From Aromatoleum toluolicum (lineage in GTDB: Bacteria > Pseudomonadota > Gammaproteobacteria > Burkholderiales > Rhodocyclaceae): a stretch of 64,000 nt of DNA. The stretch covers positions 1 through 64,000 of the forward strand of contig NZ_WTVS01000024.1 of NCBI RefSeq assembly GCF_012911005.2. The letters are read 5' to 3'. Below are positions 1-64,000 of the stretch, one piece after another. The notes beneath the pieces were generated by a model that searched no databases, was not told where the DNA came from, and worked only from the letters and a program-made list of their open reading frames with translations. Within the stretch, counting starts at the first letter, position 1, and each line of letters starts with the position of its first letter. Position numbers and translations under genes: made by a program.

Positions 1-131
1 CCCCACTCCCACGCCGCCCCGCCGCAGATCAGGCTGGCGAACGCCAGCCACCCGAGGGGCGGCAGGAAGAAGATCGCGCCGAGCAGGACGCCCAGCAGCA
101 CGAATGCGGTAATGACCCGGGTCTTAAGCAT
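1..131 (-). CDS. cdsA: Phosphatidate cytidylyltransferase, N-terminal fragment (runs off window)
   Basis: Only the first 43 or so codons are present, reading [20 protein letters not shown] and then a hydrophobic stretch with FFLPPLGW. This matches the start of CdsA, the inner-membrane enzyme that makes CDP-diacylglycerol from phosphatidic acid and CTP. The ATG overlaps the end of uppS by 8 bases (ATGCTTAA), so the two are probably translationally coupled. The conserved order frr-uppS-cdsA supports the call. The C-terminal catalytic part lies outside the window. Confidence 0.82.
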
Positions 132-936
132 GATCCGCCGAATCCCGGCTTGCCTCTTCCTGTTTCGCGGATTTTTCGGAATCGCACAACTGCTCGCTGG
201 TCCGCCCGAACCGGCGCTCGCGCGACCTGTAAGACGCAATCGCCAGATCGAGCGCCTTCTCGTCGAAATCCGGCCAGAGCGTGTCGGTGAAGTAGAGCTC
301 GGAATAGGCGAGCTGCCACAGCAGGAAATTGCTGATCCGCTGCTCGCCGCCGGTACGGATGAACAGGTCCGGCTCAGGACCGTAGTTGAGCGACAGCTCT
401 GCGTTCAGGTCCTCTTCGGTGAATCCCGAACGGCGCTCGGGGTTCTTCGCGAGCATGCGCTCGACGGCCTGCAGGATGTCCCAGCGCCCGCCGTAGTTGG
501 CGGCGATCGTGAGCGTGAGCCGCTCGTTGCGCGCAGTCAGATCCTCCGCGCGCCGGATCATGTCGACGAGCCCGGGCTCGAATCGGGACAGCTCGCCGAT
601 GACGCGAAAGCGGATGCCGTTTTCATGCAGGCGATCGATTTCCTTCTGCAGCGAACGCATGAAAAGCTGCATCAGGAACGAGACTTCGTCGGCAGGCCGG
701 CGCCAGTTCTCGGAACTGAAGGCGAACAGCGTCAGGTGGGACACGCCCTTCGCCATGCATGCCCGGATCACGGCGCGAACGGATTCGACGCCCTTGCCGT
801 GACCGGCAACGCGCGGCATGAAGCGCTTGCGCGCCCAGCGCCCATTGCCATCCATGATGATGGCAATGTGCTGCGGAACGCCGGAGACCTCCGGGATTTC
901 GCGCGTGGAGCTGGTAAAGGGTTTACGCGCCATCAT
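124..936 (-). CDS. uppS: Undecaprenyl diphosphate synthase
   Basis: UppS condenses eight isopentenyl diphosphates onto farnesyl diphosphate to make the C55 carrier lipid precursor for peptidoglycan. The 270-residue product has the signature [13 protein letters not shown] near residue 23, with the catalytic Asp and the diphosphate-binding Gly-Asn-Gly-Arg. It also has FSSENW and the C-terminal [26 protein letters not shown] ribosome site precedes two consecutive ATGs. The second (933) has the better spacing, so the protein may be one residue shorter. It lies 46 bases after frr and overlaps cdsA. Confidence 0.95.
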
Positions 937-982
937 GCGCCTCCCGCGTGGTATCCCGCCATCGGATCCGATCCCGGAGGGA

Positions 983-1540
983 TCAGATCTGCATCAGTTC
1001 CTGCTCTTTCTGTGCGAGCAGCTTGTCGATCTCGGCAATATTTTTGTCGGTGAGCTTCTGGATGTCGTCCTGGGCGCGACGCTCCTCGTCTTCCGAGATC
1101 GTCTTGTCCTTGACCGCATCCTTGAGCTGCTGGTTGGCGTCGCGGCGCAGGTTGCGCACGGCCACCTTGGCGTTCTCGCCTTCGTGGCGCACGACCTTTG
1201 TCAGGTCGCGACGGCGCTCTTCCGTCAACGCCGGCATCGGCACCCGCAGCATCTCGCCCATGTTGGCCGGATTTAGGCCCAGGTCGCTGTCGCGGATGGC
1301 CCGCTCGATCTTCCCCAGCATGGGCTTTTCCCAGGCCTGGACGCCGATCGTGCGTGCGTCGATCAGGGTGACGTTGGCGACCTGGTTGATCGGAACCGGG
1401 CTGCCATAGTACTCGACCATCACATGATCGAGCAGACCGGTATGGGCGCGACCGGTGCGCACCTTGCTCAGGTCGGCCTTCAGCACGTCGATCGACTTCT
1501 GCATCCTCTGCTCGGTCGATTTCTTGAGTTCGGCAATCAT
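983..1540 (-). CDS. frr: Ribosome recycling factor
   Basis: The 185-residue protein is the normal length for RRF, which splits post-termination ribosomes together with EF-G. The sequence shows the family start ([20 protein letters not shown]), the KVRTGRA motif and the core [18 protein letters not shown]. The C-terminal helix of the three-helix bundle contains [15 protein letters not shown] ribosome site lies 8 bases before ATG. It is ten bases downstream of pyrH, in the standard pyrH-frr operon order. Confidence 0.97.
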
Positions 1541-1550
1541 TCTCGAATCC

Positions 1551-2270
1551 TCAGGAATGAACCAGCGTGCCTTCGTCTTCGCCCATCACGACGCGCTTGA
1601 GCGCACCCGGCTTGAAGATCGAGAACACGTTGATCGGCAGTTTCTGATCGCGGCACAGCGCGAACGCGGTGGTGTCCATCACGGCGAGGTTGCGCCCGAT
1701 CGCCTCGTCGAAGCTTATGCGGTGGTAGCGCTTGGCCAGCGGATCCTTGTGCGGATCGGCGGTATATACGCCATCGACCTTGGTCGCCTTCAGCACGATC
1801 TGCGCGGCCATTTCCGACCCGCGCAGCGCGGCGGCGGTATCGGTCGTGAAGAACGGGTTGCCGGTACCGGCCGCAAAAATGACGACGCGGCCTTCCTCCA
1901 TGTGGCGGATGGCGCGCCCGCGGATATACGGCTCGACCACCTGGTCGATGCGCAGCGCGGACTGCACGCGCGCCTCAACGCCGGCGCGGCGGAATGCGTC
2001 GGCCAGCGCCATCGCATTCATCACCGTTGCGAGCATACCCATGTAGTCCGCGGTGGCGCGGTCCATGCCGGACGCAGCGCCTTTCATTCCGCGGAAGATG
2101 TTGCCGCCGCCGATCACCACGCCGACCTGAACGCCAAGGTGCGTGACCTCGGCGATCTCGGCGACGATGCGGCTGACCACCTCTTCGTTGATGCCGTACG
2201 CGTCGTCACCCATCAGGGCTTCGCCGGACAGTTTCAACATGATGCGCTTGTAGGCGGCGACACTCATCAT
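1551..2270 (-). CDS. pyrH: Uridylate kinase
   Basis: Bacterial UMP kinase of the amino-acid-kinase fold makes UDP from UMP and ATP. Visible signatures are [15 protein letters not shown] at the N-terminus, the glycine-rich [13 protein letters not shown], and [15 protein letters not shown] in the nucleotide-binding region. The length of 239 aa is typical. Two tandem ATGs (2270 and 2267) follow an AAGAGG ribosome site, and either could be used. It starts only 7 bases after tsf, so co-transcription is very likely. Confidence 0.96.
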
Positions 2271-2277
2271 GGACCTC

Positions 2278-3183
2278 TTACTTCTTGGCTGCAGCAGCCT
2301 GGGCGGCGACTTCGGCGGCGAAGTCGGTCACCTTCTTCTCGATGCCTTCACCCACGACGTAGAGCGTGAAGCTCGCGATCGAGGCATTGCGCGACTTGAG
2401 CAGCGCTTCGACGGTGAGCTTGTCGTCCTTGACGAAGGGCTGGCCGAGCAGCGTGACTTCCTTCAGGAACTTCTGCACCGAACCTTCGACGCGCTTGGCG
2501 AGGATGTCCTCGGGGATCGCCTTGCCGGACTTGGCGGCATCCTCGGCAGCCTTCTCGCGCGCAACGCGGCGCTCGGACTCGATCAGTTCGAGCGCGACGC
2601 CCGAAGAGTCCAGAGCCTTCGGCTTCGACGCGGCGATGTGCATGGCCAGGTCCTTCGCCATCTGCTCGTCGCCACCGACGAGGTCGATCAGCACGCCGAT
2701 CTTGGCACCGCCGTGGATGTAGGACGCCAGACGACCCTTGGCTTCGACGCGCACGAAACGGCGCAGCGTCATGTTCTCGCCGATCTTGCCCACCAGGCCA
2801 GCACGCACGGAATCCACCGTACCGTCACCCAGCGGCAGTGCCGACAGCGCAGCGACGTCGGCCGGATTGCGCTCGGCAACCAGGGCGGCGCAGTCGGCGG
2901 CCAGCTTCAGGAATTCGTCGTTCTTGGCGACGAAGTCGGTTTCCGAGTTGATCTCGAGGATGCTGCCGAGCTTGCCGTCGGCGCTGATGTTGATCGCGAC
3001 GACGCCTTCGGCGGCAACGCGGGAGGCTGCCTTGGTGGCCTTGCTGCCGAGCTTCACGCGCAGGATCTCTTCAGCCTTGGCCAGGTCGCCAGCGGCCTCG
3101 GTAAGAGCCTTCTTGCATTCCATCATGGGCGCGTCGGTTTTCTCGCGCAGTTCCTTGACCATGCTTGCGGTGATTTCCGCCAT
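2278..3183 (-). CDS. tsf: Elongation factor Ts
   Basis: EF-Ts is the guanine nucleotide exchange factor for EF-Tu. The 301-residue product begins [20 protein letters not shown] and continues with [19 protein letters not shown], the conserved N-terminal UBA-like domain. The core motif [11 protein letters not shown], which contacts EF-Tu, is intact. GAGGAG sits 7 bases before ATG. It follows rpsB across a hairpin-bearing gap, the arrangement seen in many bacteria. Confidence 0.97.
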
Positions 3184-3210
3184 GCTAACTCCTCAAATTC
3201 GTATGCTTAT

Positions 3211-3230
3211 CGGCCCTGCGTGCAGGGCCG
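3211..3230. terminator. rpsB-tsf intergenic hairpin (attenuator-like)
   Basis: A perfect 8-bp inverted repeat, CGGCCCTG and CAGGGCCG with a 4-base loop, sits between the rpsB stop and the tsf start. No U-run follows on the tsf strand, so it is not a full rho-independent terminator. It is more likely a partial attenuator or an RNA-stability element that sets the S2 to EF-Ts ratio. A hairpin at this place is known in other bacteria. Confidence 0.55.
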
Positions 3231-3237
3231 AGGAAAC

Positions 3238-3993
3238 TCAGGCCTGCTCACCCGAAGCCGACTCGTCGACTTCGACGAATTCGTCCGAACCCGCGGCGAC
3301 GATGTCCTGCAGCACCTGGCTGCGACCTTCCAGCACGGCGTCGGCGACACCGCGGGCATAGAGGCGGATTGCGCGCGACGAGTCGTCGTTACCCGGGATC
3401 ACGTAGTTGATGCCTTCGGGCGAGTGGTTGGTATCGACCACCGCGACAACGGGAATGCCGAGCTTCTGGGCTTCGGTGATGGCGATCTTGTGGTAGCCGA
3501 CGTCGATGACGAACAGCGCGTCCGGCAGGCCGCCCATATCCTTGATGCCGCCGATCGACTTCTGCAGCTTTTCCATTTCGCGCGAGGCCATCAGCGCTTC
3601 CTTCTTGGACAGACGCTCGATCGAGCCGTCCTCGACCATCGCCTCCATGTCCTTCAGGCGCTTGATCGACTGCTTGACGGTCTTGAAGTTGGTGAGCATG
3701 CCGCCGAGCCAGCGCTCGTCAACGAAGGGCATGCCGGCGCGACCGGCTTCCTCGGCGATGATCTCGCGCGCCTGGCGCTTGGTACCGACCATCATGATGG
3801 TGCCGCGATTGGCGGACAGCTTGCGCACGAAGTCCATCGCTTCGTTGTACTTGACCATCGTCTTCTCGAGGTTGACGATGTGGATCTTGTTGCGCTGGCC
3901 GAAGATGTAGGGGGCCATGCGCGGATTCCAGAAGCGGGTCTGGTGACCAAAGTGGATGCCGGCTTCCAGCATCTGACGCATCGTGACGGACAT
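3238..3993 (-). CDS. rpsB: 30S ribosomal protein S2
   Basis: The 251-residue protein carries the S2 signatures [20 protein letters not shown], the [13 protein letters not shown] segment, [12 protein letters not shown] and the second signature [16 protein letters not shown]. It ends in an acidic tail, common in proteobacterial S2. A GGAG ribosome site lies upstream of the ATG. It is the first gene of the minus-strand rpsB-tsf-pyrH-frr-uppS-cdsA run, so the operon promoter should lie in 3994-4286. Confidence 0.97.
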
Positions 3994-4286
3994 TTGTACT
4001 ACTCCGAACTATAAGGGTTGAGCCTCCGCCCGACATGGTCATTCCAGGATGACCCGAACCGTCCCGAGCACATGGCTTTTCGACGGACCCTCACGGCATT
4101 CTGCCGGGCGTGTGGATTTTGCCTGCCACCATTGGCAGACAAGCCCAAGATGATAGCAGGTTCGCGCCACCCCACTCAAGATCGAGATGCCCGCACGCGC
4201 GGGCAGGCGTGGCCGCCGCGCATCGGATTTGCCGCGGCTTCCGCCATGCGCTAGCCTTTCTCATTTACGCGCCAACCCCTGCACAG

Positions 4287-5102
4287 ATGAGCATCACCAT
4301 AAAAACACCCGACGAAATCGAGAAAATGCGCGTTGCCGGCCGGCTGGCGGCGGAAGTGCTCGACTACATCGAACCCTTCGTCAAGCCGGGAGTCACCACG
4401 GGCGAACTGGACCGGCTGTGCCATGAGTACATGGTCAACGTGCAGCAGACGATTCCCGCACCGTTGAACTACGCACCGCCCGGATACGCGCCCTACCCCA
4501 AGTCCATCTGCACGTCAATCAATCACCAGGTGTGCCACGGCATCCCCGGCGAAAAGGCGCTGAAGAAGGGCGACATCGTCAACCTCGACATCACCGTGAT
4601 CAAGGACGGCTACCACGGCGACACGAGCAGGATGTTCATCGTCGGCGGCGACGGCTCCATCCTCGCGAAGCGCCTGTGCCAGGTGACGCTGGAATGCCTG
4701 TGGCTGGGCATCTCGGTCGTGAAGCCCGGAGCCCGGCTCGGCGACATCGGCCAGATCATCCAGAAGCACGCGGAAGGAAACGGCTTCTCGGTCGTCCGCG
4801 AGTTCTGCGGTCACGGCATCGGCACCAAGTTCCACGAGGAGCCGCAGGTCCTGCACTACGGCAAGGCGGGCACCGGCCCGGAGCTGCAGCCGGGCATGAC
4901 CTTCACGATCGAACCGATGATCAACGCCGGCAAGGCGGCGATCTCCGAGCTTCCCGACGGCTGGACCATCGTCACCAAGGACCGGAGCCTGTCCGCGCAG
5001 TGGGAACACACAGTGCTCGTCACGGAAACCGGCGTCGAAGTCCTGACGCTGTCGGCGGGCTGCCCGCCTGCCCCCGCGATTGCCGCGCCATCGATCCGGT
5101 AA
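4287..5102 (+). CDS. map: Methionine aminopeptidase, type I
   Basis: Removes the N-terminal Met from nascent proteins using two metal ions. The start MSITIKTPDEIEKMRVAGRL fits the family and gives 271 aa. Upstream in-frame sequence is unlike any MetAP. Metal ligands are visible in the expected order: an Asp in VNLDITVIKDGYHGD (first and second Asp), a His in EFCGHGIG, a Glu in FTIEPMIN, and a terminal Glu in WEHTVLVTETG. It is divergent from rpsB, the usual genomic arrangement. The stop lies 22 bases before the glnD start. Confidence 0.95.
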   Translation: MSITIKTPDEIEKMRVAGRLAAEVLDYIEPFVKPGVTTGELDRLCHEYMVNVQQTIPAPLNYAPPGYAPYPKSICTSINHQVCHGIPGEKALKKGDIVNLDITVIKDGYHGDTSRMFIVGGDGSILAKRLCQVTLECLWLGISVVKPGARLGDIGQIIQKHAEGNGFSVVREFCGHGIGTKFHEEPQVLHYGKAGTGPELQPGMTFTIEPMINAGKAAISELPDGWTIVTKDRSLSAQWEHTVLVTETGVEVLTLSAGCPPAPAIAAPSIR

Positions 5103-5124
5103 GCGCGAACCACCGGGAGCAGCC

Positions 5125-7704
5125 ATGAGCGCCATGTCGATCGATGACTTCCAGGCGGCGCTCGCGCATGCCCGCGGGCACCTGTCCAACGGAACTGCGC
5201 GCATCCGCGCCGCCTACGAGGCGCATCCGGCGACATCGACCGTTCTCAAGGGGCGCGCCCAGCTGGTCGACGAGGCGATCCTCCACCTGTGGCGGGCGTG
5301 CGCCATGCCCGGCGAAGTCGCGCTGCTTGCCGTGGGTGGCTACGGACGCGGCGAACTGTTTCCGCACTCCGACGTAGACTTGCTCGTGCTGCTGCCGATT
5401 CCGGCCGACAGCCCGTTGCAGGCGCGCATCAGCACCCTGATCGGCGCGCTGTGGGACGTCGGCCTCGAGATCGGCCAGAGCGTGCGCACGCTCGACGAGT
5501 GTCTGGAGGCGGCCGAGGAAGACATCACCGTCCAGACCAACCTGCTGGAAGCCAGGCTGCTCGACGGCAACGCGGAGCTCTTCGAGGAGTTCGTGCGGCG
5601 CTACCAGGCTCAGCTCGACGTACGCACGTTCTACAAGGCAAAGCAGCTCGAACAGGAAAACCGCTACGCGCGCTTCAACGACACCCCGTACGCGCTCGAA
5701 CCGAATTGCAAGGAGAGCCCGGGCGGGCTGCGCGACCTGCAGATGCTGGGCTGGATCGCACGCGCCGCCGGGCTAGGGCGCAACTGGCGCGACCTCGCCC
5801 GGCGGCGCCTGATCACCGGCGCGGAGGCGAGCGAACTGCGCAGCATCGAGCGCTTCCTGCAGCACGTGCGCATCCGCCTGCACTATCTGACCGGTCGCGC
5901 CGAGGATCGCCTGCTGTTCGACCACCAGGAAAGGCTCGCGCGTGCGTTCGGCGTCGAGGCGACCGCAGCCAAGCGCGCCTCCGAAGTGTTCATGCAGCGG
6001 TACTACGTGAACGCGAAGAAGGTCACGCAGACCAATACCATCCTGCTTCAGAACTACGGCGCCGAGATTTTCCCCAACCGCGGCGGCGCCGCCTTCGTGA
6101 TCAACGAGCGCTTCCAGGCGGTACGCGAACTGCTCGACATCCGCAGCGAGGACACCTTCGAGCGCCATCCGCTGGCGCTCCTCGAATGCTTCCTGCTGCT
6201 GCAGCAGCGCTCGGAGCTGAAGGGCATGACCGCACGGACGCTGCGTGCGCTGTGGCTGAACCGCACGCGCATCAATGCGGCCTTCCGCGCTGATCCGGCC
6301 AGCCGCGCGATGTTCATGGAGCTGCTGAAGCAGAAGCGCGGCATCGTGCATGAATTCCGGCGGATGAACCAGTACGGCATCCTGAGCCACTACCTGCCCG
6401 CGTGGCGGCGCATCGTCGGTCAGATGCAGCACGACCTGTTCCACGTCTACACCGTCGATCAGCACATCCTGATGGTGCTGCGCAACATGCGCCGCTTCAC
6501 GATGGGTGAGCACGCGCACGAATACCCGCTGATGACGCGGCTGATCCTGGGATTCGAGCGCCACTGGCTGCTGTACATCGCTGCCTTGTTCCACGACATC
6601 GCGAAGGGGCGCGGCGGCGATCACTCCCAGCTGGGCAAGGGCGACGCGCGCGAATTCTGCGAGCACCACGACTTGCCGCCGGAAGACGCGGAGCTCGTCG
6701 TGTGGCTGGTCGCACACCACCTCACGATGTCGCAGGTCGCACAGAAGGAGGACACGACGGATCCCGAGGTCATCCGCCGGTTCGCCGACACCGTGCAGAC
6801 CGAACGGCGCCTGACCGCCCTCTACCTGCTCACCCATGCAGACATTCGCGGCACGAGCCCGAAGGTCTGGAACGGCTGGAAAGGCAAGCTGCTCGAAGAC
6901 CTGTTCTTCGCCACGCAGCGCCTGCTGCGCGGCGCGACGCCGCAGCAGGCGCTGGGACTCGACGACCGCCAGGAGGACGCCCGCGAGCTGCTGCGCTACC
7001 ACGGCCTGCGCCCGGGCATCGAGGAAGCGCTATGGACGCAGCTCGACGCGGTCTACTTCATGCGCCATTCCGCCGAAGAGATCGCATGGCACGCGCGCAT
7101 CCTTTATTTCCGTCCGCAGAGCGACGAGCCGGTGGTCAAGGCCCGGGTTCTAGACGGCGACGAGGGTGTGCAGGTGATGGTGTTCACCCCCGACCAGAAA
7201 GACCTGTTCGTGCGCATGACCGGTTTCTTCGGCCGGCTGGGGTTCTCGATCCTGGACGCCAAGGTGCACACGACGCGTCACGGTTATGCGCTCGACAGCT
7301 TCATCCTGCAGGATCCGGGCAACACCGCACATTATCGCGACGTCATCCAGCTGATCGAACATGATCTGACCGAACGGCTGATCCATCCGGGAAGGTCTGA
7401 CCGCCCGACGCAGGGCAGGCTTTCGCGCCAGATGAAGCACTTCCCGATCACCCCGCAGATCAGCATCCAGCCGGACGAGCCGGGCAAGCACTTCATCCTG
7501 TCCCTCGTCGCAGCGGACCGCCCCGGGCTGCTGTTCTCGGTCGCCGAGGTTCTCGCGCGGCACGAGATCCGCCTGCACACGGCGAAGATTGCAACGCTGG
7601 GCGAGCGCGCCGAGGATACCTTCCTGATCAGCGGAGGGCGCCTCGCGCTCGACGGTCAGATCCTGCAGGTCGAGCGCGAGCTGCTTGAACGCCTGCAGGT
7701 CTAG
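5125..7704 (+). CDS. glnD: Bifunctional uridylyltransferase/uridylyl-removing enzyme GlnD
   Basis: GlnD senses glutamine and adds or removes UMP on PII proteins, controlling nitrogen assimilation. The 859-residue product has, in order, the nucleotidyltransferase motif GGYGRGELFPHSDVDLLVL (Gly-Gly and the Asp-x-Asp pair) near residue 75, and an HD hydrolase domain with ALFHDIAKGRGGDHS near residue 490. Two C-terminal ACT domains follow, one around QVMVFTPDQKDLFVRM and the other around LSLVAADRPGLLFSVAEVL. The start is the ATG after GGGAGC. A longer in-frame start would overlap map. Confidence 0.95.
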   Translation: MSAMSIDDFQAALAHARGHLSNGTARIRAAYEAHPATSTVLKGRAQLVDEAILHLWRACAMPGEVALLAVGGYGRGELFPHSDVDLLVLLPIPADSPLQARISTLIGALWDVGLEIGQSVRTLDECLEAAEEDITVQTNLLEARLLDGNAELFEEFVRRYQAQLDVRTFYKAKQLEQENRYARFNDTPYALEPNCKESPGGLRDLQMLGWIARAAGLGRNWRDLARRRLITGAEASELRSIERFLQHVRIRLHYLTGRAEDRLLFDHQERLARAFGVEATAAKRASEVFMQRYYVNAKKVTQTNTILLQNYGAEIFPNRGGAAFVINERFQAVRELLDIRSEDTFERHPLALLECFLLLQQRSELKGMTARTLRALWLNRTRINAAFRADPASRAMFMELLKQKRGIVHEFRRMNQYGILSHYLPAWRRIVGQMQHDLFHVYTVDQHILMVLRNMRRFTMGEHAHEYPLMTRLILGFERHWLLYIAALFHDIAKGRGGDHSQLGKGDAREFCEHHDLPPEDAELVVWLVAHHLTMSQVAQKEDTTDPEVIRRFADTVQTERRLTALYLLTHADIRGTSPKVWNGWKGKLLEDLFFATQRLLRGATPQQALGLDDRQEDARELLRYHGLRPGIEEALWTQLDAVYFMRHSAEEIAWHARILYFRPQSDEPVVKARVLDGDEGVQVMVFTPDQKDLFVRMTGFFGRLGFSILDAKVHTTRHGYALDSFILQDPGNTAHYRDVIQLIEHDLTERLIHPGRSDRPTQGRLSRQMKHFPITPQISIQPDEPGKHFILSLVAADRPGLLFSVAEVLARHEIRLHTAKIATLGERAEDTFLISGGRLALDGQILQVERELLERLQV

Positions 7705-7748
7705 CAAGCCCCCGCGTTGCGCGTTCGCACGGGCGTATACGCGGGGCG

Positions 7749-8255
7749 TCAGTGCCCCTTGGTCTGCAGACGATCCATCAGGGCATAGAGAACGCCGGAC
7801 ACCAGGAAGGCGACGTGAATGCCGACCATCCACGCGAGGTGGCGGTCCGTCACGTTGTCGACGTTCAGGAAGGCCTTCAGCAGCTCGATACCCGAAATTG
7901 CGACGATCGAGCCGATCAGCTTGATCTTCTGGTCGGAGAATCCGATATGCCCCATCCATTCGGGGCGGTCGGTATGCGAATGCAGATCCTCCATTTTCGA
8001 CACGAAGTTCTCGTAGCCGCTGAACATGATGATGATGAGCAGGCTCATGATCAGCGCGATGTCGACCAGCGACAGCACCCCGATGATCATCTCCGACCCG
8101 GTGGCGCTCATGATGTGGCTGAAGAGGAACCAGACTTCCTTGCCGAACTTCACGAGAAGCACAATCAGCGCCAGGATCAGCCCGAAGTAGACGGGCGCCA
8201 TCAGCCAGCGGCTGGCGAAGAGCATGTGTTCGAAGGCTGATTCGAGTTTCTTCAT
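7749..8255 (-). CDS. UPF0114/YqhA-family inner-membrane protein
   Basis: The 168-residue protein has about four hydrophobic segments and clear YqhA-family features: FASRWLMAPVYFGLILALIV near the start, the central MFSGYENFVSKMED, and SIVAISGIELLKAFL near the end. The start at MKKLESAFEHM aligns with E. coli YqhA. An upstream ATG at 8273 would add six residues without a better ribosome site. The function of this family is unknown. It is convergent with glnD. Confidence 0.85.
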   Translation of the reverse strand: MKKLESAFEHMLFASRWLMAPVYFGLILALIVLLVKFGKEVWFLFSHIMSATGSEMIIGVLSLVDIALIMSLLIIIMFSGYENFVSKMEDLHSHTDRPEWMGHIGFSDQKIKLIGSIVAISGIELLKAFLNVDNVTDRHLAWMVGIHVAFLVSGVLYALMDRLQTKGH

Positions 8256-8325
8256 TTCTTGTGCAGGATGCATGTAATGGAACGGGAGGGCGCAATTCTA
8301 GCAGTTGTCGCACACGTCCCCGGCT

Positions 8326-9417
8326 TCAGCCTCGGCCGGCCAGACGGCCGCGCAGCACGCTCCCCACCATCGTCAATATAAAGGCAAGGAGGGCGAGCGC
8401 ATTGACGAGCCCGCCCGCCAGCAGCAGGGGCGCTGCACCGCCGCCCACGAGCGTTCCTGCAATCCTCGCCGCAAGCGAGACGTGAAGCAGCACGAGCGGC
8501 AGGTAGAAGACCGGATGATAGGGAATCCGGACCCGCGCGATGGCCGGGAAGATGATCGGGGCATGGCCGAACACCATCGCGAACACGAAACCGAGCGCGA
8601 TCGCATGCAAGGCCGCATCGCGCAGCAGATGGCCGGGCGCGAAGCCGCCCGCGAGCCCGATCGCGGCCCCCACGGCCAGCCACACGTAGCCGGACAGGAG
8701 GCAGAGCGCGATGTAGCGCACAAGCTCGCGTTGCCGCGCGTTGTGCCGCGCGATGTCGTAGCGCAGCAGCCACAGCGACAGCGCGAAAAGGCCGGCCGCG
8801 AACAACACGAGCCCGAAGGGCGAGAACCAGGCCGCCACGGCGCCGCCGAGCGTGGCCGCGACGGCGATGCGAAAGAGCGGCGCAGCCTCGCGGCGCGCAG
8901 GCAGGAAGCGGGTGAGCTCGAGCCTCTCGCCGGCGATCGTCACCACAAGAAATGCGAGCCACCACGGAATCGCAGGCTGGATCATGCCGCTCGCGACCCA
9001 GGCGAGGTTGCCTGCAAGCCAGCACCCTGCCCCGACTGCCAGGGTCCGCGTAAACAGGGCCGACTGCCGGCGCACGACCGCGATCGCGCCACCGACGAGC
9101 ACCACTGAGGCGAGGACAAACAACAGTTGCGCCGACGGGAGGGGCAAACCGGCGAGCAATGCGATGCCCCCGAGCCCCGAGGCCAGAGGCCCCGCATAGG
9201 CGATGGGGTGTCCGAGCGCTACGGCACGCTCGAGCCCGATCACCGTCCCGAAGAATGCGCAGACCATCAGGGCGGCATGCCACCCGGCCAGCGACGCTGC
9301 GAGAGCGGGGACGTCTGCGCCCAGGCGCGCCAAGCCGGCGCCGACACCGGCCACGAGCGACAGCATCCCCAGCACCAGCAACACCACGCGCGGCACCAGC
9401 CGCGGATCAGAACTCAC
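8326..9417 (-). CDS. Polytopic membrane protein, possibly NnrS-like
   Basis: The 363-residue protein is almost entirely hydrophobic, with roughly ten to twelve membrane segments. It starts at GTG after GGAGG. Conserved-looking polar positions occur in GWHAALMVCAFFGTVIGLER, in HAIALGFVFAMVFGHAPII and in RIPYHPVFYLP. Several histidines lie in or near membrane helices, as in NnrS-type heme/NO-response proteins. The neighbours (DUF59 Fe-S factor, Crp/Fnr regulator) fit a nitrogen-oxide response module. The NnrS link is an inference. The sequence itself only shows a His-containing multipass protein. Confidence 0.6.
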   Translation of the reverse strand: MSSDPRLVPRVVLLVLGMLSLVAGVGAGLARLGADVPALAASLAGWHAALMVCAFFGTVIGLERAVALGHPIAYAGPLASGLGGIALLAGLPLPSAQLLFVLASVVLVGGAIAVVRRQSALFTRTLAVGAGCWLAGNLAWVASGMIQPAIPWWLAFLVVTIAGERLELTRFLPARREAAPLFRIAVAATLGGAVAAWFSPFGLVLFAAGLFALSLWLLRYDIARHNARQRELVRYIALCLLSGYVWLAVGAAIGLAGGFAPGHLLRDAALHAIALGFVFAMVFGHAPIIFPAIARVRIPYHPVFYLPLVLLHVSLAARIAGTLVGGGAAPLLLAGGLVNALALLAFILTMVGSVLRGRLAGRG

Positions 9418-9465
9418 GACGCCCCACCTCCGTATTCCCTGCTCCGTCGATCTCTCGGGGTGTCC

Positions 9466-9774
9466 TTACCAGCCGAAATGACCGCGCGCATCCTTGTTCA
9501 TCATTTCGGGGGTCCACGGCGGTTCCCACACCAGATTGACCACCACACCAATCTCGGGCGGCAACGCAGCATCGAGCGCGGCATCGATGTCGCTCATGAT
9601 CATGTCGCCCATGGGACACGCCGGCGAGGTCATCGTCATGCGGATGGAGACCTGCTCGGGCGTGATGTCGATGCCGTATATGAGCCCGAGATCGACGATG
9701 TTGACGCCCACCTCGGGATCGATCACCTGGCGCAGCACTGCCTTGACGGATTCCACATCGGGAATTGCAGGCAT
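9466..9774 (-). CDS. DUF59/MIP18-family metal-sulfur cluster assembly protein
   Basis: The 102-residue single-domain protein contains the DUF59 core VIDPEVGVNIVDLGLIYGID and the Cys-bearing motif MTSPACPMGD. This is the reactive cysteine region shared with SufT, PaaD and the MIP18 family, which help to load Fe-S clusters. A strong GAGGAGG site precedes ATG. It sits between a multipass membrane gene and a Crp/Fnr regulator, so it may serve maturation or repair of Fe-S proteins under nitrosative stress (inference). Confidence 0.88.
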   Translation of the reverse strand: MPAIPDVESVKAVLRQVIDPEVGVNIVDLGLIYGIDITPEQVSIRMTMTSPACPMGDMIMSDIDAALDAALPPEIGVVVNLVWEPPWTPEMMNKDARGHFGW

Positions 9775-9888
9775 CGCGAACCTCCTCGTCCGTCGTATTG
9801 GAAGTCCGATTATGACCGCGAAGCCGCGGAAAACTCCAACCCGACCGGTTCGTCTCTCCAGACCGTCCGACGAAAAGCGGGTGCCAGC

Positions 9889-10626
9889 TTACAGGATCTC
9901 TTCTACCTCGGGCAGCAGGCGATCGAACTCCCTCTTGACCACCGCATAACACTCGCAGGCCCTCGCCTCCAGCCCCGGCCGGTCGCGGACGGTGATGTGG
10001 CCACGCCGGTATTCGATCACGCCGGCCCTTTGCAGCTTGCCAGCCGCCTCCGTGACCCCTTCGCGGCGCACGCCGAGCATGTTGGCGATCAGTTCCTGGG
10101 TCATGACCAGTTCGTTCACCTGCAAACGGTCAAGACTGAGCAGCAGCCAGCGGCAGAGTTGCTGGTCCAGCGAGTGATGGCGGTTGCACACCGCCGTCTG
10201 CGCCATTTGGGTCAGCAGTGCCTGGGCATAGCGCAGCAGCAGGTTATGCAGTGCGCCGGAGCGACGCCCCCCGACCCGATCGAATTCCTTCTTCAGAACC
10301 TGACCCGACAGCCGATAGGCGCGGCCCGCGCTTTGCACGACGGCCCGGCTGGGCGTCGTTTCACCGCCCATGAACAAGGAGACACCGACGATCCCCTCGT
10401 TGCCGACCACGGCGATTTCGGCCGAGGCGCCGTCTTCCAGCACATACAGCAGGGACACGATCGCATCGGTGGGGAAATAGACGTGACGCATCTGGGTCCC
10501 CGATTCGTACAGCACTTCGCCGAGCTCCATCGGGATCAGTTCCAGATAGGGAGCGATGCGCGCGTAGTCGTCGCCCGGGAGGGCGGCGAGAAGGTGGTTC
10601 TGGCGCGGGTCATGAAAGTCATCCAT
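9889..10626 (-). CDS. Crp/Fnr-family transcriptional regulator
   Basis: The 245-residue protein has an N-terminal cyclic-nucleotide-binding fold (ELGEVLYESGTQMRHVYFPT, then the glycine-rich GNEGIVGVSLFMGG). A C-terminal winged helix contains TQELIANMLGVRREGVTEAA. No N-terminal Cys cluster of FNR type is visible, so it probably does not sense oxygen through an Fe-S cluster. The start is set by GGAGG 8 bases before the ATG at 10626. An earlier in-frame ATG exists at 10647. It is divergent from the diheme cytochrome gene, which it may control. Confidence 0.88.
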   Translation of the reverse strand: MDDFHDPRQNHLLAALPGDDYARIAPYLELIPMELGEVLYESGTQMRHVYFPTDAIVSLLYVLEDGASAEIAVVGNEGIVGVSLFMGGETTPSRAVVQSAGRAYRLSGQVLKKEFDRVGGRRSGALHNLLLRYAQALLTQMAQTAVCNRHHSLDQQLCRWLLLSLDRLQVNELVMTQELIANMLGVRREGVTEAAGKLQRAGVIEYRRGHITVRDRPGLEARACECYAVVKREFDRLLPEVEEIL

Positions 10627-10904
10627 ACGCAATCCTCCACTCGCCAAATACCCATTTCCTTTATAGGCGTTTCATTCCCTATATGCGCGACAGCGAACAG
10701 ACGCGGCAAGGGATTCAGCTCAATTCTTATCTGCCCACGGCAGGAAGAGAGGAACGGCAAGGCACCTCGAGCGAGCAAGGACCAGCATCGCCCGGAAGGC
10801 GATGGGCGCGCACTGGACCTCGATCTCACGTATCGCGTCGTTGTCGAGCGGGCGGCGCAAAGCAATGACGCGCAGCGCGTGGTGCGGCAAGGCTTAATCT
10901 TCGC
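10627..10904. other. Divergent intergenic region, no gene seen
   Basis: This 278-base stretch separates the Crp/Fnr regulator and the diheme cytochrome. AT-rich segments near 10640-10685 could hold promoter elements for either direction. I looked for a symmetrical FNR/DNR box (TTGAT-N4-ATCAA) and found none. Confidence 0.4.
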
Positions 10905-12251
10905 ATGGAGAGGATGATGAAACGCTATTTGAAATACATTCTTGCAGTCCCGTCATTGGCAGCCCTGGCGCTGTCAGGTCAGACGATCGCCGTCTCGGAC
11001 GACGTCGCGCTGTCAGGCAAGAAGCTCGACCAGCAGATGGACCGACGCGCGCAGCAGACACTGGCCGAGGGAAGGGAGACCTTCCGCTTCGATACCTTCG
11101 GCGATGAGGCCTTCTGGGGCGACACGCTGAAGCTGCACGAGGCGGTCAAGGGTGCGCCGCTTGGTGGCGTCGGCCCGGGCGTGAGCCCGAAGACTGCGCT
11201 CGCCGTGGGGCTGAAGATCGATGTCGATGCCCTGCCCGGGAAGCTCGTGGACGACCTCAAGGGCGGGCGTGTGAATCTGGACGATCCGGCGGTGACTGTC
11301 GAGTTGCTGCGCCTGAATGCGGTCATCGGCGTGACCGGGTTCTTTGACGGAGGGCGCGACCTGCGCTCCGTCGGAATCCAATGCGCGCTCTGCCATACCG
11401 CGGTGGACAACTCGCTCGCTCCGGGGATCGGTCATCGGCTCGACGGCTGGGCGAACCGCGACCTCAATGTCGGCGCGATCATCAATCTGTCGCCGGACCT
11501 GAGCGCCGTGGCCGCACTGCTCCAGGTCGACGAGGCGACCGTGCGCCAGGTCGTCACGGCTTGGGGACCGGGGAAGTTCGACGCCGCGCTGTTCCTGGAC
11601 GGCAAGGGCTTCCGACCCGACGGCAAGACCGCCGCAACGCTGATTCCCCCGGTGTTCGGGCTGGCCGGAGTCAACCTCCACACCTGGACCGGCTGGGGCT
11701 CGGTGCCGCACTGGAATGCCTTCGTCGCCAATCTCGAGATGCACGGCAAGGGAACGTTCTACGATCCGCGCCTGAACGACCCGGTGCAGTTTCCCGTTGC
11801 AGCCCGCGCGGGCTTCGGCGACGTACGCAGCAACCCCGACCTGATCAGCCCGAAACTGCCGGCGCTGCATTTCTACCAGCTCGCGATTCCCGCCCCGGCT
11901 GCGCCGACAGGCAGTTTCAACGCCGCCGCCGCCGCGAGCGGCAAGCAGATCTTCGAGAACAAGGCAGGCTGCGCGAGCTGCCATGTTCCCCCAACGTTTA
12001 CCGAGCCGGGCTGGAACATGCATACGCCGGCCGAAATCGGCATTGATGATTTCCAGGCAAACCGGGCGCCGGACAGGCGCTACCGCACCGCACCGCTGAA
12101 GGGCCTGTGGACCCACACGACCGGCGGCTTCTACCACGACGGGCGCTTCGCGACCCTGGGGGCAGTCGTCGACCACTATAACGCCCACTTCGGATTAGGC
12201 TTGACCGGACAGGAGAAGATCGAATTGGTGGAGTACCTGAAGTCGCTCTAG
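10905..12251 (+). CDS. Secreted diheme c-type cytochrome
   Basis: The 448-residue protein starts with a signal peptide (KRYLKYILAVPSLAALALSG). It carries two heme attachment motifs, CALCH near residue 164 and CASCH near residue 356, so it should be a periplasmic electron carrier or oxidase. The C-terminal half has the cytochrome c pattern APLKGLWTHTTGGFYHDGRF seen in diheme peroxidase-like families. The spacing of the motifs and the length are unlike classical CcpA/MauG, so I leave the reaction open. ATGs at 10905, 10914 and 10917 are possible starts. GGAGAGG lies immediately before the latter two. Confidence 0.78.
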   Translation: MERMMKRYLKYILAVPSLAALALSGQTIAVSDDVALSGKKLDQQMDRRAQQTLAEGRETFRFDTFGDEAFWGDTLKLHEAVKGAPLGGVGPGVSPKTALAVGLKIDVDALPGKLVDDLKGGRVNLDDPAVTVELLRLNAVIGVTGFFDGGRDLRSVGIQCALCHTAVDNSLAPGIGHRLDGWANRDLNVGAIINLSPDLSAVAALLQVDEATVRQVVTAWGPGKFDAALFLDGKGFRPDGKTAATLIPPVFGLAGVNLHTWTGWGSVPHWNAFVANLEMHGKGTFYDPRLNDPVQFPVAARAGFGDVRSNPDLISPKLPALHFYQLAIPAPAAPTGSFNAAAAASGKQIFENKAGCASCHVPPTFTEPGWNMHTPAEIGIDDFQANRAPDRRYRTAPLKGLWTHTTGGFYHDGRFATLGAVVDHYNAHFGLGLTGQEKIELVEYLKSL

Positions 12252-12292
12252 CCGCGCCGCGACGAACACTCGCCAGACGGGCAGAGGGGGCG

Positions 12293-13621
12293 TCAATCGT
12301 CTTTCCGCCGCCCCTGGCGCTGCGCCTTGCGCCGCGCGTAGTGAGCCATCAAGGGCGTCACGGATACGCCGTGAACCACGATGGAGACGGCCACCACGGT
12401 GAGCGTGAGGGCGATGATTTCCTCCGCCAGGGGACGCGGCAGGCCATGGTTGATTGCGTACATCAGGTAGTAGATCGAGCCGATGCCGCGGATGCCGAAC
12501 CACGAAATCAGGATGCGCTGGTCGCGTGACACGGGCGCACCGAGCAATCCAAGCCACACCGACAGGGGACGCACGACCAGGAACAGGAGCAGGACAATCC
12601 AGGCGGCGCTGGCGGGGAGGTAGGTGTAGGAGAGCATCGCGCCGACCACCAGGACGACCGCCACCTCCGCGATCCGCTCCAGTTGTTCGTTGAAGCCCTG
12701 CACTGCCTGCATCATGTAGGCGCCGGCGTAGTCCGCATGGGTGGCAAGCACCTCGTCGGCCTGCTTGCCCCGAAGACCCGTTTCCAGGAGCACAGCATCG
12801 GAGATCCGCCTCGGCTGTTCGTTCACTCGCTGCAGAGCGAGGCCCGCGGCAAAAACGGCCAGGAAGCCGTACGTGTAGCTGACCACGGCGAGCCCGTAGG
12901 CCAGTGCAATGAGTCCCAGCGCGAGGAATTCGTCGAAACCGACCGACTCCTTGTGGCGGCTGCGCAGATAGACGACCAGCCGCCCGATCAGCGTGCCCAG
13001 CATGCCGCCGATCAGCAGGCCGCCAGCGATCGCCCACAGCACGTCGACGGCCAGCCAGCGCCAGCCGCCCGTGCCCAGGTCGTGAAGACCCATCAGGCCG
13101 AGTCCCAGCATCACGAAGGGAAAGGCGGCGCCATCATTCAAGCCGCCCTCACCCGTCAGGCTGAAGCGCAAGCGGTCGCGATCGCCCGCCTCGAGCACCT
13201 GCACGTCGGACGCCAGCACCGGATCGGTAGGTGCGAGGATCGCCCCGAGCAGGACTGCTGCGCCGAGCGAAAGGCCGAGACCCAGAACGCCGATCGCCGC
13301 GATGAGCCCCACCGTGATGGTCATCGAAACGAGCGCGAGACGCACTGGCAGACGCCAGCCCTTGTCCGACATCGGGAGGCCGAGCTTGAGACCGACGGCG
13401 AACAAGGAGATGAGCACCGCCAGCTCGGTAACTCGTTCAAGGATGACAGCGTAGGTCAGCGGATCGGGCGACAGGAGCGCCCATCCGGCGGGGCCGAGCC
13501 CGAAACCGGCGGCCAGGTAGAGCATGGCGGTGCTCAGGGGGAGCCGCTTGAGCGATGTGCCCGACAGGGCCATCGTGATCAGCAGCACGCCGATGATGAG
13601 CGCCCAGATAGCGAAGGACAT
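12293..13621 (-). CDS. CPA1-type Na+/H+ (cation/proton) antiporter
   Basis: The 442-residue protein has about twelve membrane segments. It contains the CPA antiporter ion-binding region LGAILAPTDPVLASDVQV and the downstream GEGGLNDGAAFPFVMLGL with the conserved Asn-Asp pair. It also has WFGIRGIGSIYYLMY, typical of NhaP/NhaK-like exchangers. It should exchange cytoplasmic Na+ or K+ for protons. The start MSFAIWALIIGVLL gives the normal length. The frame stays open a further 96 codons upstream (to 13909), but that part is not hydrophobic and resembles no antiporter. Confidence 0.88.
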   Translation of the reverse strand: MSFAIWALIIGVLLITMALSGTSLKRLPLSTAMLYLAAGFGLGPAGWALLSPDPLTYAVILERVTELAVLISLFAVGLKLGLPMSDKGWRLPVRLALVSMTITVGLIAAIGVLGLGLSLGAAVLLGAILAPTDPVLASDVQVLEAGDRDRLRFSLTGEGGLNDGAAFPFVMLGLGLMGLHDLGTGGWRWLAVDVLWAIAGGLLIGGMLGTLIGRLVVYLRSRHKESVGFDEFLALGLIALAYGLAVVSYTYGFLAVFAAGLALQRVNEQPRRISDAVLLETGLRGKQADEVLATHADYAGAYMMQAVQGFNEQLERIAEVAVVLVVGAMLSYTYLPASAAWIVLLLFLVVRPLSVWLGLLGAPVSRDQRILISWFGIRGIGSIYYLMYAINHGLPRPLAEEIIALTLTVVAVSIVVHGVSVTPLMAHYARRKAQRQGRRKDD

Positions 13622-13976
13622 GGGACAAAGATACGCGAGTTGCCCGGCCTCCTTCGTACGTTGCCGCACATTGCGCAGGTCGTCCGGCAGAAAATCGGCT
13701 TTCCGGTGATCGAGCTGGCAGACACTCCCCAAGCACGGCATGAGCGCGACCGTACAGAGCGACGGACGGCAGAAGGGGATGATCAACATGAAGATCGGCG
13801 GCTTGCCCCGAACCGAGCACGCAGTGAAACGTGTCATCACATGCGCGGCGAAAGGGGTACAGAACGTCGGCAATGTGGTGAGCAGCAGGACTCGGGTGGA
13901 GTCGCTCATCGTAACGATCGCGGGGGCCAGCCCGGCCGGCGCGCGACCCTAATTCAAAATGGGCAGGAGATTAATC
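13622..13976. other. Intergenic region between antiporter and lipoprotein
   Basis: A 355-base gap between two divergently transcribed genes. Short open frames exist on both strands, but none has a convincing ribosome site or recognisable product. It should contain both promoters. CAGGAGA at 13964-13970 is the ribosome site of the lipoprotein gene. Confidence 0.45.
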
Positions 13977-14462
13977 ATGAAGACGATCAATGAATTCGGA
14001 TCGGTGCTCGGCGTCGTTGCGGCGCTGACGCTTGGTGCATGCGCAACCCCCTACAACGAACCCTATGGGGCCAGCTCCGGGGTGAGCAATCGGGAAGAGG
14101 CCTCCTCCGGCTATGGCGTGGTGTCGGCGGTTGAACGGATGAGTTCCGACAACACGGGCCGTGCCGGAGGCATCGGCCTGGGCACCATCGCCGGCGCCGT
14201 CGTCGGGGGTGTGGTTGGCAACCAGGTGGGGTCCGGAAGCGGCAACACGGCGGCAACCGTCATCGGCGCCGCGGGCGGTGCGTATGTCGGCCACGAGCTG
14301 GAAAAACGCCAACAAGTGCAGCGGGGGGACGATGCCTACAAGGTCACGATCAGCATGGATGACGGGACGTACCAATCGATGATCCTGGACAGGAGCAGCA
14401 ATACCGACTTCCGCGTCGGCGACCGGGTGCGGATCAGGAATGGCGTGCTGCAGCGGTACTGA
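13977..14462 (+). CDS. Glycine-zipper 2TM outer-membrane lipoprotein (SlyB/Pcp-like)
   Basis: The 161-residue protein has a lipoprotein signal peptide with lipobox LGAC (acylated Cys22). A glycine-zipper helix pair follows (GLGTIAGAVVGGVVGNQVGS, then AATVIGAAGGAYVGHELEK). A C-terminal small beta domain contains YKVTISMDDGTYQS and FRVGDRVRIRNGVLQRY. This is the SlyB/Pcp architecture found in envelope-stress lipoproteins. The start is fixed by CAGGAGA seven bases upstream. A clear terminator follows at 14489. Confidence 0.9.
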   Translation: MKTINEFGSVLGVVAALTLGACATPYNEPYGASSGVSNREEASSGYGVVSAVERMSSDNTGRAGGIGLGTIAGAVVGGVVGNQVGSGSGNTAATVIGAAGGAYVGHELEKRQQVQRGDDAYKVTISMDDGTYQSMILDRSSNTDFRVGDRVRIRNGVLQRY

Positions 14463-14486
14463 TCGCGGCACGTGGTCCCTGAAAGG

Positions 14487-14513
14487 AAATGCCCTGCTGT
14501 GCAGGGCATTTTT
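14487..14513 (+). terminator. Rho-independent terminator
   Basis: The stem ATGCCCTG/CAGGGCAT with a 5-base loop is followed by five T residues. It ends the glycine-zipper lipoprotein transcript. The flanking AAA extends the stem. The opposite strand also shows a short T-run, so it could stop the convergent DUF6600 gene as well. Confidence 0.85.
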
Positions 14514-14607
14514 CCGTTGGTGAAGCACACGTTCGAGCCGGGCGACGGGTCGATGTACGCGGCGGCAGTTGCGCGCCGCTCTTGCGGCGCCGCAGACGAC
14601 CGGTGTC

Positions 14608-17106
14608 TCAGTTGCGCCGCTCGTCCCTGCGCCTCTGTTCTTCGCGCCGTTCCTCTTCCAGCTTCTGTTCTTCGCTGTCCTTGTTCTTGTCTCGCCCCCT
14701 GCCCGCGGCAGGCTTGGGCTCCTGACCACGCGGCTCCGCCGCTGGCGCCGGCTGCGAAGGTGGTGGGGCCTGCTTCGGTGCAGCAGCAGCCGGACGCGGC
14801 TCAGCTTGCCGCGCGTCCGGCGCAGGCTCGGGCTTCGCCCGTTGCGCGGGTTGTTGTGCGGCGGGCGGAGGGGGCGACGGAACGGCGGCTTTCTCGCGCT
14901 CGCGCTGGGCACCATTCCCACGCTGTTCCGACCTGTCGCGTGGTTCGCGCGACTGCACTGCAGGTCGCTCGGGCGCTGCTCGCGGCGGGGCCGCCTCCTC
15001 GGGCGGCGCTACACGTCGGGCTGGCGCCGGGGCCGGCGTCACCGCTTGTTCTCGCTGTTCGCGCTGTTCGCGCTGCACCCGCTCGTCACGCTGTTCGGAC
15101 TTTCCGCGTGGTTCGCGTGCTTGTGCTGCCGGCTCGGCTGGTGTGGCGGGCACTGCGGGCACCGCCGGTGTCGCTCTGGTCGCGGGCGTGGCCGGTGTCG
15201 CAGGCACGGCTGGCATCGCGCGCGGCGGAGCGGACTCTGGCTCGGCGGAGCGTTGCGGTGATGCGGGCCGCGGGGCGACGGTTTGTCCGCGCTGCTCATC
15301 GTTTCCACGCTGCTCCGTTCTGCCCCGCTGCTCATCGTCACCGCGCTGATCCGCCCTGCCGCGTGGTTCGCGCGGTTGCGCTGCGGGCGCGGCTGGCGCT
15401 GCTTGCGGCGGCGTGATCTGGGGCTGCGTCGCACGCTGCGGCGGTTCCGCCTGCGGTGCTACGGGTTCTTCACGTTGATCCGCCCTACCCCGCTGTTCGG
15501 ACCTTGCGCCGACATCGGGCGTCTTGGCACGAGCCGCTGCCTGCGGCGGACGCGAACGCGGCATCCCATCCTGCTTCCGGGTGATGACTTTGACGGCGGG
15601 GGCCGGCGCGGTTGCTGCGGACCTCAATTCCTTGCGTACGGACTCATCGAGCGGTCTGCCTGGCTCGGCGCTCAGTCGCTGCTGTTGTGCCACGAATCCG
15701 ACAGGCGCCGGCGGCGGGGCAGTCCGCGCAACGACACGTCGTTCGAGTGCACGCGGAGGCGGCTTGCCCCCTTGGGCAGCAGCGCCGCGCAAGCTCTTCT
15801 CGGTCGGCGCAAGCGGCGCAACAAGCGCCAGCGGTGCACTGCCGATCGTTTCCCGCGATACCCGCAGTGCCTCCCTCGATACCGGCTGCGACTGCACGAA
15901 CGCGGTCGTCGGCACGGCGACGACGGCACCCTCGACGCTGCGGTTCATGTAGACCACATTGGTCACGTTCGTATTCTTGTAGTAATTATTGATGACCGTG
16001 TTATTGACGACGGTATTGCTGCGATTGATATTCTCGAAATAATCGCGGCTGACCCGATACGCAGGTCGGTAGACCTCCCGCGGCGCCAGCGGGAACCACG
16101 CGACAGCGCCGACAAGGCCGCTCGATATCGTGAGCTGGAAGTTTCCACCGCCGACGAACACGACCAGCGCCGGGGCGTAGTAGGCCCTGCTGCGCACGGG
16201 ACCGGGCACCCAACCCCAGGCTCCACCGACATGGGCCCAGCGGCCATAGTGAGATACCGCGAAGCCCCACGGCGCGTCATCCACCCAGGTCCAGCCCCAC
16301 GGGTCGATCCACGCCCAATGTCCGTCGCGATATGGCGCCCAGCCGGTGGCCACGCGATCCGGGTACCACACGTTGCCGTAAGTCGCGTCGGCACGCCAAC
16401 TGCCGTGCTCATCGAGGTCGTGGTAACCGATCACATCTTGCGAGACATAGCGGGCGGAACGCGAGTCGTCGTAGCGACGGTCACGGCTGTTCGACCAGCG
16501 GTCGAAGTCGTCCGGTCGCAGCGCATCGACATACTCGTACTCGCGCAGGTTGGTACCGGTGAATCGATAGGCTTGCCGAGAATCGATGACGTAAGCGGCT
16601 TCGTCGCCGTACGCCTCGCCCTGCCCCCTGCGCACATAGATCGTGGTCACATCGTCGTCGGGATCGACTTCGATCCGGTATGCCCCCGGTTCGCGCAAGG
16701 TAAAGGCCAGATTCGGCGTATCGACCTCGAAAACCTGGTTTGGCGCGATACGACGGACGCGCACATTCAATGCGCCCTGGGTCAATTGCAGTTGGGTGAT
16801 GCGGTCATCGAGATTCAGGACGGACACGCTGGTACCGGCGTGCATGCGCACCAGCGCTCCGCCGGTCTCGAGTTCGGCGCGCGCATCGTCATCGACCCAG
16901 AGGCGGTCACCGGTGGTCAGGGGGCGATTGACCGTGGCCTGAACCCATTCGCTGTCGCCCGCGGGCGACATGCTCACTGCGCCGCTCGCGTAGGCAAGCC
17001 GCGCGACGCGCGAGGGCGGGTCCGCGCCTACCCAGCCGCTGAAGGCCAGGATTGCGACGCCAGCCAGGAAGGTGGCTATCCGCAAGCGGAGAGATTGCGT
17101 TTTCAT
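14608..17106 (-). CDS. FecR/DUF6600-family secreted protein with long low-complexity tail
   Basis: The 832-residue protein has a signal peptide ending near residue 28. A FecR-like domain follows (roughly 60-190; GDRLWVDDDARAELETGG, then TPNLAFTLREPGAYRIEV), then the Trp/Tyr-rich DUF6600 region (about 225-390; GYHDLDEHGSWR, WAPYRDGHWAWIDPWGWTWV). From about residue 430 to the end it is Pro/Ala/Arg/Glu/Gln-rich with many EQRG, DQRG and QREQ copies and a terminal highly charged helix (EERREEQRRRDERRN). No transmembrane anchor is visible, so it is probably periplasmic or extracellular. Function is unknown. Related proteins are common in betaproteobacteria and Acidobacteria. Confidence 0.8.
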   Translation of the reverse strand: MKTQSLRLRIATFLAGVAILAFSGWVGADPPSRVARLAYASGAVSMSPAGDSEWVQATVNRPLTTGDRLWVDDDARAELETGGALVRMHAGTSVSVLNLDDRITQLQLTQGALNVRVRRIAPNQVFEVDTPNLAFTLREPGAYRIEVDPDDDVTTIYVRRGQGEAYGDEAAYVIDSRQAYRFTGTNLREYEYVDALRPDDFDRWSNSRDRRYDDSRSARYVSQDVIGYHDLDEHGSWRADATYGNVWYPDRVATGWAPYRDGHWAWIDPWGWTWVDDAPWGFAVSHYGRWAHVGGAWGWVPGPVRSRAYYAPALVVFVGGGNFQLTISSGLVGAVAWFPLAPREVYRPAYRVSRDYFENINRSNTVVNNTVINNYYKNTNVTNVVYMNRSVEGAVVAVPTTAFVQSQPVSREALRVSRETIGSAPLALVAPLAPTEKSLRGAAAQGGKPPPRALERRVVARTAPPPAPVGFVAQQQRLSAEPGRPLDESVRKELRSAATAPAPAVKVITRKQDGMPRSRPPQAAARAKTPDVGARSEQRGRADQREEPVAPQAEPPQRATQPQITPPQAAPAAPAAQPREPRGRADQRGDDEQRGRTEQRGNDEQRGQTVAPRPASPQRSAEPESAPPRAMPAVPATPATPATRATPAVPAVPATPAEPAAQAREPRGKSEQRDERVQREQREQREQAVTPAPAPARRVAPPEEAAPPRAAPERPAVQSREPRDRSEQRGNGAQREREKAAVPSPPPPAAQQPAQRAKPEPAPDARQAEPRPAAAAPKQAPPPSQPAPAAEPRGQEPKPAAGRGRDKNKDSEEQKLEEERREEQRRRDERRN

Positions 17107-17551
17107 GATGGTTCCTTGAGCGGGATTACGCCGTCAGGATTGACAGAAGCGGTCGACGTCATAGCCGGCGCTCGGTCAAGAAGACGATAAAAAGCATACC
17201 TGGCACCGAGCGCACCGTCTGTTCGGTAGCACACCAAGACCGTCGGCGAGTCGTGACCCCTGGCGACGCCGTCGGGACCTTGATCCGGCGCGATCGCACG
17301 GGGGTTCGGTGGGAGGGCAAACGCGCTCGCTATGTATGCTCCCGAACAGACTGCGCCCCGGTAGTGGGTGACATTGGCACCGACTACGTTGTTGCCCGGC
17401 GCACCGATGTGCGAGCGCGGACACGGCGAGGATCTGCAATTCCAGCAACGGGATCCGAGGTCCGGCCACGCCGGATTGTGTCGCGCGTCTGGATGGAATA
17501 CCGCGGCGCCTGAGCGGCTTCGGTATGCGCAACCCATTACAGGAGACATCA
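17107..17551. other. 445-base divergent intergenic region
   Basis: It separates the DUF6600 gene (minus) and the crystallin-fold gene (plus). Overlapping short frames of 80-150 codons exist on both strands, but none has a good ribosome site or a sensible protein. I see no hairpin with a T-run. It presumably holds the two promoters. AGGAGA at 17541-17546 is the crystallin gene ribosome site. Confidence 0.4.
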
Positions 17552-18682
17552 ATGACTTCGATACTGAGAATGGCGCTGGCGGTGGCCGGCGTGCTTATGG
17601 CCACACAAGCGGCCGCACAGGTCACCTTCTACGAACGTGAGCGCTTCAGGGGCAGTTCCTTCACCACGACGGAAAGGGTGCGCAACTTTGAGCGCCGCGG
17701 CTTCAACGACCGGGCCTCGTCGGTCGTGGTCGCGCGCGACCGCTGGGAGGTTTGCGAGGACGCCGGCTTCAGAGGCCAGTGTGTCGTCCTGCGTCGCGGC
17801 AGGTATCCGTCGCTGGCCGCCATGGGCTTGAACGACCGCATTTCGTCGGCGCGGATGCTGGACAGGAATGCGCGCATCGACGAGGACCGTTATGCGCCCG
17901 ACCCGAACGCGAACCGCAATGATCGTGACGACGCCCAAGTCACCTTCTACGAACGTGAAGGCTTCCAGGGCCGGTCCTTCAGCACCGAGCAACAGATCGG
18001 CAACTTCGAGCGCAATGGTTTCAACGACCGCTCCTCGTCGGTCATCGTTACCAGCGGCCGCTGGGAAGTATGCGAAGACGTCCGCTTCAGCGGTCGCTGC
18101 GTCGTCCTGCGTCCGGGCAGGTATCCGTCCCTGGCAGCGATGGGCCTGGACAACAGCGTGTCATCGGTGCGAACGGTGAGCCGCGACGCGCGCATCGATG
18201 ACCATCGTTATGCACCGGCTCCCGTCGTCTCCAGTGACTACCGCCGGCGCAATGACGAACGCCTGTACGAGGCGGAGGTAACGAGTGTGCGCGCGGTGGT
18301 GGGACCGCCCGAGCAACGCTGCTGGGTCGAGCGTGAAGCGGTCGATCAGGACCGCAGCAACGCCAACGTTCCCGGCGCCATTGCCGGTGCCGTGATTGGC
18401 GGCATCCTCGGCCACCAGATCGGTGACGGACGCGGCAGGGATCTCGCGACAGCCGGTGGTGCCGTCGCGGGAGCCGTAGTCGGCGCCAACGTCGGTCGTA
18501 ACGACGGCGGACAGCAGGCGTACGCCCAGGATGTGCGACGGTGCGAGAACGTACCCAGCCAGGCCCGCCCCGAATACTGGGATGTGACCTATGCCTTCAG
18601 GGGACAGGCGTATCGCGTACAGATGACCGCGCCCCCCGGACGCACCGTCACGGTAAATGAGCGCGGCGAGCCGCGCGAGTGA
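17552..18682 (+). CDS. Secreted beta/gamma-crystallin-fold protein with glycine zipper
   Basis: The 376-residue protein has a signal peptide (ending ATQAAAQ). Two tandem beta/gamma-crystallin domains follow, each opening with VTFYERE-F-G-SF and each containing WEVCED--F-G-CVVLR-GRYPSLAAMGL. Next come a Cys-containing linker and a glycine-zipper segment IAGAVIGGILGHQIGDGRGR. The C-terminal domain contains EYWDVTYAFRGQAYRVQM. The domains are about 110 residues apart and nearly identical in places, pointing to internal duplication. Crystallin-fold domains often bind Ca2+ and stabilise extracellular proteins. The zipper tail is of the type found in outer-membrane proteins. Confidence 0.85.
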   Translation: MTSILRMALAVAGVLMATQAAAQVTFYERERFRGSSFTTTERVRNFERRGFNDRASSVVVARDRWEVCEDAGFRGQCVVLRRGRYPSLAAMGLNDRISSARMLDRNARIDEDRYAPDPNANRNDRDDAQVTFYEREGFQGRSFSTEQQIGNFERNGFNDRSSSVIVTSGRWEVCEDVRFSGRCVVLRPGRYPSLAAMGLDNSVSSVRTVSRDARIDDHRYAPAPVVSSDYRRRNDERLYEAEVTSVRAVVGPPEQRCWVEREAVDQDRSNANVPGAIAGAVIGGILGHQIGDGRGRDLATAGGAVAGAVVGANVGRNDGGQQAYAQDVRRCENVPSQARPEYWDVTYAFRGQAYRVQMTAPPGRTVTVNERGEPRE

Positions 18683-18714
18683 GCCTTCGACGCAGCAGAC
18701 CCCAGAACCCGCGC

Positions 18715-18738
18715 AAGGCGGCCCGTTCGGGCCGCTTT
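18715..18738 (+). terminator. Rho-independent terminator
   Basis: The 7-bp stem GCGGCCC/GGGCCGC with a GTTC loop is followed by TTT. It lies 32 bases after the stop of the crystallin-fold gene. Confidence 0.75.
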
Positions 18739-18957
18739 GCCGTGGGGCGCACGAGCTTGCGCCGCCTATGTGCGACAGGAGACAGACGGTAACGGGCGAT
18801 CTGCATAACCTGAAGTCATCGGAGCCAGCAGCATGCAGTGTCAACACCGCGGCGATGTCCAGAGGTTGAAAGCAGCGCGGTCCTGGCAAAGAGAATGGTG
18901 TGTAAGGCATCGCACACCAATGCATCACTCCCAAGCTCACCAGATGAAGGAACGAAA

Positions 18958-19602
18958 ATGAACGCACTCAGCATTAACGTGATCGCGATTGCGCTCGGAC
19001 TGGCGTTCAGCGGCGCTTCGATGGCCGAAGGCATGTCAAAGACCGATTACCAGGCCGCCAAGGACAAGATCACAGCCCAGTACAAGGCCGACAAGGCTGC
19101 TTGCGACTCGATGTCCGGCAACAAGAAGGATATCTGCGTGGAAGAGGCCAAGGGCAAGGAAAAGGTCGCCAAGGCGGAACTCGAGGCGAGCTACAAGCCG
19201 AGCCGGGAAACCCGGTACGACGTGAGCGTCGCCAAGGCCGAGACCGCCTATGCAGTGGCGAAGGAACGCTGCGATGACATGGCCGGCAACACGAAGGATG
19301 TGTGCGTGAAGGAAGCGAAGGCTGCCGAAGTCACCGCGAAGGCCGACGCCAAGGCGCAGATGAAGACCTCAGAGGCCAACGCCGAGGCCGCCAAGACGAC
19401 CTCCAAGGCCAATGTCGCGGCTGACGAAAAAACCGCCGAGGCACGCAGCAAGGCAAGCGAACAGGCTACCGATGCCCGCAAGGACGCCACTGCGGACAAG
19501 CGTGAGGCCGAGTACAAGGTCGCAAAGGAAAAGTGCGATGCATTTGCGGGTAACGCCAAGGATGACTGCCTGATGAAAGCGAAAACGCAGTTCGGCATGT
19601 AA
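18958..19602 (+). CDS. Periplasmic Ala/Lys-rich helical protein with three Cys-pair repeats
   Basis: The 214-residue product has a signal peptide (to about residue 23). It is then Ala/Lys/Glu-rich and predicted helical. It contains three copies of the unit AACD-M-GN-KD-C-EAK (CDSMSGNKKDIC, CDDMAGNTKDVC, CDAFAGNAKDDC), so six cysteines occur in three regularly spaced pairs. Each pair could form a disulfide that closes a helical hairpin. Similar proteins of unknown function occur in betaproteobacteria. AAGGAACG precedes the ATG. It lies in a run of small envelope-stress genes. Confidence 0.8.
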   Translation: MNALSINVIAIALGLAFSGASMAEGMSKTDYQAAKDKITAQYKADKAACDSMSGNKKDICVEEAKGKEKVAKAELEASYKPSRETRYDVSVAKAETAYAVAKERCDDMAGNTKDVCVKEAKAAEVTAKADAKAQMKTSEANAEAAKTTSKANVAADEKTAEARSKASEQATDARKDATADKREAEYKVAKEKCDAFAGNAKDDCLMKAKTQFGM

Positions 19603-19662
19603 TCAGTCGCATTCGAAGATGTACGAGCACGGGAAACACGATGTTGGGAAAGAGGTAGTTCC

Positions 19663-19878
19663 ATGAAAACGCTTCAGAGATTCGCGCTCAGTGCAGTTGC
19701 CGCAGCAGCAATGCTCGGTCTGGGCGGTTGTGCCGGAATGTCGGCACAGGACAAGAACACAGCCATCGGCGCCGGAGTCGGCGCCATCGGTGGCTCGGTT
19801 CTTACAGGCGGCAGCGCGGTCGGAACGGTCGGCGGTGCTGCAGTCGGCGGCGTCATCGGCCACGAAGTCGGCAAATGA
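19663..19878 (+). CDS. Small OsmB-like glycine-zipper lipoprotein
   Basis: The 71-residue product has a lipoprotein signal with lipobox LGGC (Cys23). The rest is a pair of glycine-zipper helices (AIGAGVGAIGGSVLTGG, then GTVGGAAVGGVIGHEVGK). This is the size and layout of OsmB/YMGG-type osmotically inducible lipoproteins. GAAAGAGG lies upstream of the ATG. Role in the outer membrane is unknown. Confidence 0.85.
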   Translation: MKTLQRFALSAVAAAAMLGLGGCAGMSAQDKNTAIGAGVGAIGGSVLTGGSAVGTVGGAAVGGVIGHEVGK

Positions 19879-20009
19879 CGATCGACGCGCGTAGTGGCAG
19901 CCCTGCCCGGCTGTGCCGCGCGGCCGCCTTTCACCCCGATCCCGCAGGGGGCGTGACCGAGATGGTCTCGCTCGCTGTCGGGCAAGAAGTGGCCCACAAG
20001 GAGGTACGA

Positions 20010-20207
20010 ATGATGAAACACGCAAGGACGCTCGGCGCAGCCTTGGTCATGGCTACGTTGCTTGCAGCGCTGCCCGGCTGTCAGAAGGAAGCAGGCCCGG
20101 CAGAGCGGGCTGGCAAGGAAGTCGACAAGGCGGCCGAGAAGGTTGGAGAGTCGATCGAGAAGGCCGGCGACAGCATCCAGGACGCCGCAAAAGGCGACAA
20201 GAAATAG
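20010..20207 (+). CDS. Small entericidin-like/amphipathic lipoprotein
   Basis: The 65-residue product begins MMKHARTLGAALVMATLLAA and has lipobox LPGC (Cys24). The mature part is one amphipathic Lys/Glu/Ala-rich helix with a repeating KAAEKVGES-IEKAGDSI pattern. A perfect AAGGAGG lies 5 bases before the ATG. Size and composition resemble stress-induced small lipoproteins, but I cannot assign a function. Confidence 0.82.
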   Translation: MMKHARTLGAALVMATLLAALPGCQKEAGPAERAGKEVDKAAEKVGESIEKAGDSIQDAAKGDKK

Positions 20208-20405
20208 CCGTCGCGCCGCTCGCGCTGAATTACCGACTTTTATCGTCTGCGAATTGGCGGGGCACTCGGATCATTGCGCGCAGCTCGCTATGCGCACCAC
20301 CGTACAGACCATATCGGGTCACGTCCCTAATCTGATTAATGACGAGCTGCGGATGCCGGATGCACCGCTCAGGACATGGTCAATCACCACCACGAGGAGA
20401 GAACC

Positions 20406-20582
20406 ATGAACAAGGATCAAGTGAAAGGTCGCATCGAAGAAGCGAAAGGAAAAATGAAAGAAGTTGCCGGAAAAGTGAGCGGCGACAAGAAGCTGGAGCG
20501 GGAAGGCAAGATTCAGAACATCAGCGGCAAGGTCCAGGCGGGGATTGGCGATCTCAAGGAAGACATCAAGGACGCCATCTGA
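20406..20582 (+). CDS. CsbD-family stress protein
   Basis: The 58-residue protein has the CsbD signature MNKDQVKGRIEEAKGKMKEV followed by GKVSGDKKLEREGK. CsbD proteins are small, hydrophilic and strongly induced under general stress. Their activity is not established. A GAGGAGAG ribosome site precedes the ATG. A second member lies at 24396. Confidence 0.92.
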   Translation: MNKDQVKGRIEEAKGKMKEVAGKVSGDKKLEREGKIQNISGKVQAGIGDLKEDIKDAI

Positions 20583-20682
20583 ATCGACTTGGCACTGCCC
20601 CTGATTGGCCAGCCGGCCAGACACGGCCAGCCCGTCGCATGGGAAACAGGCTTTTACCGAACACTTTCGACAGGAGCACAGA

Positions 20683-20793
20683 ATGACTTACGAATCCGGC
20701 GACCCCAATAGCCCCGCACCGAGGCTGCACGGCGGGTGTGGTCGGTACGTAACACTCGCTTCCGGACAGGCGAATCGCCAGGAAGATTCATGA
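20683..20793 (+). CDS. 36-residue leader-like ORF coupled to the Anbu gene
   Basis: A 36-codon frame starts MTYESGDPNSPAPRLHGG and has a good ribosome site (CAGGAG, 7 bases before ATG). It ends in TGA that overlaps the Anbu ATG as ATGA. The peptide is hydrophilic with one Cys and matches no family I know. The exact coupling suggests it is translated, perhaps to feed ribosomes into the next gene. It may alternatively be chance. Confidence 0.45.
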   Translation: MTYESGDPNSPAPRLHGGCGRYVTLASGQANRQEDS

Positions 20794-21524
20794 CCTACTG
20801 CGTAGGCGTCATGCTGGACAGCGGACTGATCTTTGCGTCGGACTCGCGCACGCACGCCGGCGTCGACAACTTTGCGAGCTTCTGCAAGATGAGCCTGTTC
20901 GAACGCGCTGGCGACCGGGTCATCGTTCTCCTGAGTTCCGGAAACCTTGCCGGGACGCAGGCCGTCATCAGCCTGCTGAAGCAACGCTGCGCGAAGGATG
21001 GCACACCCAACCTGTGGAGCGCGGAGTCCATGTTCGATGCCGCCCTGCTCGTGTCGGACGCCATGCGGGACGTCGATCGCCGCGATGGCCAGCATCTGGC
21101 GGACAGCGATGTCGGCTTCAACGCCTCGTTCATTCTTGGCGGCCAGATCAAGGGCGAGCCGCCACGCCTTTTCCGGATCTATGCAGAGGGGAACTTCATC
21201 GAGGCAAGCACGCAGACTCCGTATCTTCAGACGGGTGAAACCAAATATGGCAAACCGATCATCGACTGGGTGATCACCGGCTCGACCTCTCTGAACGACG
21301 CAGCAAAATGCGTCCTCGTTTCGTTCGATTCGACAATGCGCAGCAATTTGTCCGTCGGCATGCCGATCGACCTGCTGTGCTACAAGCGGGACAGTCTCGC
21401 AGTGGACATGCAGCGCCGCTTCGAGGAGGGGAATGCATATTTCACCGAGCTTGGCCGGCAATGGAGTGAAGGCACCCGTGAAGTCTTCCGCCGACTCCCC
21501 AGCCTGGACTGGGCGGTCCCGTGA
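20790..21524 (+). CDS. Anbu-type proteasome-like (Ntn hydrolase) peptidase
   Basis: The 244-residue product starts MTYCVGVMLDSGLIFASDSR. This is the Anbu (ancestral beta subunit) pattern, with Thr2 as candidate N-terminal nucleophile and Asp in the ASDSRT motif. Further family features are the central FNASFILGGQI and PYLQTGETKYGKPIIDW. Anbu proteins form helical assemblies and are usually encoded beside transglutaminase-like, alpha-E and ATP-grasp genes. Here only the transglutaminase-like gene follows, 49 bases on. AGGAAGAT supplies the ribosome site. Confidence 0.9.
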   Translation: MTYCVGVMLDSGLIFASDSRTHAGVDNFASFCKMSLFERAGDRVIVLLSSGNLAGTQAVISLLKQRCAKDGTPNLWSAESMFDAALLVSDAMRDVDRRDGQHLADSDVGFNASFILGGQIKGEPPRLFRIYAEGNFIEASTQTPYLQTGETKYGKPIIDWVITGSTSLNDAAKCVLVSFDSTMRSNLSVGMPIDLLCYKRDSLAVDMQRRFEEGNAYFTELGRQWSEGTREVFRRLPSLDWAVP

Positions 21525-21573
21525 CCATGATGCTTGAAACCGCGGGGCAGGATGAACTCCGCAGGAGACCCAG

Positions 21574-22386
21574 ATGAAAATCCGCATTGGCTACGAACTG
21601 ATCTACGACTGCCCGCAACCGACGCCGATGATCCTGAGCTTGAGCGTGCATTACTCGCGGGTGTCCGACTTCATCATCCCCGACTACCTGATCGCCGACC
21701 CGCCCATCCCGCTCACTGCCTACCGCGACAGCTTCGGCAACTGGTGCTCGCGCATCGTCGCCCCCAAGGGCCAACTCCGCCTATCCACCGATGCCCTCAT
21801 CAGGGACTCCGGGCAGCCGGATGTGGTCGTCCCGCAGGCGCGGCAGACGCCGGTGGAAGAACTGCCCGACGAGACGCTGCTGTTCCTGCTGGGGAGCCGG
21901 TATTGCGAGACCGATCGTCTGTCGGAGATGGCGTGGGAGCTATTCCACAGGTCGCCGACCGGATGGGCGCGCGTCCAGGCGATCTGCGACTACGTGCATC
22001 GACATCTCACCTTCGGCTATGAGCACGCGCGCTCGAGCAAGACGGCCTGGGAGGCTTTCCAGGAGCGCACCGGCGTATGCCGTGACTTTGCGCACCTGGC
22101 CATCACGTTCTGCCGCTGCATGAACATCCCGGCACGTTATTGCACCGGCTACCTCGGCGACATGGGCACGCCGCCGCCCTACGGGCCGATGGACTTCGCC
22201 GGCTGGTTCGAGGCCTATCTCGACGGCCGTTGGTACACCTTCGACGCGCGCAACAATACGCCGCGCATCGGACGCGTATTGATCGCCCGCGGCCGCGACG
22301 CCGCCGACGTCGCCATCAGCAACAGCTTCGGCCGGAATACCCTGAAGGGATTCAAGGTGTGGACCGACGAGGCGTTTCAGGACTGA
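21574..22386 (+). CDS. Transglutaminase-like protein of the Anbu neighbourhood
   Basis: The 270-residue protein has an N-terminal beta domain and a transglutaminase-like core with the Cys nucleophile motif ERTGVCRDFAHLAITFCR and the downstream MDFAGWFEAYLDGRWYTFDA. The second motif usually carries the catalytic His (as in HAWFE), but Ala-Gly occupies that place here. The conserved Asp (FDARN) is present. It may be a non-hydrolytic member or use another His. Its place just after the Anbu gene supports a shared pathway. Confidence 0.85.
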   Translation: MKIRIGYELIYDCPQPTPMILSLSVHYSRVSDFIIPDYLIADPPIPLTAYRDSFGNWCSRIVAPKGQLRLSTDALIRDSGQPDVVVPQARQTPVEELPDETLLFLLGSRYCETDRLSEMAWELFHRSPTGWARVQAICDYVHRHLTFGYEHARSSKTAWEAFQERTGVCRDFAHLAITFCRCMNIPARYCTGYLGDMGTPPPYGPMDFAGWFEAYLDGRWYTFDARNNTPRIGRVLIARGRDAADVAISNSFGRNTLKGFKVWTDEAFQD

Positions 22387-22483
22387 CTATGCTGTCAACA
22401 GGCGCAGCTGAAGCGCACCTCGGACTTCCACTCATCGGGAAGAAGACAAGGACTGAACGACGCAGAGGAAAGGAGACACCATC

Positions 22484-22804
22484 ATGCTGATCACTTTCAC
22501 GTCCGCCGCCAGCGGCGATGTCATGATGTTCGAGGAGAACGGCAAGGAGCTGCTGAGCGTGCTGGGCAAGGATCCGGACGCGGACAAGGGCATCTTCACC
22601 GTCGAACAGCTGCCGCGCGCGATCGCCGCCCTGCGGGCCGCGGTCGAAACGGACAGGTCAACGAAGCGGGAGCAGCCCGACGCCGACGAGGATGACGATC
22701 GCCAGGCCGATGACGGTATTCAGCTCGCCCAGCGTGCGCTTCCGCTCCTTGAACTGCTGGAGCGCTCGCTGGTGGACAAGGCTCCCGTCACCTGGGGCGT
22801 GTGA
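22484..22804 (+). CDS. DUF1840-family protein
   Basis: The 106-residue soluble protein starts MLITFTSAASGDVMMFEENG and has the DUF1840 pattern, with FTVEQLPRAIAALRAAVE and the C-terminal LPLLELLERSLVDKAPVTWGV. The middle is very acidic (DADEDDDRQADD). AAAGGAGA precedes the ATG. The family is restricted largely to betaproteobacteria and has no known function. Confidence 0.85.
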   Translation: MLITFTSAASGDVMMFEENGKELLSVLGKDPDADKGIFTVEQLPRAIAALRAAVETDRSTKREQPDADEDDDRQADDGIQLAQRALPLLELLERSLVDKAPVTWGV

Positions 22805-22807
22805 TCC

Positions 22808-22834
22808 GCCGTGGGCGGAATGCCGGCCCACGGC
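22808..22834. terminator. Hairpin between convergent genes
   Basis: A 9-bp perfect stem GCCGTGGGC/GCCCACGGC with a 9-base loop sits between the DUF1840 gene and the convergent desaturase. Only a weak T-tract follows on either side, so termination is plausible but not certain. Confidence 0.45.
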
Positions 22835-22852
22835 AGGCTTGCCCCGAAAGGG

Positions 22853-24055
22853 TCACTGCATGCCGCGCGACGGTGAGTCGTAGCGGCGCAGTGTCCGCGA
22901 AAACTCCTGCAAGGCGTCGATGCCGCTTTGCTCGGCGCGCCGGCACCAGTCTTCCAGCTGCCTGACCAACTGGTCCTTCGATGCGGCGGATCGACCCCAC
23001 AAGGCGGTAAGGTCCTGCCGCATCGAATCGATGGTGCTCAACACCGGACTGGAATGCAGGGCTTGTTCCAGGACCGCGCGTTCCTTTTCCGGCAGGGCCT
23101 GCGCATCCCTCTGCAACCAGTGCCTGACCGCTTTCAGCGCGCTGGAATCCTTCAAGCCGGGCACTGCGCCGTCCCTCAGCCTGCGGATTTCCTGCGTAGC
23201 GGTCCGCTGCAGGGTTCTGGCGAACCTCGCCAGCACGTCGTAACGGTGGGTGATGACCGCCTGCAGGGTGTCTGCGTCGCAGTGCGTCTTGAGTGCGGTG
23301 TAGCGTATGCGGGGCGCGACCTTGCGCACCTTCGCGAGGTGGACGATCCCCAATGCGCGGATGTACATCCAGCCGACGTCGAATTCCCACCACCGGTTCG
23401 AAAACCGCGCGGAACTGGCGTAGGCGTGGTGGTTGTTGTGCAGCTCCTCGCCACCAATCAGGACGCCCCACGGCACGATGTTGCGGGACGCGTCGTACGG
23501 CGCGAAATTGCGATAACCCCAGTAGTGGCCGATGCCGTTGATCACGCCCGCGGCGAAAATCGGGATCCACAGCATCTGCACCGCCCAGATGGTGAGGCCG
23601 ATCGGGCCGAACAGCACGAGATCGATGATCAGCATGATGCCCACGCCGAGCGCGCTGTGAGGTGTGTACAGCCTGCGCTCGATCCAGTCATCGGGCGTGC
23701 CGCGGCCGTACTGCGCGAGCGTTGCCGCATTTCGGCTCTCCAGCCGATACAGCTCGGCCCCCTCCAGCAGGACTTTCCAGATGCCATGGACCTGCGGACT
23801 GTGCGGATCGTCCGCCATCTCGGTGGTGGCGTGGTGCTTGCGATGAATCGCCACCCACTCCCGGGTGACCATCCCGGTGGTAAGCCACAGCCAAAAGCGG
23901 AAAAAATGCGCCACGACGGGTTGCAGGGCCAGCGCACGGTGTGCCTGGTGGCGGTGGAGAAAGATCGTTACCGAGGCAATGGTGACGTGGGTCAGGCCCA
24001 GCGTAACCAGCACATAAGCCCACCAGGGCAGATCGAGCAGACCAGCTTGCATCAC
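22853..24055 (-). CDS. Acyl-lipid/acyl-CoA delta-9 fatty acid desaturase
   Basis: The 400-residue integral membrane di-iron enzyme introduces a double bond into acyl chains. The three His boxes are complete: HRHQAHR near residue 34, HRKHH near residue 71 and HNNHH near residue 206. Hydrophobic segments flank the boxes. The C-terminal 130 residues form an extra Arg/Leu-rich helical region (TIDSMRQDLTALWGRS, then LEDWCRRAEQSGIDALQEF), which recurs in betaproteobacterial desaturases. It may adjust membrane fluidity under cold or stress, in line with neighbouring stress genes. Confidence 0.9.
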   Translation of the reverse strand: MMQAGLLDLPWWAYVLVTLGLTHVTIASVTIFLHRHQAHRALALQPVVAHFFRFWLWLTTGMVTREWVAIHRKHHATTEMADDPHSPQVHGIWKVLLEGAELYRLESRNAATLAQYGRGTPDDWIERRLYTPHSALGVGIMLIIDLVLFGPIGLTIWAVQMLWIPIFAAGVINGIGHYWGYRNFAPYDASRNIVPWGVLIGGEELHNNHHAYASSARFSNRWWEFDVGWMYIRALGIVHLAKVRKVAPRIRYTALKTHCDADTLQAVITHRYDVLARFARTLQRTATQEIRRLRDGAVPGLKDSSALKAVRHWLQRDAQALPEKERAVLEQALHSSPVLSTIDSMRQDLTALWGRSAASKDQLVRQLEDWCRRAEQSGIDALQEFSRTLRRYDSPSRGMQ

Positions 24056-24395
24056 GGATTCCTTTGCGGGACTACCTGGCGACCACCGGTTGTACCGGCA
24101 GTCTTCACCCTGTCCTGAGCTGCAACACTACTCCGTAGACAGGAACCGTCTGTACGACAGCGCACATCCGGCGCTGATTCGGCCCGCTTCACGCGCCCGT
24201 CCGCCCTGCCACGAAAACCTGTCGCAGGGCGAACGGCCTGCCGCAAACGCCGTAACCACCATCGGGCACGAACTTCGGTGCGCCAGCGTACCGACTGCAC
24301 CTCATCACGCGCATAACCTTGAACCTGCATCGCCAGCATCGATGCATGCCCGGCTGGCAATTCCGCCAGTCGGCCCCCAACCGCAAGGAGCTGAA
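24056..24395. other. 340-base divergent intergenic region
   Basis: It lies between the desaturase (minus) and the second CsbD gene (plus) and should contain both promoters. No recognisable gene or strong hairpin is seen. AAGGAG at about 24385 is the CsbD ribosome site. Confidence 0.4.
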
Positions 24396-24599
24396 ATGAA
24401 CTGGGATATCGTCGAAGGCAACTGGAAACAGTTCAAGGGAAAAGTGAAAGCGCAGTGGGGCAAACTCACCGACGATCACCTCGACGTGATTGCCGGCAAG
24501 CGCGACCAATTGGCGGGCAAGATCCAGGAAGCCTACGGCATCTCGAAGGACGAAGCCGAGGAGCAGATCAAACGCTTCGAGGAAAGCAACAAGGACTAA
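24396..24599 (+). CDS. CsbD-family stress protein (second copy)
   Basis: The 67-residue protein begins MNWDIVEGNWKQFKGKVKAQ and continues WGKLTDDHLDVIAGKRDQL, the YjbJ-type CsbD pattern. It ends in an acidic/basic helix with DEAEEQIKRFEES. It differs from the copy at 20406, so the two are paralogues of different subgroups rather than a recent duplication. AAGGAG is positioned 8 bases before the ATG. Confidence 0.93.
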   Translation: MNWDIVEGNWKQFKGKVKAQWGKLTDDHLDVIAGKRDQLAGKIQEAYGISKDEAEEQIKRFEESNKD

Positions 24600-24661
24600 G
24601 GTCCGACGACTGTTCGCTACCCACGGTGCGCTCCGCGCACCTCGTTGAAAGGACTCCGATC

Positions 24662-24847
24662 ATGACAAGCTATAAACATTTCATCCTGCCGGCCGTGCTG
24701 GTCGGGAACGCCGCGGTCGCACCCGTGTTCGCCAAGTTCATGGCCGACCGCCTTCGCCACACGCGCAAGAGCCGCCAGAAGGCTGTCCTGGCCGACTGGG
24801 AGGACGAGGGTGGAAGCGTGGTAGCGCCCGTGGTCTCGACACCATGA
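24662..24847 (+). CDS. Small hypothetical protein with one hydrophobic segment
   Basis: The 61-residue product starts MTSYKHFILPAVLVGNAAVA and has one hydrophobic stretch at residues 7-24. A basic segment (RLRHTRKSRQK) and an acidic end follow. The ATG follows GAAAGGA. Its stop overlaps the next start as ATGA, which suggests coupling. I do not recognise the family. Confidence 0.6.
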   Translation: MTSYKHFILPAVLVGNAAVAPVFAKFMADRLRHTRKSRQKAVLADWEDEGGSVVAPVVSTP

Positions 24848-25254
24848 CTGTCACGACGGCGGATGACGACTCGAAGGGCGTCGTCATCGATCGGGAATCT
24901 GGTCGGGGTGCGGTGTCACCATTGCGCTTCGCGCGGGATCGGGGTGTGACGGCGATGAGCGCGGCCCCCACAATCGACACGCATCACCCGAACGATATTT
25001 ACCGGTCCGCACACCGGCACGCGTGCCCGCGCTGCATGGGCTCCGTGTACCGCGTCCCGCGACGGTTCGTGGACTTGCTGCTGAGCGTCTTTGTGCCGGT
25101 ACACCGCTACCGCTGCGATGAGATGGGCTGTACCTGGGAAGGGAATCTGCGCACGACGCGACAGTCCGGCCCGAGCGGCGGCACTGCGGATACGCACGAA
25201 GAAGCAGGAAGCGACGCGCACGAGCGGTCGCAGATGGGCCGCGACTCGCTATAG
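24844..25254 (+). CDS. Hypothetical protein with zinc-ribbon-like Cys pairs
   Basis: The 136-residue product has two Cys pairs, CPRC and CDEMGC, separated by about 30 residues that include PRRFVDLLLSVFVPVHRYR. This looks like a small zinc ribbon split by a hydrophobic loop. It overlaps the preceding small gene by four bases. The first 37 residues are poorly ordered, and the ATG at 24955 (MSAAPTIDTHH) is a possible alternative start. Function is unknown. Confidence 0.55.
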   Translation: MTVTTADDDSKGVVIDRESGRGAVSPLRFARDRGVTAMSAAPTIDTHHPNDIYRSAHRHACPRCMGSVYRVPRRFVDLLLSVFVPVHRYRCDEMGCTWEGNLRTTRQSGPSGGTADTHEEAGSDAHERSQMGRDSL

Positions 25255-25377
25255 GGAACGCCGCCGCGCTGAGCGCCGGGTCACCCCTGCTCGCGCCGCG
25301 AGTTCAGCGACTATCGACCCGCTCGCACCCAACCCACACGTTCCTTGCCAGGAACCCGCAGTGATCAGGAGAACACC

Positions 25378-25665
25378 ATGTCCAGCGTCGGTTACCACGA
25401 GCCTTTGGGAGAACTATCCGCGGAAACACGTGATATGCACCGTGCCATTGTTTCCCTCATGGAAGAGCTGGAAGCCATTGACTGGTACAACCAACGCACC
25501 GATGCGAGCCAGGACCCGGAACTGAAGGCCATCCTCGAACACAACCGCGACGAGGAAAAGGAGCACGCATCCATGTTGCTGGAGTGGATTCGGCGCAAGG
25601 ATCCGAAGTTTTCCGAGGAGCTCCGGGACTACCTGTTCACCACAAAGCCCATTGCCGAGAAATGA
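25378..25665 (+). CDS. Encapsulated-ferritin-like (EncFtn) protein without targeting tail
   Basis: The 95-residue protein closely follows the EncFtn family, whose decamers oxidise Fe2+ at a site formed between subunits. The expected ligands are all there: Glu29, Glu30, Glu32, Trp36 and Tyr37 in SLMEELEAIDWYNQR, and Glu60 and His63 in HNRDEEKEHASML. Unlike R. rubrum EncFtn, it ends at DYLFTTKPIAEK with no C-terminal encapsulin-targeting peptide. No encapsulin gene occurs in this window. CAGGAGAAC precedes the ATG. A free-standing ferroxidase is the likely form. Confidence 0.88.
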   Translation: MSSVGYHEPLGELSAETRDMHRAIVSLMEELEAIDWYNQRTDASQDPELKAILEHNRDEEKEHASMLLEWIRRKDPKFSEELRDYLFTTKPIAEK

Positions 25666-25744
25666 CCAGGGCCGGGCACTCGTCGCAGCGGGCCGCCACC
25701 AACGACCCTTGGCGCCACCCACTATCGCCGCGAGCATCAATGCC

Positions 25745-27466
25745 ATGAACACGCCCCCAACCACCGTCCTGCTCGTCGAAGACGACCCCGCCGATGCAGG
25801 CATGATCCAGACGGCGCTCGCCAGCGCGGACGAGCACCGGTTTCGCGTCGAATGGGTGACGCGACTGTCCGACGCGCTCGAACGACTCGGGCGGGACGGT
25901 ATCGAGGTGGTCCTGCTCGACCTGACGCTACCCGACGGCCAGGGTATCGAGGCGTTCGACCAAGTGCACCTGGCTGCGCCCAACGCCCTGATCCTGGTCC
26001 TCAGCGGCGCGATGGACGAAGAAACCCCGCGCCTCGCCTTGCAGCGCGGCGCCCATGACTATCTCGCCAAAGGCCACATCGACGCCCACTGGCTGCCGCG
26101 TGCGCTGCGCTACGTGATCGAGCGCAAAGCTTCCGGGGAGCGGCTGCGCGACAGCGAGGCGCGCTTCCGTGCCATGAGCGATGCCTCCCCGCTGGGCATC
26201 TTCGTCTCCGATGCTCAGGGTGGGTGTACCTATACCAACGCGGCGTATCAAAGGATATCGGGGCTGACGCTCGAGCAAACGCTGGGGACGAACTGGAGCG
26301 TGGCGGTGCACCCGGACGATCGCCAGCGCGTGCTTGCCGAGTGGCGCGACGCAGCGCGAGGCCAGGATCCATTCGAGACGGAGTTCCGCTTTCTGCGTGA
26401 AGACGGGAGTGTCGTGTGGACGCGCGTCAATGGCGCCGCCATGCGCGACGGCGCATGGGCGCACGGTCACGTGCAGACGGTCGAGGACATCACCGAGCGC
26501 AAGTCGACGGAACTCCTGTTGCGAGCGGCCGAGGAGGCCATCTTCGAGGAAAAGGAGCGTGCCCAGGTCACGCTCAACTCCATTGGCGACGGCGTACTGA
26601 GCACCGACCTTCTGGGCAAGGTGACGTACATGAATCCGATCGCGGAAACGATGACCGGCTGGTCGTGCGAGGATGCGCTCGGTCGGCCGCTACCGGAGGT
26701 GTTCACGATCATGGACGGCAAAGGGGGCAACGCTTTGGAGAACCCTGCGCTGCGCGCGATCGCGGGCAACGAGACGGTGAAGCTGAGTGCGGATTGCATG
26801 CTCGTCCGTCGCGACGGCTCCGAATCCCCGATCGAGGACTCCGCCGCCCCCATCCACAGCCGCGCCGGCGCGGCCATCGGCGCCGTGATCGTCTTCCACG
26901 ACGTCAGCAAGGCCCACGCCATGGCGCAGAAGATGTCCCATCAGGCCCAACACGACTTCCTCACCGGCTTGCCGAATCGGATGCTGCTGACCGAAAGGCT
27001 CTCGCAGGCGATCGGGCAGGCCCATCGGCACGGCAAGCAGGTCGCGCTGATGTTCCTCGACCTGGATAATTTCAAGCACATCAACGACTCGCTCGGGCAC
27101 GCGATCGGCGACGAGCTGCTGCAATCGGTTGCGGGTCGCCTGGCGAAGTGTGTGCGCACCACCGATACGGTATGCCGCCAGGGAGGTGACGAGTTCGTGA
27201 TCCTGCTGTCCGAGATAGCGAGCCCGCACGATGCAGCGCACGTCGCGAACAATGTGCTGGCCGCACTCGCCGAGGCGCAGCAAATCGGCGGACACGAACT
27301 TCATGTCACCGTAAGCATCGGCATCAGCGTGTATCCCGACCACGGCACCGACGCAGAAGCCCTGATGCAAGGCGCGGATACCGCGATGTATCACGCCAAG
27401 GCGACCGGCCGTAACAACTTCCAGTTCTGCGAGACCGAGATGAACACCCGGTCGGTCTCAGCCTGA
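25745..27466 (+). CDS. Response-regulator/PAS/diguanylate cyclase
   Basis: The 573-residue protein has a receiver domain (res 5-125; VLLVEDDPADAG with the acidic pair, phospho-acceptor Asp in VVLLDLTLPDGQG). Two PAS/PAC domains (about 140-260 and 275-395) and a C-terminal GGDEF domain (about 410-565) follow. The active-site loop RQGGDEFVI is intact, so it should make cyclic di-GMP. No EAL domain is present. The likely output is control of biofilm or fibre formation, which fits the VpsR-like regulator elsewhere in the window (inference). The preferred start MNTPPTTVLLVED is internal to a longer open frame overlapping the EncFtn gene. Confidence 0.9.
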   Translation: MNTPPTTVLLVEDDPADAGMIQTALASADEHRFRVEWVTRLSDALERLGRDGIEVVLLDLTLPDGQGIEAFDQVHLAAPNALILVLSGAMDEETPRLALQRGAHDYLAKGHIDAHWLPRALRYVIERKASGERLRDSEARFRAMSDASPLGIFVSDAQGGCTYTNAAYQRISGLTLEQTLGTNWSVAVHPDDRQRVLAEWRDAARGQDPFETEFRFLREDGSVVWTRVNGAAMRDGAWAHGHVQTVEDITERKSTELLLRAAEEAIFEEKERAQVTLNSIGDGVLSTDLLGKVTYMNPIAETMTGWSCEDALGRPLPEVFTIMDGKGGNALENPALRAIAGNETVKLSADCMLVRRDGSESPIEDSAAPIHSRAGAAIGAVIVFHDVSKAHAMAQKMSHQAQHDFLTGLPNRMLLTERLSQAIGQAHRHGKQVALMFLDLDNFKHINDSLGHAIGDELLQSVAGRLAKCVRTTDTVCRQGGDEFVILLSEIASPHDAAHVANNVLAALAEAQQIGGHELHVTVSIGISVYPDHGTDAEALMQGADTAMYHAKATGRNNFQFCETEMNTRSVSA

Positions 27467-27478
27467 TCAAGGCCCGCC

Positions 27479-29434
27479 TTACTTGTTCGCTGACTCCGAC
27501 AAAGTCCTGGCGTCCCGCACCAGTTGGGCGCAGTCGCTGTCCTGTCCCGGGCCGGCGTCGATCAGCGGAATCAGGGCGAGCAACGGATTCACCATGCCGA
27601 GCAGCGCTGCGCCGAGCGCGCGTGCCGCCACCCGTCCCTTGTCGACACCGGCTTCGGGCCTGGCGAAGCTGCCGCGAATGAGGATCGGGCTGCGCAAGGC
27701 TACGGGACTCGTATCCTTGGTTCTCTGATTGAGCGTCAGATCGAGCTTCTCCTCCCCCAGATCGATGGTGCCCGTGCCGAGGATGGTGGTGATCTCGGTG
27801 TCGAAGATCAGCGCCCGGCTGTTCATGATCCCTTCCTTGACGTCGAAGTCGGCCACCGCACAGCGCAGCTTCACGCGTTCGTCACCCCGCACCTGCAGTT
27901 CGAGTATTTCCCACAGATGCAGGCCGATCTGCTCCATCATCAGCCTGCTGATCTCGCCGCCGGCGACGACCAGGCCCAGCGTGCCGTTGGAACTCGCAAG
28001 CATGCGCCTGACCGAGTCGCCGTTGCCCTTGAGGTCGAATTCGCCGTTGATCTGGCCGATGCTGGCCTTGGTCAGCTTGACCGTCGGAAACAGCTTCGCG
28101 ATCAGGATCTTGCGCGCCTTCACCTTGGCGTGCGCCGCAATCGGGTCCTTGCGCCCGTCGAGCGTGATCACGGCGTTAAGCTGGCCGCCGGCGATGCCGA
28201 AGTCGAGCGGATCGAGCCGCAGGACCGAATCGCGCAAGCTCAGATGGGTCACGAGGTCTTCAAGGGGCAGCTCCTCGGCGCGGCGGATCGTCTTCGCCTT
28301 GAGCGTCACCTCGGCGTCGACGGTATCCCAGCGCTCGGTCTTGAAAAGCATGTCCGGCAACACGCGTGCTCGCGCAGGCGTGGGCGCAGTCGTCTCGGAA
28401 GGCGCCGGCGCGGCCTCCCGGGCGGCCTCCAGGCGACCGGGCCTGGCGCCGATCAAGGGGCCCAGATCGGCGAGATCGAGCACCTTGGAAACCACATCCG
28501 CTTCCAATGCCGGGCGTTTGCCGCCCGTGACCACCTGCACCGTGCCGGCAATGTCACTAGCCCCGATGCGGCCGGAGAATTTCTCGTAGCGCCACGTTTC
28601 CCCGCTGCGCACGATATGCCCGGCCGTCGCATAGGCGCCCGTTTCCGGAACGGCGATGCCGAGCAGGGGATAAAGCTGCGCCATGTTCTGCCCGCTCACG
28701 GCGAGTTGCATGTCCACCGCGGAAAACTTCAGCAGGCTGGTTATGGTCCCCTCGCCCTTCACGACGGTACGGCCCACGCTGAGTTCGCCCTTGAGCGGAT
28801 ACGGCGTGCGCTCGTCGCGCAGTCCGAGCACCGGCCCGCCGCTGCCGCTCGCCTTGAGCGGCAGACCCTTGAACTGCCCCTGGGCGGAAAAGCGCAGTCC
28901 GCCCTCCGACGGCCCGGCGTCCGACGTCGATACCTCCGCACGGATACTGGTCTTCTGCGCGGCATCGTCATAGCCGAGCGTTCCTTCATCGAGCATCAGG
29001 CGGTCGATCTGGATACTCGCCCCTTCGTCCTGCTGCTCGAGGTCGAGCAGCCAGTTCTTTCGCCCCTCGCTCCCCTGTTCGAGAAGGATGACGGGACGCC
29101 TGAGGCGGACCTCGGGAAGCACGATGTTTCGCAGCATGAGTTGCGGCAGATCGATCGAGACTTCGAACGCCTCCGCAGCGACCATCTGCTTTTCCTTGGC
29201 CCAGGCCGGGTTTGCGAATGTCACCGTACCGGCATGCAGACGCGGGTGCGGCCAGCCGAACTCGATGGCGAGATCGCCGCCGATCACCAGTTCGCGGCCC
29301 GTCTTCTCGAGTGCCGTGCGCTCGATCGATCCGCGCAACCAGTTCCAGCCGAAAACCGCGACAAAGAGGACCGTCAGCGCGATCAGCGCGAGCGCGACTC
29401 CGGCGATCCACTTGAGAGAAGAACGTAGCGTCAT
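27479..29434 (-). CDS. AsmA-family protein
   Basis: The 651-residue protein starts MTLRSSLKWIAGVALALIAL, an N-terminal membrane anchor. A long beta-rich periplasmic region follows, with the AsmA patterns TGRELVIGGDLAIEFGWPHP and TVTFANPAWAKEKQMV near the start. The C-terminal AsmA domain contains GTIDLGEEKLDLTLNQRTKD and SPILIRGSFARPEAGVDKGR. Members of this family bridge the periplasm and transport or organise phospholipids. It is divergent from the MCE/Mla operon, a fitting neighbour. The frame is open further upstream to 29638, but that part lacks family character. Confidence 0.88.
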   Translation of the reverse strand: MTLRSSLKWIAGVALALIALTVLFVAVFGWNWLRGSIERTALEKTGRELVIGGDLAIEFGWPHPRLHAGTVTFANPAWAKEKQMVAAEAFEVSIDLPQLMLRNIVLPEVRLRRPVILLEQGSEGRKNWLLDLEQQDEGASIQIDRLMLDEGTLGYDDAAQKTSIRAEVSTSDAGPSEGGLRFSAQGQFKGLPLKASGSGGPVLGLRDERTPYPLKGELSVGRTVVKGEGTITSLLKFSAVDMQLAVSGQNMAQLYPLLGIAVPETGAYATAGHIVRSGETWRYEKFSGRIGASDIAGTVQVVTGGKRPALEADVVSKVLDLADLGPLIGARPGRLEAAREAAPAPSETTAPTPARARVLPDMLFKTERWDTVDAEVTLKAKTIRRAEELPLEDLVTHLSLRDSVLRLDPLDFGIAGGQLNAVITLDGRKDPIAAHAKVKARKILIAKLFPTVKLTKASIGQINGEFDLKGNGDSVRRMLASSNGTLGLVVAGGEISRLMMEQIGLHLWEILELQVRGDERVKLRCAVADFDVKEGIMNSRALIFDTEITTILGTGTIDLGEEKLDLTLNQRTKDTSPVALRSPILIRGSFARPEAGVDKGRVAARALGAALLGMVNPLLALIPLIDAGPGQDSDCAQLVRDARTLSESANK

Positions 29435-29648
29435 GGCGTCATGCGAGGCGATGCAGGCATATTCTCCGGAATACGAAGCTTGGATGCCGGCAATTATCGG
29501 CCTCCGCCAGGTAGTTCTCCGTTCGACAGCGCACGTACGGACAATTCCCGGCAGTTGCATATTTATCCGACCGGCAGATAGTGCTCCGCGATGCGCGGCA
29601 TATGTGCGCTGTCGAACAAACGCGGCAAAATATTTCAACTATCCTCGG

Positions 29649-30809
29649 ATGCATCCAGTCTCGAGTGCATCCATGCATCCCATGTCGGCGGCCCCCGCCG
29701 CCATAGCCCATTCGTCGTCGCAGGAACTCGTGCTCTCGGGCGCCTGGACCGCACGCGGGATCGGCGCAATCGCACCGCAACTCGACGCGATCTCCGCCCC
29801 CGCCGGCCAGGAACTGCGCGTCGACGGTGCGCGCATCGAGGCGCTCGATACTGCAGGCGCCTGGGTCCTGCAAAAGCTCCTGCAGCGACTGCGCGGTGAC
29901 GGCAACGCCTTGCGGCTGCATGGCCTGCGCCCGGAATTCGCCCGGCTGCTCGAGGCGATCGAGCAGCAGATGGCCGATCAGGAACGCCCCCTCGCCGCGT
30001 CTGCCATTGCGCCCCCATCGGCGCTTGAAGCTGTGGGCCGGAGCACGCAAGCCGCCCTCGAACAGGGCTTCGCACTGCTGAGTTTCGTCGGGGAATGTGC
30101 GCTCGCGCTCGGCGGATGCATCGCGCACCCGGCGCGAGTCCGGTGGCGACCGATCCTGTACAACATCCGCAGCGCCGGATTCGACGCCCTACCGATCGTC
30201 GGGCTGCTGTCCTTCCTGCTCGGCGTCGTTGTCGCCTATCAGGGTGCCGACCAGCTCCGGCAGTACGGCGCCAACATCTTCGTCGCCGACCTCATCGGCC
30301 TGTCCATGCTGCGCGAGTTCGCGCCCCTGATCACCGCCATCATCGTCGCCGGGCGCTCCGGCTCCGCCTACGCGGCGCAGATCGGCACGATGGCAGTGAC
30401 CGAGGAGATCGACGCCATGCGCACGCTCGGCATCGCGCCGCTGGATGTGCTGGTGCTGCCGAAGATTCTCGCGCTCCTGATCGCGCTGCCGCTGCTGACC
30501 GTGTTCGCCGACGTGCTCGGCGTATTCGGCGGCATGCTCATGGCGCGCGCGCAATTGGGCGTGGGCTTCGGCGATTTTCTCGATCGCTTCGTCAAGGCCG
30601 TCAGCGTCACGGCCTATCTCATCGGGGTCGGCAAGGCCCCGGTATTCGCCGCCATCATCGCCGTGGTGGGCTGCTTCCAGGGCTTTCGCACGCGCGGCGG
30701 CGCAGATAGCGTCGGGCGCCAGACGACGCGCGCCGTGGTGCAGTCGATCTTCCTCGTGATCGTTGCCGACGCCCTGTTCTCGGTCGCCTTCAGTGCGCTG
30801 GACCTCTGA
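29649..30809 (+). CDS. MlaE-type ABC permease with fused N-terminal STAS domain
   Basis: The 386-residue protein has an N-terminal STAS-like domain (about 20-110; ELVLSGAWTARGIGAIAPQL, then LDTAGAWVLQKLLQRL), equivalent to the separate MlaB. The permease domain of the MlaE family follows (RSAGFDALPIVGLLSFLLGV, EFAPLITAIIVAGRSGSAYA, and GTMAVTEEIDAMRTLGI). It is the inner-membrane part of an MCE lipid transporter. Possible starts are 29649, 29673 and 29682, and none has a strong ribosome site. The next gene follows after one base. Confidence 0.9.
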   Translation: MHPVSSASMHPMSAAPAAIAHSSSQELVLSGAWTARGIGAIAPQLDAISAPAGQELRVDGARIEALDTAGAWVLQKLLQRLRGDGNALRLHGLRPEFARLLEAIEQQMADQERPLAASAIAPPSALEAVGRSTQAALEQGFALLSFVGECALALGGCIAHPARVRWRPILYNIRSAGFDALPIVGLLSFLLGVVVAYQGADQLRQYGANIFVADLIGLSMLREFAPLITAIIVAGRSGSAYAAQIGTMAVTEEIDAMRTLGIAPLDVLVLPKILALLIALPLLTVFADVLGVFGGMLMARAQLGVGFGDFLDRFVKAVSVTAYLIGVGKAPVFAAIIAVVGCFQGFRTRGGADSVGRQTTRAVVQSIFLVIVADALFSVAFSALDL

Positions 30810-30810
30810 C

Positions 30811-31644
30811 ATGCCAAGCCCGACGCCCTCCACCGACGCGGTCATCGAGATCAGCAAGCTGTCGACGAGCTTCGGCGACCACGTCGTGCATTCCGGCATC
30901 GACCTCGAAGTGCGCCGCGGCGAGATCTTCGCGGTGATCGGCGGCAGCGGCTCCGGCAAATCGACCTTGCTGCGCGAGATGATCCTGCTGCATCGCCCCG
31001 ACACCGGCTCGATCCGGGTCCTCGGCGTCGATCTGCAGGCGCTCGATGGTGGCGACGCGAACGGTGAAACCCTTGCGCTGCGCCGGCGCTGGGGCGTGAT
31101 GTTCCAGCATGGCGGCCTGTTCGGATCGCTGACGGTGCAGGAAAACGTCGGCTTGCCACTGCGCGAGCACACCGGGCTGGATGACGCGCTGATCGACGAG
31201 ATCGCGGCCGCGAAGCTCGCCATGACCGGGCTCGAACCACAGGTCGGCGCGCAATATCCCGCCGAACTCAGCGGCGGCATGAGGAAGCGCGCGTCACTCG
31301 CGCGCGCGCTGGCGCTCGACCCGGAGTTGCTGTTTCTCGACGAACCGACCGCCGGCCTCGACCCCGAAAGCGCCGGCGAAGTCGACCAGCTCGTGCACAA
31401 GCTGCGCGAGCTGTTCGGCCTGACCATCGTGATGATCACGCACGACCTCGACCTGCTGTGGCAGCTCGCCGACCGCGTCGCCGTCCTCGCCGAAGGCAAG
31501 GTACAAGGCGTCGGTTCGATGTCCGAGCTCGCGCAGATGGACAACCCCGCCATCCGGAAATTCTTCGACGGCCCGCGCGGGAGAGCGGCGCACGAGCAGG
31601 ACAAGCAGCAGGCCGACGTGCACACCAGCGGGCAAACCGGATAG
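30811..31644 (+). CDS. MlaF-type ABC transporter ATP-binding protein
   Basis: The 277-residue ATPase has Walker A GGSGSGKSTLLREM, the signature segment LSGGMRKRASLARALALDPE, and Walker B LLFLDEPTAGLDPESAGEV with a downstream H-loop TIVMITHDLDLL. It pairs with the MlaE-type permease immediately upstream and the MCE protein 5 bases downstream. It provides energy for retrograde or anterograde phospholipid movement. Confidence 0.93.
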   Translation: MPSPTPSTDAVIEISKLSTSFGDHVVHSGIDLEVRRGEIFAVIGGSGSGKSTLLREMILLHRPDTGSIRVLGVDLQALDGGDANGETLALRRRWGVMFQHGGLFGSLTVQENVGLPLREHTGLDDALIDEIAAAKLAMTGLEPQVGAQYPAELSGGMRKRASLARALALDPELLFLDEPTAGLDPESAGEVDQLVHKLRELFGLTIVMITHDLDLLWQLADRVAVLAEGKVQGVGSMSELAQMDNPAIRKFFDGPRGRAAHEQDKQQADVHTSGQTG

Positions 31645-31649
31645 CCATC

Positions 31650-32612
31650 ATGGAAAACAAAGTCAATTATGCGGTCGTCGGCGGGTTCGTCCTCGTCCTC
31701 GGCGCTGTGCTGGTGGCGGGCATACTGTGGCTCGCCTCGGGCGGCGCGTTCCAGAAGAAATACGACCTCTATCTGGCGATCATGGACGAATCGGTCGCCG
31801 GCCTGAATCTGAATGCGCCGGTCAAATACAACGGTGTCGATGTCGGCAAGGTGCGGCAGATTCAGCTCGACCCGACCAACCCGGAACGGGTGAACCTGAT
31901 CTTCGCCATCGAGCGTGGCACGCCCATCAAGGAGGACACCGTCGCGGTGCTCAAGACGCAGGGCCTGACGGGCATTGCCTACGTCGAACTCAGCGGTGGC
32001 ACGCAGGATGCGCCCCTCCTTCGCGCCACCGCGGGCAGTCCCTACCCGGTGATCCGCACCAAACCCTCGCTCGCCGCACGACTGGAGAATGTGCTCACGA
32101 GCGTGCTGGCGAAGCTGGACAGCACCTCGACCAGCATCAATGCCATCCTCAGTGACGAAAACCGTGCGGCATTCACCAGCGCGCTCGCCGACATCGCTGC
32201 CGTCGCGCGCACGATCGCCGCACGCAAGGAGGAACTCGACACGGGCATCACCCACGCCGCCCGCACGTTCGAGAACAGCTCGCGTGCCAGCGCGCAGGCC
32301 GGCCCCGTGATCGATCGCATCGGGCGCAGCGCCGAGGCGATCGAGAAGATGGGCAACGAGGTCGCCCGCACAAGTGTCAGCGCCGGCAAGACCGTCGATT
32401 CGGCCGGAGCCGACCTGAAACGCCTGGGCGAGGAAACGCTGCCAGAACTCGAGCGGCTGCTCGGGGAACTCAGTGTCCTGTCGACCTCGCTACGGCGCCT
32501 TACCGAGCAAACCGAACGCAACCCCGCCGGACTCCTGTTCGGACGCCGGCCGGTGCCGGACGGGCCGGGAGAGTCGGAAACCGCAATCCCCTCAGGACAA
32601 CAACGGCCATGA
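31650..32612 (+). CDS. MCE/MlaD-family periplasmic lipid-binding protein
   Basis: The 320-residue product has an N-terminal membrane anchor (YAVVGGFVLVLGAVLVAGIL). One MCE domain follows (about 40-120; NLNAPVKYNGVDVGKVRQI, then TQGLTGIAYVELSGG). A long Ala/Glu/Arg helical region (about 150-300) comes next, as in tunnel-type MCE proteins. It binds lipid on the periplasmic side. Its end overlaps the next gene start as ATGA. Confidence 0.92.
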   Translation: MENKVNYAVVGGFVLVLGAVLVAGILWLASGGAFQKKYDLYLAIMDESVAGLNLNAPVKYNGVDVGKVRQIQLDPTNPERVNLIFAIERGTPIKEDTVAVLKTQGLTGIAYVELSGGTQDAPLLRATAGSPYPVIRTKPSLAARLENVLTSVLAKLDSTSTSINAILSDENRAAFTSALADIAAVARTIAARKEELDTGITHAARTFENSSRASAQAGPVIDRIGRSAEAIEKMGNEVARTSVSAGKTVDSAGADLKRLGEETLPELERLLGELSVLSTSLRRLTEQTERNPAGLLFGRRPVPDGPGESETAIPSGQQRP

Positions 32613-33313
32613 TGAATCCATCCCTCGCACGATTTTCCGGCTTATGCACCACCGGCTTGTTGCTGGCGCTCGGCGCCGGTTGCGGCACACTGCGCCAGAC
32701 GGCGACGCCGCCGCCCGCTTTTTATTCGCTCGACGACGCACGGATAGAGGCCCGGGCAGCAATGCGTCATCCGGCGACCTTGTCGGTCAGGGGCCCCACG
32801 CTGATCGTCAATCCCCCGCACGCGGTATCGGGTTACGACAGCCAACGCATCATCTACGTGCGCGAGGCCCACAAGCTCGAATACTTTGCGCGCAGCGAAT
32901 GGGTCGATACGCCTGCACGCATGGTCGCGCCGCTTATCGTCGCTGCAGTGGAAACCAGCGGGGCATTCCGCGCGGTCGTGCTGACGCCGAGTGCCGCGAC
33001 CGGCGATCTGCGCCTCGACACCGAGATCACCCGCTTGCACCACGATTTCTCCAGCCAGCCGAGTCGCGTGCGTTTCACGATGCGCGCCTATCTCGTCGAT
33101 AACCGGACGCGCCGGATTCTGGGATCACGCGAATTCGATGAGAGCGTCGATGCCGCGAACGAGACGCCCTACGGCGGAGTTGTTGCCGCAAATCGCGCGG
33201 TGCAAACCGTGCTCGGGCAGCTCGCACAGCTCTGCGCCGACACGGCAGCGAACTGGCACCCACCCGGTGCCGAAGCCCCGAAGCTGACGGAGGAAGGCCT
33301 GCCGGGGCGATGA
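32609..33313 (+). CDS. ABC-type transport auxiliary lipoprotein (PqiC/LptE-like)
   Basis: The 234-residue product has a lipoprotein signal (lipobox GAGC, Cys25) and the ABC_trans_aux pattern. In particular, it has FYSLDD near the mature N-terminus, IIYVREAHKLEYFARSEWVD, and a central RLDTEITRLHHDFSSQPSRV. Such lipoproteins link MCE transporters to the outer membrane. It is the last gene of the four-gene MCE operon. Confidence 0.88.
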   Translation: MMNPSLARFSGLCTTGLLLALGAGCGTLRQTATPPPAFYSLDDARIEARAAMRHPATLSVRGPTLIVNPPHAVSGYDSQRIIYVREAHKLEYFARSEWVDTPARMVAPLIVAAVETSGAFRAVVLTPSAATGDLRLDTEITRLHHDFSSQPSRVRFTMRAYLVDNRTRRILGSREFDESVDAANETPYGGVVAANRAVQTVLGQLAQLCADTAANWHPPGAEAPKLTEEGLPGR

Positions 33314-33340
33314 CACCGCCCGCGGCAGGCTGAAAAAAAA

Positions 33341-33877
33341 TTACGCGGACTTCCGGGCCGAGCGGGCGCTCGTGCGGGATGCGTCGGCGGACGTCTGCAG
33401 CGCCTGCGTCGCCACCGTCATGGTGGATTCGGCGACCTCGCGCGAGGTGTTGATGATGTTTTCGCAGGCGGTGCCGGCGTTGCTCAATGTCGACTTCAGA
33501 ATGTCGGCAATCCCGGCCGTCTTGAGCGGGGATCCTTGGAACAGGTTATCGACTTGCGCAACCAGCGCCTGCGTGACTTCGGCCGCACGCTGTGCGCTCA
33601 CGCTGGCGATTTCGGCTTGCGTCTTCACGCAGAGCTCATTCACGTTGCGGAAGTACTCGCTCGCGCGCTCGAACCCCTGCATGTAAGCGCTCATCTGCTC
33701 GTGCACGTCGTGCGCCGAGGGGGTGGTGCCGGCTGTGATGAAGGTGCGGACGAAGTCACCGTTGAGCGCCAGCATCTGCTGGGTCGCGTTCAGCGAGACG
33801 TCGAAGATCGCCTTGAAGACTTCACCGTTGTCGCTGGCAGCCTCGGTAACTTTCTGCAGATAGCTGATCGAGTTCAT
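33341..33877 (-). CDS. Phasin-family protein (PHA granule associated)
   Basis: The 178-residue helical protein has the phasin pattern: an N-terminal FDVSLNATQQMLALNGDFVR, a central GFERASEYFRNVNELCVKTQ, and a Ser/Arg/Lys-rich end. Phasins coat polyhydroxyalkanoate granules and control their size. Together with a second phasin at 53326 and a PHB-depolymerase-type esterase at 55639, it points to active PHB storage. AGGAAAC lies before the ATG. Confidence 0.85.
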   Translation of the reverse strand: MNSISYLQKVTEAASDNGEVFKAIFDVSLNATQQMLALNGDFVRTFITAGTTPSAHDVHEQMSAYMQGFERASEYFRNVNELCVKTQAEIASVSAQRAAEVTQALVAQVDNLFQGSPLKTAGIADILKSTLSNAGTACENIINTSREVAESTMTVATQALQTSADASRTSARSARKSA

Positions 33878-34044
33878 GTAGCAGTTTCCTCTTGAATAAG
33901 ACGTTCAGATTGCGTGCAGCGAAGCCGCCGACTCGAACCTTCGGGTCGGCAGCGGGGTGATATCAGGGTAGTGAAACGTCACCAGTCATCGGCAGGCGCG
34001 ATGACGCCGCGCGCCCGGGCCTTTCAGCACGTGACAGGAAGATG

Positions 34045-34422
34045 TCAATGGGGTGCGCTCGTCGACGCGCCAACGGATCGTGTCGGTACCGGATGGCGAC
34101 GCGACTTGCGCTGCATGTACCGGGCCTGACTCGGCTCCATGATTGCGACGGGTTGGATGGCTGCGTCCTGATCAAGCACCCCCAGGGCGCGCGCGCTGGT
34201 GGCGATGAAGCGCGCGAGGTCCGGGTTGTCAAACGGCCCGAACGCACGCAGGTTGCCGGCGTCGACGGCTTTCCGGCCGTTCTTCGTGCGTATCCTCGGC
34301 ATCACGAAGTAATAACCAAGACTCATACGACCACAATCGCCAGCCTGGTTGTGACAGGTTGGCGGCGAGCCGGAGTCGGCTTCTGTCATCTTTCTGATGA
34401 TCTGCTTGTGAACAGCTTGCAC
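34045..34422 (-). CDS. Hypothetical protein, GTG start with strong ribosome site
   Basis: The 125-residue frame starts at GTG 7 bases after GGAGGAGA, a very strong ribosome site. The product contains PTCHNQAGDCGRMSLGYYFV, then KNGRKAVDAGNLRAFGPFDN and a basic C-terminus. No signal peptide, membrane segment or known domain is seen. The upstream extension (GTG at 34437) would put the ribosome site inside the gene. I consider it probably real but unassigned. Confidence 0.45.
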   Translation of the reverse strand: MQAVHKQIIRKMTEADSGSPPTCHNQAGDCGRMSLGYYFVMPRIRTKNGRKAVDAGNLRAFGPFDNPDLARFIATSARALGVLDQDAAIQPVAIMEPSQARYMQRKSRRHPVPTRSVGASTSAPH

Positions 34423-34882
34423 GTTTGTCTCCTCCACACGACGCAGGCATTAGGGGCGGTCGATTTTCTTGGCATCGACTCAACCCCGGCGACGGCATCC
34501 CTGCCACCTCGCCATTTTTCGATCTGTCGTTTGTTCGGTTGCGCTGACGAGTGCTCGCGACGCTTTGATAAGAACACTCTGTGATGCTGAGGAATCGAAT
34601 TGATTTTTGAACTCGTGATTCCCTCACCGCAGCGGACCGCTGGGAACGTACTCTATTTAGGGGTTGAATAATGCCATTTCCACTTATGACATTCTGTCGG
34701 CCGCGCGCCCGATCGATGTCGGAATTCAGCCCATGCGATGTCGGGTTTTTCCTACATGCAGCGATGCGAAAATGGTGTAGATATCGGTTTCGGGTTGTTC
34801 CGCGGGTTTGCCTGGAGCGCTCCAGGTCTGCAGGGCGGATGAGGCACCGGGGGTGAGACATGCGGTTTGAAGGGAATGGCAT
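34423..34882. other. 460-base intergenic region with AT-rich stretch
   Basis: It lies between a minus-strand hypothetical gene and the PAS histidine kinase. Positions 34560-34760 are more AT-rich than the surroundings and likely hold the kinase promoter. No gene, repeat or strong hairpin is evident. Confidence 0.4.
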
Positions 34883-36955
34883 ATGAGCACGTTGCAGGAT
34901 GACGGCGTGCAATCGGTCCGCCGGGCCGCGACGCAGCCTGAAGGCACATCCGCCGCAGATGCGCCGCACCCCTTGCCGGACGAACTCCTGCACGAGCTCA
35001 GGGTTCATCAGGTCGAACTGGAGAGACAGAACGCGGCGTTACGCAACGCCCAGCTTTCGCTCGAGGAAGCACGGGATCGCTACGTCGATCTGTTCGAGTT
35101 CGCGCCGGTAGGCTATCTGACCCTGACGCGCCAAGGGACCATCGATGAAATCAATCTGACCGCGACGAAGCTGCTCGGGGCCGAACGCAAGCAGGTGCTG
35201 GGCCGGCGCTTCGCGCACTTCGTGCTGCCCGAGGACCGTGACCGCTGGCATGTCTATCTTGCTGACGTGGCCAGGCATTCCGACAGCCGCGATTGCGAGC
35301 TGCACCTTCTGCGCAGGGGAAAGACGCGCTTTCATGGCCGGGTGGATGGCATCGGGGTGACCTCGAACGCTGGCGAGGTCGCGGTGCGCATCACCTTGAC
35401 GGACATTTCCGAGCAGAAGCGGATGGAGGCGCTGAACGAGAGCGAGTTGCGCCTGCGCATGGCCATGCAGGCGATGTCGGGGGGGATCTACGACTGGGAT
35501 CGGCGCACCGGCTCGCTCTACTGGAGCAGCGATCTGCCGCAGGTCTGCGGCATCGCTTCGGGCGACTTCAGGCCTGACCGGCGCTGGTGGCGGCAGCACG
35601 TGCATCCGGAGGACCTGCGCCGGATCCGGCCGGCGATCGTGAGCGCGCTGAGAACGCGCACGAACCAGTTTCAGGTCGAATACCGCGTCCGCCATGAGGA
35701 TGGTCACTGGGGGTATGTCGCGGATCGTGGCCACCTCGTGCGCGACGCCGCCGGCCGCGTCGTACGACTGGTGGGCGCCGTGACCGATGTCACGGCACGC
35801 AAGCATGCCGAGGCCGCCCTGCTGCGGCTGAACGACATGCTGGAGGAGAAGGTTGTCGAGCGCACGGCCGAGGTCGAAGCCCGCTCGCAGGCGCTTGCCG
35901 AAGCCGAGCGCTTCGCGCGCGCGACGATCGACTCGCTGTCGTCCAGCCTGTGCGTGCTCGACGAGCACGGGGGGATCATCGCCACGAACAGGACGTGGCG
36001 CGAATGGACAATTGACGCCGGCGACTGCGAGGCTCGGTCCGGCGGCTGTCCGGACTGCCTCGCAATGCCTTTCCGAATGCCCTGCTGGTCCCCCGAAACA
36101 ACCTCCGGTGTGCACCATGCGATCCAGGATCTGCTGGCGGGAAAACGCCAGACCTTTTCGCTCGAATACGAATGCCGCACCCCCGCGACCTCGCGCTGGT
36201 TCGAAATGCATGTCACGCGTTTTCCCGGCGATGGCCCGGTCCGGCTGGTGGTGACGCACGACGAGATCAGCGAGCGCAAGCGTGCGGCGGAAGACCAGAA
36301 AAGGACCGCCGAGCGCATCAAGCAACTCGGCTTGCACCTGGAAACGCTGCGGGAACAGCAGAGCGCGATGATCGCGCGTGAATTGCACGATGAACTCGGC
36401 GCAACGCTGACGATGCTCAAACTCGGCCTCGCGATCGCCGCGGAAGAGGTTGCGAGCTCCGAACCGCTGCGCACGAAGCTCGCTGGCCTGCTCGAGCAGG
36501 CGGACGCGGCCCTGCGCGTGGTCAAACGCGTTTCCAGCAGCCTGCGCCCGGCGACGCTGGACACACTGGGCCTCATTGCGACGATCAGGTGGTACGTCAC
36601 GCAGTTCTCGCGCAACACGGGCATCGCCACGGTGCTTCGCTTACCGGAATACGTGCGCCTGTCGCAGCTCGGCAATACCGCCGTGTTTCGCATCATTCAG
36701 GAAGGTCTGACCAACGTGGCAAAGCACTCGGGCGCGAGCAAGGTGACGATCAACGTCCGCAAGCATGATGGCGCATTGATCGTGAAACTGGTCGACAATG
36801 GCTCGGGTATCGCGGAAAGCGACCTGCAGCGCCCGGACTCCTTCGGCCTCATGGGCATGCGCGAACGTGCCGAGCACCTGGGGGGGACGCTTTCAATCGG
36901 CCGCCGACCGGACAAGGGGACACAGCTCATGCTGCGGATCCCCCTCGACAGCTAA
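34883..36955 (+). CDS. PAS-containing NarL-type sensor histidine kinase
   Basis: The 690-residue soluble kinase has three PAS/PAC regions (about 65-180, 185-310 and 345-470). A HisKA_3 dimerisation helix (MIARELHDELGATLTMLKLG, phospho-acceptor His) and a HATPase domain (NVAKHSGASKVTINV, VDNGSGI and FGLMGMRERAEHLGGTLSI) follow. No transmembrane segment is seen, so it senses a cytoplasmic signal. The third PAS region has a Cys-rich loop (CEARSGGCPDCLAMPFRMPC), which could bind metal or act in redox sensing. Its response regulator starts 9 bases downstream. Confidence 0.92.
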   Translation: MSTLQDDGVQSVRRAATQPEGTSAADAPHPLPDELLHELRVHQVELERQNAALRNAQLSLEEARDRYVDLFEFAPVGYLTLTRQGTIDEINLTATKLLGAERKQVLGRRFAHFVLPEDRDRWHVYLADVARHSDSRDCELHLLRRGKTRFHGRVDGIGVTSNAGEVAVRITLTDISEQKRMEALNESELRLRMAMQAMSGGIYDWDRRTGSLYWSSDLPQVCGIASGDFRPDRRWWRQHVHPEDLRRIRPAIVSALRTRTNQFQVEYRVRHEDGHWGYVADRGHLVRDAAGRVVRLVGAVTDVTARKHAEAALLRLNDMLEEKVVERTAEVEARSQALAEAERFARATIDSLSSSLCVLDEHGGIIATNRTWREWTIDAGDCEARSGGCPDCLAMPFRMPCWSPETTSGVHHAIQDLLAGKRQTFSLEYECRTPATSRWFEMHVTRFPGDGPVRLVVTHDEISERKRAAEDQKRTAERIKQLGLHLETLREQQSAMIARELHDELGATLTMLKLGLAIAAEEVASSEPLRTKLAGLLEQADAALRVVKRVSSSLRPATLDTLGLIATIRWYVTQFSRNTGIATVLRLPEYVRLSQLGNTAVFRIIQEGLTNVAKHSGASKVTINVRKHDGALIVKLVDNGSGIAESDLQRPDSFGLMGMRERAEHLGGTLSIGRRPDKGTQLMLRIPLDS

Positions 36956-36964
36956 GGGGAAGCG

Positions 36965-37600
36965 ATGAAACAGGTCAACCTGCTGATTGCAGACGATCAT
37001 GCGGTCGTTCGCAGCGGCCTGAGGCAGTTTCTTGCCTCCACCGAGGATCTCAAGGTCGCCGCGGAGGCTGCCACGGGCGAGGAGGTGCTTGCGCTCGTGC
37101 GCCAAGGGGTGTGCGACGTCGTGTTGCTGGATATCAGCCTGCCGGACCTGGACGGGCTGGAAGTGCTCAAGCGGGTGAAGCGGGAGTGGCCGGATCTGCC
37201 GGTCCTGATCTTCAGTATGTACTCCGAAGACGAATTCGCCGTCCCTGCACTGAATGCCGGTGCCTCGGGATACCTGAACAAGGACAGCCCGCCGGGCCAG
37301 ATCCTGACCGCGATTCGCGCGGTCGCTACGGGCGCCCGTTACGTGAGTCCCGCGCTGGCGGAGAAGCTCCTTGCCGGCACGGTGAGCCGCGGCAAGCGGC
37401 TTCCCCACGAAGCGCTCTCCGCGCGCGAGATGGAGGTGCTGCTGCTCTTGAGCAAGGGCATTCCACTCACCAAGATCGGCGAGACGCTGCATGTGAGCGT
37501 CAAGACCGTCAGTACCTACCGCTCGCGCGTGCTCGAAAAGCTCGCGATGCAGTCCAATGCCGAGGTCACCCGTTACGTCATGGAGCACAAGCTCGGTTGA
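36965..37600 (+). CDS. NarL/FixJ-family response regulator
   Basis: The 211-residue protein has a receiver domain with NLLIADDHAVVRSGLRQFLA (acidic pocket), Asp in VVLLDISLPDLDGLEVL and the switch region VLIFSMYSEDEFA. A C-terminal LuxR-type HTH has SAREMEVLLLLSKGIPLTKIG and SVKTVSTYRSRVLEKL. It is the partner of the kinase immediately upstream. AGGGGAAGCG provides the ribosome site. Confidence 0.95.
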   Translation: MKQVNLLIADDHAVVRSGLRQFLASTEDLKVAAEAATGEEVLALVRQGVCDVVLLDISLPDLDGLEVLKRVKREWPDLPVLIFSMYSEDEFAVPALNAGASGYLNKDSPPGQILTAIRAVATGARYVSPALAEKLLAGTVSRGKRLPHEALSAREMEVLLLLSKGIPLTKIGETLHVSVKTVSTYRSRVLEKLAMQSNAEVTRYVMEHKLG

Positions 37601-37678
37601 TGAGTATTGAATGGCGGTTTATCCGGTTGGAGTAAGATTCCGGTTCGGTCATTCCGCGCCGTGCGGATAGGAAACCTG

Positions 37679-40637
37679 GTGCCAAACAGCAAGGTAGCTG
37701 AAGCGCCCGATAGCGGGACTCCCGTGATTGCCGCCACGACGGGCGCCCTCCCCGACCTGCGCGCAGCGAGAATGGACCCCGGAAATTTTTCCATCGTCGG
37801 CATGGGCGCATCTGCCGGCGGCCTGGAAGCCTTCGAGCAGTTCTTCCGCCGGATGCCTGCGGATAGCGGCATGGCCTTCGTGCTGGTTCAGCACCTCGAT
37901 CCGGACCACGCCAGCCTGCTCACCGAAATCCTGCAACGCGCCACCACCATGCCGGTGGTCGAAGCCACGGATCAGCTGATCGTGGCCCCCGACCGCGTGC
38001 ACGTCATTCCGCCCAATCGCGACATGGCGATCTTTCACGGCAGGCTGCAGCTGAGCGTCCCGGATCAGCCGCGCGGCCTGCGCATGTCCATCGACGCCTT
38101 TCTGCGTTCCCTCGCAGAAGACCGCGGCGACAAGGCGGTCGGCATCATCCTGTCCGGCACGGGCACCGACGGCCCTCGGGCTGCGTGCCATCCTGGGGGC
38201 CGGCGGCATCGCGCTGGTGCAGGATCCTGCCGACGCCCGCTACGACGGCATGCCTGCCAGTGCGATCCGGTCGGGCTACGCGACCGCTGTGCTGGCCGCG
38301 GACGCCATGCCGCGCGCGCTACTGGCAGGCATCCGCCGCACTGCGCGGCGTACGGAAGATCGACCGACGCCGGCGGCCGTCGGCGCCATGAGCCGCATCC
38401 TGATGCTGTTGCGCACCGCGACGGGCCATGACTTCTCGCTCTACAAGAAGAGCACCATCGGCCGCCGCATCGAGCGGCGCATGGCGCAGCACGACATCGA
38501 GGACATCGAGGTCTATGCCCGCTACGTCAAGGAAAATCCCGCCGAGATACAGACGCTGTTCAAGGAACTGCTGATCAACGTCACCAGCTTCTTTCGCGAC
38601 GCCGAGGCCTTTGCCACGCTGAAGCGCGAGATCCTGCCGCTGTTGCTGCGGGACAAACCGGAGGCCTATGTGCTGCGCATCTGGGTGGCAGGGTGCGCCA
38701 CCGGCGAAGAGGCCTATTCGATCGCGATCCTGCTGCGCGAGTTGATGGACGAGCGCGAGCAGGCATTCAAGGTTCAACTCTATGCAACGGATCTTGATGA
38801 AGATGCCATCAGCGCTGCACGGACGGGCGTGTACCCGCCGAATATCGTCCAGGACGTCCAGCCTGACCGGCTGCACCGCTTTTTTCTCAAGGACGATGCG
38901 GGTTATCGGGTAAGGAAGGAAATTCGCGAAATGGTGGTGTTCGCCGTCCAGAACGTCATCAAGGACCCTCCCTTCACCCGGCTCGACCTGCTGTGTTGTC
39001 GCAACCTGATGATCTACCTGGAGCCGGAACTGCAAAACCGTCTCATCCCGGCGTTCCATTACGCGCTCAAACCAGGCGGAATACTGTTTCTCTCGCCCTC
39101 GGAAAGCATCGGCAACCACACCGGATTGTTCACGGCGCAAGACCGCAAATGGAAGTTCTATCGTGCCACCCACTCCGTCGCCTCTGCCCGCACGGTGCTG
39201 GCCAATGGCTTGTCCTGGGCCGCGGATAGAAGGGGCAAAGCGCCCGAGGAAGTCATGAAAAGAGCCAAGGAAACCAACTTCGCCGAACTGACCCGACGCG
39301 TGTTGCTTCAATCCTACGCGCCGGCTTCGGTCCTCACGGACCTGAAGGGCAACATCCTCTATGTTCACGGCGACACCGGAAACTTCCTGCGCCCGGCTCC
39401 CGGCCAGGCCACGCTCAATGTGGTCGAGATGGCGCGCGAGCCACTGCCACCTGAACTGCGTGCGGCAATCCTCCACGCCACCAGCCAGGGGGGAGCCACC
39501 TTGGGCCGGGAAGTCGCCGTCACCACCAATGGCAAGGTACAGACGGTGAGTTTCAGTCTGCGCCCCGTGCAGGACACGGACGCCGGCGAGACCGTGCTGG
39601 TGATCAGTTTCGAGGAAATCTCGGGCGGCGCACCCGGCACGCGGAAACGCAGCAAACGCGAGTCGACGTCGCTCACGAACGAGAGGATAGAGGCCCTCGA
39701 ACGGGAACTGGCCTACACGCGGGAGAGCCTGCAGGCCACCATCGAGGAACAGCAGGCGTCCAACGAGGAGATGCAGTCCACCAATGAGGAACTCCAGTCG
39801 AGCAACGAAGAACTGGAGACATCCAGGGAGGAGCTGCAGTCGGTCAATGAAGAGCTGGTGACGGTGAATGCAGAGCTGCACGCCAAGATCCAGCAACTGA
39901 CGGGCATACAGAACGACATGAAGAACCTGCTCGACAACGTGAACGTCGGCACGATCTTCCTGGATGAGCGATTGGTCATCCGCCGCTTTACGCGTGAGGC
40001 GGCGCGGATCTATCGCCTGATCGGCTCCGATGTGGGGCGGCCGCTGGGTGACATCAACTCCGAACTGGAAGGTGACGACCTGCTCGCCCGCGCACAGACC
40101 GTCCTCGACAGCCTGATCCCCTATGAGTGCGAGCTTCGCACGGATAGGGGCGCCTGGTATCTGGCGCGCATCATGCCTTATCGGACCGTCGACAACGTCA
40201 TCGAGGGGGTGGTGCTGACCTTCACGGACATCAGCAGGCGCGTCGAAACTGAGGCGGCGGTGCACACGGCGCGGGATCTGGCCGAAGGCATCGTCGATAC
40301 GGTACGCGAACCGCTGCTGGTGCTGGACGGGGCCCTGAAGATCGTCTCCGCCAGCCGTTCGTTCTACCGGAACTTCCGCGTCACGCCCGAAGATACCCTG
40401 GGCCGCCCGCTCTACGACGTCGGCAACGGCCAGTGGGACATCCCCCCACTACGGGAACTGCTGGAAACAATCTTGCCGCGCGACCGCAGCTTTGAAGGTT
40501 ACGTGGTCGAACAGGTCTTCCCCGCCATCGGGCGACGCAGGATATCGCTCAATGCCCGCCGCATAGCCGGCAGGAGCGGCGACACGCAGCTGATCCTGCT
40601 GGCAATGCAGGACGATGGGCAAGAGCGCGCGACGTAG
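37679..40637 (+). pseudogene. CheB/CheR/PAS fusion protein, interrupted by a frameshift
   Basis: The 5' frame from a GTG after AGGAAA encodes a CheB-type methylesterase domain (Ser in IVGMGASAGGLEAFE, His in LVQHLDPDHASLL, Asp in LSGTGTDG). At 38171-38175 the frame is broken. Reading moves from GAC-GGC into CTC-GGG-CTG only if two bases are restored or one C is removed. The rest continues in the other frame to 40637. It encodes CheR methyltransferase (SFFRDAEAFATLKREILPLL, RIWVAGCATGEEAYSIAILL), a long coiled coil of EELQSSNEEL-type repeats, and PAS domains. Both halves are otherwise intact. A sequencing error is possible, and so is a recent pseudogene. Confidence 0.82.
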
Positions 40638-40682
40638 CGCGCAAGTGTCCGAATCCTGATCATGCGCGTGCGAAAAAGGGAA

Positions 40683-40710
40683 CACTACGCCACCGTGGGT
40701 GACGTAGTCC
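40683..40710. repeat. Imperfect palindrome, copy 1 (flanks J-domain operon)
   Basis: The sequence has arms CACTACGCCACC and GGGTGACGTAGTCC around a short loop. It is a slightly diverged copy of the perfect palindrome at 43748-43777. It lies at the 3' end of the four-gene operon and could also act in transcription termination. No T-run follows. Confidence 0.6.
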
Positions 40711-40719
40711 GACGGACTG

Positions 40720-41946
40720 CTAGCGCAGTTTGTAGGTCGCCCTGCACGTCTCGTGCAGGTAGGCCAGCACGTCATGCTCATCCGCGTCGTTGAGATGCAT
40801 GCGGGCATCGGGCCCCAGGTCTTCGGACCAAAGATGCCTGACGTCGGCCTGATACTGAAACGGCACGACCTGCTGGATGAAGCGCGACACCGCCGCCTCG
40901 TCGAAGCCCGAGCTGCGGAAACCTTCCCAGACGCCGATCGCATCCTTCTTGCGCAACGTGGGACCGGGCTCCAGGCCGGTCGCGACCATCAACAGGACGG
41001 TGCACATCACATCCGGGTGTTCGCCCTTGCCACCGGTGATTTTCCGCCAGGCGTCTTCGGTCTCTTTGTCGTGATGCGTCAGCTCGTCGAGCCCGCAGGT
41101 GTTGAAGAAAAAATATCCCGACAGCGGCCCGACCTCCTCCTTCGGAATGAAATCCGCGGCGGGGTGCTGCTTGAGCGTCGGCAAGAGCTTGCCGAGGAAG
41201 TTCTCGCGTGCGTCACCCAGCACGCCGCGGATCGCCGCCGGAGCCTCTTCGGCCCATTCGTCGAGAGCCGGGAAATCGCGCTTCCTTTTCTTGCAGGCCA
41301 ATGCATGGAGTTCCATGAACTGCCCGGTGGAAAACAGTTTGCCGGGCTTCTTGTCGACGAAAAACACCAGCAGTGCGCTGTTGATGACCGCCTCGCAGGG
41401 TTCGTTCATCTGCAGATCCTTGCGCGACACGCCCAGCTTACCGGCCAGCCAGTAGCTCAGTTCGTGCTGGGCCAGGATGCCCTCGCGCCGCTGCATTTCC
41501 TCCTGGTACCGGGCATGCGTCATCGGCTCGTCGAGCGTCCATAGGGACAGCATCTGCTTTTCGATCTGGCTGACCGCGGCGGGCGGTTCCAGAATCAGGT
41601 CTTCCGGCAGCTTCAGCAAGGCACGCAGCGCGTCGGCTCCAGCCTTCGACAGGGCAAGGAGCGTTTTCTGGCGCAGCTGGTCGGCGGCCGCCGCAACTTT
41701 TCCGCCGGATGCGGACTCGAGCGCCAGGCTGACCAGGGTCACCAGGCGGGTGCGCGCCGCTTCGAGCTCGGGGCGCAGGTTGGCGGTGCCGAAAAAGCCG
41801 GCCAGCTGAACGATCCCTTTCGCGCCTTCGCGTCCGATGGCGGCCAGGCGCTCATCGTCGATGACGCGCTGGTTCACGGCATAAGAGAGCACCTGCTCGA
41901 AATACGGGCGGGCATCGACGGTTGCGACAGTGGTATTGCTGGACAT
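40720..41946 (-). CDS. Hypothetical protein, last gene of J-domain operon
   Basis: The 408-residue soluble protein has no signal peptide or membrane helix. It is mostly helical in composition, with segments such as RPYFEQVLSYAVNQRVIDDE, QHELSYWLAGKLGVSRKDL and GLDELTHHDKETEDAWRKIT. A patch near the middle is basic (ACKKRKRDFPALDEW). I recognise no catalytic motif. The likely start is the ATG at 41946. The gene lies 42 bases after the preceding gene of the same strand. Its consistent placement with a J-domain protein suggests a chaperone-linked role (inference). Confidence 0.7.
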   Translation of the reverse strand: MSSNTTVATVDARPYFEQVLSYAVNQRVIDDERLAAIGREGAKGIVQLAGFFGTANLRPELEAARTRLVTLVSLALESASGGKVAAAADQLRQKTLLALSKAGADALRALLKLPEDLILEPPAAVSQIEKQMLSLWTLDEPMTHARYQEEMQRREGILAQHELSYWLAGKLGVSRKDLQMNEPCEAVINSALLVFFVDKKPGKLFSTGQFMELHALACKKRKRDFPALDEWAEEAPAAIRGVLGDARENFLGKLLPTLKQHPAADFIPKEEVGPLSGYFFFNTCGLDELTHHDKETEDAWRKITGGKGEHPDVMCTVLLMVATGLEPGPTLRKKDAIGVWEGFRSSGFDEAAVSRFIQQVVPFQYQADVRHLWSEDLGPDARMHLNDADEHDVLAYLHETCRATYKLR

Positions 41947-41988
41947 TCGTGTGTGGCGCGCGAAGCACAACGGCTTCGCGCTTCCCTA

Positions 41989-42765
41989 TCAGATGGCGGA
42001 CTCTTCTTCGTCTTCCTGAATCTTCGGCACACCCGGCTCGCCGGTTTCGACCGGCGGCGGCACATGCGCGGCTTCCATTTCGCGACGCATGCGATCCTGG
42101 ACCTCGATGATCAGCAGTTCGAAGCTGTCCTGGAATTCGTGGCGCAGCACCCACGCCGTTTCCATCCAGTCGCCATCAGCCACTTCGGAGCGCGACATGC
42201 TCGGACGTGCCAGCTCCATCGAGTCACCGGCTTCAAGCCCCTGCTCCATCTCGTCGAACTGCTCCTCCGCATCGAAGGAGTGCGTCCGCTTGGGCGCCAT
42301 GGCCTTCTCGAGATCGAAGTCGTCTTCGAAGCGCCCGTGGAAGGCGAAGTTCTGCAGCAGATCGTAGTAGTCGGTGAAGTAGTCCGCCAGCAGACGGATG
42401 CCTTCATCGCGTTCGGTCAGGCATTCGAGGATCTCGACGCAGGCGCCTGCCCCCCGGTGCATGACGGCATTCATGGTGTTGCGCAGGCGCGGCACGTACT
42501 TCTCGAGCGGCTCGCCATACTTGCGTTCGAGCAGGATCGCGTCGACAAACTGTTCGGGACTGACCACCAGGTTGATCACGGACTCCTTGCTGGAGTCGAA
42601 CTCGCGCATGATGGCCAACAGATCCTTTGGCGCCAGTTCGTCGAGGACGCTCACCAGCGCCTGGTCGCCCTGCGTTTCGGCGATGGCGACCAGTTGCGAT
42701 TCCGCCTCGGCGATTTCGCCGGCGAGGATCAGGGCTTGGGTCTGGATGACGGCAGGATGGGTCAT
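41989..42765 (-). CDS. Hypothetical acidic protein of J-domain operon
   Basis: The 258-residue soluble protein is acidic, with a very acidic C-terminus (PKIQEDEEESAI). It has helical segments such as DELAPKDLLAIMREFDSSKE and LLADYFTDYYDLLQNFAFHG. A TTG in frame at 42780 is an alternative start overlapping the previous stop. No known domain is seen. It lies 11 bases downstream of the 169-residue gene. Confidence 0.68.
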   Translation of the reverse strand: MTHPAVIQTQALILAGEIAEAESQLVAIAETQGDQALVSVLDELAPKDLLAIMREFDSSKESVINLVVSPEQFVDAILLERKYGEPLEKYVPRLRNTMNAVMHRGAGACVEILECLTERDEGIRLLADYFTDYYDLLQNFAFHGRFEDDFDLEKAMAPKRTHSFDAEEQFDEMEQGLEAGDSMELARPSMSRSEVADGDWMETAWVLRHEFQDSFELLIIEVQDRMRREMEAAHVPPPVETGEPGVPKIQEDEEESAI

Positions 42766-42776
42766 GGACTTGGTGC

Positions 42777-43286
42777 TCAACGGTCAGGGGTATCGAAACC
42801 TTGTTCGGTCATCCAGCTTTCACCGGCTTCGCCGAGGTCTTCCGTATCGTCTTCATCTTCTTCGTCGGCCTGGGCTGGGGCGTCAGGCCTGCGGATGTCT
42901 TCGGTAAGCATCCACTCGAGCACGGCCGTGGAGGTCAGGAAGACATCGCCATCGGCAGTCTCCAGGCACATCTCGATCAGCGGACGCGCCCACGGCTGGA
43001 TATCCAGGGTTCTTTCCATCTCCGCCCAGCGCGGGAAACGACCGAGCCCCGGGGTGGCGTTGGCCGCCCGGTCAAGAATCCTGCGGTCGTTGAACGCATA
43101 CGCCCCATGCAGCGCGGGCGCGACCATTTCCGGCGCCTCCTCGATCATGGGCATCAGATCCTTGAAGCACTGACGCTTTTCCTGCAGACGCAGGTTGAGC
43201 ACGTTCTTGTTTTCCGAATCAGTGCGCAAGTCATCCAGCTCGCTGTTGTAGCGCTCGGAAAGATCTTCAAAATAGAACGACGTCAT
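42777..43286 (-). CDS. Hypothetical protein of J-domain operon
   Basis: The 169-residue soluble protein starts [20 protein letters not shown] and has an acidic tail ([18 protein letters not shown]). Its ATG overlaps the stop of the J-domain gene (ATGA), so the two are translationally coupled. No known motif is seen. The mixed helical central part contains [16 protein letters not shown]. Confidence 0.68.
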
Positions 43287-43570
43287 GTAATCACTTTCTC
43301 AATATACGCATTCCACAGCGAGGTCGCTTCCTGCAGTGGGTCGTCGATCAGGTTGCGGCGGCGCAGCGCATCGTATTCGCGGCGCTTCGCATCGTCACCC
43401 AGCAATTCGTAAGCCGTCTGGGCTTCCCGAAAACGGGCCGACGCGTCGGCCGAGGGGTTCCTGTCGGGGTGGTAAAGACGGGCCGCCTTGCGGTAGGCCG
43501 CTTTGATGTCATCGAGAGATGCGACTGGCGAAACACCTAGAACTTCGTACGGGTCTCTCATTTCAGTCAT
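43283..43570 (-). CDS. Minimal J-domain (DnaJ-like) protein
   Basis: The 95-residue product is almost only a J-domain: [20 protein letters not shown], then the HPD motif in [17 protein letters not shown] and [21 protein letters not shown] short tail ([17 protein letters not shown]) follows. HPD is needed to stimulate Hsp70 ATPase. It lacks the Gly/Phe, zinc and substrate-binding domains. The partners for client choice may therefore be the three co-transcribed proteins. Starts at 43570 or 43561 are possible. Confidence 0.85.
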
Positions 43571-43747
43571 CAGGAATAAACGGGGCTTATCATTACTAGT
43601 ATAACAAGGAACTATTGGCCCCTTCGCAGAGAGTCGGCTTGGCCGAGCCGCGCTGCCCATGCCATTAGCATGGCTGCATCCCGCTCGCGACACGCTGGCG
43701 TCCCACCGGGGGAAGTCTGCCGCCCGCGCAAAGAAGGAAGCCTGAAC

Positions 43748-43777
43748 GGACTACGCCACCCGTGGGTGGCGTAGTCC
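43748..43777. repeat. Perfect 14-bp palindrome, copy 2 (flanks J-domain operon)
   Basis: Arms GGACTACGCCACCC and GGGTGGCGTAGTCC are separated by GT. This is the intact form of the copy at 40683-40710. It lies upstream of the J-domain operon and downstream (on the opposite strand) of the collagen-like gene. It resembles a REP-type palindromic element. It could alternatively form a terminator for the upstream gene. Confidence 0.75.
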
Positions 43778-43797
43778 GAGGCAACGCCAGGCGGATC

Positions 43798-44127
43798 TCA
43801 ACGCGCGGGAGCCGGAGGCGGAACGACGATCACGGTGTCGCCACCGGTCTTGCCGCGCTCACCCTGGGCTCCGGTATCGCCGGTGGAACCGGTTGATCCT
43901 TGTGCTCCGGTGTACCCGGTCGATCCGGTTTCCCCGGTAGATCCTGTCGACCCGGTGGGCCCCATCTGCCCGGTCATTCCGGTGGCGCCAGGGGCACCTG
44001 CGGGGCCGGCGGGTCCCGGGACGGGCGCTGGAGCCGGAGCCGGGGCCGGCGTCACGACCGTCGACTTTTCACACGCGCTCAAGGCTAGCGCCATCAATGC
44101 CGCTGAAAAAATTATCGAGTACTTCAT
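43798..44127 (-). CDS. Collagen-like (Gly-X-Y) lipoprotein
   Basis: The 109-residue protein has a lipoprotein signal with lipobox LSAC (Cys19) and a Pro/Ala linker ([19 protein letters not shown]). About nineteen uninterrupted Gly-X-Y triplets follow, rich in Thr and Ser ([19 protein letters not shown]). The end is hydrophobic and Pro-rich. The GXY tract could form a collagen-type triple helix on the outer membrane. It sits just upstream of the fibre cluster. [12 protein letters not shown] is the preferred start. Confidence 0.85.
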
Positions 44128-44453
44128 CTGAATTCCTTTGGAGTGTTGGTCAACAACCGCTCTCTTGGGGAGATTCGCGGTCAGCTGGACGTGCGATTTG
44201 AAAATACGCGATACCCGCGCCGTGTTCCGTTCGCTGGCGAACACAACCGCGCGCGTGTGTGTCCCGGCACCGCCGCGCCACGGATCGACTGCAGCACAAG
44301 GACTGTCGGAGACGGTGAACCCCGGGACTGACTCCCGCAGCGGGGCCCTTCTGTGCGGAACCGTACAGAGCCGACGCCGTTTTCGGCGTAAATATCATTT
44401 GCCGGACGGCAACATTCTCATCAACGGGGCGCAAGTCCAGGGATCGACGAACC
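44128..44453. other. 326-base divergent intergenic region
   Basis: It separates the collagen-like lipoprotein (minus) and a small membrane protein (plus) and should contain both promoters. GC-rich inverted segments around 44310-44345 (CCCCGGGACTGACTCCC) form only weak stems. I see no gene. Confidence 0.4.
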
Positions 44454-44678
44454 ATGAAAGCCCTACTCATTACCGGAGTCGCACTGATTGTCATGGGCGC
44501 AGCCGTTCTGGGCTACGACCATTACAGCTATACGACGACCGAGAACATCCTCCAGATCGGGCCGATCACGGCGACCGCCGAACGCACGCATACGGTCTCG
44601 ATACCGCCGCTCGTCGGCTGGTTGCTCATCGGTGGCGGCGCGTGCGTGATCGCTTTCGCCGTACTGTCGAAGAAATGA
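44454..44678 (+). CDS. Small two-helix membrane protein
   Basis: The 74-residue product has two hydrophobic segments (MKALLITGVALIVMGAAVLG and IPPLVGWLLIGGGACVIAFA). They are separated by a polar loop containing DHYSYTTTENILQIGPITAT. The likely topology places both ends in the cytoplasm. It is probably co-transcribed with the DUF3096 gene 18 bases on. The family is unknown to me, although similar short proteins accompany DUF3096 genes. Confidence 0.7.
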   Translation: MKALLITGVALIVMGAAVLGYDHYSYTTTENILQIGPITATAERTHTVSIPPLVGWLLIGGGACVIAFAVLSKK

Positions 44679-44696
44679 CTGAAAGGGAAAGCCTAC

Positions 44697-44852
44697 ATGA
44701 CCATCAACCTGGCTCTTGCTCCGCTGGTCGCGCTGATCGCCGGGATTCTCATCCTCGTCGTGCCCCGACTGCTGAACTATATCGTCGCGATCTATCTGAT
44801 CCTCATCGGACTGATCGGGGTCTTCGGGGGCGGCAACTTCAACCTTCGCTGA
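44697..44852 (+). CDS. DUF3096-family mini membrane protein
   Basis: The 51-residue product is two hydrophobic helices (INLALAPLVALIAGILILVV and LLNYIVAIYLILIGLIGVFG) joined by a Pro-Arg turn. It ends in GGGNFNLR. This is the exact size and pattern of DUF3096. GAAAGGGAAAGCC lies upstream of the ATG. Function is unknown. Confidence 0.75.
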   Translation: MTINLALAPLVALIAGILILVVPRLLNYIVAIYLILIGLIGVFGGGNFNLR

Positions 44853-44962
44853 ACTCGGCCGCTGCTCAGCGCTCGCTGCGAACGGACCTCAAACCGTGAT
44901 CCGGCCCAGGCGCCCTGCCTGGCCGTCCTATGGGAAGGTCTGTCGATGGCCGGCGCGCAAGA

Positions 44963-44982
44963 GTGTTTCACCACTGAAACAC
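44963..44982. promoter_or_regulatory. Perfect 20-bp palindrome upstream of fibre operon
   Basis: GTGTTTCA and TGAAACAC are separated by CCAC. The site lies about 220 bases before the sigma-54 promoter, in a distance range used by enhancer-binding proteins. It is a candidate binding site for the VpsR-like activator encoded at 50012-51343. Confidence 0.5.
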
Positions 44983-45076
44983 CTCAATCCTGTCGCGCGA
45001 TTCGTGTCCAGCCCTTTATGAATCAATGGTTTGATGCCTGCTTCTCGGATGGCGACGAGCTGGGGTCGGGGTTCGC

Positions 45077-45095
45077 CTGTACAGAGTCTGTACAG
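45077..45095. promoter_or_regulatory. Double palindrome CTGTACAG-AGT-CTGTACAG
   Basis: Two copies of the self-complementary octamer CTGTACAG are separated by three bases, so the whole is an almost symmetrical 19-bp site. It lies about 87 bases upstream of the -24 element, the ideal place for an activator of a sigma-54 promoter. Spacing of 11 bases (one helical turn) between copies fits cooperative dimer binding. Confidence 0.6.
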
Positions 45096-45179
45096 CGTTG
45101 CCGCTGCGCGGCCACCCCAAATGCATTACGAATTCAGACATATCACTTTTAATCAATAAGTTGCGAACATAAAAAGCAT

Positions 45180-45197
45180 ACGGCACGGGTCTTGCGA
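45180..45197 (+). promoter_or_regulatory. Sigma-54 promoter of the fibre operon
   Basis: ACGGCACGGGTCTTGCGA matches the sigma-54 consensus YTGGCACG-N4-TTGCW with GG at 45182-45183 and GC at 45194-45195, spaced by exactly 10 bases. Transcription should start near 45207, about 48 bases before the start codon. A sigma-54 activator is encoded in the same cluster. Confidence 0.82.
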
Positions 45198-45254
45198 ATT
45201 CGTGGCCACCGGGCTTGGCATGGTGCCGGCTCTGGCTATCGAAGGGGAATTACG

Positions 45255-46688
45255 ATGAGGAAGACTCTGATCTCAGCCGCAATCGGGCTGGCCTTTGGTC
45301 TCGCCGGGCAGGTGTGGGCGAATCCCGTGAATACCGTCAGCGATGTCACGGACACCAATACGCAAACCGCCACCGCAACCGCAACGCAGGGGGGCGACAC
45401 CAGCCCGCAGGCGAACGAGTTCTCGACGGCGACGCAGGACAACTCGACGAGCAACACCGACAACTCGAACCAGGGCAACAACAGCTCCACCACCGACAAT
45501 TCGAATCAAGGCAACAACAGTTCCACCAACAGCGCCGACAGTTCGAATCAGGGTAACGACAATTCGACGAGCAGTACCGACAATTCGAACCAGGGCAACA
45601 ACAGCTCCACCAATAGTGCCGACAGTTCGAACCAGGGCAATAACAACTCCACCAACAGCGCCGACAGCTCGAATCAGGGCAACGACAATTCGACGCACAC
45701 CAACACCAGCAGCGCCGACGGCGACAACCGCGACAACGAAGGCACGGCGGCGGCCGAGGGTTTCGGCAGCACGGCAGCCAACAATGGCTCGAGTTCGACG
45801 GCGAATTTCAATAACGCGTTCAACACGACGCACGTAATGGCCCTGTCGACACTGACCGGTACGGTCAGCGGTGTATCGGTGAGCGGTCTCGGCAACATCG
45901 CGACGAACAACGGCAATGCCAACGGCGGAGCGGGCGCAGCCGGCGGGGCTGGCAGCGGAGGCGACGCGACGGGCGGCGCAGCTGCAGGTATGGGTGGTTC
46001 CGGTGGTGCGGCATCCGGCGCGCGCGGCGGTGCTGGCAGCAATGGCGGCGATGGTTCAAGTGGCACTGCGTCGACCGGCGAGGCAAACGGCGCAACCGGC
46101 GCAACCGGCGGCAATGCGGGTCCCGCGCGAGCCAACGGTGGTGACGGCAGCGCATCGGTTGGCGATACGACGGCCAGCAACGGTTCGTCCGGCGGGGCGG
46201 CTACGGTTACACCGTCCCCTCTGCCGGGTAGCGCGACTGCAACCGGCGGGGATGGTACCGCGGGTGACTCGACGGCGGGCGCCAGCAGCAGCACGGCAAC
46301 CGGCGGGAATGGCGGCACGGCCAGCAATACCGCGGGAGCCGGCGGCAACGGCGGTACGGCGACCAGCGGCGATGCCTCGACGGGTAGCGCGACAGGCGGC
46401 AATGGCGGCAGTGGCGGCAACGGCGGCACCAACACCGCAGGTACCGGCGGCGACGGCGGCACGAACACCGGCGGAATGGCGACGGGCGGAACCGGCACCG
46501 GTGGCGAAGGCGGCATGGGCGGAGCCGGCGGCACCGCGATGGTCGATGCGGGGACCTTCAACATGTCCAATACCATCAGCGGCAGTTTCACCAACGGCGC
46601 CGGCATCATCGTCAATGCCCAGAACAGCGGCATCGGTGCACTGGTGCAGCAAAGCGTGAATGTGCAGGCAAACCTGACAGTCAGGTAA
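45255..46688 (+). CDS. Secreted repeat-rich candidate fibre (amyloid-like) protein
   Basis: The 477-residue protein has a signal peptide (to about Ala22). A Thr/Asn/Gln-rich segment leads into six repeats built on SNQGN-NST (residues about 69-150). A transition region contains STLTGTVSGVSVSGLGNIAT, and a 200-residue Gly/Ala/Ser/Thr tract follows. The hydrophobic C-terminus is GIIVNAQNSGIGALVQQSVN followed by VQANLTV. There are no Cys residues, no anchor and very few charged residues. Asn/Gln repeats plus this composition are typical of functional amyloids. It is the first gene after a sigma-54 promoter. GGGGAA serves as ribosome site. Confidence 0.75.
   Translation: MRKTLISAAIGLAFGLAGQVWANPVNTVSDVTDTNTQTATATATQGGDTSPQANEFSTATQDNSTSNTDNSNQGNNSSTTDNSNQGNNSSTNSADSSNQGNDNSTSSTDNSNQGNNSSTNSADSSNQGNNNSTNSADSSNQGNDNSTHTNTSSADGDNRDNEGTAAAEGFGSTAANNGSSSTANFNNAFNTTHVMALSTLTGTVSGVSVSGLGNIATNNGNANGGAGAAGGAGSGGDATGGAAAGMGGSGGAASGARGGAGSNGGDGSSGTASTGEANGATGATGGNAGPARANGGDGSASVGDTTASNGSSGGAATVTPSPLPGSATATGGDGTAGDSTAGASSSTATGGNGGTASNTAGAGGNGGTATSGDASTGSATGGNGGSGGNGGTNTAGTGGDGGTNTGGMATGGTGTGGEGGMGGAGGTAMVDAGTFNMSNTISGSFTNGAGIIVNAQNSGIGALVQQSVNVQANLTVR
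45459..45699 (+). repeat. In-gene tandem repeat array (about 42-bp units)
   Basis: Six in-frame units of 36-42 bases encode the D(N/S)SNQGN(N/D)(N/S)ST-type repeat of the candidate fibre protein. Units differ mainly by silent or conservative changes (Ser/Asn, Asp/Asn). This suggests selection on the protein sequence and growth by unequal crossing-over. Confidence 0.8.
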
Positions 46689-46703
46689 CTCGCGCGCGCA
46701 GAG

Positions 46704-46733
46704 CCGGGGGAACCGAGAACCTTCCCCCGGTTT
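46704..46733 (+). terminator. Hairpin terminator/attenuator after fibre gene
   Basis: The 9-bp stem CCGGGGGAA/TTCCCCCGG with a 9-base loop is followed by TTT. It sits between the fibre gene and the three downstream genes, which lack their own obvious promoter. Partial read-through would give high fibre and low accessory expression. Confidence 0.7.
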
Positions 46734-46757
46734 CATTGGCAGTCGAGGAGTCAAGCC

Positions 46758-47144
46758 ATGAAACAGGTACTGCACTTGCTCGCCCTGGGCATCGCGCTGG
46801 CGCTGATGTACGGCACGGCCGTGCCTGCGTGGGCCGATGACCTGGTGATGCTGGGTGATGCCGAGGAACTCTCGGTGCAGGAGCCGGCGTCAAGGCTGCT
46901 GGGAGCGCCGGTACTCGATGAGGCGGCGCTTTCCGGTCTGCGTGGCGGCGCCGACACGCATAGCAGTGAAATACGCGCGATCGGCGCGGTGAGCGAGATT
47001 TCGGTTTCGGATGCCGCAACCGGGCACAACCTCATTACCGGCGGTGCGCTTGCCGGTGCGAGCGGGGTGCCGATGTTCATCCAGAACAGCGGAAACGGGG
47101 TCCTGATCCAGAATGCGGTGATCCTGAATGTCGAAGTGAATTGA
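46758..47144 (+). CDS. Small secreted protein with double-glycine motif
   Basis: The 128-residue product has a Sec signal peptide (to Ala26). A 38-residue pro-segment ends in the motif VLDEAALSGLRGG (residues 52-64). Counting back from the Gly pair, Leu occupies -4, -7 and -12, the pattern of C39-cleaved bacteriocin leaders. The mature part contains SSEIRAIGAVSEISVSDAAT and the VPMFIQNSGNGVLIQNAVIL end. This resembles the QNSG-V-Q end of the fibre protein. A candidate minor fibre subunit or nucleator. GAGGAG precedes the ATG. Confidence 0.7.
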   Translation: MKQVLHLLALGIALALMYGTAVPAWADDLVMLGDAEELSVQEPASRLLGAPVLDEAALSGLRGGADTHSSEIRAIGAVSEISVSDAATGHNLITGGALAGASGVPMFIQNSGNGVLIQNAVILNVEVN

Positions 47145-47154
47145 CGAGGCGGCG

Positions 47155-47844
47155 ATGAACGTCCGCGCGTGGTTTTCCGTCCTCATGCTGCCCTGCTGCC
47201 TGCTCGAGCCTGCCCTCGCGGATTCGCCGGGGATACTGGGCCCGGCCGGGAACAGTTACGCGGTACCGGTGACGAGCCTCAAGGGCGCGCGCTTTGTGTC
47301 GACGCTGCGCCAGCAATATGACTTCAGTTGCGGCTCGGCGGCGGTCGCAACCTTGCTGACGCATCACTATGGTCTGAAAGTCGACGAGGTCGAGGTCTTC
47401 AAACATATGTTCGAACGCGGAGACCAGGCGAAGATTCAGCGCGAGGGCTTTTCCATGCTTGACATGAAGCTCTTTCTCGATGGCAAGGGCTTCCGCGCCG
47501 AAGGTGTGCGCGTATCGCTCGACCAACTGGCCGAGGCCGCCGTGCCGGCGATCGCGCTGGTCAAGGAGAACGGGTATTCGCATTTTGTCGTCGTGAAAGG
47601 CGTGCGACCGAACGCGGTGGTTATCGGCGACCCTGCCCTGGGCACGCGCGTGCTTCGTCGCAACGACTTCGAGAAGTTCTGGACAAACGGCATCCTGCTC
47701 GTGATCAACAACAGGGTCGATCTCGCGCACTTCAATCGCGAGCGGGACTGGCAGGTACGACCGGCGGCGCCACTCGGCAACGGGGTTCGGGGGGCGAACA
47801 GCATGGACGTGCAGATGCTCCGTCCCGGCCCGATGGACCATTGA
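47155..47844 (+). CDS. Periplasmic C39-family cysteine peptidase (FapD-like)
   Basis: The 229-residue protein has a signal peptide (to about residue 22) and a complete C39 peptidase domain. It has Gln53/54 and Cys59 in RQQYDFSCGSAAVATLL, His143 in GYSHFVVVKGV, and Asp159 in VVIGDPALGTRVL. It is not fused to an ABC transporter, so it acts alone in the periplasm, as FapD does in the Pseudomonas Fap system. It lies between two genes whose products carry double-glycine motifs, the natural targets of C39 peptidases. It begins 10 bases after the preceding stop. Confidence 0.88.
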   Translation: MNVRAWFSVLMLPCCLLEPALADSPGILGPAGNSYAVPVTSLKGARFVSTLRQQYDFSCGSAAVATLLTHHYGLKVDEVEVFKHMFERGDQAKIQREGFSMLDMKLFLDGKGFRAEGVRVSLDQLAEAAVPAIALVKENGYSHFVVVKGVRPNAVVIGDPALGTRVLRRNDFEKFWTNGILLVINNRVDLAHFNRERDWQVRPAAPLGNGVRGANSMDVQMLRPGPMDH

Positions 47845-47855
47845 GCGAAACGACC

Positions 47856-48578
47856 ATGATCGCGCCGCGGCCGGGACGACTTTACAGACTGCTCGCCTGC
47901 GCCGTCGTGGCGGCAGGAATTCCGCGGCTCGCGATGCCGGTTCAGCAGGACGCCCTCCAGCCCGGGCGCTTCGGACACGTGGCCGAACAGGTTCCGCAGC
48001 ATGCTGCGGCGTTGCAACACCCGGGATTGATCCCGGCACCGCAGGGTGCGGATCGGATCGAGCGCGCTTCGCCCGGCGCGCGAGCCCCCGATCAGGCCGA
48101 ATCCGGTGGCCTTGCCGGGATCAATTCCCCGGGTGCAGGAGAATCTCTCCTGTTTGCCGGCGTGACCGTGCTCGATGACGCGGTGATGGATGGCCTGAGG
48201 GGGGGATTCGAGACCCCCGGCGGCCTGATGCTGTCCTTCGGCATCGAGCGTCTCGTCTATATCAACGGCGAGTTGCTGAGCACGACCAGCCTGAACGTTG
48301 CGGATCTCGGCACGCTGGTCGGCGGGAGCGCGGAAGCCGCGAAGGCGCTGACGGTGGGAAGCACTGTCGGCCTGATCCAGAACGGGCCGAACAACACCTT
48401 CGATGCGAGCATGATCTCGTCCGGTGCCTTCGCGACGGTGATCCAGAACACCCTGAACGATCAGACGATACTCTCCGTCACGACCATCAACGCCACGGTG
48501 AACAGCATGGACATGCTGCAGGCCAACCGTATCGGCGACTCGCTCAGAAGCACGGTTAACAGCGCGCTTTTCAGATAG
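47856..48578 (+). CDS. Second secreted double-glycine protein
   Basis: The 240-residue product starts with a hydrophobic segment (RLYRLLACAVVAAGIPRLAM) that may be a signal peptide or anchor. A long Pro/Ala/Gln linker follows. Then comes VLDDAVMDGLRGG (residues 105-117), the same motif as in the 128-residue protein, with Leu/Met at -4, -7 and -12. The part after the cut site is beta-prone (GLMLSFGIERLVYINGELLS, GAFATVIQNTLNDQTILSVT) and polar. A TTG at 47841 is an alternative start. The function is inferred from context. Confidence 0.68.
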   Translation: MIAPRPGRLYRLLACAVVAAGIPRLAMPVQQDALQPGRFGHVAEQVPQHAAALQHPGLIPAPQGADRIERASPGARAPDQAESGGLAGINSPGAGESLLFAGVTVLDDAVMDGLRGGFETPGGLMLSFGIERLVYINGELLSTTSLNVADLGTLVGGSAEAAKALTVGSTVGLIQNGPNNTFDASMISSGAFATVIQNTLNDQTILSVTTINATVNSMDMLQANRIGDSLRSTVNSALFR

Positions 48579-48592
48579 GTGCGCTCCGGACA

Positions 48593-48624
48593 TTCGGCAG
48601 CCCGCCCGGGGGCAAGCTGCCGAA
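48593..48624. terminator. Hairpin between convergent operons
   Basis: An 8-bp stem TTCGGCAG/CTGCCGAA encloses a GC-rich loop that can pair internally. It lies in the 55-base gap between the convergent double-glycine gene and the barrel gene and probably ends both transcripts. T-runs are weak. Confidence 0.5.
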
Positions 48625-48633
48625 GGCCTTGCC

Positions 48634-49959
48634 TCAGAGCTGGAGCGGCATGCGCAGGGTGAGCTGGAGATCGGGCGCGTCCTCGGTGAGCCCTGCGCCG
48701 ATCGTCAGATTGAGCGTATTGCCCGAATTGAGCCTGTACGAGTAGCCGAGCAGCAAGGTTCCCAATTGCGCGCGGATCGAAGTCGTCGGCCGCCGCCCGC
48801 CTACCCTGACCTTGCCTACCGACAGGTGATCGTAGCCGATGCTGAACGACGATCGGTCGTTCAGCGCGAGGCCCATGCCGAAGTTGAAGCCAACCGCGCC
48901 GCCCGGCTCCACTTTCCCCAGATCGAGATCCCCGTCATTGGTCTTCTGCTTGACGTTGTCGCGCGCAAAGCTGTGCTGATAGCTCACGCCGCCAAAAAAC
49001 ACCACCGGGTCGGACGGCAGGAGCACGGTGAGCCCTGGCTGGACCGTGTAGAAGCCGGACCCGGTCGGCATCTCGGTCTGCAGCCCGGTGCCGGTGGTGC
49101 CGCGTATCGTGCGGTCGACCTTGACCTCGAAGGGGTCCTTGCCGGTGCGCGTCTTGACCCGCAGCGAGGCGATGTAGTACGGATCCTCCGCGCCCCCGTC
49201 GTTGAGCTGATAGCGGCCGGTGAATTCGATGTCTCCAAGGCCGTGGCCATCGACGTCGAACGAGGTATCGGCCGCGGCGCCGGCGCCGACCGGCCGGCTG
49301 ACGCTGGTATCTGTGCGATATACATAGGGAATCTTGGCTTCAAGTTCGAAGCGGTTGGTGATTCCGCGCCGCACCGTCAATGCGCCGATGAAGGTGTCGC
49401 TCTTCACCTCGCGCACGTCGATCAGTCCGATCACGATCGCCGGGATAATCGTGTATCCGACCAGCGCGACGCGATTGCTGGATGAGTGGGCGTACTGCAG
49501 CGAAGGTTCGACCAACCACTTGCCCGGCGGAGTCAGGACACCGGGCTGCTCGAAGATCGGCGCGACCGCGGGCGGGCGGTTCTCCTTGGGGCGTTCGGGC
49601 GCCTGCCCGACCGGTTTCGGCGCCTGCGCCAGCTGCTGCGGGGGACGCGGCGGGGAAACCGGCTCGGGCGGCGTCGCTGATGGCGCGGCGACCGCGCCCG
49701 CCGATGCCGTTCCCCGCCCCCTGACCTCGCCGATATCGCGGGTGCGCTGCATGCCGTCGATCAGCATCTGCTGCTGCGCGAGATCACGTTTGAGCGCTTC
49801 GATCTGACGGGCCTGCTCCTCGATCCGCTCCTTGAGCGCTGCCATCGATGCCGTGAAGCTCCCCTCATCGGCATGGGCGGCGGAGCCGCAGGTGGCGATC
49901 ACAAGGCCGGCCAGACTGCATCCCAGCATCCGTCCTTGACGATGTGCCAGTGCTTTCAT
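48634..49959 (-). CDS. Outer-membrane beta-barrel with coiled-coil N-terminus (FapF-like)
   Basis: The 441-residue product has a signal peptide (to Ala30). A coiled coil follows (about 35-70; MAALKERIEEQARQIEALKR), then a Pro/Ala linker (about 75-140) and a beta-barrel domain of alternating residues (GKWLVEPSLQYAHSSSNRVA, YQLNDGGAEDPYYIASLRVK), ending in QLTLRMPLQL. This layout equals FapF, the trimeric pore that exports Fap fibre subunits. The barrel also resembles the MetA-type porin family. GGGGGAA precedes the ATG. It starts 52 bases after the activator gene stop. Confidence 0.78.
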   Translation of the reverse strand: MKALAHRQGRMLGCSLAGLVIATCGSAAHADEGSFTASMAALKERIEEQARQIEALKRDLAQQQMLIDGMQRTRDIGEVRGRGTASAGAVAAPSATPPEPVSPPRPPQQLAQAPKPVGQAPERPKENRPPAVAPIFEQPGVLTPPGKWLVEPSLQYAHSSSNRVALVGYTIIPAIVIGLIDVREVKSDTFIGALTVRRGITNRFELEAKIPYVYRTDTSVSRPVGAGAAADTSFDVDGHGLGDIEFTGRYQLNDGGAEDPYYIASLRVKTRTGKDPFEVKVDRTIRGTTGTGLQTEMPTGSGFYTVQPGLTVLLPSDPVVFFGGVSYQHSFARDNVKQKTNDGDLDLGKVEPGGAVGFNFGMGLALNDRSSFSIGYDHLSVGKVRVGGRRPTTSIRAQLGTLLLGYSYRLNSGNTLNLTIGAGLTEDAPDLQLTLRMPLQL

Positions 49960-50011
49960 GATTCCCCCACATTTCTCGTGCTCGACCAAGGCCAGGCTGC
50001 GGCCCGCTGGG

Positions 50012-51343
50012 CTACAGGACAATCTTCAGGCGATCGATCATGCGATACAGCGTGACGCGCGAAACGCCCAGGTGGCGCGCCACTGCCGACACATTGTTCT
50101 GGTACCTGCTCAAGCTGCTCTCGATGACTTCCCTCTCCACCGTCGAGCGGACTTCATCCAGGGTCTGACCGGATGCATCGACGTCCGACGAGGGAAGTCC
50201 CAGATCCGCGGCACTGATCAGCTTGCTTTCGGACATGACCATCGCGCGCTGCACACGGTTGATCAGTTCCCGAACGTTCCCCGGCCACGGGTATCCGCAC
50301 ATCGCGCGGAACGCTTCCGAACTGAAGCCTTTCACCTGCGGACTCTTCTGATGCTGGTTGGCCTTGAAGATGGCGGTTGCCAGCAGCGCAATATCCTGTT
50401 CGCGCTCGCGCAGCGGTGGGACGCCGAGATGCAGCACGTTGAGCCGGTAGAAGAGGTCCTCGCGGAACTGCCCTTCGGCGACGGCGCGGCTCAGATCCCT
50501 GTGGGTCGCCGCGATCACCCGCACGTTCACCCGCACCCGCTCGGTCGAGCCGACCCGCACGATGGTCTTTTCCTGCACAAAGCGCAGCAGGTTCGCCTGC
50601 AGGTCAAGCGGCAGGTCGCCGATTTCGTCGAGGAACAACACCCCCTCGTTGGCCGCCTCGACGTTGCCGATCTTGCGCTGGTGCGCACCGGTGAAGGCCC
50701 CGCGCTCATGCCCGAAAAGCTCGGATTGAATGAGATTGGGCGCGATCGCGCCACAATTCATCGCGACGAACGGCCCGTTGGCACGCTCCGAGTGATGATG
50801 GATGGCGCGGGCGACCAGTTCCTTGCCGGTGCCGGACTCGCCGCCGATCAGCACCGGGGCATCCACCGTCACGATCTTGTCGAGTTGGCGGTACAGCTGG
50901 AGCATCTTCGGGCAGCGTCCGGTCATCCCGTACCGCCCGATCTCATCGTCCTGTTCGACGATGCTCCTGCAGATCAGCGCCTTGCCATGCGCGTGACCCA
51001 AGGTCATGACCAGACGATCGCGGTCCAGCGGCAGCGTGTGAAAGTCATGAAAACTGCGCAGCACCATTGGCGCCAGGCTCTGGTTGTGCAGCAGTTCGCG
51101 GCCCAGGATTGCGATCCATTCGATGTCATGCCGGGCGATCAGGGATTCCAGCTCGCGGGGCGACCACGACTGCGGTGAGGTAAAGGCCACCAGGCCGACC
51201 AGTGGATGACTTCCCGCCAATACCTTGTTGGCGGCCTCGACGGTCGACGCGACCGCGAAATCCCAATCGGGGAGGCCCAGATCATTCAATCCGGCACGGA
51301 CCATGCCGTTGCTGTCGAGTAATACGCCCTTCCGCTTTTCCAT
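50012..51343 (-). CDS. VpsR-like sigma-54-dependent activator
   Basis: The 443-residue protein has a degenerate N-terminal receiver-like domain (res 1-135). The usual phospho-acceptor position is not Asp (LVGLVAFTSPQ), as in VpsR. The AAA+ domain has Walker A GGESGTGKELVARAIH, the sigma-54 contact loop HERGAFTGA, and Walker B GVLFLDEIGDLPLD. The C-terminal Fis-type HTH is NNVSAVARHLGVSRVTLYRM. VpsR-type activators respond to c-di-GMP and control biofilm matrix genes. This one probably activates the sigma-54 promoter at 45180. The start is set by a GAGG 8 bases before ATG. Confidence 0.9.
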   Translation of the reverse strand: MEKRKGVLLDSNGMVRAGLNDLGLPDWDFAVASTVEAANKVLAGSHPLVGLVAFTSPQSWSPRELESLIARHDIEWIAILGRELLHNQSLAPMVLRSFHDFHTLPLDRDRLVMTLGHAHGKALICRSIVEQDDEIGRYGMTGRCPKMLQLYRQLDKIVTVDAPVLIGGESGTGKELVARAIHHHSERANGPFVAMNCGAIAPNLIQSELFGHERGAFTGAHQRKIGNVEAANEGVLFLDEIGDLPLDLQANLLRFVQEKTIVRVGSTERVRVNVRVIAATHRDLSRAVAEGQFREDLFYRLNVLHLGVPPLREREQDIALLATAIFKANQHQKSPQVKGFSSEAFRAMCGYPWPGNVRELINRVQRAMVMSESKLISAADLGLPSSDVDASGQTLDEVRSTVEREVIESSLSRYQNNVSAVARHLGVSRVTLYRMIDRLKIVL

Positions 51344-52196
51344 GACCAACCTCGAAGTCCGGGCCGTACTTGCGCATTCCGGGCATCGGAGACCGTGGCG
51401 CAAGCCCTGCCTCCTGCTCGGGTACGTCCCGCATGCCAGCTCGGGTTCCCGGACCGCAACCACTGATCGGGTTCGCCAGGGAAATGCCCGGCCAACCCAT
51501 TTGCATCAGTCTGCATTTCGCCCGAGCCATTTACGCACGGAGAGGATGCATGAATGATGCCAATCGTCGGGTGTATCCATGCCGGTGTGTGTCGTGATGT
51601 AACAATATGCTTCTGGCATTCGTGCGCGCCATCTAAAAATTCCTATGTATTTTTTTGAAGACATGGTCATGGACTGACGCTCGAAAACGCTCGCAGCACC
51701 CTCGCCTGCTGCGTCACGCTCATCGTTCTCGATGCGCATTGGGGACGGAAATGTCGCCCATGAAATACCGGGGGGTGTGTAGGAAATCGCCGCATTTGAC
51801 GATTATTGGACGACATGGACGCATGGGGGCGAAGGCTTGGGTCAATTGGCCCATTTGCAGCAAGGGGGTGCGATCGGCTGGATGTGGCCGCTCGTGCGCA
51901 TCGCGTGGACGCTGAAATCCGCCTTGAGCGCTTCCCATCGCGCGCCCTGATTATGCTCCAAGCATTTATTTCACCGGAGTGATCGACACCGCATCGATGA
52001 CTCGACGGCACGTGTCAAATTCTTCGACACTAGGCTTCACGGCACACATCGCGGTGCAAGTCGTGCAAATGCCTCATCGGGGGTCGTGCAGGCGGAAAAG
52101 ATGACGGGGTGTGTCGTGGGCATTTCGCGAGCGCGCCGATCAGGGGCAGAATTGGCGGCAAGCGTCGGGAAGCCCGGACTTACCCAAGGAGCACGC
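51344..52196. other. 853-base intergenic region, no gene seen
   Basis: It separates the sigma-54 activator (minus) and the AI-2E-family permease (plus). Short open frames on both strands (up to about 110 codons) have no ribosome site or sensible product. A short AT-rich segment lies at 51630-51665. An inverted repeat GTGTC-N9-GACAC is present near 52013-52031. I found no sigma-54 site for the activator gene. The size is notable in this dense genome. Confidence 0.45.
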
Positions 52197-53249
52197 GTGG
52201 ACGACTATCGCAAGGCCTTCGTAATTGTCGTGGCGGCCCTCTTCGCACTCGCCCTTTACTGGATGCTGGCGCCCTTCTGGGGTGCCTTGGCGTGGGGCAT
52301 CTGCCTCGCGTTTCTGCTGGCGCCGGTGCATCGCAGACTGACCCGCAAGCTCAAAGGACGCGCCGACCTGTCAGCCGGGATCATCACCGTGCTTGTTCCC
52401 GTCATCCTTGCAGGCCCGCTGGTCAGCCTTGGCATCGCATTCGCGAATCAGGTGACGGAGCTGATCACCCGTCTCCAGGCCGAGGAATTGCGGTTCGATA
52501 TCCATCTGCTCGCGCAGCTCGAGCAATACCCCATCATCGGGAGTCTTGTCGAATGGCTGCGCCAGAACTTCACTGCGACTACCGAACAGCTCCAACGCTG
52601 GCTGGCAAGCGGCACCCAGATGTTGCTGAAGTCGCTGGCCGCGACGGGCGGAAATTTTGTCCTCAGCGCCGTGGGTACCGTCGTCCATTTCTTCATGATG
52701 CTGTTCCTGCTCTTCTTCCTGCTGCGCGACGGCCCGAAGCTGCTAGGCCGCGTCGTGCACCTGGTCCCGATGGAGGCACAGCGCAAGGGCGAGTTGCTCC
52801 ATTTGATCGGCGGCACGACACGTGCCGTCGTCTACGGCACCGGACTGACGGCTCTTGCCCAAGGGGCTCTGGTGGGCATCGGCTTCGCGATGGCGGGCCT
52901 GCCCTCTGCGGTCGTCTTCGGCGTGATGGCCGCACTTCTGGCACTGTTGCCGATCGGCGGGGCAGCGCTCGTGTGGGTGCCGGGGGTTCTTGTCCTGGCG
53001 GCCAACGCCGAGTGGGGCTGGGCGATCTTCCTGCTGATCTGGGGCTTGGGCGTGTCGATCTCCGACAACCTGCTGCGGCCATTGCTGATTTCGAGCCAGG
53101 CACCGGTGTCGATGCTCGCAGTATTCGTCGGCATCATCGGCGGCATTTCGGCCTTCGGCATCATCGGCCTCATCATCGGCCCGGTGCTGCTCACGGTCCT
53201 TGCTGCGCTCCTGCGCTTCCTCGCCGATCACGTGTCGGACCAGGCGTAA
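52197..53249 (+). CDS. AI-2E (YdiK/TqsA)-family membrane permease
   Basis: The 350-residue protein starts at GTG after AAGGAG (VDDYRKAFVIVVAALFALAL) and has about eight membrane segments. It contains the family block NFVLSAVGTVVHFFMMLFLL, FFLLRDGPKLL, and later LIWGLGVSISDNLLRPLLIS and FGIIGLIIGPVLLTVLAALL. Members transport small molecules or ions (AI-2 in TqsA), but substrates differ, so I do not assign one. A terminator follows at 53271. Confidence 0.88.
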   Translation: MDDYRKAFVIVVAALFALALYWMLAPFWGALAWGICLAFLLAPVHRRLTRKLKGRADLSAGIITVLVPVILAGPLVSLGIAFANQVTELITRLQAEELRFDIHLLAQLEQYPIIGSLVEWLRQNFTATTEQLQRWLASGTQMLLKSLAATGGNFVLSAVGTVVHFFMMLFLLFFLLRDGPKLLGRVVHLVPMEAQRKGELLHLIGGTTRAVVYGTGLTALAQGALVGIGFAMAGLPSAVVFGVMAALLALLPIGGAALVWVPGVLVLAANAEWGWAIFLLIWGLGVSISDNLLRPLLISSQAPVSMLAVFVGIIGGISAFGIIGLIIGPVLLTVLAALLRFLADHVSDQA

Positions 53250-53270
53250 GCGTCGGCGCAGAATGGAAAA

Positions 53271-53292
53271 AGCCCCGACTCGCGGGGCTTCT
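53271..53292. terminator. Bidirectional rho-independent terminator
   Basis: The 7-bp stem AGCCCCG/CGGGGCT with a 5-base loop is flanked by AAAA on the left and TTCTTCC on the right. It can end both the permease (plus) and the convergent phasin (minus) transcripts. Confidence 0.8.
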
Positions 53293-53325
53293 TCCTTCCT
53301 TACTTACTTACTATTGCCCGAGGGC

Positions 53326-53814
53326 TTACGCAGCCTTCTTCGGGTGAGACGTCACCGGCGCCATCATTTTCGTCGTTGCGTCGCCGACCGCTTTGGCGTT
53401 GGCTTCGAACATGCTGTTCGTGTCCTTCACAAACTTGGAGAACATGTCGAACCCCGCATTCGTGCCGGCCTTGGCAGTCGCGTCGAAGCCGAGTGTCGCG
53501 AAGTACGACGTCACGAGCTGGGCGACCTGTTGCTGCGAATCGGCAGCAATCTCCTGCACGCTGCGGAAGTACGCCGCGCAGTGCTCGATTGCCGGAGCGT
53601 TGATCGTGGTCTGCAGGTTCTTGAGTTCGCTGACGTCCCTCGCCTGCAGCAGACTATTCGACGCGGCGAAGCCGTCTTCCAGTGCGACACGGGCCACATT
53701 CAGGTTCAGGGCGGTCAGGCGCTCGACGCCGGAAAAGGCGACCTGCGACAGCGCCATCAGGGCGTTGGTGTAGGTCTTGGCGGCGCGGATTTGTTCGGGT
53801 GTGGTGGTTTGCAT
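53326..53814 (-). CDS. Phasin-family protein (second copy)
   Basis: The 162-residue helical protein has the PhaP pattern (FSGVERLTALNLNVARVALE, then CAAYFRSVQEIAADSQQQVA) and a Lys/Pro-rich end. It coats PHA granules. It resembles the phasin at 33341 in size but not closely in sequence, so both are probably used, perhaps under different conditions. A GGAAAG site lies upstream of the ATG. Confidence 0.88.
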   Translation of the reverse strand: MQTTTPEQIRAAKTYTNALMALSQVAFSGVERLTALNLNVARVALEDGFAASNSLLQARDVSELKNLQTTINAPAIEHCAAYFRSVQEIAADSQQQVAQLVTSYFATLGFDATAKAGTNAGFDMFSKFVKDTNSMFEANAKAVGDATTKMMAPVTSHPKKAA

Positions 53815-54038
53815 TATTACTTTCCTTGTGGGAATTGCCGCGTAAAGTGGTCTGGAATGAAATCAGCTCAGCGTTGCTCGCTGTCTTCGTGTACCAGTTT
53901 TTATGTTGCGACGCAGCACGCACATACAGTGTGGCCCCATTGGGCTGAGAGTCAAGCCTTATATTTCGGGCCGGCAATGCGGGACGAAATCGCCGATCTA
54001 TAGTTAAAGCGAGACCCATATTTGGGAGGGGTAAAAGT

Positions 54039-54335
54039 ATGCGCCGGATATCGATGCTCATCGTGCCGTTCATGCTCTTCGGGAATCTCGCAAGTGCCGC
54101 CGAAGCCCCTCGCGACGCGTCCCGGGGCGAGTTGTTGTACGCGACGCATTGCGAGGGCTGCCACAACCTTGATGTCCATTGGCGCGACAAGCGGGTCGTC
54201 ACCGACTGGGCAAGCCTCAGGCTGGAAGTGCGCCGCTGGCAGGATGTCGCCGGGGCGGGCTGGGGCAACGAGGACATCGAGGAGGTGGCGCGCTACCTGA
54301 ATGCGCTGCTCTACCGCTTCCCCGCCACGGACTGA
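54039..54335 (+). CDS. Small periplasmic cytochrome c
   Basis: The 98-residue product has a signal peptide (to about Ala20) and one heme motif CEGCH near residue 38, followed by WGNEDIEEVARYLNALLYRF, typical of the C-terminal helix of class I cytochrome c. No obvious distal Met remains in the mature C-terminal part, so ligation may be unusual. GGGAGGGG precedes the ATG. Confidence 0.8.
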   Translation: MRRISMLIVPFMLFGNLASAAEAPRDASRGELLYATHCEGCHNLDVHWRDKRVVTDWASLRLEVRRWQDVAGAGWGNEDIEEVARYLNALLYRFPATD

Positions 54336-54376
54336 GCGGAGACCGTGCAACGCCAATCGATTCAGGAGCTGTGAGC

Positions 54377-55318
54377 GTGGAATTCAGGGATTACTACCAG
54401 ATCCTCGGTGTGGCGAAGACCGCGACCGCCGATGAGGTCAAGAAGGCTTACCGCAGGCTCGCACGCAAGTACCACCCGGATGTCAGCAAGGAGCCGGAAG
54501 CGGAAAAGCACATGAAGGAGGTCAACGAGGCCAACGCCGTGCTTTCCGATCCGGAAAAGCGCGCGGCCTATGACCAGCTGGGCAGCCGTTATCGGGCCGG
54601 TCAGGAGTTTCAGCCGCCACCGGACTGGGACGCGGGATTCGAGTTTTCGGGGCGCGGTCCGTCGCCAACGGACGATGCGGATTTCAGCGACTTTTTCGCC
54701 AACCTGTTCGGCCACACGGGCCGCGCCCGGCATGGCGCCGACGATTTCCGGATGCGCGGCCAGGACCGTCACGCCAAGATACTGATCGATCTGGCCGACA
54801 CCTATCACGGGGCAACACGGACGATCACCCTGCATGTCCCCCAGGCGGATGAACACGGCCGCGTCGGGGTCAGGGAGCACAGCCTGCACGTGCAGATTCC
54901 CAAAGGCGTGAAGGAAGGCCAGCATATCCGCCTGAGCGGCCAGGGCAGCCCCGGCCTGGGCGGCAGCCCGGCGGGCGACCTGTTTCTGGAAGTGCAATTC
55001 GCGCCCGACGCACGCTATCGGATCGAGGGGCGGGATGTCTTTCAGACCCTCCCGGTGACGCCGTGGGAAGCCGCGCTGGGGGCGTCCATCGAAGCGCCCA
55101 CGCCCTCGGGTGCGGTGCAGGTGAAAGTGCCGGGAGGGTCGCAAAACGGCCGCAGGCTGCGCCTGAAGGGACGCGGGATTCCGGGAGCGTCGCCGGGCGA
55201 TCTCTATCTGGTGCTGGACGTCGTGCTGCCTCCGGCAGACAGCGACAAGGCCCGCGAGCTCTATGCAACGATGGCGCGGGAATTGGACTTCGATCCCCGC
55301 GGAAAAGTGAGGGGGTGA
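54377..55318 (+). CDS. cbpA: DnaJ-type co-chaperone CbpA
   Basis: The 313-residue protein has an N-terminal J-domain (DYYQILGVAKTATADEVKKA, HPD in RKYHPDVSKEP). A Gly/Phe-rich linker and two C-terminal substrate-binding beta domains (HVPQADEHGRVGVREHSLHV and GAVQVKVPGGSQNGRRLRLK) follow. There is no zinc-binding Cys repeat, as expected for CbpA. A GTG start at 54377 is 8 bases after AGGAG. The cbpM gene follows after 3 bases. Confidence 0.93.
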   Translation: MEFRDYYQILGVAKTATADEVKKAYRRLARKYHPDVSKEPEAEKHMKEVNEANAVLSDPEKRAAYDQLGSRYRAGQEFQPPPDWDAGFEFSGRGPSPTDDADFSDFFANLFGHTGRARHGADDFRMRGQDRHAKILIDLADTYHGATRTITLHVPQADEHGRVGVREHSLHVQIPKGVKEGQHIRLSGQGSPGLGGSPAGDLFLEVQFAPDARYRIEGRDVFQTLPVTPWEAALGASIEAPTPSGAVQVKVPGGSQNGRRLRLKGRGIPGASPGDLYLVLDVVLPPADSDKARELYATMARELDFDPRGKVRG

Positions 55319-55321
55319 GCC

Positions 55322-55621
55322 GTGACGCAAAATGAGATCGTGACCGGCGTCCTGGTCGACGAAGTTACCCTGACCCTGGAAGAGGCGGCGCAAGCCTGCG
55401 GGGTCGAGCCGCAGTGGATTGTCGAGCGGGTCGAGGCCGGATTTCTCGGCGACGGTTCGGTGCAGATGACGTACTGGCGCTTCGCCAGCCACGACCTGAC
55501 GCGGGCCCGGCGCATGCGGCAGCTCGAGTCCGCCTTCGATGCCGTGCCGGAACTGGCCGCCCTGGTGGTCGATCTGCAGGAGGAAGTCGCGCGTCTGCGG
55601 CGACGGCTCGGGTCCGTCTGA
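55322..55621 (+). CDS. cbpM: Chaperone modulator CbpM
   Basis: The 99-residue product has a MerR-like start (VDEVTLTLEEAAQACGVEPQ) and the family block WIVERVEAGFLGD and WRFASHDLTRARRMRQLESA. CbpM binds the CbpA J-domain and blocks its activity. The gene starts with GTG three bases after cbpA, the normal operon arrangement. Confidence 0.9.
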   Translation: MTQNEIVTGVLVDEVTLTLEEAAQACGVEPQWIVERVEAGFLGDGSVQMTYWRFASHDLTRARRMRQLESAFDAVPELAALVVDLQEEVARLRRRLGSV

Positions 55622-55638
55622 TTGCTCGATGCCGGCCA

Positions 55639-56700
55639 CTAGCCGGCGCCCCGGGCGAACTGCTTGGCCATGAAGGTCCAGATCATGCGTGACGCGTCCG
55701 GGCCTTTCGGGTCACTGTAGCGCTGGCCCGCGGCGCCGCCACTCCACGCATGGCCGAGGCCGTTGACCTCGCACAGGGTCGCGACCAGCTGGCCGCGCGC
55801 CCGGTAGTCGGTAATGGTTGCGGCGTAGCGTGTGCCGCGCTGCACGGTGCGCGGCGTGCCCGGCTTCGCACCCGCCCGGGCGGCCCACAGCCGTGCCGCC
55901 TCGGCGCCATTGCCGGGCGCGACGACGTAGTCGGCGGTGCCGTGGATGACCAGCAAGGCTGGCGACCGTGTTCCGGCAGCGATTGGCGCGAGCGCGTTGC
56001 CTGCGACCCGGCGCCCGCGCATGGCCCGCAAGGCGGTGGCCGATGAATGCGCGACGCCGGTTCCGATACCCGAATGCATCGCAATCGCGCGAAAACGCTG
56101 CGGGTGATGGGCCGCCATCAGCGCGGCCATCCCTGCACCCGCCGATAGCCCGGCCAGCGCGATGCGCTCCGGGTCGACCGCGTGCAGCTGGCAAACCTGA
56201 TCGATCGCGGCATGGATGGCGCCGACCTCGGCCTGCGCCCGGCCGGAGCGCGTGTCATACCAGTTCCAGCAGCCTTGCGCATTCGCGATGCGGTCCTGCT
56301 CGGGATACAGCACGAAGAAGCGTTCGCGCGCGGCGATCCGGTTCATCTTGCTGCTGGAGGCCAGGGCTTCCGCGCCCTGCCAGCAACCGTGCAGCATCAC
56401 CACGAGAGGCAGGCGCTCGCCGCGCCGCACGCCGGGAGGCTTGTAGAGCCAGTAGCGCCGGGCGCCCGCAGTGCCGATGGCGAGCCCCGCGCTCCAGTCG
56501 CCGACGATTGGCGCGCTGCGCTTTTCCACGACACGCTTCGCCGGCGCGCGTTTTTTCGCCGCTGCGGGTTTGCGCGCGGGCTTTGCCTTCAGCGCCCGGG
56601 TGATCGCCTTCGAACCGGCGCGAATCGCCGTCCGCGTCATCGCCGTCAGTGCCCGCTGGAAGGATCGGCTCAAGAGGGCATTTCGCCTGCGTCGTGCCAT
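55639..56700 (-). CDS. PHB depolymerase-type (LpqC-like) esterase
   Basis: The 353-residue alpha/beta hydrolase has an N-terminal basic Ala/Lys/Pro region and the catalytic Ser motif ALAGLSAGAGMAALMAAHHP. It also has an oxyanion region VMLHGCWQGA, an Asp candidate in VIHGTADYVVAPGN and a His in LCEVNGLGHAWSGGAAGQRY. It is of the esterase_PHB family. With two phasins nearby it fits polyhydroxyalkanoate turnover. The lack of a clear signal peptide argues for an intracellular enzyme. Confidence 0.85.
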   Translation of the reverse strand: MARRRRNALLSRSFQRALTAMTRTAIRAGSKAITRALKAKPARKPAAAKKRAPAKRVVEKRSAPIVGDWSAGLAIGTAGARRYWLYKPPGVRRGERLPLVVMLHGCWQGAEALASSSKMNRIAARERFFVLYPEQDRIANAQGCWNWYDTRSGRAQAEVGAIHAAIDQVCQLHAVDPERIALAGLSAGAGMAALMAAHHPQRFRAIAMHSGIGTGVAHSSATALRAMRGRRVAGNALAPIAAGTRSPALLVIHGTADYVVAPGNGAEAARLWAARAGAKPGTPRTVQRGTRYAATITDYRARGQLVATLCEVNGLGHAWSGGAAGQRYSDPKGPDASRMIWTFMAKQFARGAG

Positions 56701-56753
56701 GCCTTCAGCGCTCGATCATCAATGGAGCAACAGCAGCGGCGCCTGCCAGGCCG

Positions 56754-59700
56754 TTATTTCGCATGCACGCGCACCTCGACCAGGTGTTCCTGCCGGTCAT
56801 CGACCAGCGGAATCGCCTTGTCGGGTCGCTCGACGCCGTCCACCGTCACGCTCGTCACGCCGCTTTCCCGCTCGTCGCCGACACGCATTTGAGCGACGGC
56901 GATGTGATAGACGGTGTCGCGATAGCGGTAGTTGATCTTGTACGCATGCCAGTCCGCGGGCAGGCAGGGGGCGAGATGCAGGGTGTCGCCCGCCAGGCTC
57001 AGGCCCAGCAGGGATTCCACGATCAGCCGGTACATCCAGCCAGCCGAGCCGGTATACCAGCTCCAGCCGCCGCGGCCGATGTGCGGCGCGAGCGCGTAGA
57101 CGTCGGCCGCGACCACGTAGGGTTCCGTCTTGTAGGTGGCGACGCCCTGCGCCGACAGCGCGTGATTGACCGGGTTGATCAGGGTCAGCAGCTCCCACGC
57201 ACGCGCGCCGTCACCCAGCGCGGCAAACGCCATCGCCGCCCAGATCGCCCCGTGGGTGTATTGCCCGCCGTTCTCGCGCACGCCCGGCACGTAGCCGCGG
57301 ATGTAGCCGGGGTCGAGGTTCGACTTGTCAAAGGGCGGATCGAGAAGCTGGACGAGCGCGTAGTCGCGGCGCACGAGGTGGTCGTCGACCGACTTCATGG
57401 CCATGCGCGAGCGCTCCGCGTCGCCGGCCCCGGACAGCACCGACCAGCTCTGCGAGATCGAATCGATGCGGCATTCGACGTTGCCTGCGGAGCCGAGCGG
57501 CGTGCCGTCGTCGAACCAGGCGCGGCGGTACCATTGGCCGTCCCAGGCATGCTGCTCGATGTTCCGGCGCAGCTGCGCGCCCTCCTCCGCACACAGCTCG
57601 GCGAAGGCTGCGTCACCGTGCGCCCGCGCCACCCCGGCGAACTGCCTGAGCACCTCGCACAGGAAGAAGCCCAGCCACACGCTCTCGCCCTTGCCCTTGA
57701 TGCCCACCAGATTCATGCCGTCGTTCCAGTCGCCGGCGCCGATCAGCGGCAACCCGCGCTCGCCGAAGCGCAGGCCGTGGCGGATGGCGCGCACGCAGTG
57801 CTGGTACAGGCTGTCCACGTCGACCGAGCGGCCGGGCAGATCGTAGTAGGAGTCATCTTCCGGATTGACCGGGCGGCCTTCGAGGAAGTGCACGGCCTCA
57901 TCCAGCACCGCGACGTCGCCGGTGCCCGTTACGTAGCGGCACACCGCCAGCGGCAGCCACAGGTAGTCGTCGGAACAGCGCGTGCGCACCCCCCGGCCTG
58001 CCGGCGGATGCCACCAGTGCTGGACGTCGCCCTCCTGGAACTGACGGCTCGCGCACAGCAGCAGGTGCGCGCGCACCAGCGCGGGCTCGGCGTGGATCAG
58101 CGCCATCACGTCCTGCAACTGGTCGCGGAAACCGAAGGCCCCACCCGACTGGTAGTAACCGCTGCGGGCCCAGATGCGGCACGCCAGCGTCTGGTACACC
58201 AGCCAGCCGTTGGTCAGCACATTCACGGACGGATCGGGCGTTTCCACCTGCACCGCGCCGAGCGTGTGCTTCCAGTGCAGCTGCACCGCTTCCAGCGCAC
58301 CGCGCGCGGCCAGGCTGCCGCGGAAGCGCTGCACGAGCTTGCCGGCATCTTCGACGTTGCGCCCTGCGCCGAGGCGGAAGACGATGTCGCGCTCCTGCCC
58401 GTCGCCCAGCTCGAAATTCACCTGGATCGCACCGCAGGGGTCCAGGGCTGCGCCCACCTTGCCGGACAGGCGCGAACGGCTCATCGCCGCGGGATTGCGC
58501 AGCGTGCCGTTGCGCCCGAGGAATTCCGTGCGGTCGCCGCTCAGGTTGCGCGTCGGGTCATCCACGTCGAAGAAGGCCACCCGATCGGCAAACTCCATGC
58601 TGTACGGGTTGCGCGCGTAGAGCGCACCGCTGCGGGGGTCGATTTCGGTGCTGACGTGCATGGCCGACTTCGCGGCGAGATCGCCGAGCACCCACTCGAC
58701 GTAGCCGGTCACCGAGAGCCGGCGCGGACGCCCGGATTCGTTCCGGACTTTCAACACCGAGAACTTGACCGGGGCATCCAGCGCCACGAAGACGCACAGC
58801 TCCGACCAGATGCCCGCGCAGCGCGTCTCGAAGACGCTGTAGCCGAATCCGTGGCGCACGACATAGGACGACTCCGCACTGGCGGGCAGCGGCGTGGGCG
58901 ACCAGAACTGGCCGGTCTCTTCGTCGCGCAGGTACAGCGCCTCACCGCCCAGGTCGCTCACCGGGTCGTTGTGCCAGGGGGTGACGCGGTATTCGTGCGC
59001 GTTCTCGCTCCAGGTGTAGGCCGCGCCGCTCTCCGACACGATCGTCCCGAAGTGGGGATTTGCGAGGACGTTCACCCACGGCGCCGGCGTCACGTCGCCG
59101 GGCGCGAGCGCCATGACGTACTCGCGCCCGTCGGGCGTGAATCCGCCGAGCCCGTTGAACAGGATCAGGTCGCGGCGCGGCGGCGCGGCGAGGGACGAAC
59201 CTTCGATGCGTTGCGCGCGACTCGGCACGAAGCGCGGCGGCCGTGGTTCCGCAAGGGGACGCAGGTCGAGCTGTTCCACCAGCGTGCCGCGGCCGTCGGT
59301 GATGATGGCGCGCGCCACCGACTGCAGCAGGATGCGGTCTTCGCCCGACATCTGCTCCGCCGGCCGCACGAAGATGCCCCCCGGCCGGTCGATCACGCTC
59401 GCCTCGGTTCCGGAGGCGATCAGCCCCATGATCTGTTCCTGCAGGCGTTGCCGGTAGCCGGAGTGCTCCTCGTTCCAGATCACCAGGTCCACCGCGAGTC
59501 CCTTGAGCCGCCAGTAGGCGTGGGCCTGCACGAGCTGGCGGACGAGATCGATATTGGCCGAGTCCCCGATCTGCAGCAGCACGATCGGCAGGTCGCCGGA
59601 GATCGCGTAACCCCACAGCCCCGACTGGCCGCGGCGATTCTTGATCAGCACCGCCGGATCGGCGCGCAGGGAGGCATTGGCGTGGATGACCGAGCTGGCC

Positions 59701-62700
59701 AGGCGCGCGTGCAGCTGCGAGTCGGCCTCGCTGGCATTGAGCTGCCGCAGCACCACCTGGCTGTGGGTCCAGGTCAGGTCGAAGACGCGGTCCGCGAGGT
59801 GCCGGTCGAAGTATTTCTCGACCAGGCTCACGGCCGCGTCGCGCGTGTCACTGATGCCCGACACGATGTCGATCGTGACCGCCTGTTCCGGATCGATGGC
59901 GATGCGATGACGGATGGCGACGATCGGATCCAGCACGGATCCGTCGGTGCCCGAGAGCGGGCCCGACTCGCCCATCGCCAGCGGATCGACAGCGCTCCTC
60001 GTACGGCCGATGAAGCGCAGGCGATCGGTCTCGTAGGACGCTTCGCCGACGTCGGCACCATGCACCGCCATCAGGTGCAGCATCCACGGCACCTGCTCGC
60101 CCGCCGAGCGGGGCCGGCGCGTGCACAGGATCGCGCACCGCTCGCGCAGGATCTCGGTCTGCACGAAAAGATTGCTGAACGCCGGATGCAGCGCATCGGC
60201 GGCCGGCGGCGCGATCACGACCTCGGCGTAGCTCGTGACCTCGACCTCCCGGCGCAGCCCCGAGCGATTGGTGATGCGGACCCGGCGCAGCTCGATATCG
60301 TCCTCGGGCGACACGACGATCTCGGTGTAGGTCTCGAAATCGCCGTCGCCGCCGGTAACCGCGTCGCGGCGGCGGAATTCGGCGCGCCCTTCGGAGAAAA
60401 TGGCCTCGTACATCGCGGGGCGCTTGAGCGTCGGCTGATAGGCGGCCGACCAGAACTCGCCGCCAGCCCCGCCGGTCACTTCGCGGACATAGCAGAAGGT
60501 TCCGCGGTTGTCGCAGGTGCCGTCTTCACGCCAGCGCGTGACGGCGAGGTCCTTCCAGCGGCTGTAACCACCCCCCGCGTTCGTGACCATCACGTGATAC
60601 CGGCCGTTCGACAGCAGCTGCACCTCGGGTATCGGCGTATGCGGGGTATTGAACACCCGGATCTGCGTTTCCGCCGCGACCGACGTCGCGCGCACTTCCG
60701 AGAGTTGCGCGGTATGCGCAAACAAGGCCGTGGCCTTCGGGATGCGCTCCTGCAGCAGCAGCATGATTGCCTGGAACAGACGGTCCGACTCGAAGCGGAG
60801 TTGCATCGGGCGGTCGAGCAGCAGGTAGGCGAGCGCCAGCAGGCTCATGCCCTGGTGGTGGGCCATGAAGGAGCGCACCACCACGTGCGATTGCCCGCGA
60901 CGCTGGCGGGCCGGCGTGTAGTCGATCGCCTCGAAGAAGCCGAACTTGCCAAGGAAGCCTTCGGCGGCGAGTCGCTGCAGATTCACGCACGCCTCCTCGG
61001 GCGCCACCATCAGCGCGAGCACCGAGGCATAGGGCGCGATCACCAGGTCGTCGGCCAACCCGCGCTTGAGTCCCAGCCCCGGCACGCCGAAGGCGCGGTA
61101 CTGGTAATTGAGGTGCATGTCGACGGTGTTGTAGCCGGATTCCGAGATGCCCCACGGAACGCCGCGCTGGGCGCCGTACTCGATCTGGCGCGCCACCGCC
61201 GCCTTGCAGGTCTGGTCGAGCAGCGTGTTGTCGTAGCTCGGCATCACCAGCAGCGGCATAAGGTACTCGAACATCGAACCGCTCCACGACAGCAACACCG
61301 GCTCGCCACCGGTGGCGGTGAGCAGGCGTCCAAGCGTGAACCAGCTCTCCTGCGGCATCTGCCCCTGGGCAATGGCCACGAAACTGCACAAACGCGCTTC
61401 GGAGGCGAGCAGGTCGTAGTAACTCGCATCCAGTCGGCGCTCCTGGACGTTGTAGCCGATGGTCAGCAGGTGCCGTGTCTTGTCGAACAGGAACTCATAG
61501 TCCATCTGCGCCAGTTCGCCGCATTGCAGCGCCAGGCGCTCGATGAGCGCCATCCTGTCCTGCGCATGGGTGCTCCCTGCCGCCGCCAGTGCGCGCAGGG
61601 TCGGGATGCCGCTCGGGTTGACACCCTCGGCGACGCGTTCGGCGACATGCGCCTCCCCCCCATCCGTTGCCGCCGGCAGCGCCAGCCACGGCGCGAGGAA
61701 ACCCAGCTCATCCAGCGCGTCCTGGCATTGGCGGGCAAGCGCCTGCGCCCACCCTTGGGCATCCGCGCCCTTCGTTGCGCGCTCGGGCGCCGGGCCATCC
61801 CCGACATCGAGGCTCGCGACAACCCGTGCGGCGAGTTCGCCAGCGCCGGTCGCCAGCCGCGTCAGCGTGGCGTGCGCCGCTGGGAGGGTATCCGGGGGGG
61901 CGGCGGCGGCGGCTTCCAGTGCGCTCCTGAACTCCGCCAGCCGGCCCGCGGCCGCCTTGTCCGCCGACTCGGCGACCTCCGCGAAAACCCTGAGCGTGTC
62001 GCGCAGGCCGTCGAACAGCTGCCCAGCCAGAACCGGTTCATCGGCCAGCGCGAGCAGGCCGGCACGCAAGGTCAGCAGGTGGCCGGCGAGGTTGCCGCTG
62101 TCCACGGTCGACACATACAGCGGCGGCAAAGGGTTCAGCGTCTGCGTGTCGTACCAGTTGTAGAAATGCCCGCGGTGCCGCTCCAGCGCGTCCATCGTGC
62201 GCAGGGTATTGGCCGTGCGCTCGAGGAGCAACCCGGCCGGGATGTAGCCGAAGTCGTACGCGGACAGATTCGCCAGCAAGGCCATCCCGATATTCGTCGG
62301 CGACGTGCGATGCGCGACCGCGGCAACGCGATACTCCTGATAATTGTCAGGCGGCAGCCAGTGATCGTCCGCATCGACGAAGGCGTCGAAGAACGCCCAG
62401 GTGCGACGCGCAAGGGCGCGCAGGAAGAGGGTCTGGTCGACCGTCAGCGCCACCGCGCGGCGCGCCAGCGGGCGGCTGATCCACCACGCGATGCCGGGCG
62501 ACGCGAACCACAACAGCAGGATCGGCCCCGCCACCACCAGCGCCATCGGCTCTGCAACCACCAACCAGGCCGCCGTCACCGCGGCAAGTACGGGGCCCGC
62601 CCACATCGACCGCCAGCACGCGGCAGCGTCGCTGCGGCCCCGCCCGGCCAGCTCGCGATCGACCTCGCTCGACGGTTTCCATTCGAGCAGCCGTCTGCGC

Positions 62701-64000
62701 GCGACGAACATGCGCCAGGCCGTGCGCACGATCGCATCGAGGCTGAAGAACGCCTCATACGGCAGGCAGGCCAGCTCGAACCCCACCTGCATCAAGCGCC
62801 GTGCCGCCGAGTTCGCAACCGCTGCGAGGTGCTGGCGCAGCAGCACCTCATCGGGCTTGCGCAACAGATCGACGATGGCGGCGCACACCGAGGGAATCAG
62901 CAGGATGCCGATCACCGCCAGCGTCCACAACCACGCCGGCGCCAGGAACGTCCATCCGCACAGCAAGACCAGCGTCAGCGCCGTCGGGACGAGGCTGCGG
63001 CGCAAGTTGTCGACCAGCTTCCACTGCGACAGCATCGACAGCGGGTTCGGCCGGCGGCAGCCGCCCTCGCCCGGGACGCGCCGCAGCAACCATCCCGCGA
63101 GTTGCCAGTCGCCCCGGATCCAGCGATGACGGCGGCTCACGTCGGCGCTGTAGCGGGAAGGATAGTCCTCGTACACCTGCACGTCGCTCAACAGCCCGGC
63201 GCGCGCGTAACAGCCTTCGAGAAGGTCGTGACTGAGGATGCGATTTTCCGGAAAGCAGCCATCCAGCGCCTGCTCGAACGCATCGACGTCGTAGATCCCC
63301 TTGCCGATGAACGAGCCTTCGCCGAACACGTCCTGATAGACGTCCGACACCGCGCGCGTGTATGGGTCGATGCCCGGTTCCCCGCCGTACAGACGCGCAT
63401 AGCGCGAGCGGTTCGTCCCCGGCAGGCTGACCGACACGCGCGGTTGCAGGATGGCATAGCCCTCGCACACGCGACATCTGTCCTTGTCGTAGCGCGCGCG
63501 ATTCAGCGGGTGCGCCAGCGCGGCGACGAGCTGCCGCGCCGTATCGCGCGGCAATTGCGTGTCCGTATCGAGGGTGATGACGTACCTCACGCCGGTCAGG
63601 ATCGCCGTATCCCCGACGACGAGCGAGAAGTGGTCGCCGGCATCATCGCGCACGCGTCCCCGCAACAACGCGTTCAGGTCCGCGAGCTTGCCGCGCTTGC
63701 GCTCATGTCCCATCCACACCCGTTCCTGCGGGTTCCAGCGCCGCGGCCGGTGGAAGAGGAAGAAGATGTCGCCCCGGATCCAGCCCTCGCCGCTGCCGTA
63801 CTTCTCGTTGAGCTCTTCGATCCGCGTCCGCGCCAACGCCATCAGCGGGCCGTCCTCGGGGAGCGACTCCTGCTGCGCGTCCAGAAAGTCGGTCAGCAGA
63901 CCGAAGTGCAGGCTTGCATCGCGATTCGCCAGAAACCTGACCTCCAGCGCCTCGACCAGATCCTCGACGTTTTGCGCACTGGTGAGCATGGTCGGGACCA
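56754..64000 (-). CDS. Cyclic beta-1,2-glucan synthase, NdvB-like (5' end outside window)
   Basis: At least 2415 residues are present and the frame runs through the end of the window. The ATG at 63989 is internal, since family-like VPT residues precede it. Order: glycosyltransferase part (RYVITLDTDTQLPRDTARQL, SHDLLEGCYARAGLLSDVQV), a membrane region (residues about 320-520), a glycoamylase-like domain (RTSPTNIGMALLANLSAYDF), carbohydrate-binding beta domains, and a C-terminal GH94-type phosphorylase region with LIGAGDWNDGMNLVG (catalytic Asp). The product makes osmoregulated periplasmic glucans. Full-length NdvB is about 2800 residues, so some 400 are missing. Confidence 0.9.
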   Translation of the reverse strand, partial: VPTMLTSAQNVEDLVEALEVRFLANRDASLHFGLLTDFLDAQQESLPEDGPLMALARTRIEELNEKYGSGEGWIRGDIFFLFHRPRRWNPQERVWMGHERKRGKLADLNALLRGRVRDDAGDHFSLVVGDTAILTGVRYVITLDTDTQLPRDTARQLVAALAHPLNRARYDKDRCRVCEGYAILQPRVSVSLPGTNRSRYARLYGGEPGIDPYTRAVSDVYQDVFGEGSFIGKGIYDVDAFEQALDGCFPENRILSHDLLEGCYARAGLLSDVQVYEDYPSRYSADVSRRHRWIRGDWQLAGWLLRRVPGEGGCRRPNPLSMLSQWKLVDNLRRSLVPTALTLVLLCGWTFLAPAWLWTLAVIGILLIPSVCAAIVDLLRKPDEVLLRQHLAAVANSAARRLMQVGFELACLPYEAFFSLDAIVRTAWRMFVARRRLLEWKPSSEVDRELAGRGRSDAAACWRSMWAGPVLAAVTAAWLVVAEPMALVVAGPILLLWFASPGIAWWISRPLARRAVALTVDQTLFLRALARRTWAFFDAFVDADDHWLPPDNYQEYRVAAVAHRTSPTNIGMALLANLSAYDFGYIPAGLLLERTANTLRTMDALERHRGHFYNWYDTQTLNPLPPLYVSTVDSGNLAGHLLTLRAGLLALADEPVLAGQLFDGLRDTLRVFAEVAESADKAAAGRLAEFRSALEAAAAAPPDTLPAAHATLTRLATGAGELAARVVASLDVGDGPAPERATKGADAQGWAQALARQCQDALDELGFLAPWLALPAATDGGEAHVAERVAEGVNPSGIPTLRALAAAGSTHAQDRMALIERLALQCGELAQMDYEFLFDKTRHLLTIGYNVQERRLDASYYDLLASEARLCSFVAIAQGQMPQESWFTLGRLLTATGGEPVLLSWSGSMFEYLMPLLVMPSYDNTLLDQTCKAAVARQIEYGAQRGVPWGISESGYNTVDMHLNYQYRAFGVPGLGLKRGLADDLVIAPYASVLALMVAPEEACVNLQRLAAEGFLGKFGFFEAIDYTPARQRRGQSHVVVRSFMAHHQGMSLLALAYLLLDRPMQLRFESDRLFQAIMLLLQERIPKATALFAHTAQLSEVRATSVAAETQIRVFNTPHTPIPEVQLLSNGRYHVMVTNAGGGYSRWKDLAVTRWREDGTCDNRGTFCYVREVTGGAGGEFWSAAYQPTLKRPAMYEAIFSEGRAEFRRRDAVTGGDGDFETYTEIVVSPEDDIELRRVRITNRSGLRREVEVTSYAEVVIAPPAADALHPAFSNLFVQTEILRERCAILCTRRPRSAGEQVPWMLHLMAVHGADVGEASYETDRLRFIGRTRSAVDPLAMGESGPLSGTDGSVLDPIVAIRHRIAIDPEQAVTIDIVSGISDTRDAAVSLVEKYFDRHLADRVFDLTWTHSQVVLRQLNASEADSQLHARLASSVIHANASLRADPAVLIKNRRGQSGLWGYAISGDLPIVLLQIGDSANIDLVRQLVQAHAYWRLKGLAVDLVIWNEEHSGYRQRLQEQIMGLIASGTEASVIDRPGGIFVRPAEQMSGEDRILLQSVARAIITDGRGTLVEQLDLRPLAEPRPPRFVPSRAQRIEGSSLAAPPRRDLILFNGLGGFTPDGREYVMALAPGDVTPAPWVNVLANPHFGTIVSESGAAYTWSENAHEYRVTPWHNDPVSDLGGEALYLRDEETGQFWSPTPLPASAESSYVVRHGFGYSVFETRCAGIWSELCVFVALDAPVKFSVLKVRNESGRPRRLSVTGYVEWVLGDLAAKSAMHVSTEIDPRSGALYARNPYSMEFADRVAFFDVDDPTRNLSGDRTEFLGRNGTLRNPAAMSRSRLSGKVGAALDPCGAIQVNFELGDGQERDIVFRLGAGRNVEDAGKLVQRFRGSLAARGALEAVQLHWKHTLGAVQVETPDPSVNVLTNGWLVYQTLACRIWARSGYYQSGGAFGFRDQLQDVMALIHAEPALVRAHLLLCASRQFQEGDVQHWWHPPAGRGVRTRCSDDYLWLPLAVCRYVTGTGDVAVLDEAVHFLEGRPVNPEDDSYYDLPGRSVDVDSLYQHCVRAIRHGLRFGERGLPLIGAGDWNDGMNLVGIKGKGESVWLGFFLCEVLRQFAGVARAHGDAAFAELCAEEGAQLRRNIEQHAWDGQWYRRAWFDDGTPLGSAGNVECRIDSISQSWSVLSGAGDAERSRMAMKSVDDHLVRRDYALVQLLDPPFDKSNLDPGYIRGYVPGVRENGGQYTHGAIWAAMAFAALGDGARAWELLTLINPVNHALSAQGVATYKTEPYVVAADVYALAPHIGRGGWSWYTGSAGWMYRLIVESLLGLSLAGDTLHLAPCLPADWHAYKINYRYRDTVYHIAVAQMRVGDERESGVTSVTVDGVERPDKAIPLVDDRQEHLVEVRVHAK

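Follow-up and report, generated by a model that had tools for sequence, protein, structure and literature searches.

What a stand-alone C39 peptidase of the FapD type cuts is the question raised by this locus. In Rouse et al. (2017), the target of FapD is described as unclear and canonical C39 sequences are said to be absent from the Fap proteins. The DNA analyzed here is a stretch of 64,000 nucleotides from Aromatoleum toluolicum (contig NZ_WTVS01000024.1), referred to below as the window. It encodes a FapD-like stand-alone C39 peptidase of 229 aa (47155..47844, + strand), flanked by an exported protein of 128 aa, sm1 (46758..47144, +), and an exported protein of 240 aa in the FapE position, sm2 (47856..48578, +); the three ORFs lie where the original prediction had put them. 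According to that prediction, both small proteins carry a bacteriocin-type double-glycine leader behind a Sec signal peptide and are processed after export. Both proteins do contain a Gly pair with hydrophobic residues at -4, -7, and -12. The sm1 leader 12-mer LDEAALSGLRGG occupies 46914..46949 (+), with the protein reading VLDEAALSGLRGG and then ADT across the predicted cut, and the sm2 leader 12-mer LDDAVMDGLRGG occupies 48171..48206 (+), with VLDDAVMDGLRGG and then FET. The predicted cut falls directly behind each 12-mer and would leave mature proteins of 64 aa and about 123 aa. Ala65, the predicted mature N-terminus of sm1, follows the Gly pair as claimed, and Phe118 is exact for sm2 with the start ATG at 47856 (it becomes Phe123 with TTG at 47841). 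In both proteins, on either side of the peptidase, the leader sits behind a signal-peptide-like N-terminus; the Sec-type N-termini of these proteins, of the peptidase and of the protein called "big" below were judged by eye, with sm2 departing most from the typical form. Both leaders have the residues that define a double-glycine leader (hydrophobic -12, Leu/Met -7, hydrophobic -4, Gly -2, and a small residue at -1), and Glu -8 is absent from both, its place being taken by Ala in sm1 and Val in sm2.

The identity of the peptidase and of its neighbors indicates what kind of locus this is. The peptidase matches Peptidase_C39 (PF03412) at 1.7e-25 and 90 bits, and its best NCBIfam match is FapD (NF058616) at 3.8e-42 and 144 bits, where the equivalog cut-off is 330. 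The gene at 48634..49959 (- strand) encodes a FapF-like outer-membrane secretion channel made up of a coiled coil, a Pro-rich linker, and a beta-barrel, which matches FapF (NF058560) at 2e-51 and 175 bits (equivalog cut-off 700) and the PDB entries for FapF (5o67/5o65) at 1.7e-38 over 309 residues. Since both proteins score below the equivalog cut-offs, they are homologues and not the Pseudomonas FapD and FapF proper; the closest named FapD among the best 80 of at least 589 relatives is that of Aromatoleum anaerobium, at 73% identity. Because the peptidase is a relative of FapD and the reverse-strand neighbor a relative of FapF, the locus is a sister of the Pseudomonas Fap amyloid-secretion system and not a bacteriocin locus. 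Two alignments, of 14 and of 27 peptidases, show no variation at Gln53, Cys59, His143, and Asp159, and in a set of 149 rows these residues are nearly invariant. AlphaFold modeled the peptidase with a confident core at about residues 61-200, for which Foldseek returned PCAT1, ComA, and the leader-bound LahT peptidase (6mpz) with TM to target of 0.69-0.73. The peptidase thus combines the Cys/His/Asp residues and the Gln of C39 enzymes with a papain-like C39 fold in its model. Together with its signal-peptide-like N-terminus, these residues and this fold make cutting after Sec export the natural reading, and the original prediction is supported in this respect.

Upstream of sm1 lies a gene for a 477-aa exported Asn/Gly-rich protein, here called "big" (45255..46688, +), with the signal-peptide-like start MRKTLISAAIGLAFGLAGQVWANP. 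It is likely the major fibre subunit; it has no Pfam or NCBIfam match, and the leader motif is absent from 20 of 20 copies. Neither big nor sm1 nor sm2 matches any NCBIfam family at E<=1, hence none matches FapC (NF058558), and sm2 has no match to the FapE model NF058559, which scores a Pseudomonadaceae FapE at 1.6e-105. The gene at 50012..51463 (-) encodes a sigma-54 enhancer-binding protein with a VpsR domain (Pfam matches PF00158 at 1.7e-70, PF20161 VpsR at 1.2e-13, and HTH_8 at 2.9e-9), which is likely the regulator of the locus. In 20 further loci picked by FapD/C39 matches (L035-L054), the whole set of big, sm1, FapD, and sm2 with FapF and activator is present 14 times, in L035-L048 of the window's bacterial family, with a homologue of big at the matching place and with FapF and the adjoining activator on the other strand. 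FapD, FapF, and activator were found in L049 and L050, FapD and a weak FapF in L052, FapD only in L051 and L053, and none of the set in L054. In a sample of 150 genomes of the family, with at most 17 candidates scored per genome, sm2 occurs in 15, and these are exactly the genomes whose FapD match reaches E 3.3e-66 or better.

The window also contains GGCAC-N5-TTGC, which we take to be the sigma-54 promoter core consensus, at 45182..45195 (+), 73 bases upstream of the ATG of big at 45255. This exact core alone is no better than chance, as it is the sole exact match in the window where 1.00 is expected, and a loose search allowing two mismatches found 29 sites versus 30.4 expected. The conserved spacing is the sole informative part: GGCA[CT]-N5-TTGC lies 72-74 bases upstream of the start of big in 7 of the 20 copies examined, against a background of 0.021 per 400 bases; some of the seven are closely related, and one locus contributes two. 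A core at conserved spacing fits control of big by the neighboring VpsR-type activator.

The conservation of the leader was examined with HMMs of sm1 and sm2 built solely from the parts behind the motif, from 15 seed members, to limit circularity; the seeds were chosen with the motif already in view, the motif was then cut off, and the seeds count in the totals. The 100 loci searched comprise the window, 19 loci of its family (L035-L053), and 80 named loci, which are the best 80 of at least 589 relatives from a single genome-contig scan, so that distant relatives are under-represented. (Among the sequence sets, A2 omits L072, L108, L122, and L133 from the 31 first chosen, and A4 holds 54 of 59 candidates plus the window.) Of the 100 loci, 95 contain FapF and 53 the activator. 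The sm2 HMM matched in 93 loci and the sm1 HMM in 92, with no sm2 match in L049-L053, L096, and L127 and no sm1 match in these seven and L073. All 93 sm2 proteins (89 distinct mature sequences, four pairs being identical in the mature part) contain the motif [L/M]xxxRGG[F/Y/M/I/A]. A chance motif was ruled out, since 300 shuffles of the 60 upstream residues yielded it, on average, in 0.20 of the 93 sequences and never in more than two. In the 90 of 93 sm2 loci whose columns were placed automatically (L122, L070, and L105 were misplaced by domain choice), Leu/Met occurs at -7 in 90/90, Arg at -3 in 89/90, and Phe/Tyr at +1 in 88/90, with a hydrophobic residue at -12 in 96% and at -4 in 76%. In sm1 the Gly pair is present in 86 of 92 loci, and these 86 rows have Leu at -7 in 86, Arg at -3 in 74, and a hydrophobic residue at -12 in 91% and at -4 (L/I/V/M/F) in 45%. 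The six sm1 proteins lacking the pair read KRAGA, MRGAG, ERGKA (two), QNGRL, and QTGRQ, and each of them, if so aligned by eye, has Leu seven places ahead of the cut. The claim that the Gly pair and all three hydrophobic positions would be conserved among homologues therefore holds for the pair in every sm2 and most sm1, and for -7 and -12; at -4 it survives in sm2 and fails in sm1, for which a hydrophobic -4 as a strict rule was rejected.

The RGG form extends beyond the loci recognized by the HMMs. L096 and L127, both missed, carry VDAAQMGELRGR and VNLEQLSDLRGR, respectively, just upstream of the peptidase, and L127 also has VSLAEMSDLRGG followed by F downstream of it. A search of the class matched 77 of 369 genomes, from which 20 stretches were taken (the 15 strongest and 5 intermediate); in all five intermediate loci, which belong to other families (L180-L184), RGG occurs in an ORF at the sm2 place beside FapD. 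Loci with this form are spread over Burkholderiales, Xanthomonadales, and a few other groups. The original prediction had missed the nearly invariant Arg at -3, the Fap-type character of the locus, and the presence of the same leader in FapE.

A FapE profile was built with the motif removed, from 12 seeds selected and trimmed in the same manner as those of sm1 and sm2 and likewise included in the totals. It recovers FapE in 44 of 44 fap-type loci, 41 of them distinct (L222-L224 duplicate L187, L188, and L194) and with 31 distinct leaders. Twenty-three of the 41 (L187-L206 and L225-L227) were reached through a FapD match that passes the NCBIfam cut-off, and in the other 18 FapD is below it or was not scored. 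Without exception, the 44 rows show Leu, Val, or Ile at -12, Leu or Met at -7, Arg at -3, and Gly at -2; position -1 is Arg in 33 and Lys in 11, and +1 is Tyr in 34 and Phe in 10. Glu -8 is found in 37 of the 44 rows, three of which are duplicates, and Leu/Met/Ile -4 in 43. The leader is thus present in FapE of 41/41 distinct loci, with the typical form LxxxELxxLRG(K/R) ahead of Y or F, and the typical Pseudomonadaceae version is IELKDQELAQLRGK followed by Y. The label "Pseudomonadaceae" was deduced by way of genome G311, picked via the RNA family PrrF (above cut-off in 1 of 369 genomes), which we take to be Pseudomonas-specific; 32 of 119 genomes of G311's family passed the FapD cut-off. The ComA leader consensus is given as Leu(-12)-x3-Glu(-8)-Leu(-7) in PMC6363468, and the Pseudomonadaceae FapE leader fits it, with the last Gly replaced.

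When a FapE-leader profile without the -1 column was run against the 575 ORFs of the window, sm2 ranked first and sm1 second. Over all loci the profile is less sharp: sm2 is first in 38/93 and within five in 70/93, and sm1 is first in 12/92 and within five in 43/92. The reverse comparison with an sm2-leader profile places FapE first in 34 of 41 loci and within two in 40. Homology between mature sm2 and mature FapE was not detected by hhalign (probability 0.5 and 1.2), so what ties the two proteins together is their leader, their position, and their partners. The leader may be an inheritance from a common ancestor, retained amid fast change elsewhere, or it may have been acquired twice. Among FapD residues that might explain Gly versus Arg/Lys at -1, several positions differ by clade, and no convincing single one emerged.

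Published work on FapD bears on this in several ways. According to PMC5557850, the FapD variant C38A abolishes FapC secretion, FapE is the only Fap protein without peptides from its first ~70 residues, and peptides cover FapA-D throughout with a gap in the FapF linker. With FapC secretion lost upon exchange of the Cys in Pseudomonas FapD for Ala, and with FapE apparently shortened at its N-terminus, cutting of the minor protein may license secretion through FapF; given the gap in its linker and the peptides throughout FapA-D, FapF may be a target as well. No statement of the cut site was found in open-licence PMC papers on FapD/FapE, periplasmic C39 peptidases, LahT150, Fil, and DUF6160 (PMC5557850, PMC6173800, PMC3792158, PMC12822426, PMC6173795, PMC3684753, PMC11784438, and PMC6363468), and it may be in print elsewhere.

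From the genes and their co-occurrence, the conserved motif, and the catalytic residues and C39 fold of the peptidase, we infer a cut, its place and timing, and roles for the mature proteins. With a probability of roughly 0.78, this is a Fap-type fibre-secretion locus in which FapD cuts sm1 and sm2 behind RGG, and FapE is cut at the RG(R/K) equivalent. Sec would export big, sm1, sm2, and FapD to the periplasm, where FapD would bind the helical leader (hydrophobic -12, Leu -7, and often hydrophobic -4) that follows the signal peptide in sm1 and sm2, and cut behind RGG to give the Ala65 and Phe118 proteins. These would be passed to the FapF channel and secreted, and outside they would probably start or anchor the fibre. 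Since sm1 and sm2 have a C-terminal IQNxxN...IQ stretch in common (hhalign probability 83), the matured proteins may also join the fibre; the C-terminus of big resembles sm1 weakly (probability 18) and shows no similarity to sm2 or FapE (0.3 each). Mature sm2, which contains IQN/NNQ-type motifs, was modeled by AlphaFold with pLDDT 73.4 and pTM 0.55, and its fold has no PDB match at E<=0.001. In fap operons this leader, its last Gly exchanged for Arg or Lys, would be the FapD site in FapE. FapD-type peptidases are thus predicted to cut proteins of the FapE, sm1, and sm2 types in the periplasm at a relaxed double-glycine leader. Among the points that speak against this are the missing homology between mature sm2 and FapE, the variable -4 of sm1, and the lower sharpness of the FapE-leader profile outside the window. 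The predicted FapE cut also falls at precursor residue 39-40 in 13 of 20 Pseudomonadaceae loci under automatic start choice (the other seven give 50-78, from upstream Met codons), versus the reported gap of ~70 residues. In addition, known C39 substrates are listed with the ends GG, GA, and GS, which do not include Lys or Arg at P1.

An alternative is that FapD of genuine Fap systems acts on FapE at a GG or GA further along (about residue 70+), or cuts the FapF linker, and that RG(R/K) is used otherwise. GG/GA motifs in FapE and ahead of the FapF barrel were pointed out by Rouse et al., and the gap in FapE peptides extends over ~70 residues (PMC5557850). In our alignments GG or GA stands at one mature FapE column in 20/20 Pseudomonadaceae rows, and the full leader-like pattern with RG[GRKA] is found in the N-terminal part of 32 of 134 FapF ORFs, of which at least L114 and L165 have it near the very N-terminus and not at the coil end. 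However, the best GG/GA column of mature FapE is occupied in 23 of 41 loci, whereas RG(R/K) is present in 41 of 41, and with the FapE-leader profile the window FapF ranks only 298th of 575; we consider this alternative unlikely. As a separate observation, the window FapF has a partial leader-like motif only, and the coil-end motif of FapF is kept as a hint.

Another way to explain a conserved leader is as a docking or chaperone signal, by which the C39 protein would keep the subunits from folding and deliver them uncut to FapF. Binding and cutting of a leader are separable in principle, and the inactive C39-like domains of some type I exporters are described as substrate chaperones (PMC5557850). 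Such a role hardly accounts for the catalytic Cys, His, Asp, and Gln being kept in the aligned sets, for the loss of secretion with C38A, or for an unvarying Gly pair that is followed by Phe/Tyr in 88 of 90 rows and looks like a scissile site, and we regard docking without cutting as quite improbable. That sm1 and sm2 are precursors of antimicrobial peptides in a bacteriocin/RiPP locus, as a C39 peptidase with double-glycine leaders could suggest, was rejected as extremely improbable, because the 229-aa peptidase is stand-alone with no ABC part, the eight neighboring proteins scanned include no ABC exporter, the channel is FapF-like, and mature sm2 is a protein of about 123 aa with its IQN/NNQ-type motifs.

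Comparison with known systems sets a Fap-like locus with predicted leader cutting by FapD in context. Like Pseudomonas fapABCDEF, the window has a stand-alone C39 FapD, a FapF with coiled coil and barrel, and a leader-bearing exported minor protein adjoining fapD. Differences lie in the fibre protein, sm1, and sm2, none of which has a match to a Fap family model, in the placement of FapF and a sigma-54 activator on the opposite strand, in a leader that closes with RGG and not RG(R/K), and in sm1, for which no Fap counterpart is recognized. With the AMS/PCAT exporters (ComA, LahT, PCAT1) it shares the C39 fold, the catalytic residues, and a leader with -12, -7, and often -4 that ends in GG. Unlike these exporters, the window peptidase has no ABC part, its predicted substrates bear a Sec-type signal first and would be 64 aa and 123 aa when mature, and the leader has a conserved Arg at -3 and is not at the extreme N-terminus. 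Curli (type VIII) secretion likewise sends Sec-exported amyloid subunits through a dedicated outer-membrane pore, but it is not known to have a C39 peptidase and uses a different pore family. The Fil system of Acinetobacter and Pseudomonadaceae is similar in that its C39 peptidase FilB stands beside a barrel related to FapF, FilC, and beside the exported protein FilA (DUF6160), in which a leader of the kind MDDSALAGVTGQ directly follows the signal peptide. It differs in that FilA has Gln at -1 and Thr or Ser at -3, the other accessory genes are not the same, and sm1 and sm2 do not match DUF6160.

Many Pseudomonadaceae genomes contain a second stand-alone C39 peptidase of about 100-122 bits. 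In 8 of 14 non-Fap C39 loci (L208-L211 and L213-L216 of L208-L221) an exported neighbor carries a MDDSALAGVTGQ-type leader behind its signal peptide, and all the neighbors scanned against Pfam belong to DUF6160, namely those of L208, L209, and L216 and the Acinetobacter FilA of L207. The sm2-leader profile ranks the FilA-type neighbor within three in 8/8 loci, and the FapE profile ranks it only 2nd to 29th. By eye, the neighbors in L212, L217, and L221 show Leu-x4-(Met/Leu)-xx-(Met/Ile/Val)-x-Ala-Gly and that in L220 shows LSDREMTQTTGD; no leader-bearing neighbor was recognized in L218 and L219, nor in L051-L053. Judging by the eight loci, the leader rule seems to apply also to FilA-type proteins encoded next to FilB-type peptidases; this is a lead and not a survey. 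We lean, with reserve, toward a general second export signal in Gram-negative bacteria, in which a bacteriocin-type helical leader behind the Sec signal peptide would be removed by a periplasmic C39 peptidase before passage through a FapF-family barrel. FapE, FilA/DUF6160, and sm1/sm2 would be its substrates, and in some lineages the coil-linker junction of FapF would also be cut. Such a leader would have a hydrophobic -12, Leu -7, usually a hydrophobic -4, and Gly -2, with a relaxed -1 that can be Gly, Arg, Lys, Gln, or Ala.

The RGG of this locus would be the unmasked form of a motif that is masked as RGK or RGR in FapE, and it is the unmasked form that reveals the other. This offers a testable answer to the question of what a stand-alone FapD-type peptidase cuts, reducing it to the test of a single site, and puts on offer a rule by which substrates of stand-alone C39 peptidases may be recognized.

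The large Asn/Gly-rich fibre-type gene, which likely encodes the major fibre subunit, is doubled in tandem in some relatives from the same bacterial family (comparison loci L038, L043, L045, L047, and L048). Near the fibre locus of the window, positions 43798-44244 (minus strand) encode a small protein that is exported, resembles a lipoprotein and contains GxY repeats of the collagen type (PF01391, 3.1e-09).

A leader-like motif ending in RGG was also observed in the outer-membrane secretion channel FapF of Cupriavidus, Luteibacter, and others (L065, L071, L118, L124, L134, and more), where, as placed by eye, it lies near the end of the periplasmic coiled coil. The motif could be a site at which the C39 peptidase FapD cuts, thereby shutting the channel.

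The genome of the window (G000) contains two additional C39 matches, at 37498-37875 of contig C226 and 18163-18549 of contig C238; one is within a 1067-aa open frame and the other, a weak match, is within a 313-aa frame. Among the non-Fap C39 loci, a FilA-type exported protein adjoins a stand-alone C39 peptidase and a FapF-related barrel in L208-L211 and L213-L216, whose hosts are Pseudomonadaceae (an inferred assignment) and one further family. These FilA-type proteins carry a leader ending in TGQ or SGQ directly behind the signal peptide, and those scanned are DUF6160 proteins. In L207, an Acinetobacter baumannii plasmid record, a stop interrupts the frame of the FilB peptidase, while the FilA and FilC (barrel) frames are open.

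In two Massilia loci (L108 and L128), the predicted cut site is RGK in sm1 and RGG in sm2, the two exported proteins flanking the peptidase. The presence of both sites in one locus suggests that a single FapD tolerates Gly as well as Lys at -1, the last leader residue.
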